A stretch of DNA of 32,965 bases from Candidatus Methylumidiphilus alinenensis (GTDB lineage: Bacteria; Pseudomonadota; Gammaproteobacteria; Methylococcales; Methylococcaceae): positions 1 through 32,965 of the forward strand of contig QJPH01000331.1 of assembly GCA_003242955.1 (NCBI GenBank). Reading direction: 5' to 3'. A program made the position numbers and the translations under genes. This document shows, piece after piece, positions 1 through 32,965 of the stretch; position 1 is the stretch's first letter, and the number at the start of each line of letters is the position of its first letter. The notes below the pieces were generated by a model. The model ran no database searches. It was not told the origin of the DNA and saw nothing but the letters and a program-made list of their open reading frames with translations.

Positions 1-319
1 TTGATCGTGGTTCCGGCCTTGCCCGTGGCCTAGATCACCATCCAACCAGACCGCCCAAAGGCAAGGCAATGGCATCTTTGACCATAGCCGCGTCCATGGT
101 GACTACTTCGCAGCGTTTCATCATTACCCGCGCAAGCCGGTTGATCTGCGGTCGGGCAAGCTTCATTTTGCCAGTCGCCACGCTGATGAACTCATTCACC
201 ACTTGGACGCTGATAACCGGGTTCCCTCTCAGCAAGGCGAGTGCCTTCTTGCGTTTTTCCGCGTCAACATCCAGCGCGTAAAGTGGTATGTTGGTATCAG
301 CGAAGGCCCGGACGGTCAT
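1..319 (-). pseudogene. Broken PIN-domain (VapC-like) toxin, runs off the window
   Basis: The ATG at 319 follows a strong Shine-Dalgarno (GGAGGAATGCT) and starts a PIN-like N-terminus: an FADTN acidic motif, then VVNEF, the usual second acidic position. The open frame closes at a TGA at 35-37 after about 95 codons, where a PIN toxin should have about 130. Past residue DAIAL the match to a PIN C-terminus continues in another frame (FGRSGWMVI, then a TAG, then ATGKAGTTI, resembling the usual WDALI-A-A--AGC stretch). A frameshift and a stop codon have therefore probably killed the ribonuclease. It overlaps the antitoxin gene upstream by 23 bases, a typical toxin-antitoxin arrangement. Family assignment is from motif recognition only. 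Confidence 0.6.
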
Positions 320-530
320 AGCATTCCTCCCGGTTGAACTTGCCAGACCACGCCCCCGCAAACTGTTCAAACTCGGCCCAATCGTCTGCCTCTGCGGGTT
401 GCTCAATTTTCTCAAGCGGACGTTCCGTTTGGCGGTATTTCAGGAACTCTGCAAAGTTCAATACCTCCGCCGCTTGCTGTTCCGGCATGTCCTTGACCGT
501 CTCAACTATTTTTTCCACAACGCTTGCCAT
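297..530 (-). CDS. DUF2281-like antitoxin partner of the PIN toxin
   Basis: This 77-residue acidic protein begins MASVVEKIVETVKDMP and continues QQAAEVLNFAEFLKYRQ, the helical pattern of DUF2281/VapB-like antitoxins that sit upstream of PIN toxins. The tail (ADDWAEFEQFAGAWSG) would be the flexible toxin-binding part. Its stop codon lies inside the first codons of the PIN gene, which implies translational coupling. Since the downstream toxin is broken, this is probably an orphan antitoxin. Function is inferred from the family and context. Confidence 0.6.
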   Translation of the reverse strand: MASVVEKIVETVKDMPEQQAAEVLNFAEFLKYRQTERPLEKIEQPAEADDWAEFEQFAGAWSGKFNREECYDRPGLR

Positions 531-551
531 GGTGATTACCTCTTGCTCGTT

Positions 552-791
552 TTAATGGTGCTTCATCAAGTTATAACCCGTTTTTGCGGCCTTGCGGCTT
601 GGCTCTGGCAACGTCCGGCCCATGCTTAAGGCCGCATCAATCCAAAGGCGCATGGCGGTTTCCATTTCCTTGACGGCCTCTTGTGGCGTGTCGCCTATCG
701 CGCTGCATCCGGGTAGGTCAGCCGCTATGCAGATGAAAGCCCCGTCCGCATCACTCCAAAATACTTCCAGCGGGTATTTGTAGCGGCTCAC
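552..791 (-). CDS. HicB-like antitoxin, orphan
   Basis: The GTG start at 791 is preceded by GGGGT at a fitting distance and gives an 80-residue protein. The core YPLEVFWSDADGAFICIAAD, followed by LPGCSAIGDTPQEAV and an amphipathic helix, is the partly degraded RNase-H-like fold of HicB antitoxins. No HicA gene is present. A longer frame to 944 exists but reads into integrase-derived DNA, so the GTG is preferred. The GTG overlaps the TGA of an upstream fragment ending IPIKRGVAK, which looks like the 3' stub of a lost operon partner. Confidence 0.55.
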   Translation of the reverse strand: MSRYKYPLEVFWSDADGAFICIAADLPGCSAIGDTPQEAVKEMETAMRLWIDAALSMGRTLPEPSRKAAKTGYNLMKHH

Positions 792-816
792 TTCGCTACC
801 CCGCGCTTGATCGGTA

Positions 817-1224
817 TCACTTGCCCAACCAAGGGAAGATGTCCGCTTCCAACCGTCGCAAGATGCGCTCCGCATGTTCGGGTGTCCAATTGGCTTGGAG
901 TTTACCGTGCCATTCCCTCGCAACGACTTCAAACGTTTCCCCATCCGCCATCTGTGCGGCCTTCATAGCCTTTCGATTCTCGCCGGGGTCTATGCCTTGG
1001 GCAAGTTGCTTACGGGCTTGGTCGCGCTTGTCGCGGGCATCTCTGAGGCTGGTTTCCGGGTACACGCCAAAAGCAAGGCGTTTTTCCTTACCTTCAAAAC
1101 GGTACTTCATGCGGAAATATTTGGAACCATTCGGCATGACTTCCAAATACATGGCTTTTTCGTCTGCCAGCCGATAGGGTTTTTCTTTCGGCTTGGTGCT
1201 TTTGATGGTGGTGTCGGTCAACAT
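817..1224 (-). pseudogene. Truncated P4-type tyrosine integrase, N-terminal part only
   Basis: The 135 residues match the N-terminal DUF4102 arm-binding domain of P4-like integrases: a start MLTDTTIKSTKPKEKPYRLA, then GSKYFRMKYRFEGKEKRLAF and SLRDARDKRDQARKQLAQGI. The beginning of the core-binding domain follows (FEVVAREWHGKL to DIFPWLGK). A full-length enzyme is about 400 residues; the catalytic domain with R-H-R-Y is absent because the frame stops at 817. The gene points away from the tRNA-Cys 3' end about 210 bases upstream, the classical position of an island integrase at a tRNA attachment site. It is very likely non-functional after an internal deletion. Confidence 0.8.
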
Positions 1225-1269
1225 GGCTAAGTGTCCTCCGTCCAGTGTCTATGCGGGTTTGGGAGTCTT

Positions 1270-1342
1270 GGGGGCATCGACCTTGGGGGCATAGGCACAT
1301 GCCCCCAGAAATGCCCCCTCATGCCCCCGGCTGTGGGGGCAT
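1270..1342. repeat. Six copies of octamer GGGGGCAT, both orientations
   Basis: Exact copies of GGGGGCAT lie at 1270-1277, 1285-1292 and 1335-1342. The reverse complement ATGCCCCC lies at 1299-1306, 1311-1318 and 1321-1328. The cluster fills the gap between the integrase start (1224) and the tRNA-Cys 3' end (1433). Position and spacing suggest arm-type binding sites for the integrase or an excision factor. That role is inferred; the octamers themselves are read directly. Confidence 0.7.
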
Positions 1343-1432
1343 TTCAGCGGACTCCCTTAGACATAGTATAGACTAAAAAGGCAGCATTTACGCTGGCTTG
1401 GGGACTCTGTTGGATTGCTTTGGATGTCGATA

Positions 1433-1506
1433 TGGAGGCTGAGGTCGGAATCGAACCGGCGTACACGGCTTTGCAGGCCGCTGCATGACCATTCTGCCAC
1501 TCAGCC
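1433..1506 (-). tRNA. tRNA-Cys (GCA)
   Basis: The reverse strand folds into a complete 74-nt cloverleaf: acceptor GGCTGAG paired with CTCAGCC, anticodon loop containing GCA, T-arm GGTTCGATTCC, discriminator U, and an encoded CCA at 1433-1435. U73 and the GCA anticodon are the known cysteine identity elements. It follows tRNA-Gly as in the glyW-cysT order of enteric bacteria. The third gene of that cluster, tRNA-Leu, is not seen; the integrative-element remnant begins there instead. Confidence 0.96.
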
Positions 1507-1525
1507 AGAGTGCGAGGGTAAAACT

Positions 1526-1556
1526 AAAAAGCCGCGTTGGAACTTCGCGGCTTTTT
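1526..1556 (-). terminator. Hairpin between tRNA-Gly and tRNA-Cys
   Basis: A perfect 11-bp stem (1526-1536 with 1546-1556) with a 9-nt loop and flanking A and T runs has the form of a bidirectional intrinsic terminator. It sits between two tRNA genes read in the same direction. It may attenuate tRNA-Cys relative to tRNA-Gly, or act as a processing site. Confidence 0.6.
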
Positions 1557-1569
1557 GGTTGAAAAATTT

Positions 1570-1645
<76 letters not shown>

Positions 1646-1660
1646 GTCCTAGAGGTGCAT

Positions 1661-1688
1661 ATTATACAAGGGTGGATTTTTGTGTCAA
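1661..1688 (-). promoter_or_regulatory. Consensus sigma-70 promoter of the tRNA-Gly/tRNA-Cys unit
   Basis: On the reverse strand a perfect -35 (TTGACA, 1688-1683) and a perfect -10 (TATAAT, 1666-1661) are separated by 16 bases. The -10 ends 15 bases before the first base of tRNA-Gly. This placement is what a strong stable-RNA promoter needs. Confidence 0.85.
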
Positions 1689-1707
1689 CCCCTAGTGAAT
1701 CAATTTA

Positions 1708-1740
1708 ACGGATAACATCCCTCCAAGGGATGTTATCCGT
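1708..1740 (-). terminator. Perfect 15-bp palindrome after pgsA
   Basis: Bases 1708-1722 and 1726-1740 are exact reverse complements with a 3-base loop. It lies 77 bases after the pgsA stop, just upstream of the tRNA promoter. On the reverse strand it is followed by TTAAATT, a weak U-tract, so it may end the uvrC-pgsA transcript. It could instead be a small repeat or an operator. Confidence 0.5.
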
Positions 1741-1816
1741 ATCGGCAAGTTTGGCAGGGGCGCACCTAACCCGCCCTATGCGAACGGGCGTTCTAGCCTT
1801 GTGCGAAATACGAGCA

Positions 1817-2386
1817 TCAACCCTTGCTGTCATGATGAAGCAAAGACGGCAGGGCGGCCTTGATGTAATTAAACATCGACCATAGGGTCAAAATGGCCGA
1901 GATTAGAAGCAGGAATTGTCCTATTTGAGTTAAAGTTTCCTTCCAAACGTCCATGCTGACGAGTAGGATTTCAATGGCCACAATTTGGGCTGTGGTTTTC
2001 CATTTTCCAATCCACGACACTTCGACCTTGTTGCGCTGGCCGATTTCCGCCATCCATTCGCGTAGCGAGGCAATGGTGATTTCACGGCCAATAATGACTG
2101 CCGCCGCAATGGCCAGCCAAGGATTAGGGTCGGCCTGTACAATGAGGACCAAGGCAACGGATACCATCAGCTTGTCCGCCACCGGGTCTAGAAACGCCCC
2201 AAACAGCGTGGTCTGGCTCATTTTACGGGCCAGATAGCCATCGAGCCAGTCGGTGATGCCGGCTATTCCAAAAACCACCCCGCAGGCAACATGGGCCAGA
2301 TGCCAAGGTAGATAGAACAGGGCCACCATCACCGGGATCAAAATAATCCGAATTAAGGTTAGCCAGGTTGGCAGGTTGAATTGCAT
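1817..2386 (-). CDS. pgsA: CDP-diacylglycerol-glycerol-3-phosphate 3-phosphatidyltransferase
   Basis: This inner-membrane enzyme makes phosphatidylglycerophosphate from CDP-diacylglycerol and glycerol-3-phosphate, the committed step to phosphatidylglycerol and cardiolipin. The CDP-alcohol phosphotransferase signature D-G-x2-A-R-x8-G-x3-D-x3-D is complete near residues 48-71 (WLDGYLAR, then FGAFLDPVADKL). The start MQFNLPTWLTLIRIILIP and several hydrophobic helices fit, and 189 residues is the usual length. The ATG at 2386 lies just after the uvrC stop (2389-2391), so the two are an operon with probable coupling. The order uvrC-pgsA-tRNA-Gly-tRNA-Cys supports orthology. Confidence 0.95.
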   Translation of the reverse strand: MQFNLPTWLTLIRIILIPVMVALFYLPWHLAHVACGVVFGIAGITDWLDGYLARKMSQTTLFGAFLDPVADKLMVSVALVLIVQADPNPWLAIAAAVIIGREITIASLREWMAEIGQRNKVEVSWIGKWKTTAQIVAIEILLVSMDVWKETLTQIGQFLLLISAILTLWSMFNYIKAALPSLLHHDSKG

Positions 2387-2388
2387 AG

Positions 2389-4233
2389 TCAGGCTTCCTG
2401 TTCGTGAAATGTTTCGTAAATGCGTTGGGCGAGTTGCCGGTTAATGCCTTCCACGCTGCATAAGGCATTGATGTCGGCGCGGCCAATTTCCCTCAGCCCG
2501 CCAAACTGCTTGAGCAATTGCTGACGGCGTTTAGGACCCAGGCCTTCGATCATTTCCAGCGTAGATTGGGTTTTTGCCTTGCTTCGCCGTTGGCGATGGC
2601 CAGTGATGGCGAAACGATGGGCTTCGTCACGAATCTGCTGGATCAGGAGCAGCGCGGGCGAGTGGCTAGGCAATAGGATAGGCTGGTTTTGTCCTGCTGG
2701 AAACAACATTTCCATTCCGGGTTTGCGATCCGGGCCTTTAGCCACGCCTAAAACGTAGATTTCATTCATCTCAATAGACTTAAGCGCTTCTTTGACCGCA
2801 CTGACTTGGCCTTTGCCGCCGTCGATGAGCAGAATGTCAGGCGCTTCAAATTCGCCCTTCTTAATGCGTTGGTAACGCCGCGTCACAGCCTGGGCCAAGG
2901 CGGCGTAGTCATCTCCCGGCTCGATGCCTGTTATGTTGAAGCGCCGGTAAGCCGACTTGACCGCGCCTTGGCGGTCGAACACCACGCAGGAGGCGACGGT
3001 CTGCTCGCCCATCGTATGGCTGATGTCGAAGCATTCCAAGCGGCGGGGAGGCTCTTGGCGACCCAACTCTTCGCCGAGGTTAAGGAATCGCCCATACAGG
3101 TCTTGTAGGTTTGCCAGTTTGGCTTGAAGGGTGTTTTCAGCGTTGGTCTGCGCCAACTGTACCCGCTTCAGGCGCTCGCCACGAGTGTTCGGGCTGATAT
3201 GCACAGAATGCTTGGCTTGGCCCGTGAGCACTTCCTCCAACAACTCGCGGTTGTCAATGTCGTGGCTTAGGAGGATTTCACGCGGAATCTGCCGGTTTAG
3301 GTAATATTGCGCCAAAAAGGCTTCCAGCACACTACCGGGGCTGTGTTCGTCGGCCATTTTCGGGAAAAATGCGCTATCACCTATTTGTTGGCCGCCACGG
3401 ATGAATTGCACTTGCACACAAGCAAGATGCCCTTTGATGGCGCAGGCGACGATATCCAGATCACCCTGTTCCCCGGTCACTGCCTGCTTGGCAAGGATGG
3501 TGCGCAAATTGGCGATTTGATCGCGGTAGCGGGCGGCTTGTTCAAAATGTAGTTCCGAGGAGGCCATTTCCATGCGTTTGACCAATTCGTCGATGAGTCC
3601 TTTGCCATTCCCATCCAGAAATTTTATGGTATCTTCCACATCCTCGGCGTAGGATTGCTGAGAAATTAAGTTTACGCAAGGGCCGGAACAGCGTTCGATC
3701 TGGTATTGTAAACAAGGTCGGGAGCGGTTTTTAAACACGGAGTCTTCGCATTGGCGCACCGGAAATATTTTCTGCAAGAGTTTTAGGCATTCGCGTACCG
3801 CCCCGGCACTGGGGTAGGGTCCGAAGAAGCGGCCTTGCTTCTTGCGCGAACCCCGATAAAATCCAACTCTGGGAAAAGTTTGATGGGTCGTGACCTGGAT
3901 GTACGGGAAGCTTTTTCCATCCCGCAGCGATATGTTGTAGCGCGGCTGTATGCGCTTGACCAATTGACTTTCCAGCAATAGCGCCTCGCCCTCGGTATGA
4001 GTGACGGTAACCTCGATCAACGCGATCCGCGCAACCATGGCCTGTTGCTTGGGGGGGGCGTCTTTATTGAAGAAATAACTGGAAACGCGTTTTTTTAAAT
4101 TCTTCGCCTTGCCGACATAAATGACCTCGCCGGTTTTATCCAGCATCTTATAAATGCCCGGACGCTGGGTCAGAGCCTGTAAAAAGGCAGGGATATCGAA
4201 GCCTTCTGAGGTGGGCAATTCGTCGGAGTGCAT
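2389..4233 (-). CDS. uvrC: Excinuclease ABC subunit C
   Basis: UvrC makes both incisions in nucleotide excision repair after UvrA-UvrB damage recognition. The 614-residue protein has the full set of domains. A GIY-YIG nuclease is near residues 20-100 (RPGIYKML, VIYVGKAKNLKKR). A UvrB-binding UVR helix pair is near 210-240 (LHFEQAARYRDQIANLR). The RNase-H-like 5' nuclease follows (RRLECFDISHTMGEQTVAS, ILLIDGGKGQVSA). A C-terminal helix-hairpin-helix repeat comes last (IEGLGPKRRQQLLKQFGG, LCSVEGINRQLAQRIYETF). Length is normal and no damage is seen. It is the first gene of the uvrC-pgsA unit. Confidence 0.97.
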   Translation of the reverse strand: MHSDELPTSEGFDIPAFLQALTQRPGIYKMLDKTGEVIYVGKAKNLKKRVSSYFFNKDAPPKQQAMVARIALIEVTVTHTEGEALLLESQLVKRIQPRYNISLRDGKSFPYIQVTTHQTFPRVGFYRGSRKKQGRFFGPYPSAGAVRECLKLLQKIFPVRQCEDSVFKNRSRPCLQYQIERCSGPCVNLISQQSYAEDVEDTIKFLDGNGKGLIDELVKRMEMASSELHFEQAARYRDQIANLRTILAKQAVTGEQGDLDIVACAIKGHLACVQVQFIRGGQQIGDSAFFPKMADEHSPGSVLEAFLAQYYLNRQIPREILLSHDIDNRELLEEVLTGQAKHSVHISPNTRGERLKRVQLAQTNAENTLQAKLANLQDLYGRFLNLGEELGRQEPPRRLECFDISHTMGEQTVASCVVFDRQGAVKSAYRRFNITGIEPGDDYAALAQAVTRRYQRIKKGEFEAPDILLIDGGKGQVSAVKEALKSIEMNEIYVLGVAKGPDRKPGMEMLFPAGQNQPILLPSHSPALLLIQQIRDEAHRFAITGHRQRRSKAKTQSTLEMIEGLGPKRRQQLLKQFGGLREIGRADINALCSVEGINRQLAQRIYETFHEQEA

Positions 4234-4372
4234 AGGTAAAGGCGGATAAAGGGTTGGCGTTATTATAATGCTAAATTAGCCCCCTTTGTCGGGTTACGGC
4301 GCATACAGGGTTTGAAGCTTGGGGGCAGGATTTCGTAATGTGCGCCTAACCCGACCTTATGCCTCAATTTTC

Positions 4373-4475
4373 GTAAGCGTTCACTCCCCCCTGGGAGCGC
4401 GGGCGTCTCGCCCGCTGAAATGGCGGCCAAGATGGCCGCGTTCCCAGGAAAAGGCAGGGGGGAGTGAACGCTTAC
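4373..4475. repeat. MITE-like palindromic element with 19-bp terminal inverted repeats
   Basis: Bases 4373-4391 (GTAAGCGTTCACTCCCCCC) and 4457-4475 are perfect inverted repeats. Between them are two short hairpins, GCGGGCG-TCT-CGCCCGC and GCGGCCA-AGA-TGGCCGC. The element lies between the divergent uvrC and CNNM genes. Short frames on both strands here follow from the palindrome and are not genes. The rest of 4234-4574 shows nothing further I can name. Confidence 0.75.
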
Positions 4476-4574
4476 CAATTTTCAGTGTTATTTGCGTCAC
4501 TATTTTAACGTAAGGACTTGACCGGCAATCCGCAAAACCATAACAATAGCTTGACCCCTTACTTTATCGTTTCC

Positions 4575-5867
4575 ATGGACATATTACTGATTTTTTTATT
4601 GATCGTCGTCAATGGCATGTTTGCCATGTCGGAAATCGCGTTGATTTCATCTCGCAAGGCCCGTTTGCAACACTGGGCGGAAGAAGGCCGCTCCGGTGCT
4701 GCGAGTGCTCTGAAAATGGCAAATGAACCATCCCATTTTCTGTCTACGGTTCAAGTCGGCATGACGCTCATCGGTGTCTTAAACGGGGCCATAGGCGAAT
4801 CTGCGATTGCCGATAGATTACGCGACTATATCGACAAAATACCCGAGTTGGCGCAGTACAGCAGGCATCTATCCGTTGCCCTCATGGTGTTGATCGTCAC
4901 CTATTTTTCTTTGATCGTGGGCGAATTAGTGCCTAAACGCCTCGCCATGCGCAATCCTGAACCCATTGCCTCGTTCTTTGCCGGACCGATGCGGGTTTTA
5001 TCCATTGCAGCCTTTCCCTTGGTCAAACTGCTGAGCCTCTCCACAGAAATCGTCATAAAACTGTTTGGCCGCTATAAGGGGAAGGAGCCATCCATCACCG
5101 AGGAAGAAATCCAAGTTCTAATGGAGCAAGGCACCGAGGAGGGTGTTTTTGAACGGGCAGAACATGATCTGGTCGCCAATATTTTTCAACTCGACGACAA
5201 GGTCATCGCCTCGGTCATGACCCCGCGCAAAGACATTTTCATGTTGGACCTTGACGACTCCTTCGAACAAAACCGGGAAAAGCTGTTGCACAGCCAATAT
5301 TCAAGGTTTCCGCTATGCAAGGGGGGGTTCGAGCAAATCTTGGGGGTGGTCAGGGCCAAGGATATCCTTAACAGCCAATTTCGCGGCGAACCCATCGACT
5401 TGCCCAGTCTGTGCAAACCGCCGCTTTTTGTGTTGTTCAATATTTCCTTGATGCACTTTTTGGAAGAATGCCAAAAAACGCGGATGCATTTTGCGTTGGT
5501 CGTGGATGAGTATGGCGAGGTCGAAGGTTTGGTGACACTAAACGATGTCATGGAAGCCATTGTCGGTGATATCCCCTCGTCGGATTTGACCGAAGAACCG
5601 CTGATGGTCCAGCGTGAGGACGGCTCATGGCTGATCGACGGGATGTTGCCGGTGGACAAGTTCAAAGACTTGTTTGATGTCGATGGCCTGCTTGACGAGG
5701 CCAAAGGGAATTATCACACCGTAGGCGGCTTTGTGATGATGCATGTGGGACGCATACCCACCGCCTCAGACTGGTTTGAATGGGAGGGTCTGCGCATCGA
5801 AGTGGTGGACATGGACAAAAACCGGGTGGATAAGCTGTTGGTTTCGAGAGTGGGGAGCAAATCGTAG
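4575..5867 (+). CDS. CNNM/CBS/CorC-HlyC family membrane protein
   Basis: This belongs to the hemolysin-like CorC/YtfL family, proposed to export or sense divalent cations such as magnesium or cobalt. From the ATG at 4575 (MDILLIFLLIVVNGMFAMSE) the CNNM transmembrane domain covers about residues 1-190. Two CBS modules follow around residues 205-330 (VMTPRKDIFMLDLD, FALVVDEYGEVEGLVTLNDV). A CorC-HlyC accessory domain comes last (SWLIDGMLPVDKFKDLF, TVGGFVMMHVGRIP). The family usually starts MxILLILLLI-NGFFA-SE, which argues for 4575; the frame also has a TTG at 4518 behind TAAGGA but too close for a good ribosome site. It appears to be a single-gene unit. The transported ion is not readable from sequence. 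Confidence 0.88.
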   Translation: MDILLIFLLIVVNGMFAMSEIALISSRKARLQHWAEEGRSGAASALKMANEPSHFLSTVQVGMTLIGVLNGAIGESAIADRLRDYIDKIPELAQYSRHLSVALMVLIVTYFSLIVGELVPKRLAMRNPEPIASFFAGPMRVLSIAAFPLVKLLSLSTEIVIKLFGRYKGKEPSITEEEIQVLMEQGTEEGVFERAEHDLVANIFQLDDKVIASVMTPRKDIFMLDLDDSFEQNREKLLHSQYSRFPLCKGGFEQILGVVRAKDILNSQFRGEPIDLPSLCKPPLFVLFNISLMHFLEECQKTRMHFALVVDEYGEVEGLVTLNDVMEAIVGDIPSSDLTEEPLMVQREDGSWLIDGMLPVDKFKDLFDVDGLLDEAKGNYHTVGGFVMMHVGRIPTASDWFEWEGLRIEVVDMDKNRVDKLLVSRVGSKS

Positions 5868-5936
5868 GGTGGGCTAGGTGCGCATTGGATAAGCCTAGCC
5901 GTTTACCTCAAACTAGATGCACACCGTAGCCCACCA
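5865..5936. repeat. Imperfect palindrome overlapping the stop of the CorC-family gene
   Basis: GGTGGGCTAGGTGCGCAT near 5868-5885 is mirrored by ATGCACACCGTAGCCCACC at 5917-5935 with few mismatches. The element touches the TAG stop of the preceding gene. It may act as a transcript-end hairpin as well as being a mobile repeat. Bases 5937-6054 hold further short GC-rich mirror pieces (CCGAATCCGGCGGATT) but no gene. Confidence 0.5.
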
Positions 5937-6054
5937 TTGCCACCCGCTGACCTTCCCGTGCATTGCGCCCAATATAGGCCAACCATGCGGCCGAATCCGG
6001 CGGATTAGCGCCTATTCCGCCTTACGGACCTAAACCGCCTACGAATTACTAGTT

Positions 6055-6140
6055 GTAGGGCGGATACAGGGATGTGATCCGCCGAATGCTTGCGACCAAC
6101 CCATAACATTCGGCGGAACCCGTCCATGGTTCCGCCCTAC
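6055..6140. repeat. GTAGGGCGGA palindromic element, copy 1
   Basis: Terminal inverted repeats GTAGGGCGGA (6055-6064) and TCCGCCCTAC (6131-6140) bound an 86-bp unit with an inner inverted pair ATCCGCCGAATG / CATTCGGCGGAA. A second copy, clearly homologous over its length, lies at 20956-21042. It is therefore a dispersed non-coding element family. Confidence 0.8.
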
Positions 6141-6217
6141 CCGTACTTTGAATACGCAGTCTATTTTTGGGTCTATCCGGTGTTTCATGTTAGTGTGCTG
6201 TATTCTAAATTATTGCG

Positions 6218-6844
6218 TTATAGATAAATATATTTTCCGTCAACCCAAGGCAAGCGATTAAGTAATTCACGATTTGAAGGATGTTCATAAGCAAAGAGTA
6301 AAGCAGGGTAGCGAACACGAGCACCTGGTGTTATATAAAGTGAAATAATCGCGGCTGGGTTTACCTTTTGAGAACTCAAATACAACATTGCAGCATCTAA
6401 AGTGTCACCTGTTGACATATGGTATGTCACGATGACCACACACTGGTTCTTGAATTTCTCGCCGTCAATCTGGATTCCTTCGCCAATTGAGACCATGCGA
6501 TTAGTACGTTGCAAACGATTACGAGGAAGAACGAGTACTGATTGTAGTCGAATATGCACAGAGAACATACATGCGAACATGCCGCCAGAACGGTCAAATG
6601 CTATCAATAGATCAGGTTTTATACCTCGCTCTGTAAGTTGAGCTTCAAGAAATTTCATGCCAATCTTAATTTCTTGAACAGCCAGATTACGTTGTAGCCA
6701 GACAAGTGTAGCAACGAGTGCAAATATAAGTCCCGCTCCAAAATACGCTAGCCAAAGACGTTCCAGACCTGCGGCGACCAAAGTAATAATTCCGGATGCT
6801 ATACCGATTGAAAGTACTAAATTGTCTTGCCAGTTAATTTTCAT
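6218..6844 (-). CDS. Two-TM protein with phosphoribosyltransferase-like domain
   Basis: The 208-residue protein opens with two hydrophobic helices (about residues 8-27 and 30-50), then a cytoplasmic domain. Two segments recall type I phosphoribosyltransferases: PDLLIAFDRSGGMFAC, a beta strand and turn, and CVVIVTYHMSTGDTLDAA, which matches the PRPP loop. The usual acidic pair of that loop (DDxxxTG) is replaced by TYHMSTG, so catalysis may be lost or altered. No clear Shine-Dalgarno precedes the ATG. Membrane-tethered PRTase-like proteins occur in accessory and conflict loci, but no partner gene is adjacent, so the role is open. Confidence 0.55.
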   Translation of the reverse strand: MKINWQDNLVLSIGIASGIITLVAAGLERLWLAYFGAGLIFALVATLVWLQRNLAVQEIKIGMKFLEAQLTERGIKPDLLIAFDRSGGMFACMFSVHIRLQSVLVLPRNRLQRTNRMVSIGEGIQIDGEKFKNQCVVIVTYHMSTGDTLDAAMLYLSSQKVNPAAIISLYITPGARVRYPALLFAYEHPSNRELLNRLPWVDGKYIYL

Positions 6845-7117
6845 AAATGGTTAAATTAAAAATATGCCTTACTCCCGAGCTCAGTTGCACGGTGGAAAAG
6901 CCTTGCTTCGGAGAAACCAATACTTTCGCGGATTGCCTTAATATCAATCCCTTGAAATTCGTGTATACGAGCCTAGCCTAGTAGGTTAGGCAACGGCCCC
7001 ATCGTTGCCCAACATTTCCGCGCCAAAACATCAACACCATGTCATTCACCCAATGCCCTTGATTTGCCCAACCGCCATATTGTCGGGCGAAACGCAAAGA
7101 AACGTGCCCGACAAGGC
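6845..7117. other. Non-coding gap with hairpins and a possible gene scrap
   Basis: Two hairpins are visible: GTTAGGCAACG / CGTTGCCCAAC near 6985-7012, and TTGTCGGGC (7080-7088) / GCCCGACAA (7106-7114). The second ends just past the DUF2442 stop and may end that transcript, although no U-run follows. On the reverse strand about 38 codons upstream of 6844 read like protein (IDIKAIRESIGFSEARLFHR) but lack a start, so they may be a remnant. Confidence 0.4.
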
Positions 7118-7444
7118 TTATGCTGGAAAATGTGGCGATGTTTGTTCCACGCTCTTCCATGGCGTAACAGGCAATCCGTCGAACTCGCCCGTTTCTTCCT
7201 TCGGAAAGGCATCATGGCGCAATCCGTCGGAGGAGAAATCCACCTCGTTCGGCCACGTCAAACCGATGCCACCCCGCAGCATCCGCATTTCCCGTATAAA
7301 GTAATCTGGGTCTTTAAGATTGTTGAAAAGCCCCCCTTTGGCAAGGTAGGGGGTAAAATCGACGACACCCCGCGTTCCATCCGACCACATGAGGGTAACG
7401 GTATGGTTTGGGCATGCCTTAGCATCGGTAATCTCATACAGCAT
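7118..7444 (-). CDS. DUF2442 protein, partner of DUF4160
   Basis: The 108-residue protein matches the DUF2442 pattern: LYEITDAKACPNHTVTLMWS, DGTRGVVDFTPYL, then GLFNNLKDPDYF and LTWPNEVDFSSDGL. The C-terminal 25 residues (from RHDAFPKEETGEF) are longer than in most relatives. Its ATG comes three bases after the DUF4160 stop, so the pair is one operon. DUF4160-DUF2442 pairs are widely found and are proposed to be toxin-antitoxin-like. The activity is not established from this sequence. Confidence 0.8.
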   Translation of the reverse strand: MLYEITDAKACPNHTVTLMWSDGTRGVVDFTPYLAKGGLFNNLKDPDYFIREMRMLRGGIGLTWPNEVDFSSDGLRHDAFPKEETGEFDGLPVTPWKSVEQTSPHFPA

Positions 7445-7447
7445 GAC

Positions 7448-7708
7448 TTAATCCTCGATTCTTAACGGTGGCTGGCCGGAACGGGCAAGCTCCCAGTTTG
7501 TATATAACAAATTCTTGTGTTTATGCCCCCATTCCTCGACCGCCCTTATATCGCGCCGACGGATACGCCCCTTGCAGGATAAAAGGGTACTATCATCCAT
7601 CGCAAACTTGGCAGAGAACTCATCACCAAAAACATGGAAATGCGGCGGGGGATGGTCATTACGAAAGACCATGACATCAAGAGAACCTATGCGTCCAATG
7701 GTGGGCAT
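7448..7708 (-). CDS. DUF4160 protein
   Basis: The 86-residue protein has the DUF4160 signature: MPTIGRIGSLDVMVF, then RNDHPPPHFHVFGDEFSAKF, with the conserved HxPPHFHV-like core. It ends RRRDIRAVEEWGHKHKNLL and NWELARSGQPP. AGGA lies 9 bases before the ATG. It is cotranscribed with DUF2442 immediately downstream. The H-rich motif suggests metal or nucleic acid contact, which is inference. Confidence 0.85.
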   Translation of the reverse strand: MPTIGRIGSLDVMVFRNDHPPPHFHVFGDEFSAKFAMDDSTLLSCKGRIRRRDIRAVEEWGHKHKNLLYTNWELARSGQPPLRIED

Positions 7709-7793
7709 AAATTCTGATCCTATGACAGACAGGGAGACATTAACTTGCCTCTTGATCGTTCAAGACGGTATCAACTTTAGCATTCCAAAAATA

Positions 7794-7831
7794 AAAAAAG
7801 CGCCCGGTTTGTCAAAACCGGGCGCTTTTTT
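7794..7831. terminator. Bidirectional intrinsic terminator after nhaD
   Basis: Six A residues (7794-7799), an 11-bp stem GCGCCCGGTTT (7800-7810) paired with 7815-7825, a 4-base loop and six T residues (7826-7831) make a classic terminator for either strand. It abuts the nhaD stop codon. Confidence 0.92.
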
Positions 7832-9192
7832 CAGCCGTTAATCAACAGATGAACGACAATACTCGCGACGTAACCGACAACAATTGCCCATGTCCATTTC
7901 AAGTGGCTAAAGAAGGTATACATGCCGCGTGAAGTCCCCATCAGTGCGACGCCTGCGGCGGAGCCGATGGACAACATGGTTCCACCCACACCTGCGGTCA
8001 GGGTAACCAACATCCATTGGTAAAGCGGCATATCCGGGTTCATCTGCAACACGGCGAACATCACCGGTATGTTATCGACAATGGCGGACAACACACCAAT
8101 CAACACGTTAGCGGTAGTCGGTCCCAAGCCTTGGTACATTGCGGCGGAAGCCAGTTGCAAATAACCAATGAAGCCCAAGCCACCGACGGCGAAGATAACC
8201 CCAAAGAAGAACAGCAAAGTATCCCATTCGGAATCCTTGACATTCTGGTAGACATCAAACCGGTCGCCTTTGTAGCTGAAGACCATTTTCAAACGGTAGC
8301 CGTACATCATCAGATAACCCAAACCAACCATCATGCCCATGAACGGAGGCAGATGGAGGAACTGCTTGAAGCACACTGCTGTCGTGATGGTGAGGGCGAA
8401 CAATCCGGCAATGACCAAAGCACCCGGCTTGAGCACGACCTTTTCGTCTTCATCGTTAGGGATAGGCGCTTCATCAGGGATGGAAAAATGCATGATGGCC
8501 GCCGGGACCACAAAGTTCACCACGGAAGGGATGAATAACATGAAGAAATCAAAGAAATCAGCCTTGCCATCCTGCCACACCATTAGTGTGGTGATGTCGC
8601 CGAAGGGGCTGAAAGCACCGCCGGCATTGGCTGCACTCACTAGGTTGATAAACCCCAAGGCAACAAATTTAGGGCTGTTGGTACCCACCGCCATGACCAC
8701 CGCGCCGACCAGCAAAGCCGAGGTCAGGTTGTCGGCCACCGAGGACAGGAAGAACGTGATGATGCCGGTGATCCAGAACAGTTTGCGATAGCCGAAACGG
8801 CGGTTAATCAACCAAGCGCGCAAAGCCTCGAATACATTGCGTTCAGCCATGGCATTAATGTAAGTCATCGCCACCAACAGGAACAGCATCAACTCGGCAA
8901 ACTCCCCGAGGTTGTATTCAAAAACTTTATGGACTGTTTCCGCAGCGACGCCATTGGTGCTGGCCATCCAGGCGATCTGCGCCCAAATGATGCCGGCTGC
9001 CAAGATGACTGGCTTGGATTTGCGCATGTGGGTAAATTCTTCCGCCATTACCAAGGCATAGGCAATGATGAAGATCAAAACGCAGTACAAGCCGCGCTGT
9101 GAACCCGTCAAACCAAGAACCTCCATCTCCTCGGCCAAAGCCACGCCAGGTAGCGCTAACAGTAGCAATAAATAAGCAAGTTTGCGTAACAA
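7831..9192 (-). CDS. nhaD: Na+/H+ antiporter NhaD
   Basis: NhaD exchanges sodium (or lithium) for protons across the inner membrane and belongs to the ion-transporter superfamily with ArsB and CitM. The 453-residue protein starts with a signal-like segment (LLLLLALPGVALAEE) and has about 12 hydrophobic helices. Family landmarks include YALVMAEEFTHMRKSKPV, FFLSSVADNLTSALLVGAVV, SAANAGGAFSPFGDITTLMV and LSAIVDNIPVMFAVL. The duplicated hairpin motifs with D-N and N-A-G-G-A-F-S-P-G-D are typical of the fold. It is monocistronic, closed by the terminator at 7794-7831. The exact coupling ion cannot be read from sequence. Confidence 0.92.
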   Translation of the reverse strand: MLRKLAYLLLLLALPGVALAEEMEVLGLTGSQRGLYCVLIFIIAYALVMAEEFTHMRKSKPVILAAGIIWAQIAWMASTNGVAAETVHKVFEYNLGEFAELMLFLLVAMTYINAMAERNVFEALRAWLINRRFGYRKLFWITGIITFFLSSVADNLTSALLVGAVVMAVGTNSPKFVALGFINLVSAANAGGAFSPFGDITTLMVWQDGKADFFDFFMLFIPSVVNFVVPAAIMHFSIPDEAPIPNDEDEKVVLKPGALVIAGLFALTITTAVCFKQFLHLPPFMGMMVGLGYLMMYGYRLKMVFSYKGDRFDVYQNVKDSEWDTLLFFFGVIFAVGGLGFIGYLQLASAAMYQGLGPTTANVLIGVLSAIVDNIPVMFAVLQMNPDMPLYQWMLVTLTAGVGGTMLSIGSAAGVALMGTSRGMYTFFSHLKWTWAIVVGYVASIVVHLLING

Positions 9193-9294
9193 TTCCAGGC
9201 CCTCTCTCTAATTTAATTGAAAAAAACGATCACCCGACACTCCGCACGCTTCAAGCGACCCGGATAATGCCCCCCAGCCAAACAAAAATACTGA

Positions 9295-9324
9295 ATTATA
9301 GTGGAGAACGCCGGTCAAGATGAA
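9295..9324 (-). promoter_or_regulatory. Candidate nhaD promoter and about 95-nt leader
   Basis: A perfect TATAAT (9300-9295, reverse strand) has a weak -35 TTCATC 18 bases upstream; a better TTGACC lies only 12 bases away. Transcription from here would give a leader of about 95 nt before the ATG at 9192, with a small CGCTTGAAGCG hairpin and a run of T. Antiporter genes are sometimes under sodium or lithium riboswitches, but I cannot match a known motif. The rest of 9325-9537 shows nothing clear. Confidence 0.4.
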
Positions 9325-9537
9325 TAAAATTTCCGCTCCGGCTGTTACAATTACCCGCTGAGGGGGCAAAAAAAAACCGCCCTGGCGATCTTCGTTATTT
9401 ACTTTTCCCATATTTATAAAGTAAATTCCTAAGCATAGCAATTTTTTTCATTTCCGTTGCTTGTCCACTGCGTTCGTTGTTGCGAAGTCCCATCCGCATT
9501 TGCTTAACGCGTGCCAACGATTAATACAGAGTCGGCC

Positions 9538-11190
9538 ATGTACCAATACGACCAATACGACCAAACCCTAGTCAATGAACGGGTCGCCCAGTTCCGCGAC
9601 CAAACCCGGCGCTTTCTTGCCGGTGAGCTTAGCGAGGACCAGTTCCGTCCATTGCGCTTGATGAACGGACTTTACATCCAAACCCATGCACCGATGCTCA
9701 GAGTCGCCATTCCCTATGGCTTGCTTTCCTCCCGTCAGTTGCGCATGTTGGCCCATATTGCCAGAACGTATGACAAAGGGTATGGACACTTCACCACCCG
9801 CCAGAACATTCAGTACAACTGGCCTAGGCTGGAAGAGGTGCCCGAAATACTTGCCGATTTGGCCAGCGTGGAGATGCACGCCATCCAGACCAGCGGCAAT
9901 TGCATCCGCAACACGACTAGCGACCATTTGGCAGGGGTCTGTGTTGACGAATTGGAAGACCCACGGCCTTGGTGTGAAATCATTCGCCAATGGTCAACAT
10001 TACACCCGGAATTTGCCTTTTTGCCGCGTAAATTCAAAATCGCAGTCAGCGGTGCCGCTAAAGACCGTGCAGCCACCCAAGTCCACGACATCGGCCTGCA
10101 TTTGGTCAAAAACGAACAGGGCGAAACCGGCTTTGAGGTGCTAGTCGGTGGCGGACTAGGCCGCACACCCATTATCGGGCAGACCATACGGCCATTTCTG
10201 GAAAAGAAACACTTGCTTTCCTATTTGGAAGCAATTTTGCGCATTTATAATTTATTCGGTCGTCGCGATAACAAGTACAAAGCGCGCATCAAAATTCTGC
10301 TGAAAGAAACCGGGGTTGAACAATTTACCCAACTAGTCGAGGAAGAATGGTCACAGATACGCAATGGATTGGAACTGGACGAAAGGGAAATCGAGCGGGT
10401 AAAGTCATTCTTCACTTCGCCCGATTATGACCCTAACGCTGCCGCCGACAAGAGTTTTCAAGCCACGCTAAGCGGCAATCCGGCTTTTTCAGCCTGGGTT
10501 CGCGTCAACACCGTGGAGAATAAGAGTCCCGGCTACCGCGCTGCTTTTGTATCACTGAAAGCCCAAGGAATCGCCCCCGGAGACATGACCGATGCGCAAA
10601 TGGACATCGTCGCCGACCTAGCCGACCGTTTCAGCTTTGGCGAGTTGCGCGTGACTCATACGCAGAACCTGTTGCTGGCGGATGTGAAGCAAGCTGATTT
10701 GTACGAACTCTGGCAACGTTTGGACGAAGCCAATTTAGCCACCGCCAATATTGGCAAGGCTACGGACATTATCTGCTGCCCCGGCTTGGATTTCTGCTCG
10801 TTAGCCAATTCCAGTTCGATCCCGGTCGCCTTGGAAATCGCCACCCGCCTTGAGGATGTCGATTACCTCTATGATTTGGGCGATATCCGCATTAACATTT
10901 CCGGCTGCATGAACGGTTGCGGACACCATACCGTAGGCCATATCGGCATTCTCGGCGTCGATAAGAAGGGCGAGGAATGGTTCCAACTCACCTTGGGAGG
11001 CTCCTCCTCGAATGATGCCAGCTTAGGCGAGCGACTTGGCCCTTCCGTACCCAAAGCCGAAGTGGCCAGTGTGGTGGATGGCATTTTGAAAACCTATGTC
11101 GAGTTGCGCGAAGGCCAAGAATCCTTCCTCGACACCGTGAGACGCACCGGCATCGCCCCCTTTCAGGAGAAAGTCTATGCAAATCATTAA
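9538..11190 (+). CDS. cysI: Nitrite/sulfite reductase siroheme hemoprotein (CysI-like)
   Basis: The enzyme uses siroheme and a 4Fe-4S cluster for six-electron reduction, most likely of sulfite to sulfide in sulfur assimilation. From the ATG at 9538 it is 550 residues. The cluster cysteines are visible as C414-x5-C420 (CPGLDFC) and C457-x3-C461 (GCMNGCG). The substrate-side motif HFTTRQNIQYNWPRLEEVPE and the TSGNCIRNTTSDHLAGV segment are also present. A GTG at 9511 is possible but lacks a ribosome site. It overlaps DUF934 by 14 bases, the arrangement common in Pseudomonas-like genomes where DUF934 accompanies sulfite reductase. No cysH is in the window. A nitrite reductase role cannot be excluded by sequence alone. 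Confidence 0.88.
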   Translation: MYQYDQYDQTLVNERVAQFRDQTRRFLAGELSEDQFRPLRLMNGLYIQTHAPMLRVAIPYGLLSSRQLRMLAHIARTYDKGYGHFTTRQNIQYNWPRLEEVPEILADLASVEMHAIQTSGNCIRNTTSDHLAGVCVDELEDPRPWCEIIRQWSTLHPEFAFLPRKFKIAVSGAAKDRAATQVHDIGLHLVKNEQGETGFEVLVGGGLGRTPIIGQTIRPFLEKKHLLSYLEAILRIYNLFGRRDNKYKARIKILLKETGVEQFTQLVEEEWSQIRNGLELDEREIERVKSFFTSPDYDPNAAADKSFQATLSGNPAFSAWVRVNTVENKSPGYRAAFVSLKAQGIAPGDMTDAQMDIVADLADRFSFGELRVTHTQNLLLADVKQADLYELWQRLDEANLATANIGKATDIICCPGLDFCSLANSSSIPVALEIATRLEDVDYLYDLGDIRINISGCMNGCGHHTVGHIGILGVDKKGEEWFQLTLGGSSSNDASLGERLGPSVPKAEVASVVDGILKTYVELREGQESFLDTVRRTGIAPFQEKVYANH

Positions 11191-11662
11191 AGACGGAAAA
11201 ATCATCAACGATGATACACGGCATCTGGCCGACGATGAGCCACCGACGGGGGGCCGGTTTACGGTTTCCTTTGCCCGTTGGCAAACAGAAAGGGAAAACC
11301 TACGGCAAGCTGAAGGAACAGTCGGCGTTCGTTTGAAGGGTGGCGATGAATTGGCTTCCATCGCCCTCGACCTGCCCCGCCTGGAACCCGTCGTCGTCGA
11401 ATTCCCTACCCTGGCCGATGGCAGGGCCTTTTCTTTGGCCCGTTTGTTGCGGGAACGCTTCGGCTATGCCGGGGAAATCCGCGCGCATGGGGATTTCATC
11501 CGCGACCAGGTTTATTTTCTCGCCCGCGTCGGTGTCAATGCCTTTGAGCCAGTAGAGGGGACGGACTTGGAAAAACTATTACCGGCACTGAAGGATTTCA
11601 GTGTCAACTACCAAGCTGCGGCGGATAATGTAGAACTAGTCTACCAAAAGCGTGGCAAGTGA
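11177..11662 (+). CDS. DUF934 protein linked to sulfite reduction
   Basis: The 161-residue protein begins MQIIKDGKIINDDTRHLADD and carries the DUF934 core: LEPVVVEFPTLADGRAFSLA, LLRERFGYAGEIRAHGDFIR, QVYFLARVGVNAFE. It starts inside the 3' end of the reductase gene, which indicates coupling. DUF934 proteins are almost always beside sulfite reductase genes and are thought to help electron supply or assembly. The biochemical role is not known. After its stop the GC content falls sharply, marking the start of a foreign block. Confidence 0.9.
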   Translation: MQIIKDGKIINDDTRHLADDEPPTGGRFTVSFARWQTERENLRQAEGTVGVRLKGGDELASIALDLPRLEPVVVEFPTLADGRAFSLARLLRERFGYAGEIRAHGDFIRDQVYFLARVGVNAFEPVEGTDLEKLLPALKDFSVNYQAAADNVELVYQKRGK

Positions 11663-11753
11663 TATTGATGGCTGGGAAACTGGCGACTTTCCGCTCGCTC
11701 CCAAGCTCCAGATATCATCGTTGGGCTTTATGTTATGAAAAATGGAGATTATT

Positions 11754-12551
11754 GTGATTTTATCCATTGAAGAAGTTGAGAAAGCACTTGATCTAATCCC
11801 TAAAGTTTTGAAGATTGTTTTCCAATTTGCAATAGCTGTTGGTACAATAATAGTTATTCTTTATGCAGGTCGAGTTGGGTATTACCCGTCCTGACTTACA
11901 TTTGGCGATACTCTTCTGTTTATTGCAGTTGCAATAAGTTTTGGTTTTTCTTATACATTGGTTGTCTTTATTCTTTTTTGTACCTCTGATGTATTACTTA
12001 GTTTTATAACCTCTTGTTTACAAATTTTTAACACAAATCATAAAATTGACGTAAATACATCATTAAAAGTAGGTATTTTATTTTTTGGTATAATAGGAAT
12101 TGCGTTAATTATTTATAGCTTTTTCAGTAATAGAGAAACATTTTTTGGCTTATTAGTGTCTGTACCTCTTATGAGTTGTTTTTTATATATTTACAACACG
12201 TTTAGAATTGAAAAATTAGATACTGATGAGATTAAAAGGGATAAATCTAAAATGCAAATCATTTTTGCTTTGCTTATTTACATTATTCCTCTTGTTGTTG
12301 GAAAATTTCAAGGAAGTGCTATTGATCAAGCCATGCGACTTATTGGCGTTCGTAATGACAATGCTACTGTTCAATTTGATAATGATTATCAACTTTTTAT
12401 TGAAGAAATAACAAAAACTAAAGATAAAAAAATGTACTCTGTAAAGATTTTATTTCAAGGCTTAGGGTCGAGTAATGTATTGGAATACGAAAATATAAGG
12501 CTTGTTGTTCCTAGCACTAGTTATCGTATGGCTTATGAGAACAAGCATTAA
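11754..12551 (+). pseudogene. Membrane protein gene split by an in-frame TGA
   Basis: GTG at 11754 follows GGAG with 7-base spacing and opens a frame VILSIEEVEKALDLIPKVLK with a hydrophobic helix. It reaches GRVGYYPS and then a TGA at 11892-11894. The same frame continues without another stop to 12551 (FGDTLLFIAVAISFGFSY and on), with four or five further membrane helices and a soluble C-terminal domain (MYSVKILFQGLGSSNVLEYE). Without the TGA it would be about 265 residues. A Trp-to-stop change is the simplest reading. A TTG or internal start near 11958 could give a shorter product. I do not recognise the family. The region is AT-rich compared with the neighbours. Confidence 0.55.
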
Positions 12552-12647
12552 CAATTTAGCCAACGCAGCAAGGCATTGTTCTATATACTGTTAAGCGAAT
12601 TGCACCGTAATATGGAGCAAAAGCTATACAATTCCGGCTTGTTCTCA

Positions 12648-12733
12648 CAGCGCGGCAGCCCAACCCGGTGCTAAAGGAGAGAGCGTGTTTACGCTTTGGC
12701 CTGTTTTTCCCCAGTCCCGCCCACGCCCCTTTG
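12648..12733. repeat. Diverged flanking repeat, copy A
   Basis: This stretch shares GCGCGGCAG, CCAACCCG, TTACGCTTTG, GTCCGCCCA/GTCCCGCCCA and CCCTT blocks, in the same order and spacing, with 15009-15094. It lies 97 bases after the stop of the upstream gene, as copy B does. Between it and the next gene is the phrase GAAGTCTGACCCCATT, often seen near REP-associated elements. The region 12552-12812 has no gene. Confidence 0.6.
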
Positions 12734-12812
12734 CTCGGGAAATGGTGCTTTCAATCAATGAAGTCTGACCCCATTGGTTTTTTCCAATTCTAAAGTATTA
12801 GGGCTTAGTTAT

Positions 12813-13511
12813 ATGATTTCAATATCCACGAAACAAGTTGAATTGTTTGATCAAGCAATAGGTATACGTTTCGTTGATAAACTTTTGGCTTTGTTGCGTG
12901 AGGAGTTCCCAGTTTGCTTTAGGGGTCTTCCCGATTTTGTCTGTAAAACAATGGTTGTCAATGGAATACAGGCTTCTTTGCGATGTGGGTTTACATTGCA
13001 ATCTTATATCGGTGGTTTTGTCGCGCTTCAATGCAATTCATCACCAGATTTTTTCTTGCACCCTACAATCGCCAAAACACTCGCCATCAGTAACAGGGAA
13101 AAATTAAAATATCATTACTTAATGAACAATGTGCCTAAACCCATTTGGAATGAGATTAAATTGTCTACTAATCCAATGGCTTGGTTTAACAATAACAATA
13201 ATAATCAAGCAATAGCAAGGTTGTCATATCATGTATGTTCCGTGTTTCCAAAGATTACTAATATTCAATCGGAAGCGCAGTTATTTTTGTTATTTACTAT
13301 AGCAAAAGAAAAAGCTGCTCGCTATGGAGTAAACTGGGAAGAAGGAATAGCAATATTTGCTGTAGCACTTGCTTTATACGGTTCTCGCTTGGATGAAATA
13401 AATGGACCTACATGGTCCAAGAAAGTATTTTTTCCCTCACGTTTGTCGCCAGAAAAAATTTCAAATTTATTGCGTCTTCGAATCTTACTAGATACAGATA
13501 AAATAATTTAA
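12813..13511 (+). CDS. Accessory protein of a polymorphic toxin (T6SS-type) module
   Basis: From the ATG at 12813 the 232-residue protein starts MISISTKQVELFDQAIGIRF and VDKLLALLREEFP. It ends with the pattern KEKAARYGVNWEEGIAIFAV followed by ALALYGSRLDE. That layout (ISxxQ-x-FxxA--FV--L---L---FP, later A--YGI--E--I--F--L---G) recurs in small proteins encoded just before type VI secretion or Rhs-type toxins. It probably acts as adaptor or chaperone. The middle is Asn-rich (NNNNNNQ). It is followed 8 bases later by the toxin gene with a good AAGGA site. No secretion genes are in the window. Function is inferred from pattern and neighbours. Confidence 0.5.
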   Translation: MISISTKQVELFDQAIGIRFVDKLLALLREEFPVCFRGLPDFVCKTMVVNGIQASLRCGFTLQSYIGGFVALQCNSSPDFFLHPTIAKTLAISNREKLKYHYLMNNVPKPIWNEIKLSTNPMAWFNNNNNNQAIARLSYHVCSVFPKITNIQSEAQLFLLFTIAKEKAARYGVNWEEGIAIFAVALALYGSRLDEINGPTWSKKVFFPSRLSPEKISNLLRLRILLDTDKII

Positions 13512-13519
13512 GGAAAAAC

Positions 13520-14464
13520 ATGGATTGGAATTCTATAGCTGATAAACTGTCCACAGTTGATAATTTTGAGCAGGCAGCAGAGGATGGATTTGTTGAAGGT
13601 GGCAAGTCCATGGTGGACGGTCTTGGGCAACTGGCTGAAGGCATTGGTAAATTTGGGATCGATCAAGGATACCGTGACAAAGTATTCGACAGGGCAAGTG
13701 ATTTGGCTACAAGTTCCGTTAATTTTGCTTCTCAAGTTTTGAAAGATCCTTATGGTACTTTCGAATCCATCGGTAATGGAACGCAAAATGTTTTAGATGA
13801 AGTGAGTGATCGTTATGTCGCGGCAAGAGATGCTGCTGAGGCATCGGGAAAGTTGGCAGAATTTTATGGGAACATGATAGGACGCGGTGCGTTTGAAGTG
13901 GGTAGCGCTGTGGTTCCCATCGGAAAACTAGGAACACTTGGCAAAGCTGGCGAAGCTATTGAAGATACTGAGAAACTCGCAAACTTGGGGAAGACAACTG
14001 AAAGTGCAACTAAAGTTGCATCGGAACTGCCAGAGAGGGAACTTAGTTCTATAGTTGCTTGCCCGAACTTCAAAGTAACCAGTAATGGCGCGATACTAAA
14101 GCCAAACCCAAATAAAACTACAACAGTTCTTGGGAGATTCAATACCGATATGGATCGAATCATTAATAACGAACTGAAAATGCCAAAAAATACTGATTTT
14201 GGCCCTAAACAAGGTGGGTTCAATGCGCTTAACGTACCTGATGATATGTATAAAAATCCTACTCAATTTTGGGATGAAATAAATAAACCGTTTTTAGAAA
14301 AAGCAATTCAGCGAGGCGATGATATTTTGATGGCATCCGACCCCACGGCAGCTAGTAACCTTTTTAATGCAGATGGCTCATTAACTGGTTTTGGGCGTGA
14401 AGTTGAGCATTTATATAAAAATGGATTTCAATATGACCAAATTACAAAATCAATGATTAAATAA
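13520..14464 (+). CDS. Polymorphic toxin with pre-toxin region and C-terminal toxin domain
   Basis: The 314-residue protein has an N-terminal helical part rich in Gly and Ala (about residues 1-110), then a hydrophobic pre-toxin-like segment (NMIGRGAFEVGSAVVPIGK, about 117-137). From about residue 200 there is a compact C-terminal domain: VLGRFNTDMDRIINNELKM, FWDEINKPFLEKAIQRGDD, GFGREVEHLYKNGFQYD. The pattern FW-x-x-I/Y-N-K-x-F-L-x-x-A-I-x-R-G-D is one I associate with C-terminal domains of bacterial contact toxins, but I cannot name the activity. No PAAR, VgrG or signal peptide is seen, so delivery would depend on genes elsewhere. The small gene downstream is the expected immunity gene. Confidence 0.6.
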   Translation: MDWNSIADKLSTVDNFEQAAEDGFVEGGKSMVDGLGQLAEGIGKFGIDQGYRDKVFDRASDLATSSVNFASQVLKDPYGTFESIGNGTQNVLDEVSDRYVAARDAAEASGKLAEFYGNMIGRGAFEVGSAVVPIGKLGTLGKAGEAIEDTEKLANLGKTTESATKVASELPERELSSIVACPNFKVTSNGAILKPNPNKTTTVLGRFNTDMDRIINNELKMPKNTDFGPKQGGFNALNVPDDMYKNPTQFWDEINKPFLEKAIQRGDDILMASDPTAASNLFNADGSLTGFGREVEHLYKNGFQYDQITKSMIK

Positions 14465-14480
14465 TTTGCGAGACAATAAA

Positions 14481-14912
14481 ATGAACTGGATTGCACCTTA
14501 CAGAAACCACATTATGAAACATTTAAAATACCTTGAAGAAAATTCATTTTCATTGATAGGGGAAGATGATTTTTCTCTGACTTTTAATGATGGCAATATT
14601 TTACTTGTTTTCACTGTGGAGCGGTATTCTGATTCGCTTAGTGTATGGGTAGAATACTTGGGAAACAACCCTGTAGATGATAATAAATATAGGCTTGACA
14701 TCATCATGCGTTTATATTTACAAAAAGATATGAGAGATGCTTTCAATGGAACTTCTGACGAAGACAAGGCTCGTTTGGTAAAAAATTACGTTGACTTTGT
14801 GTTAAACAACAAGGCACAACTATTTGGTAAGTTATTTCCACTTGCAAAGGAATATCATGAGTTCAACAAAAAAATTGCCCTTAGCGCACTTGAGAGGTTT
14901 GCAAAAAAATAA
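14481..14912 (+). CDS. Probable cognate immunity protein
   Basis: The ATG at 14481, preceded by GCGAGA, gives 143 residues (MNWIAPYRNHIMKHLKYLEE, then FSLTFNDGNILLVFTVERYS). Its start is 17 bases after the toxin stop, and its AT-rich composition matches the toxin. Size, lack of signal peptide or membrane segment, and position are those of a cytoplasmic immunity protein. An upstream TTG at 14466 has no ribosome site. I do not recognise a named immunity family. Confidence 0.5.
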   Translation: MNWIAPYRNHIMKHLKYLEENSFSLIGEDDFSLTFNDGNILLVFTVERYSDSLSVWVEYLGNNPVDDNKYRLDIIMRLYLQKDMRDAFNGTSDEDKARLVKNYVDFVLNNKAQLFGKLFPLAKEYHEFNKKIALSALERFAKK

Positions 14913-15008
14913 GAATAACTTGGGGCAGACAGGTAGGTCATTCAACGGCACTATCGTTACCCGACAAATGAATAAGGGCAAAATCCATGCAGCCCAGCCA
15001 TCATCTCT

Positions 15009-15094
15009 CGGCGCGGCAGACCAACCCGCCGACCAAGTGGACGCAGGGTTACGCTTTGAAGTGTTTACCTAGTTTAGTCCGCCCATGTCCCTTA
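15009..15094. repeat. Diverged flanking repeat, copy B
   Basis: Homologous to 12648-12733. It contains CCAACCCGCCGACCAAGTGG and, further on, GTCCCTTAGTTTAG, which can partly pair. The shape is reminiscent of integron attC sites, but a proper GTTRRRY core is not evident. It closes the AT-rich toxin block. Confidence 0.55.
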
Positions 15095-15102
15095 GTTTAG
15101 TC

Positions 15103-15169
15103 GGTATACACAAGTGTTGGTGTGCGACCGGGATGACGGTTTTTTCGGCTTTGCTGGTCTTGTGTATAA
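15103..15169. repeat. Inverted repeat upstream of copC
   Basis: TATACACAAG (15103-15112) and CTTGTGTATA (15160-15169) are exact inverted repeats 47 bases apart, ending about 50 bases before the copC start. They could be ends of a small element or a spread operator. No metal-regulator box is recognised. Confidence 0.45.
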
Positions 15170-15221
15170 CGATGATCCCTGGAGCTTGGGAACCATTACA
15201 AACATATTAAAAGGCTTTCAT

Positions 15222-15599
15222 ATGATTCAATTCTTGTATTCCAAACCTTGGCAATTTTTGCTGCTAGGGCTGCTATTGGTTGTTTCCACGGAAATTTCCG
15301 CCCACGCGGTGGTCACAGAATCGTCCTTAAAGCACCACCCCATTGAAATCAACCATCCCACCGAAGTGGTTTTGCATTTCAATGCGGGGGTGGAACTGGC
15401 CCTTTCCAAAGTGTTTCTGGTCAGTAAAGGCGATGTTTTCCACCCTTTGGAAATCACCAAGGGCAAGAAGCCCGGACAAGTGCTGATACAAATTCCCGCA
15501 TTGGAAGAAGGCGATTATGCCATCAAATATAAAGTCTTCGCCGCCGATGGTCATTTAACCGAAGACGTCATCCGTTTCAAAGTTTCAGCACAGCGGTAA
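15222..15599 (+). CDS. copC: Periplasmic copper-binding protein CopC
   Basis: The 125-residue precursor has a hydrophobic signal peptide with likely cleavage after ISA (residue 27). This places a histidine (HAVVTESS) at the mature N-terminus, the first ligand of the Cu(II) site in CopC proteins. The Asp and His ligands appear in VFAADGHLTEDVIRF. The Met-rich Cu(I) loop of some CopC proteins is missing, so it is probably a Cu(II)-only form. An upstream TTG at 15114 would bury the signal peptide and is rejected. copD starts 6 bases after its stop, so they form an operon for copper import or tolerance. Confidence 0.88.
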   Translation: MIQFLYSKPWQFLLLGLLLVVSTEISAHAVVTESSLKHHPIEINHPTEVVLHFNAGVELALSKVFLVSKGDVFHPLEITKGKKPGQVLIQIPALEEGDYAIKYKVFAADGHLTEDVIRFKVSAQR

Positions 15600-15605
15600 A
15601 TCATT

Positions 15606-17252
15606 ATGTACATGCAAGGCTTGGCTAATTTTATTGACGACTTTCTAGGCGGCTTGATGCTTATCAGCTATGCGCTGGTGGTCGGCAGCGTGCTGTGGAG
15701 CTTCGTCATTTTGCGTGTCGCCAACGACGACAGGGCGAGTGACGGCGCAATACTCAGCAGCGTTCGATTGCTGCATCTGGGCGCGGTTTCATTGGCTGCC
15801 TCAGTTGCCACCAAACTCGTCGTCAAAGGGGCCGTCCTGGCTTCCACGCTGGGGGAATTGCCTTTGGATGCCTATGCCGGCACCGTGCAATTTCGAGCCG
15901 GTCTGTTGCGCCTGTTCTTGGCCCTAGGCTTTGTTTGGTTTGCCAAGCAATTGGGCAAAGAACCGGCCAAATCCTCGGCATGGACCAGTGTTGCCGTGCT
16001 GACGGTTCCGCTGGTGGTCAGCGGTGCCTGGCTAGTCCACGCGGTGGGCCGTTTCGAGGACCGCGAACTCCTGATGTTTACGACCGTGATACACCAACTT
16101 GCCGCTGCCATCTGGTTTGGGTGTGTGGTGCAATTGCTGATGCTCTGGCATGCCGGACTCAAAGATGCCGGGGCCAAGGCACTTTGGCCGCTGGCCATCA
16201 CCCGCTTCGCCTGGCTGGGCTTGAGTTCCGTGCTGATGCTGATCCCCACGGGACTATTTTTGGCATGGACTTATATCGGCAGTTGGGACGGATTGTTCGG
16301 CACGGGCTACGGTAGCCTAGTCGTCACCAAGAACTGGTTGTTCCTTGTGGCGCTAGGGTTCGCCTATCTAAACAACCAGGCGGGCAAACGCTGGCGCGAG
16401 ACCGGGGACCAAGACAATCTGACCAAGAAAGTCCCGTTTTATATCGAAGCGGAAGCTTTTATTTTGGTGGGTGTGTTGTTCATTGCCGCCACGCTGTCAT
16501 CCCAGCCGCCATCGGTGGACATTCCCGACCGCACCGCCGCCGTGTCAGAAGTCGTGGATATGTTCATGCCCAGCATGCCAAGAATCACCTCCCCTAGCCA
16601 TGAGGCATTGTTAGCGGGCGAAGCAGGCCGGGTGGCAGTGGTCAATAAAATACCCTCGGTTGCTGCCAAGGAATGGTCGGATTACAACCATAACATTTCC
16701 GGCCTGTTCCTTGCCAGCATGGGCTTGTTGGCGATGCTGTCATATTTCCATCTCCACGGGCTAGGCTGGACACGCTACTGGCCAGCGGGATTCATCTTAA
16801 TGGGGATTTTCCTGTTTTTCCGCAGCGATGCCGAAACTTGGCCTTTGGGGCCCATCGGTTTTTGGGAAAGCACCTTCCGCAATGGCGAGGTGTTCCAGCA
16901 CCGCATTGCAACCCTGATGCTGTTCGTGCTAGGCACTATGGAATTGAAGGCGCGCAATAATCCCGAATCCAGAAAACTGCGCTTCATCTTCCCGGTGCTG
17001 TGCGCGTTCGGGGGCATTCTGTTGTTGACCCACGCCCACGCCGAGTTTGAGTTGAAAAGCGAGTTCCTAATCCAGACCACCCATACCACAATGGGATTGC
17101 TGGCAATGATCCTCGCCAGTGGTCGCTGGCTGGAACTACGCATGGTCTCACCGGAGGGCTACCAGGAAGGTCAGATCGCCGGTTTCATCGGCACAGCGGC
17201 GATGTTCTTGATCGGCGTGATAATGATTTTCTATCGGGAGCCATTGATTTGA
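15606..17252 (+). CDS. copD: Copper transport membrane protein CopD
   Basis: The 548-residue integral membrane protein has about 12 or more hydrophobic helices. The N-terminal half is the CopD domain (FIDDFLGGLMLISYALVVGS, RLFLALGFVWF, HQLAAAIWFGCVVQL). CopD is thought to move copper across the inner membrane, receiving it from CopC. The C-terminal part, from about residue 365, adds further helices with His-bearing segments (HAHAEFELKSEFLIQTTHTT), longer than a simple CopD of about 300 residues. The stop TGA is followed almost at once by the DUF29 gene. The ATG at 15606 lacks a strong ribosome site but fits coupling to copC. Confidence 0.85.
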   Translation: MYMQGLANFIDDFLGGLMLISYALVVGSVLWSFVILRVANDDRASDGAILSSVRLLHLGAVSLAASVATKLVVKGAVLASTLGELPLDAYAGTVQFRAGLLRLFLALGFVWFAKQLGKEPAKSSAWTSVAVLTVPLVVSGAWLVHAVGRFEDRELLMFTTVIHQLAAAIWFGCVVQLLMLWHAGLKDAGAKALWPLAITRFAWLGLSSVLMLIPTGLFLAWTYIGSWDGLFGTGYGSLVVTKNWLFLVALGFAYLNNQAGKRWRETGDQDNLTKKVPFYIEAEAFILVGVLFIAATLSSQPPSVDIPDRTAAVSEVVDMFMPSMPRITSPSHEALLAGEAGRVAVVNKIPSVAAKEWSDYNHNISGLFLASMGLLAMLSYFHLHGLGWTRYWPAGFILMGIFLFFRSDAETWPLGPIGFWESTFRNGEVFQHRIATLMLFVLGTMELKARNNPESRKLRFIFPVLCAFGGILLLTHAHAEFELKSEFLIQTTHTTMGLLAMILASGRWLELRMVSPEGYQEGQIAGFIGTAAMFLIGVIMIFYREPLI

Positions 17253-17253
17253 C

Positions 17254-17694
17254 ATGAGCGCGAATCTTCATGACCAAGACTTCCACGCTTGGACCATCCA
17301 GCAAGCTAATCTATTGAAGGCCGGCAAATTGCACGAGATCGACTTGGACAATTTGATTGAGGAAATTGAAAGCATGGGTTCCAGTGAGCGAAACCAGTTG
17401 CAGAACCGGCTTAAAGTCTTGATTGGCCATCTGCTGAAATGGCAATTTCAACCGGCGTACCGTTCCAGAAGCTGGAATGCAACGATAGAAGAGCAAAGGC
17501 TTTCGGTCATTGGCCTGATAGAAGACAACCCCAGCCTAAAAAGCATTTTAGATGAGCGTATCGCCAAGGCTTACCCCCAAGGCGTGTTGTTGGCGGTCAA
17601 GGAGACCAACCTTGACAAGAAGACATTCCCCCCATCCTGCCCTTATTCGACCAAGGAATTGTTCGACGTAGGTTTTTATCCAACAGGGGCATGA
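17254..17694 (+). CDS. DUF29 family protein
   Basis: The 146-residue protein matches DUF29: DQDFHAWTIQQANLLKAGKL, DLDNLIEEIESMGSSERNQL, LLKWQFQPAYRSRSWNATI, then LKSILDERIAKAYP. The ATG lies one base after the copD stop, so it is probably read with copC-copD although the functions look unrelated. DUF29 proteins are common and often multicopy in cyanobacteria and gammaproteobacteria. Their function is unknown. Confidence 0.88.
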   Translation: MSANLHDQDFHAWTIQQANLLKAGKLHEIDLDNLIEEIESMGSSERNQLQNRLKVLIGHLLKWQFQPAYRSRSWNATIEEQRLSVIGLIEDNPSLKSILDERIAKAYPQGVLLAVKETNLDKKTFPPSCPYSTKELFDVGFYPTGA

Positions 17695-17755
17695 AGCGCA
17701 CTTGACTGATTCTCTAGCTTCTCCTTGGGAACCCCTTGCAAGCTTCAGCCGTGTA

Positions 17756-17789
17756 GGTCGGGCGCGTCTCTTTGGCGAACGCCCGACGT
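17756..17789. repeat. GTCGGGCG hairpin repeat, copy 1
   Basis: GTCGGGCG pairs with CGCCCGAC across a 17-base loop holding TCTCTTTGGC. Nearly the same sequence recurs at 29164-29199 with one base change (GGCGAACG versus GGCTAACG). Confidence 0.7.
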
Positions 17790-17839
17790 TTGATTGTCTA
17801 CTGCCTGCAATGGGTTGCCGGCCTAGGATGATTTAATTT

Positions 17840-17886
17840 GGAGTGTCAAGGCTTGCCTTGACAGGCAAAGCAAGCTTTGCCACTCC
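17840..17886. repeat. Tandem hairpin element
   Basis: GTCAAGGCTTGCCTTGAC (17845-17862) and GGCAAAGCAAGCTTTGCC (17864-17881) are two adjacent palindromes enclosed by GGAGTG and CACTCC. It may be one small repeat unit or a transcript-end structure for copC-copD-DUF29. No U-run is present. Confidence 0.55.
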
Positions 17887-18090
17887 ATGCGTAACATCAA
17901 TTCCTAATCAAGCTCAATAATGACAAACTCATCGTAGTGGCCTGTCGGGGACAGGCAACAGCCCGTAACATTCAAACACCTTACATTCATCAATATTTTC
18001 ATATCGTTATGTACGGCTTTCAGAAGAAGCCACTGTTGATTTTTATAAGTGTCGTTTGATAGTAACAAATAGATATAAAAAACGCTGTTT

Positions 18091-18225
18091 ATGCCAATAC
18101 CTTCGCCACCTTGTGAGACCTTGGCATAGAACCGCCTATCCAAAAGCCAAGCTGGGGCTTGGCGTTCCTTCTGGGAGCGCCAAGCACCAGCTTGGCAAAG
18201 TGATTGGCGAAGGTATTATATGCAT
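18091..18225. repeat. MITE-like element with one GCCAAGCTGG core, compact copy
   Basis: ATGCCAATACCTTCGCCA (18091-18108) is mirrored at 18205-18225 with a small indel. The interior carries GCCAAGCTGGGGCTTGGCG and its inverted match around 18143-18195. The same order (TTGGCA-AGAACCG, GCCAAGCTGG core, inverted core, GTATTGGCGAA) recurs at 24850-25204, where the core has been amplified. Confidence 0.7.
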
Positions 18226-18344
18226 AACAGGCATAATATATGCGTAAAGAATGCGTTAGTATGCCAAACGTGGCGTAGACAAAAAAATTTAACTAACGCG
18301 ACTGTTCATGTCGTTAGCACCACAGCAATCGGGAGGATGCCGTA

Positions 18345-20903
18345 ATGAAGACTAGTCATTTTAATCTGCTCCATTTTTTTAACGCTAATGTCAGGTTTTT
18401 CCTGGCATTTGTCCTTGTGGTTTTTGGCAGTTCAATCGCATGGTCGAATGCCCCGCCGGACGAAGCTTATGATAGGCTATCAGGCCACGTCCCTGTGCAA
18501 CATATCAAAAATTCGGCATTGCTTGGGCAAAAGTCATCGTCTGATAGCGTGCCGATGACCGTGGTTTTGCGATACCCCAACGAGGCTCAATTAAACTCTC
18601 TGTTGAGTAAACTCTACGACCCGCTAGACCCGTCATACGGGCATTTCTTAACCACCCAACAATTCACCGATCAATTTAGCCCGAGTCAGAGCGATTACCA
18701 AGCCATCCAAAGCTATTTCAAATCGCAGGGCTTCACGGTAGCCGGAATTCATTCCAATCGCTTGGTATTGAATGTTTCCGCGCCCGTAGTGACGGCTGGG
18801 CAGGCATTCAATGTCCAATTTAATGAATATGCACAAGGTTCCAGGCATTATTATTCCGTAGACCGGGAACCCGCGTTGCCTCATTCGGTGGCGGCCAAGA
18901 TTTTGCACATAGCGGGTCTGCAAAATGCCAATGTCTGGCATAAACACGCCGTGCCGCTGTCACCCTATCAATCCATGGGCGTCACCCCTAATCAAGTGGG
19001 GACTGGCCCTAATGGCGGTCTACAGCCGAGTGACATTGCATCCATCTACGAACTGAATTCGGCTGCTCTCCCAGCGTCAAAAGGTTTAGGGCAAACGATA
19101 GGGCTTTTTGAACTGGATGGGTTTGCCGGCAGTGATATCACCGCCTATGAAACAAAATTTGGCTTGCCCAAGGTGCAACCTACCACCGTGCTGATTGATG
19201 GGTTTAATGGCAAACCAGGCTCTGGCGCAGACGAGGTGACGCTAGACATCGAGCTGCAGATGGCGGTTGCCCCCTCGGCGAAAATAATCGTCTATGAAGG
19301 GCCGAATTCGGGCGCGGGTGTCATAGACACCTACCAGAAAATTGCGACTGACAACCTAGCCAAGCAAATCAGCACCTCATGGGGCTTATGCGAGAATTAT
19401 TCTTCTTCCGGCACGTTGACGGCAGAAAATGCCATATTCAAGCAGATGGCGGCCCAAGGGCAATCCATCTTTGCAGCCTCCGGGGATTCCGGCGCTTATG
19501 ATTGCGGTGGGACGAGCATGCTGAATGTGGATGACCCTGCCTCGCAACCCTATGTGGTGGGCGTCGGCGGCACTTCGCTCAAACCCGGCTCAGGTGAGGT
19601 GTATTCTTCTGAATCTGTCTGGAACACCTCTTCCACAGAAGGCGGTGGCGGTGGTGTCAGTACCTTTTGGGCTTTGCCGTCTTACCAAGCCAATATTCCG
19701 GGATTGGCATCAATCAAATACCGCAATGTGCCTGATGTTTCGCTGGATTCCGATCCCTACACGGGTTATGCCATTTACTCTGGGGGTGCGTGGCAGATTT
19801 ACGGGGGAACAAGTTGCGCCGCCCCCATTTGGGCAGCGTATACCGCCATCGTCAATCAGCAACGGCAAGCCAACGGTAGTTCAGCGCTCGGCTTCTTGAA
19901 TCCAACCCTCTATACGCTTGCACAAACAAGTAGTTATAGTGCTGATTTCCACGACATCACAACGGGGAATAATAACCACTACTATGCCGCCATTGGTTAT
20001 GACAATGCAACAGGCTGGGGAAGCTTCAACGGGCTTTCGCTATTCTATGATTTGGTCGCAGGACCCAGCAGGTCTGCAACCAGCACGACCTTGGCCTCTA
20101 GCGCCAACCCGTCCGGCTACGGGTCTGCGGTGACGTTCACCGCCACCGTGACCGGCAGCAGCCCGACGGGGACTGTGACCTTCATAGACGGCACGACCAC
20201 CCTAGGAACCGGCGCTGTCAGCAGCGGCAAGGCAACATTCGCAACATCCAGCCTCACCGTCGGCACCCATGGCATCACCGCAGCTTACAGCGGCGACACG
20301 AAAAATAATGCCAGCACCAGCACCGCCTTGACCCAGACGGTCAATAAGGCGGCGACCAGCGCGGCACTGGCCTCCAGCCTTAACCCGTCGGGCTATGGGT
20401 CTGCGGTGACGTTCACCGCCACCGTGACCGGCAGCAGCCCGACGGGGACAGTCACCTTCAAAGACGGCACGACCACCCTAGGAACCGGCGCGGTCAGCGG
20501 CGGCAAGGCAACGTTGGCAACATCCAGCCTCAGCGCCGGCGCCCATAGTATCACCGCAGCTTACAGCGGCGACACGAAAAATAATGCCAGCACCAGTACC
20601 GCCTTGACCCAGACGGTCAATAAGAAGGCGACTACCGCCACGGTGGTTTCAAGCAAAAACCCATCCGTTCGCGGGACTTCGGTGACGTTCACCGCCACGG
20701 TGACAGGCAGTAGCCCGACGGGGACTGTGACTTTTAACGACGGCACTGCGAAGCTAGGCACTGGTGTCTTATCGACCAGTGGTAAAGCCACCTACGCAAC
20801 CGCTACGCTGGCGATAGGAACTCACAAGATCACCGCAAGCTATGGCGGCGATACCAACAATGCGACAAGCGTTAGTGCGGCATTGAGTCAGGCGGTGAAA
20901 TGA
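18345..20903 (+). CDS. Secreted sedolisin (S53, pro-kumamolisin) protease with three Ig-like repeats
   Basis: The 852-residue protein has a signal peptide (cleavage near residue 35), a pro-kumamolisin activation domain (about 45-200) and an S53 serine-carboxyl catalytic domain (about 225-570). The catalytic residues are E297 and D301 (GADEVTLDIE), oxyanion D381 (AASGDSGAYDCGG) and S490 (GGTSCAAPIWAA). The calcium site appears as FHDITTG and GYDNATGWGS. Three bacterial Ig-like domains of about 92 residues follow. It should be an exported endopeptidase working at acid pH. GGAGGA lies 8 bases before the ATG. Repeats one and two are nearly identical at DNA level. It stands alone between repeat-filled gaps. 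Confidence 0.93.
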   Translation: MKTSHFNLLHFFNANVRFFLAFVLVVFGSSIAWSNAPPDEAYDRLSGHVPVQHIKNSALLGQKSSSDSVPMTVVLRYPNEAQLNSLLSKLYDPLDPSYGHFLTTQQFTDQFSPSQSDYQAIQSYFKSQGFTVAGIHSNRLVLNVSAPVVTAGQAFNVQFNEYAQGSRHYYSVDREPALPHSVAAKILHIAGLQNANVWHKHAVPLSPYQSMGVTPNQVGTGPNGGLQPSDIASIYELNSAALPASKGLGQTIGLFELDGFAGSDITAYETKFGLPKVQPTTVLIDGFNGKPGSGADEVTLDIELQMAVAPSAKIIVYEGPNSGAGVIDTYQKIATDNLAKQISTSWGLCENYSSSGTLTAENAIFKQMAAQGQSIFAASGDSGAYDCGGTSMLNVDDPASQPYVVGVGGTSLKPGSGEVYSSESVWNTSSTEGGGGGVSTFWALPSYQANIPGLASIKYRNVPDVSLDSDPYTGYAIYSGGAWQIYGGTSCAAPIWAAYTAIVNQQRQANGSSALGFLNPTLYTLAQTSSYSADFHDITTGNNNHYYAAIGYDNATGWGSFNGLSLFYDLVAGPSRSATSTTLASSANPSGYGSAVTFTATVTGSSPTGTVTFIDGTTTLGTGAVSSGKATFATSSLTVGTHGITAAYSGDTKNNASTSTALTQTVNKAATSAALASSLNPSGYGSAVTFTATVTGSSPTGTVTFKDGTTTLGTGAVSGGKATLATSSLSAGAHSITAAYSGDTKNNASTSTALTQTVNKKATTATVVSSKNPSVRGTSVTFTATVTGSSPTGTVTFNDGTAKLGTGVLSTSGKATYATATLAIGTHKITASYGGDTNNATSVSAALSQAVK
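20080..20620 (+). repeat. Near-identical 276-bp coding repeats (Ig-like domains 1 and 2)
   Basis: Long blocks such as TTCACCGCCACCGTGACCGG and CAGCTTACAGCGGCGACACG recur 276 bases (92 codons) apart. A third, more diverged unit follows to 20903. The low divergence suggests recent duplication or gene conversion. Confidence 0.8.
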
Positions 20904-20955
20904 TCGCCTAGCCGGACGGGATTTGTCATCCCCTCCGGCTTAAGGAAGCAGGGCT

Positions 20956-21042
20956 GTAGAAGGGCGGATACAGGGATGTGATCCGCCGAATGCGAACACA
21001 CCACCAACATTCGGCGGAACCCGGCCTTAGGTTCCGCCCTAC
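20956..21042. repeat. GTAGGGCGGA palindromic element, copy 2
   Basis: Homologous to 6055-6140: AGGGCGGATACAGGGATGTG, then ATCCGCCGAATG, a short variable loop, ACATTCGGCGGAACCCG and TTCCGCCCTAC. Only the loop and a few positions differ. Bases 21043-21234 are non-coding with short palindromes (CGACGCTCCAGCGTCG). Confidence 0.8.
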
Positions 21043-21234
21043 GGTCCTGCCATATCGCTGCATGGGTAAAACATATATCATACCTTGCGGTAATTTCCTT
21101 CATTCGGCGCAATACGCGGCTGGGGCCGCTATTGCGCCCTTGTACTCGAATGCGCCTTACCGAGTTGCGTGGGAATGCCTCCGGCGACGCTCCAGCGTCG
21201 AAGGCATCCAACCGCAGGAGCGGTAAAGGCTGCA

Positions 21235-21413
21235 TTCCCACGCGGGAGCGTCACTGCCATTAAGTTAAGAAAAAGCGCGTCGTTCCGGCAGGGATCGCCG
21301 GAACCTAGGCTCCATGGATGGTATAGATTGTCGGCATCCCTGCAATCTGGATTCCGGCGGTCCATGCCGGAATGACGGCTTAACTTAATGGCAGTGACGC
21401 GGGAGCGTGGGAA
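21235..21413. repeat. Composite element: outer ACTGCCATTAAGTTAAG repeats around a 102-bp unit
   Basis: The left end (21235-21269) and right end (21379-21413) share TTCCCACG and CGTCACTGCCATTAAGTTAA in inverted orientation. A 10-bp inner block, CGCGGGAGCG, is flipped between them. Nested inside is one 102-bp palindromic unit (21277-21378). The same outer ends occur at 28854-28889 and 29108-29145 around different contents. Confidence 0.75.
21277..21378. repeat. 102-bp palindromic unit, intergenic copy
   Basis: The ends are GCGTCGTTCCGGC and GCCGGAATGACGG. It is closely related to the two copies inside the STAND-FGE gene and the same length. Read leftward it would encode RHSGMDRRNPDCRDA and, after a variable stretch, PWSLGSGDPCRND. 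Confidence 0.9.
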
Positions 21414-21485
21414 CGATAAAAAAATTTTTTTCGCCGGGAACGCCCGCTAAAGCGGGCTTATTCCGGCCTACGGTCCAATCTGCTC

Positions 21486-21547
21486 GGCAGGCCACGACCG
21501 GCAGACTAGCTACGCTCCGCTTCGCGTCTGCCGGTCTTTGGCCTGCC
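21486..21547. repeat. Long hairpin just after the STAND-FGE gene
   Basis: GGCAGGCCA and ACCGGCAGAC (21486-21506) pair with GTCTGCCGGT and TGGCCTGCC (21526-21547) around a loop containing CGCTCCGCTTCGCG. It begins 23 bases after the stop codon of the leftward gene. It could be a terminator (no U-run), a mobile repeat, or a cruciform of the kind required next to retroelement variable regions. Confidence 0.6.
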
Positions 21548-21569
21548 TTGCTTGCCTGCTTGGCCTGGC

Positions 21570-24500
21570 TCACGACTGAACTCGGGCGCAACGAAAGCCA
21601 GTGCCGTAGTCGCGGCCGACGGGGACGACGTAGTTACGGTACGCAGAACGGCAGTTCCACGCGTGGAAGTCCCAGGACCCGCCGCGAACCACACGGGCCG
21701 CGCCAGCAGTCGATACCGTCACGTCATTGGGATCGTCGTAGGTGTTCAGGCACCATTCCCATACCGTCCCGGACAGGTCCAACACCCCTGATACCGAAAC
21801 TCCGCCTGGATACATCCCGACCGCTGTGGCACGGCCCAAATCGCTTTCGTAGCTATTCGTCCTCCAAGGCTCTTCGGCTGGGTTCCAATCCTGACCCCAT
21901 GGGTAGGTTTTTGGTGGCGGTGAATCAGGGTTCTTGCCGTCGTTCCGGCAGGGATCGCCGGAACCTAGGCTCCACGGAGGGCTTGGATCGGTGGCATCCC
22001 TGCAATCTGGATTCCGGCGATCCATGCCGGAATGACGGTTTATTCCCCCTATCGCCGCCAACTGCCATTCAAACTCCGTCGGCAGCCTAACCTCAAACCC
22101 TAGCCGCTCACTAAGCCAATGGCAGAAACTAACGGCATCATACCAATTGACCGAATCTGCCGGGTGGTTGCCATGCCGTGCCCGGTGCTTGGGCGGGGAG
22201 TAAGAATCCGGCAAATTGAACGGCAGACCCGGAGGCAACCGCCACTGCTGGCCGTCATGGCATTCCCGAACAAAGGCTTGGAACTGGGCAAGCGTTACTG
22301 GATAACGGGCCAACTGAAACGCACCGACCTCGCGGGTCAGGGTTTTGATAATCTCCGAATCCGGTTTATTGACATCGGCGCGGATTTCTATCGTCACTTC
22401 GCCGCCTTGTATCGGCATCCAGTCCATGTCCGGCAGGCCGTCTTCGCGCAAGCCCACGCCCTTGCGCGGGTCGCCTAAACGGTCCAAGCGCACCCCGATC
22501 ATCGCCCTGCGTTCATGGCTGGTTTTTGGCAACTCGATTGCCTGCAACATGTCCGCTGGGTCTACGGGACCGAGAAATTCCTGTTCCATCGCCGGGAACT
22601 GTTCCAGCCTCAACCCCAAATGCGCCAACATCTGCGCCACTTCCACAATCCGCTCGTCGGGCCAGCGATGCTCATCGCGGCGTTGATGGGCATCCCAATA
22701 GGCCGCCAGTTGGGTGATCTGCCGCCGCAGCCGGTGGTCGTCGGCGGTTTGTGTCACCCAATCGGCGAGTTTGCCCCAACTTCTAAACAGGGCTTCATGG
22801 GCCACCTCGATGGTGGCTGTGTCATCATCCTCACGTTTGTCAGTGACCAATAGCCGCGCCTTGGTTAGCGCATTGATTAGGGTCAATGCGTTTAAATTAA
22901 GGGGTTCCCCGTCGTTCCGGCATGGACCGCCGGAACCTAGGCTCCATGGACGGAAAGGCTCCGAGGCATCCCTGCAATCTGGATACCGGCGATCCCTGCC
23001 GGTATGACGGCTTGACCCAGTAGTCAACTCGCTGAGTTTAGCGCGGCGGCGGGTGGGTTCGCCGCGTTCGTCCACCTCGACCAATTCGCGGAACACCTCG
23101 GTGAACGTGGCTTGGACTTCGGGGGCAAGCTTGGCAAAAACGGCATCTGCATGTTGGCCTATGGACCCTTGGACCTTGCCGGATTCCTCGTAGGCGGCAT
23201 AAGTCAACAGCCCTGCTGCCGTTCTTTTTTGGTAAAGCCGCTCCAACGCAAAGGCCAGCAATGGCAATGCGCCGGGTTCTTTGCCGGCATCGCCGAGTAT
23301 GGTTTCGTCCAAGCCTTGCTCGAAGGCCAAGCCAGCCAGCGCGGCCGGACGAATGACCATTTGCTGCAATGCGCCCAAACCCGGGGCAGCCAACGGGTAA
23401 GAGCCGGTGCGCAACACGTCCGCCAGACCATGCTCCACGCATTGCGCATAGAAATCCGCCCGCACACTGACAATCACCCGTACTTTGGACGAACCCGACG
23501 CAGCCAGCACGAAACGGACAAACGCTTGCCTACAATCATCCTTGACGACGGTGAACAGTTCTTCAAACTGGTCGATGAATAGCAACAGTTCGGCGGAGTC
23601 GGGACGGTTTGCCAAGACCAGCCGCACTAAACCATCCAAGCGTCCCGGGGCTAGCAATAACTCATCGGCGAATTCGCGCGCCGTCTGCCCCACGGATTCT
23701 AAAGCCGTTTTCCAACACGCCGCCAAACTGATGAATGGATTATCGCCCAACTCCCCCGGCGTGAAGCGCACCCAGGCCCAATCGGCGCTGCCTTGCAACG
23801 CACCGCCCAGCAATCGGGGAATCAACCCGGCCCAAACCAGCGAGGACTTGCCGGACCCAGACGCACCGACCACGGCGATGAACCTGTGCTTTGGGTCGCG
23901 CAGACGGGCCAGCAGTTCGTCGGTTTCCCTCCCCCGGCCAAAAAAGATTAGTGAGTCTTTGTTGGTGAATGGGCGTAGGCCGAGGAATGGGGAGCCAGTC
24001 CATATTGGGTCATGGTTTGAGACCGACTTAGGTTTAGAAACCGAGTCGGTCTGGGCTGGCTGCGTAGCGAGTGAATCCAATCGCTGGCGGACGATGTCCT
24101 TCAGATGTTGCCTCAACGCTTCTTCAAAATCGCTAGGGATATTGTAATCGTTAGGGATGGAACCGTCGCGAGTGCGGCAAGCTTGCAGGAAATTATCGAC
24201 TTGCTCCACGTTGGCCAACTGGTCAAGGTAGGCTTGCTTCTGCTTGGGCGACACTTTGCAAACCGGTTCGTCAACCCGGTGGTAAACCAACACGGGGGGC
24301 CGTTGCCGACCCGAGGCTTCAAAGGCTAGTACGGCGTTGTGGTATTCCCATTCGGTCCCGGTGTAAAAGCCTCCGTCCGGTTTGGCATAGTCGGGCTGTG
24401 CTATCGGCGAACCGAGGCGCGACCAAAGGCAAATCACCACAATGTCGCAGTCGGCGGGCTTGCCTAAGCTGCGGATGACGGATTCTTGCGCGGGTAGGCC

Positions 24501-24695
24501 GGCCCACATCACCGCCCCGGCCTGTGGATGGTCCCATGCCACGGCCTCGAAAGTCACCCGGCCCCGCAACAAAGGGTCATAGGGTAGCTGGTTCAACACT
24601 TTCAAGGCCAATTGGCGTTCGTCGTTGACATCGCCGGGGGAACCCAGAAAAACCCGCAGATGCAGCGGTTGCTTGGCGGTGGCGGTGGTTGGCAT
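21570..24695 (-). CDS. DUF4062-nSTAND NTPase-FGE/SUMF1 protein with two in-frame repeat insertions
   Basis: The 1041 residues hold four parts. A DUF4062 domain (about 12-130; LRVFLGSPGDVNDER, TGTEWEYHNAV) is TIR/SEFIR-like. An nSTAND1 NTPase (about 235-500; PFLGLRPF, FFGRGRE) has Walker A GASGSGKSS at 277-285 and Walker B LLFIDQFEEL at 371-380. A helical region (VEVAHEALFRSW type) follows. An FGE/formylglycine-type C-type-lectin domain lies at about 756-1038 (GAFQLARYPVTLAQF, RLPTEFEWQLA, YPWG, RVVRGGSW, GFRCAR). Such architectures belong to STAND sensor or effector conflict proteins. Residues 563-596 and 887-920 are repeat-encoded insertions, both in loops. AAGGA precedes the ATG by 8 bases, and a TATAAT lies at 24738-24733. 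No neighbour gene shares its strand nearby. Confidence 0.88.
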   Translation of the reverse strand: MPTTATAKQPLHLRVFLGSPGDVNDERQLALKVLNQLPYDPLLRGRVTFEAVAWDHPQAGAVMWAGLPAQESVIRSLGKPADCDIVVICLWSRLGSPIAQPDYAKPDGGFYTGTEWEYHNAVLAFEASGRQRPPVLVYHRVDEPVCKVSPKQKQAYLDQLANVEQVDNFLQACRTRDGSIPNDYNIPSDFEEALRQHLKDIVRQRLDSLATQPAQTDSVSKPKSVSNHDPIWTGSPFLGLRPFTNKDSLIFFGRGRETDELLARLRDPKHRFIAVVGASGSGKSSLVWAGLIPRLLGGALQGSADWAWVRFTPGELGDNPFISLAACWKTALESVGQTAREFADELLLAPGRLDGLVRLVLANRPDSAELLLFIDQFEELFTVVKDDCRQAFVRFVLAASGSSKVRVIVSVRADFYAQCVEHGLADVLRTGSYPLAAPGLGALQQMVIRPAALAGLAFEQGLDETILGDAGKEPGALPLLAFALERLYQKRTAAGLLTYAAYEESGKVQGSIGQHADAVFAKLAPEVQATFTEVFRELVEVDERGEPTRRRAKLSELTTGSSRHTGRDRRYPDCRDASEPFRPWSLGSGGPCRNDGEPLNLNALTLINALTKARLLVTDKREDDDTATIEVAHEALFRSWGKLADWVTQTADDHRLRRQITQLAAYWDAHQRRDEHRWPDERIVEVAQMLAHLGLRLEQFPAMEQEFLGPVDPADMLQAIELPKTSHERRAMIGVRLDRLGDPRKGVGLREDGLPDMDWMPIQGGEVTIEIRADVNKPDSEIIKTLTREVGAFQLARYPVTLAQFQAFVRECHDGQQWRLPPGLPFNLPDSYSPPKHRARHGNHPADSVNWYDAVSFCHWLSERLGFEVRLPTEFEWQLAAIGGINRHSGMDRRNPDCRDATDPSPPWSLGSGDPCRNDGKNPDSPPPKTYPWGQDWNPAEEPWRTNSYESDLGRATAVGMYPGGVSVSGVLDLSGTVWEWCLNTYDDPNDVTVSTAGAARVVRGGSWDFHAWNCRSAYRNYVVPVGRDYGTGFRCARVQS
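21591..21681 (-). other. Possible DGR variable region in the FGE terminus
   Basis: Between RVVRGGSW and GFRCAR, residues 1009-1031 use 17 codons ending in C out of 23, with varied first and second bases (for example GAC, TTC, CAC; later TAC, GTC, GGC). This is what adenine mutagenesis of AAC codons in a template repeat produces. Position, fold and the downstream hairpin agree with known diversity-generating-retroelement targets. No reverse transcriptase or template is in the window, so this stays a hypothesis. Confidence 0.45.
21937..22038. repeat. 102-bp palindromic unit inside the FGE domain
   Basis: The ends CCGTCGTTCCGG and CCGGAATGACGG bound 102 bases (34 codons) lying in frame. It encodes residues 887-920 (RHSGMDRRNPDCRDA, then PPWSLGSGDPCRNDG) between AAIGGIN and the YPWG motif, a surface loop of FGE folds. 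The sequence is very close to 21277-21378. Confidence 0.92.
22909..23010. repeat. 102-bp palindromic unit inside the STAND region
   Basis: The ends CCGTCGTTCCGG and CCGGTATGACGG bound 102 bases in the same reading phase as the other intragenic copy. It encodes residues 563-596 (RHTGRDRRYPDCRDA, then RPWSLGSGGPCRNDG) between RRAKLSELT and LINALTKARLLV, which adjoin in relatives of this family. The flank TTTAAATTAAGG may be a relic of the outer TTAAGTTAA ends. Confidence 0.92.
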
Positions 24696-24849
24696 GATTG
24701 ATTTCCTTGGAATCTACGGCAAAAGATAAGGCATTATATCTTTTATCCGCCTTTGCAAAAGAAGCTTGCCTGAGGGGATATTAAAACACCGTATTGTTGA
24801 ACTACGAACCCATTGCAATGGTCTTACTCCAAAGTAGCATTTAAAACTC

Positions 24850-25204
24850 CATCAATGAAACAATTACTTCGTCAATATCGTGCGAAACCACCTATTTTGG
24901 CACAGAACCGGCGATCTAAGGGCCAAGCTGGAGCTTGGCGCTCCCCCAATAAGGGCCAAGCTGGGGCTTGGCGCTCCCCCAATAAGGGCCAAGCTGGGGC
25001 TTGGCGCTCCCCCAATAAGGGCCAAGCTGGGGCTTGGCGCTCCCCCAATAAGGGCCAAGCTGGGGCTTGGCGCTCCCCCAATAAGGGCCAAGCTGGAGCT
25101 TGGCGCTCCCCCAATAAGGGCCAAGCTGGGGCTTGGCGCTCCCAATGGGAACGCCAAGCCCCAGCTTGGCAAGGGTATTGGCGAAAGTATTGTGAAAATT
25201 GATG
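24850..25204. repeat. MITE-like element expanded by a 33-bp tandem array
   Basis: The ends near 24850-24880 and 25175-25204 are imperfect inverted repeats (CATCAAT, ACAAT-ACTT-CG-CAATA). The interior matches the compact element at 18091-18225 but has seven tandem cores instead of one, closed by an inverted core (25149-25170). Bases 24696-24849 hold only the likely promoter of the STAND gene. Confidence 0.75.
24918..25148. repeat. Seven tandem copies of a 33-bp unit
   Basis: Units begin at 24918, 24951, 24984, 25017, 25050, 25083 and 25116. Each carries the hairpin GCCAAGCTGGGGCTTGGC (or GCCAAGCTGGAGCTTGGC) followed by GCTCCCCCAATAAGG. Since 33 is divisible by three, several frames stay open on both strands; these are artefacts. 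There are no spacers, so it is not CRISPR. Confidence 0.95.
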
Positions 25205-25227
25205 ATTTTTCTCAAGATTGCTATAGT
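25199..25227 (+). promoter_or_regulatory. Likely rne promoter
   Basis: TTGATG (25199-25204) and TATAGT (25222-25227) are 17 bases apart. The -35 box coincides with the outer end of the preceding repeat element. Transcription from about 25234 would give a leader of about 445 nt before the rne ATG. Confidence 0.5.
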
Positions 25228-25678
25228 ATAGGTAAGTTCGGTGCGAACAGTGCCATCTTTGGTACAATCTTAAGGTATGATTGCACGGCGCATTGCGCAA
25301 GCCCACCGAACCTGAAGCGCTGACTGGCAACGGACCGCTTCACCCGTTGATGCCAAAACAGAATAAAACCGGTGGATGGTGTTCCATCCACAAACAAAAC
25401 AACGCCCTTAAAAGCAATAAGAACAGGGTTTAATCGCTCGACCCACGATGAGCGAAACCGGCGTTTTGCCTGGAACGACAGCCGAACCTAACCTAACAAG
25501 GAGCCGGCCGCGATAATGCCCGCAATGCGGAGGACTTACGATTAACCTTTACAACACCGCGTCATTTATGTGTATGCCATGGACATTGAAGTGACAGCTT
25601 TGGTTTGTATTAAAGACCAAGCCCCCGTGCGATTCAGATTCGCTCGCTTACCCGTCAAGACGCTAAAGGAACAGCCGA
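25228..25678 (+). promoter_or_regulatory. Long 5' leader of rne
   Basis: No gene is supported in this 450-bp stretch. It has a hairpin GTGGATGG-TGT-TCCATCCAC type near 25371-25391 and a smaller CGCTC/GAGCG stem near 25437-25456. In enteric bacteria rne has a roughly 360-nt leader whose hairpins let RNase E cut its own message. The length and stems here suggest similar feedback, which is inference. Confidence 0.45.
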
Positions 25679-28600
25679 ATGAAAAGAATGTTAATAAACG
25701 CCACCCAACCCGAGGAATTGCGGGTTGCCTTGGTGGATGGACAGAAACTGTACGACTTTGATATAGAAACCCCCTCAAAAGAACAAAAAAAATCTAACAT
25801 ATACAAGGGTTCCATCACCCGGATTGAACCCAGCTTGGAAGCGGCCTTCGTCAGTTACGGCTCGGATCGGCATGGTTTTTTGCCATTCAAGGAAATATCG
25901 CCTGTCTACTTAGGCCTACAGCATGACGATGAAGTTTCCCGCCGCAGCATCAAGGATTTATTAAGGGAAGGCCAAGAGGTCGTCATCCAAATCGAAAAGG
26001 AAGAGCGGGGCAACAAAGGCGCTGCGCTAACCACTTACATCAGTCTGGCCGGTAGCTATTTGGTGCTGATGCCAAACAACCCCCGCGCCGGCGGCATTTC
26101 CCGCCGCATTGAGGGCGAGGTTCGCTCAGATATGCGCGATGTGATGGGCTCACTAAATATTCCCGAGGGCATGGGCCTGATAATCCGCACTGCGGGCGGC
26201 GGCAAGAGTGTCGAGGAATTGCAATGGGATCTCAATTACCTGCTGCAACTGTGGGAAGCCATTGAGACTTCGGGCAGGGAAAAATCCGCGCCGTTTCTGA
26301 TCTACCAAGAAAGCAACGTCATCATCCGTGCCTTGCGCGACCATCTGCGCGGCGATATCGACGAAATCCTGATCGACAGCCAAGACACTCATAAGCTGGT
26401 CATTAACTTTTTGCGGCAGGTGATGCCGCAGTTCATCAATAAGGCCAAACTTTACCAAGACCCCGTCCCTCTGTTCAGCCGTTACCAGATCGAGAGCCAA
26501 ATTGAAACCGCCTATAGCCGGGAAGTGCCGCTACCTTCGGGCGGAGCCATTGTCATAGACCACACCGAAGCCCTTACCAGCATCGACATCAACTCGGCCC
26601 GCGCCACCAAGGGCATCGACATCGAAGAAACCGCGCTCAACACCAATTTGGAGGCGGCCGATGAAATAGCCCGCCAATTGCGGCTGCGCGACCTCGGCGG
26701 CCTTTTCGTCATCGACTTCATTGATATGATGGCGGCCCGCAACCAGCGCTCCGTGGAAAACCGACTGCGCGATGCCCTTAAGCTGGACCGGGCGCGCATT
26801 CAACTCGGGCGGATATCACGCTTCGGCTTATTGGAAATGTCCCGCCAGCGCTTACGCCCTTCCTTGGGGGAAGCCAGCCTGCTAACTTGCCCACGCTGCA
26901 AGGGGCAGGGCAGCATTCGTAATGTCGAGTCCCTGGCACTTTCGGTGCTTCGAATTCTTGAAGAAGAATCAATGAAGAAGAACACCGATAAAATCATCGC
27001 CCAATTGCCGATAGAATCGGCCACCTATCTGCTCAACGAAAAGCGTTCGGGCATAGAACAAATCGAGAAACGGCAAGATGTCTCCATCATCATCGTACCC
27101 AACAAGCACATGGAAACACCGGATTTCGACATTCAGCGCATCCGTACCAGTGTCGGTGAAGAAGAGCCAATAAAGACATCCAGCTACCAACTGATTCGCA
27201 AGGAAGGCCAATCCGTGCCAGAATTCGCCCGTGAGGCTCCCGTAGCTGCGGAAAAAGCAGCCATCAGGGAATTCCTCCCACCCTCCCCCGCCCCGTCAAC
27301 CCCGCCTCCAACGGTACCCCCGCATGCACCGCAGCATTCAGCCCCAACCGTTGGCGGGGGGCTAATTAAACGTTTCCTCAATATCCTCACCGGCAAGCAT
27401 GAAGAAGAAACTGAGGCACTACCGGTCAAACCCAACCTGCCCCCACCACCAAGGCCCATGCCTGTAATCCAGGACAGGCCCAGTCAACCGCCACAAGAGA
27501 AGCAAGACCGGCGCGGTCAAAATACACGCCCCCAGCGCCCACAGCAACGCCGGGACAGGCCACAACCCGCTGAGCGTGCGCCAGCCGAACAGCGCCCGAT
27601 CCGCGCAGAGCCTCAGGACAAGCAAGAACCCCAAGAACAACAGCCTTCAGTGCGGCGTCAAATCATGCCCCGACACGGTGCCATTTCTTCGGGTGCAGTC
27701 CCCAGTTTCGCAACTCAAGCGTCACCCCGTGGGACACCCGCCGTAGAAAACTCTCCGTCTACGGAAGAAGATGCCATTCAAGCCGTTGACAATGGAATCA
27801 AGCGTGAAGGTTCGCGACGCGGTTCAAGGCGGCGGCGCGGACGGCGGGGCGAGGGGGGCAATCGTAATCAGAATGGTGAGCGTATTGCCACTCGTGAAGA
27901 CGGGAGCGTGGATCAAGAGCCAGAAAAGCCCGTTGACTATTATGCATCCGCCTCAGACACCCAACAAGTTGCTGCGACCGAAAGCCTATCTGCCCAAGAT
28001 GGCATCGTCCTGCCTTTTTCTGCCGTGACGGAGTCTGGCTTAAATCCTATGGCTGACGAGCCGCCCACCATCGCTTTCCTTCCCGGCCAGGATAACCCGG
28101 ATATGGCGGAACCCCGTCATCCACCAAGGGCAGCACCAGTCCCGCGCAGACACCAGCAACGCCCTCCCCGTCCCCGTCCAGCCACCAGTTATATCGACTG
28201 GGTGGAACCGTCCCTTGATGCCACTACTGGGCAGGAAACACTTAAAACGGAAGCCTCTTCCTTGGACGAAACGCCTAGACCAGAGCTACCCGTATTTGAA
28301 GTTGAAACCTCGGAAACACTCCAAGTGATACTACAGGCAGGCAGGCAGCCTCCTCAATCGCCTTTGGAGATCGAAACACCTGCGGAGGAATGGACTGGGA
28401 AAGTTGCAGCAAACCCGCAGAACGTCAACCCTCCCCCGCAACATGAAGCGAATGCCGGAGGGCAAGAAACGCACAAGGTTGAAGACCACTCGGACAACCA
28501 AGGTGATGAAGACAGCGAAGACCTTGATGCCGAAGGTCCGCAACCGGGAAATGAAAAATTCGAGTCTTCGCAAGACGGCGAAGGGCTTGAGCCACGCAGC

Positions 28601-28729
28601 ACTCCACCTCGTCGCCGCAGCCGTAGCCGAAGGCACCCTGCCAAACCTAAGGCCGAAACAGTCAACGAAAACGGCCAACCAGAGACCAATGAACCTGGCA
28701 ATGAGTCCGAAGGGGAAGCTGACCAGTGA
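25679..28729 (+). CDS. rne: Ribonuclease E
   Basis: RNase E is the main endonuclease of mRNA decay and of rRNA/tRNA maturation, and scaffolds the degradosome at the inner membrane. The start [20 protein letters not shown] is canonical and AAAGGAA precedes it. An S1 domain (about 35-125), 5' sensor and DNase I-like domain follow. Catalytic D303 (SIDINSAR) and D346 (FVIDFIDM) and the zinc-link C404-P-R-C407 (CPRCKGQG) fall at the E. coli positions. From about residue 530 the protein is disordered: Pro-rich, then Arg-rich ([16 protein letters not shown]), then acidic, ending in [10 protein letters not shown]. Total 1016 residues, close to E. coli. The scaffold half is poorly conserved, as expected. 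Confidence 0.97.
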
Positions 28730-28853
28730 TAGAGGGGGCAATACCCCAGATGCAGTTCAATAACTGATGTTAAGCAAACGTTAAGGCCGTAGCCCGGATG
28801 GAGCCGCTTGCGGCGTAATCCGGGTTTTTGCCACGTTCTCCCGGATTTGTATC

Positions 28854-29145
28854 GTTCCCACGCTCCCGCGTGACTGCCATTAAGTTAAGCCGTTCGTGGT
28901 GAGCCTGTCGAACCATGAACGGCTTAACTTCCAACATGTTGGGATTTTCCGTCCACCCTTCGACAGGCTCAGGGCGAACGGAAAATCCTTAACTTAATTT
29001 GGAAATGTAGGAGCCGCACCCTCGCGGCGATTGGGATTAAGACTGCTTTTCCAAGTATTCAGTCGCCGTGAGGGCACGGCTTCCACGAATCACGGTCCAA
29101 CCTACCCCTTAACTTAATGGCAGTGACGCAGACCGTGTGAACGAT
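28854..29145. repeat. Nested composite element with ACTGCCATTAAGTTAAG ends
   Basis: The outer ends TGACTGCCATTAAGTTAAG (28871-28889) and CTTAACTTAATGGCAGTGAC (29108-29126) match those of 21235-21413. Inside are three different hairpins. One is CCGTTCGTGG-ATGAACGG (28890-28922). Another contains CCTTCGACAGGCTCAGGGCG (28945-28985). The third is built on AGGAGCCGCACCCTCGCGGC and its inverted counterpart GCCGTGAGGGCACGGCTTCC. Each junction sits at a TTAACTT-type sequence. Confidence 0.65.
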
Positions 29146-29163
29146 ACGATACGCGGGCCAAGA

Positions 29164-29199
29164 AGGTCGGGCGCGTCTCTTTGGCTAACGCCCGACGTT
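29164..29199. repeat. GTCGGGCG hairpin repeat, copy 2
   Basis: Second copy of the unit at 17756-17789, differing by one base in the loop. It lies between the composite element and tilS. Confidence 0.7.
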
Positions 29200-29255
29200 G
29201 GAATGTCGGGCAACGCAAGAAGCTGTTGCCCGACACGGATATAACGCTATCGCGG

Positions 29256-30608
29256 TTAAAAACCGCTCCCACTTCGCCAAACTAAGCTGACATTCCTTTC
29301 CCCTAGCTTCGCAGCAAAGGGTTCGCACACCCACAAACCAGCAATCGCAGCCAACTCGCCGTTGATATACAGCAGTGGAATTCGTTCCCTCAACCAAGGG
29401 GGAATCGCCGCCTCTTGGAACAATTTCTTCAATTCATGGGTTCCACTTCTGCCGGGCAAGCGGCAACGCTCTCCTCCTTGACGGTAGCGAACGCTGATTG
29501 TTCCTTTCTGCCAGACCTCTTCGGCGATTCCCTCTGCTGTTGCGGATTCGGACGACAGTTCGCCGTTGCCACAGGGAAGCCCGAGCTTGCCTTTACCGTC
29601 CCATAAAAGAACCGTCGAGGTATCAAATGGCGGTTGGCAAGGCCGCAAATAAAGCCCATCCTTGTAGCGCCGCACTTCACCTTCGCTCCAACAGACGATA
29701 GGCATCTTGTCTGGCCGCGCCGACAACACCTCGTTCAGGATTCTCTCGATGACCGCTTGGGAGGGCATCCTAAACCCACGCGAACGCATCCATTCCCTCA
29801 AGACCAAGCGCCTATCAGCAGGGCATAAACTTCGCAACGCGGTCAAACCAAGGCTTAGTCCGTCGCTGTTCAAAGCGGAGCGGCATAGGTCCTTGCTCAA
29901 ATCGTCCAGTTGTTGTTGCGCTTCGGCGCAGTGACCGGCTGAGCGAGACAACGCCTTGCCCAGACCGGGCCAGCGTTGTTCTAGCTTAGGGATAATCTCC
30001 CGGCGCAGGAAATTGCGGTCAATGGCGGTATCTTCGTTGCTGGGGTCTTCAATCCAATTTAGGCCGTTTGCCAAGGCATAAGCCCTTAATTCCTGCCGTG
30101 AAAAACTCAACAGTGGACGGAGCAAGAAACCGGGTGCCAACGCTGCGGATTCAGGCATGGCGGCAAGTCCAGCCAAACCTGCACCGCGCATCAGTTGAAG
30201 CAGCAGGGTTTCAGCCTGGTCGTCGCGGTGTTGGGCGGTTAGGACAATGTCGTTTTCAGCCAAATGTTCCCGCAATGCCCTATAACGGGCACGACGTGCC
30301 ACCTCTTCGGGGCTATCGCCCGGATTGGCACGGGCATCCACCCGGATCGTCAGCAGAGGCACATGCAAATCACTGCATACTTTGGAACAGTGTGTGACCC
30401 ATGCATCGGCTGATGTTTGCAAGCCGTGATGGACATGGACGGCTTGGAATTTTTTAGGGTTTTCTGGACTATTCCTTAGACTGGCGCAAAGGTGCAGCAA
30501 GACATGGGAGTCCATGCCACCGCTATAGGCAATCCAATAGCACGGGGCGGGGGGATGGCGAAGGAGGATTTGGTGGAGGGTTGAGGATGAAAGTGGCGGT
30601 GTTGTCAT
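29256..30608 (-). CDS. tilS: tRNA(Ile)-lysidine synthase
   Basis: TilS attaches lysine to C34 of the CAU-anticodon isoleucine tRNA, converting its identity so that it reads AUA; it is essential. The 450-residue protein has the N-type ATP pyrophosphatase PP-loop SGGMDSHVLLHL (from residue 29), the VHVHHGLQ and AQHRDDQAETLLLQLMRGAG motifs, and FLLRPLLSF with WIEDPSNEDTAIDRNFLRRE. A TilS substrate-binding domain and the C-terminal domain (CRLPGRSGTHELKKLFQEA, PPWLRERIPLLY) complete it. Length is normal. AAAGG lies 9 bases before the ATG. It is a lone gene between repeat gaps. Confidence 0.96.
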   Translation of the reverse strand: MTTPPLSSSTLHQILLRHPPAPCYWIAYSGGMDSHVLLHLCASLRNSPENPKKFQAVHVHHGLQTSADAWVTHCSKVCSDLHVPLLTIRVDARANPGDSPEEVARRARYRALREHLAENDIVLTAQHRDDQAETLLLQLMRGAGLAGLAAMPESAALAPGFLLRPLLSFSRQELRAYALANGLNWIEDPSNEDTAIDRNFLRREIIPKLEQRWPGLGKALSRSAGHCAEAQQQLDDLSKDLCRSALNSDGLSLGLTALRSLCPADRRLVLREWMRSRGFRMPSQAVIERILNEVLSARPDKMPIVCWSEGEVRRYKDGLYLRPCQPPFDTSTVLLWDGKGKLGLPCGNGELSSESATAEGIAEEVWQKGTISVRYRQGGERCRLPGRSGTHELKKLFQEAAIPPWLRERIPLLYINGELAAIAGLWVCEPFAAKLGERNVSLVWRSGSGF

Positions 30609-30660
30609 TTCAAAAAACCTTTATCGTTCCCCTGCTTTGCGTCAATGCCATCAAGTTAAA

Positions 30661-30762
30661 CCGTCATACCGGCATGGATTGCCGGTATCCAGAACACAGG
30701 GAGGTGAATCTAGCCCGCCCTCGATGGCATATGGGTTCCGGCATTCCCTGCTGGAACAACGG
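30661..30762. repeat. 102-bp palindromic unit, diverged copy
   Basis: The ends are CCGTCATACCGG and CTGGAACAACGG. The length is again 102 bases and one frame stays open across it, reading RHTGMDCRYPEHRE and later WHMGSGIPCWNNG. A partial AATGCCATCAAGTTAAA outer end precedes it. Confidence 0.75.
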
Positions 30763-30772
30763 GTACTGCACT

Positions 30773-30882
30773 GGTTCCCGAGCTCATGCTTGGGAACCCT
30801 CATCTTATAAGCTCCTGCTTGCCCTCGGTATGGAAGCAGGAGCTTCCAAAGCCGCATTCCCAAGCCGGAGCTTGGGAACGAG
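30773..30882. repeat. Cluster of three hairpins downstream of DUF4276
   Basis: GGTTCCC/GGGAACC (30773-30798), a perfect 12-bp pair AAGCTCCTGCTT/AAGCAGGAGCTT (30809-30820 and 30834-30845), and TTCCCAAG/CTTGGGAA (30857-30878) follow one another. They lie just past the DUF4276 stop and may also end its transcript. Confidence 0.6.
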
Positions 30883-30894
30883 CAAAACTTGTAT

Positions 30895-31521
30895 TTATTG
30901 CGTCATCGCCGTCTGAGCCAATTCAAGCATTTTGTCCAGCAGCAATTTCAGCTTGGGGCATTTTGCATAAGCCAAATTGGGATCAAGCCTGCCGAAAAGC
31001 TCCTTACCATGGGTCACTTTTTTGTATTTGCGGCGTGAAGGATATAATCGTTCCAGCAATTTTGCCGGAGGCTCGTCAAAATTCACGGTTTCAGGAAATA
31101 TAATTTTGGGTGGGAACGCCTTTTGGACTTCCAAGGGAAACAGTTTTGAATCGCTAAGTAACCACGTTTCTACTTCGTGGACCGCGAAAAACTGATGGAA
31201 CTTTGGCTGTTGGACAACTTTGTTTTCCATGTAATCCTTAGCCCAAGTATATCGTTCTTCAGGCGTGACCACTGATTTTGGGTAAAAAGTAGGGCCATAA
31301 AGATCAAGTAGGGCTATTACCGCAATAATTTCATCTTTCTGTGGGCCTTCAAGATGCATTTTGGCTTTTAGTGGGGCATCTTTCACTAACTCTGACCAGC
31401 CTTCAAAACGCACCGTTTTTATGCCGACTGCCTTAGGTAATTTCGAGTCCAGCCATCGTTTCAAAAATTGAGGCAAGGCTTTGTCTTCAGTGTAACCCTC
31501 GACGAACAATACAAACTTCAC
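30895..31521 (-). CDS. DUF4276 (TOPRIM-like) protein paired with AAA ATPase
   Basis: The 208-residue protein starts MKFVLFVEGYTEDKALPQFL, the DUF4276 opening with the glutamate of a TOPRIM-like fold. An acidic strand follows (AVIALLDLYG), then FAVHEVETWLLSDSKLF, where H-E-x-E is characteristic. The C-terminus has KELFGRLDPNLAYAKCPKL. The fold suggests a metal-dependent nuclease. Its ATG overlaps the stop of the ATPase gene by four bases (ATGA), so the two act together. Such pairs are like split OLD-family defence systems, with ATPase as sensor and TOPRIM-type protein as effector. Confidence 0.8.
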   Translation of the reverse strand: MKFVLFVEGYTEDKALPQFLKRWLDSKLPKAVGIKTVRFEGWSELVKDAPLKAKMHLEGPQKDEIIAVIALLDLYGPTFYPKSVVTPEERYTWAKDYMENKVVQQPKFHQFFAVHEVETWLLSDSKLFPLEVQKAFPPKIIFPETVNFDEPPAKLLERLYPSRRKYKKVTHGKELFGRLDPNLAYAKCPKLKLLLDKMLELAQTAMTQ

Positions 31522-32702
31522 CCCATCTGCTCCAATTCCCCGGAGCGGAACAGTGCACCTAGCGAGTATTCTTTAAGCCAATATTCAAGTTCTTGTTTGG
31601 GCAAGGTGCGCAAAATAGTTTCGCCATTCTCCCATAGTGCCACGGTGGTGGTGGGCATGGCATCTGTGAAAGCATCGAGGAATTGCGGAGAGTGGGTCGC
31701 GAGAATAACTTGAGAGCGCAGACTTGCGTCTTGGGCAAACTCGGCAACGATAGGGAACATGGACGGATGCAACCCGGTTTCCGGCTCGTCTATGGCAATC
31801 ACAGGCGGAGGATCGGGGCTAGCCAGCACTGTCAACAGAAACAAAAAACGCAATGTACCATCGGAAAGGTCAGCAGCTGATTGCTCGCGCTTTAGGGACT
31901 TCCAACGCACTCGCAATTGGATACGTTGGTCGGAGGCCGGAGGGAACACCAACTCCTCGAAATCGTCGCCAAAGGCAACACGCATTGCGGAATTGATGTC
32001 ATTTTTGAAATCCCTGTCCCCTGTGTAGAGAGTATGCAGCACTGCAATAAGATTCTGTCCATCCGGCTCTATCCTTTTTTCCAATTGGGTAATTGTTGGC
32101 TGGCGGATAGGAGAATCTTTGTCGGTGCGTAGGTCGTGGTAAACGATGATAGATGCGATATCTTCTTGACAAAAAGGAATATTAAAGTTATCAGAAAATG
32201 GGCTATTCGAGAAGGAAAGCATACTCTCTTTTGATAGTGCAAATTTTTTAAGTACGGGGACAGGTAATTCGTTTTCTCCATTGAAGAATAAAGTCTCTTG
32301 CTTATTTCTCAACAAAAAAGTGCTCATCTGATCTTCATGAGTATTTTTATTTTTACATAATTCTGTTAAAAGTTCTTTGCTGATTTGATAATAATTTTCA
32401 AATCTTATCCGTTCAAGTTCAAGCTCGTAATGCGCGTTGTCCGATCCGCTTGTAGGTCTGAAATCTATGTCGAATTTAATTGAAGATGCAGCGCCGTCCC
32501 AAACTATAGCCTCCATCCCACCCAAAAGCTGAATATATTTCTCCAGCTTGCCTTGGGCAGATACGGCGATTAGTTCCAAAAAACGCAGCAGATTGGATTT
32601 GCCCGATCCATTCGGGCCAATCACTACATTCAAATCACCCGGTTGCCAACTGACTTTTCGGAGTGAGCGAAATCCCTCAATATCAAGTTTGGTGATTTTC
32701 AT
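31518..32702 (-). CDS. OLD-like AAA ATPase (AAA_21 type), partner of DUF4276
   Basis: From the ATG at 32702 it is 394 residues. It begins MKITKLDIEGFRSLRKVSW with Walker A GPNGSGKSN and has a long coiled middle. The ABC-like signature ADLSDGTLRFLFLL, Walker B VIAIDEPETGLHP and switch ATHSPQFLDAF follow. This is the SMC/OLD-like ATPase core found in RecF-like, OLD and PARIS AriA proteins; no TOPRIM domain is fused, the neighbour supplies it. A TTG at 32741 would add 13 residues without support. The pair probably senses phage or DNA damage. The defence role is inferred from family and arrangement. Confidence 0.85.
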   Translation of the reverse strand: MKITKLDIEGFRSLRKVSWQPGDLNVVIGPNGSGKSNLLRFLELIAVSAQGKLEKYIQLLGGMEAIVWDGAASSIKFDIDFRPTSGSDNAHYELELERIRFENYYQISKELLTELCKNKNTHEDQMSTFLLRNKQETLFFNGENELPVPVLKKFALSKESMLSFSNSPFSDNFNIPFCQEDIASIIVYHDLRTDKDSPIRQPTITQLEKRIEPDGQNLIAVLHTLYTGDRDFKNDINSAMRVAFGDDFEELVFPPASDQRIQLRVRWKSLKREQSAADLSDGTLRFLFLLTVLASPDPPPVIAIDEPETGLHPSMFPIVAEFAQDASLRSQVILATHSPQFLDAFTDAMPTTTVALWENGETILRTLPKQELEYWLKEYSLGALFRSGELEQMG

Positions 32703-32814
32703 GTAGCAGTTTTCCCATAAGTTCGAATGGCGAGGCTCCAAGTAAAACTAAAAAGTTCTAATTGCGCTGGTTCCCTAGCTCCATCTATCATCGTTATACA
32801 AAATCAGACAGAAG

Positions 32815-32958
32815 CCCGTCATTTTGGCAGGGATGCCGGAATCCAGTCCACAGGGATGTGAAACTGCGGGTTGGAAACCACCAGAATCAAACACTTGCTC
32901 AGCGACGAGTTGCCCTCCATGGCTTCTGGATTCCGGCAATCCCTGCCGGAATGACGGG
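32815..32958. repeat. Longer (144-bp) member of the palindromic family
   Basis: The ends CCCGTCATTTTGGCAGGGAT and TGCCGGAATGACGGG match the 102-bp family, with GCCGGAATCCAG / CTGGATTCCGGC next inside. The centre is about 40 bases longer and unrelated. It lies upstream of the ATPase gene at the edge of the window. Confidence 0.75.
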
Positions 32959-32965
32959 GCATCAA

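Follow-up and report, generated by a model that had tools for sequence, protein, structure and literature searches.

Two short repeats in the genome of Candidatus Methylumidiphilus alinenensis have the same outer ends and enclose unlike inner palindromes. They raise the question of what these ends are, what moves them, and how different palindromes came to lie between them. The stretch in which they lie, hereafter the window, comprises 32,965 nucleotides of contig QJPH01000331.1 (assembly GCA_003242955.1). An earlier note on this DNA had described the shared ends around different palindromes, and direct reading of the window finds both copies where they had been placed. The note had also described the copies as joined at TTAACTT-like sequence. 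This sequence is real, but it is the inner part of the repeat's own ends and not a target.

The sequence ACTGCCATTAAGTTAAG makes up the greater part of a terminal inverted repeat (TIR) of 18 bp that bounds a miniature transposon, S1. The full TIR reads CACTGCCATTAAGTTAAG at the left end, with the reverse complement at the right end. The word TTAAGTTAA, found five times in the window where 0.18 occurrences are expected (five were reached in 0 of 100 shuffles), is part of the S1 element, whose target is often a hairpin repeat. The left copy in the window, at 21252-21396, is complete: it is 145 bp long, with perfect TIRs, and its target is the 11-12 bp directly outside the ends, present as a perfect 12-bp duplication. 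Its features, those of the second copy and those of the decayed copies are given in Table 1. The same window contains an open reading frame at 18345-20903 that matches a pro-kumamolisin activation domain and Big_3_5 Ig-like repeats, with 276-bp tandem repeats at 20076-20764, and a large one at 21570-24695 with an nSTAND1 NTPase domain and an FGE-sulfatase domain. At 24917-25147, a class C REP hairpin (GCCAAGCTGGGGCTTGGC) lies within a tandem array with a period of 33 bp.

Table 1. Features of S1 elements and their cores in the window
Feature	Position	Strand	Remark
Left target duplication ACGCGGGAGCGT	21240-21251		Half of a CCCACGC..GCGTGGG hairpin repeat; identical to 21397-21408
Left TIR of S1 element, CACTGCCATTAAGTTAAG	21252-21269	+	0 mismatches
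Core A1, CGTC-tagged REP dimer with A-rich linker	21270-21378	+	Class A, the core of 36 of the 67 full-length S1 elements examined
Right TIR of S1 element	21379-21396	-	0 mismatches
Right target duplication ACGCGGGAGCGT	21397-21408		Equals the left duplication
A core without recognizable shell	21938-22038	+	Core match
Decayed S1/S3-like end with A core	22884-23010	+	4 mismatches to S1
Left flank ACGCTCCCGCGT	28860-28871		Half of a target hairpin; no match to the right flank
Left TIR of F-type S1 element	28872-28889	+	One mismatch, at the first base
Core F, two hairpins (CCGTTCGTGG..ACGG and GATTTTCC..GGAAAATC)	28890-28987	+	92% match to class F
Truncated internal TIR CTTAACTTAAT	28988-28998	-	Presumed fusion junction, between two different cores
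Core G palindrome (TAGGAGCCGC..)	28999-29107	+	Complete S1 element with core G in a same-genus genome
Right TIR of G-type S1 element	29108-29125	-	0 mismatches
Right flank ACGCAGACCGTG	29126-29137		Flank reading
Decayed S1 element	30643-30764	+	TIR with 3 mismatches and A2 core; no recognizable right TIR

The earlier note had proposed a genome-wide listing of the junctions. Run on the whole assembly (6.57 Mb in 597 contigs), it gave 280 matches to the S1 17-mer at up to two mismatches, compared with 0 for the reversed-pattern control. Across 81 merged stretches (214.5 kb), 168 S1 ends at up to four mismatches formed 73 pairs and left 23 ends unpaired. S1 has the form of a MITE, with 67 full-length pairs of 115-150 bp, 18-bp TIRs at up to four mismatches (mostly 0), and no transposase gene. 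Duplications of 11-12 bp at up to one mismatch flank 49 of the 67 copies (35 exact and 14 with one mismatch), while random pairing of left and right flanks resulted in a mean of 3.3 and a maximum of 9 in 2000 shuffles. The other 18 have no clear duplication. Sixteen of the copies come from a search requiring exact ends and a gap of 85-115 bp; without these copies, chosen for perfect ends, duplications are found in 37 of the remaining 51, which come from 100 listed of the 280 places plus two from the exact-TIR search. The duplications differ between copies. A hairpin of the form CCCA[CA]GC..GC[GT]TGGG flanks S1 on at least one side in 43 of the 67 copies and on both sides in 25. For 32 of the 49 duplication-bearing copies, an uninterrupted related site was found in an 833-kb sample of the genome (40 kb of each of contigs C1-C20, and the window). 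The same-genus genomes gave no clean pair of occupied and empty sites, with only one side per locus aligning well.

To which repeats do the cores belong? The 67 elements fall into six core classes (A with 36 copies, C with 20, F with four, D and E with three each, and B with one), which show no similarity to one another at the thresholds used. Core A is a palindrome with a CGTC tag arranged as an inverted dimer (CGTCGTTCCGGC...GCCGGAATGACG), i.e., a CGTC-tagged REP dimer, and core B is a REP dimer with a GTAG tag (both tags as described in PMC3733652). The 36 class A cores include 33 identical pairs at different places, which suggests recent spread. In the 833-kb sample we found 59 cores at a coverage of at least 85%. 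Its 26 A cores have S1, S2, or S3 ends (up to five mismatches) on both sides in 18 cases, on one side in six, and on neither in two, while a random-place control with any of five end types gave both sides in 3 of 3000 and one side in 59 of 3000. The S2 ends are unlike those of S1, and one of four S2 pairs has an exact 8-bp duplication. By our own count, the S3 ends have 13 of 18 bases in common with S1; of four S3 pairs, one that encloses another core is flanked by an exact 11-bp duplication. An A core that lies between ends of the S2 type shares 99% identity with the A1 type seen in S1. In the same sample, the 15 B cores have SX ends on both sides in three cases, on one side in five, S1 together with SX in one, and no recognized end in four; the 11 E cores have S5 ends on both sides in three cases, on one side in four, and none in two. 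S5 (GTGCGATTAAAAGTGATG) is a further shell around class E-like cores, seen in this genome (G000) at C8:18994-19119 and C18:5000-5127.

The second repeat of the window, at 28872-29125, contains two cores, F and G, and had been taken as a repeat nested within another. Between its flanks, ACGCTCCCGCGT and ACGCAGACCGTG, 7 of 12 bases differ, and its internal end is truncated; because of this, we infer that it consists of two S1 elements fused by deletion or recombination. That one repeat family inserted inside another at TTAAGTTAA to produce this composite appears improbable. Such insertions have precedents, since SX lies inside S1 ends in this genome and S2 inside three S1 copies of Methylotuvimicrobium buryatense. 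However, the composite has a single truncated internal end rather than an inserted element with two ends, its outer flanks differ, and each of its halves matches a core class known from complete, separate S1 elements at other loci: four complete S1 elements at other places in the genome have a class F core, and a complete S1 element with core G (146 bp, exact 11-bp duplication ACCCGATGCCT) occurs in the same-genus genome G026 (L341). We thus set nested insertion aside for this locus. A first reading of another locus (L342) as core G in an SX shell was also rejected, as inspection by eye showed that the SX ends face outwards and that the adjoining S1 end is truncated. An incomplete SX-like element lies upstream of the composite, at 28764-28843. 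It consists of the left part, whose sequence CTGATGTTAAGC differs from the SX end by one base, together with a class B REP bearing the GTAG tag, and it breaks off just before the target hairpin of the composite.

The idea of preferred insertion of one family into another, which lacks support at 28872-29125, finds it elsewhere: S1 lies in hairpin repeats, and other miniature elements insert within the S1 end, at TAACTTAA or TTAAG. In this genome, an SX element sits within an S1 end at both C74:8073-8362 and C20:10633-11019. Both interrupted S1 pairs keep an exact 11-bp outer duplication, and the SX insertions have repeats of their own, a 7-bp TTAAGGG at C20 (computed) and an 8-bp TTAAGCAC at C74 (by eye). 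In M. buryatense, S2 elements of 229-231 bp lie in three S1 copies (L362, L366, and L370) with the 8-bp TAACTTAA on both sides. The site is always the same, S2 is found in both orientations, and the copies differ in orientation or in the S1 end hit; therefore, they are not all copies of one composite. In a fourth copy, only one end is visible. For the SX and S2 cases, the earlier note was right.

The same ends are found well beyond this genome. The exact TIR is present in at least 112 stretches of public genome contigs and, among the matches listed, occurs in Methylomonas, Methylotuvimicrobium, Methylobacter, Crenothrix, Thiotrichaceae, Beggiatoa, Thioploca, Thiomargarita, and Legionella; the titles of a few records name other phyla or classes (80 of the 112 are titled). 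This set is not purely composed of other genera, as at least one stretch (L309) carries the same IS left end as the same-genus genome G027. The 112 stretches gave 80 pairs once nested outer pairs were removed. Of these, 78 are under 420 bp, and the two longer ones are a Crenothrix IS and a 1017-bp pair in L229. Duplications at up to one mismatch flank 46 of the 78 small pairs, against a mean of 1.0 and a maximum of 5 in 1000 shuffles.

What lies between these ends is diverse and mostly palindromic. The 71 strict public elements (at most two mismatches in both ends) form 44 core clusters, as set by blastn thresholds that distant relations may escape. Strong self-complementarity (fold z below -3, median -6.6) is found in 36 of the 44 cluster representatives, one per cluster, and in 1 of 88 controls of the same length from the same loci; the other eight clusters are not strongly self-complementary. 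When the 80 titled loci were folded separately, the counts were 29 of 38 against 4 of 76. All folding applied RNA energy parameters to DNA letters. In M. buryatense 5G, we inspected the best 30 of 40 reported matches to one CGTC core: S1 ends (up to five mismatches) flank 27 of them, 18 on both sides and nine on one, and are absent from three. These counts have no random control, and the query comprised the core with its linkers, so that copies with an S1 shell may rank first.

We then asked which transposase could recognize these ends. The earlier note had pointed to an active transposase acting in trans, for example a REP-associated Y1 enzyme. A transposase acting in trans is indeed the likely mover, but it would be of the DDE type and the IS4 family, not Y1, and its active status finds no support in this draft assembly, where we found no complete transposase with S1 ends, only a remnant (a TIR with one mismatch and residues 3-108, at 67% identity, with one TGA). 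A search of the genome with PF01609 for the owner of the S1 ends gave nine matches, none near an S1 end at up to four mismatches; the owner came through relatives. The exact S1 TIR is present in 9 of 38 genomes of the family. In genome G006 (L072/L085), an IS of 1396 bp has an open reading frame of 427 aa between S1 ends, with one mismatch on one side, and is flanked by an exact 11-bp duplication, CGGCAGAGCCG. Its relative in Crenothrix polyspora (1400 bp, 62% identical, open frame of 432 aa) has the same ends, with at most one mismatch, and an exact 11-bp duplication, ACGCTCTGCGT. The G006 protein is above the cut-offs of PF01609 and NF033592, and both proteins match the latter, the curated model of the IS4 family, with 162.9 bits (G006) and 165.7 bits (Crenothrix) for a cut-off of 115. 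Residues D109, D190, and E299, as well as Y292/R295/E299/K306, are invariant in all five aligned proteins, with the spacing of the IS4 family. These two IS provide the parental element with the same ends that is expected for a MITE, and direct repeats of about one helix turn, as expected for IS4, are found both around them (11 bp) and around the S1 MITEs (11-12 bp).

Other relatives are more varied. The one in Methylomicrobium sp. wino1 carries a TAG in frame and lacks a duplication. Three have ends starting with CAATG (G005, G022, and G023; CAATGCCGTTAAGTTAAG), with a duplication of 10 bp in the G022 relative (L087) and none at L095 and L088. Thus, of these four relatives, whose ends are the same as those of S1 or similar to them, a single one shows a duplication, of 10 bp. 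The same-genus genomes G026 and G027 contain pieces of IS with exact TIRs at contig edges.

Taken together, these data point to S1 as, very probably, a non-autonomous element of the MITE type that is moved in trans by an IS4-family DDE transposase, with the REP dimers as its passengers. The transposase, encoded by its own IS with the same ends, would recognize the 18-bp TIRs of S1, cut there, and paste the shell with whatever core lies between them; REP dimers, including the CGTC-tagged ones, would simply ride along. The cores might have entered by insertion of a REP into the shell, by capture between two ends, or by recombination between shells. Their self-complementarity may mean that REPs are the sequences most commonly captured, or that hairpins aid the synapsis of a very short element. 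The persistence length of DNA is around 150 bp, and a hairpin core might bring together the ends of an element near or below this length. A broader proposal, which we regard as tentative and rather doubtful, is that this is a general-purpose IS4-type shell, mainly of Gammaproteobacteria, that has captured unrelated palindromes repeatedly, with hairpins favored for synapsis, and that CGTC REPs have spread largely in this way.

Could the REPs instead have been spread by Y1 transposases, with the outer ends being incidental? The genome has five matches to Y1 transposases, two of them with an internal stop, and REPs of class B, C, or E are next to the gene at four of the five: class B REPs flank two loci on either side, and one of these loci contains a TAG; C REPs lie upstream of a third locus and E REPs upstream of a fourth, which also contains a TAG; and the fifth locus has no REPs. 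Hence, same-class REPs beside a RAYT gene, the mark of REPIN/RAYT systems, are found for classes B, C, and E and not for class A. Scoring of the five loci with NF047646 covered the genes of C67 and C355, which are REP-associated tyrosine transposases above the cut-off (187.6 and 89.7 bits). In addition, a RAYT-like open reading frame of 154 aa (L014, 1629-2093, contig C8), at 25.2 bits and thus below the family cut-off of 80, sits between two S1 class A elements and adjoins an S1 end that has a class C core but no right end. All this would favor amplification by Y1 enzymes. Yet no S1 end was detected at the five Y1 loci, where we found only REPs, and no Y1 locus has class A on both sides, although L202 has an A fragment around 430 bp downstream. 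Elements of the IS200/IS605 family are described, in the available part of PMC2817692, as having neither TIRs nor larger target duplications, whereas S1 has both. Finally, the same ends hold 44 unrelated core clusters in public genomes. We therefore rejected a Y1 or REP transposase as the owner of the outer ends, and consider it very unlikely that amplification by such enzymes explains the repeats. Least plausible of all is that the two window copies share their ends by descent from one ancestral composite: copies within a class are nearly identical, as the identical class A pairs show, but the core classes lack similarity at the thresholds used, the duplications vary from copy to copy, and S1 ends occur in many genera with other cores.

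The reading of S1 as a MITE moved by an IS4-type enzyme can be compared with known systems, here as far as the excerpts of the cited papers go. The IS4 family is described with a D(60~110)D(100~150)E spacing, a Y(2)R(3)E(6)K motif, and direct repeats of 10-13 bp (PMC2266710). The S1-ended IS resemble its IS4 subgroup in their DDE and YREK residues with the family spacing and in the length of the repeats, and some members of the family prefer target arms, as S1 does. The subgroup ends, -AATR--------WTW----, fit the CAATG-ended relatives, whereas S1 begins with CAC and is off at position 3. The S1-ended and related IS, of 1378-1400 bp, are as long as or slightly shorter than the lower bound of the 1400-1650 bp listed for the subgroup (PMC2266710) and, unlike its members, most S1 copies are shells of 80-320 bp without a transposase gene. 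The IS231/MIC231 cassettes (PMC2266710) are similar in having IS4-family ends, exchangeable passengers, and repeats of 10-12 bp. However, S1 departs from the IS231 ends (CAT-------AA--TAA---), matching them at seven of eight positions and having C instead of T as the third base; in the same source, IS231 is described as nearly exclusive to the B. cereus group, with genes as passengers, while those of S1 are short palindromes.

REPs within other repeats have been described before. Dimers of REPs lie inside palindromic flanks in A. variabilis and H. neapolitanus (Di Nocera 2013, PMC3733652), and small palindromes of T. roseum likewise contain GTAG-23 elements. The same work describes IS that target REPs and states that CGTC REPs have no dedicated transposase. 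Its GTAG and CGTC REPs resemble our cores, with core A starting with CGTC and core B with GTAG. Its flanks are given, in the available sections, neither a transposase nor a target duplication, whereas the S1 flanks are transposon ends with duplications. MITEs with palindromic interiors are already known, as is a REP inside a MITE: the QMITE2 of Coxiella (PMC5896051) contains a GTAG REP. It has repeats of 7-11 nt, and the part of its description at hand mentions no set of unrelated cores in one shell. The hupL MITE of Thiomargarita (PMC4853749) has a 19-bp inverted repeat and a 10-bp direct repeat that share one base, and no parental IS was found for it; S1 ends occur in Thiomargarita contigs, and since the two were compared by description, their identity is a lead only. 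Among the matches listed for the TIR strings in open-access main texts, there was only a 13-mer, in human and animal papers. In the open-access literature, we found no case of one IS4-type end pair that encloses many unrelated REP-type cores in different genera, and no vehicle for CGTC REPs.

Our analysis suggests that the two repeats of the window are tiny IS4-ended transposons, which would provide a route for the spread of palindromic repeats without a known transposase of their own. How CGTC REPs move was left open in Di Nocera 2013 (PMC3733652), as far as its available text goes, and now becomes a testable question: the presence of CGTC dimers within transposon ends with exact duplications provides a candidate transposase family and a cultured host, M. 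buryatense 5G. The dozens of unrelated hairpins found within the same ends also raise the question of whether hairpin cores help very short transposons to join their ends.
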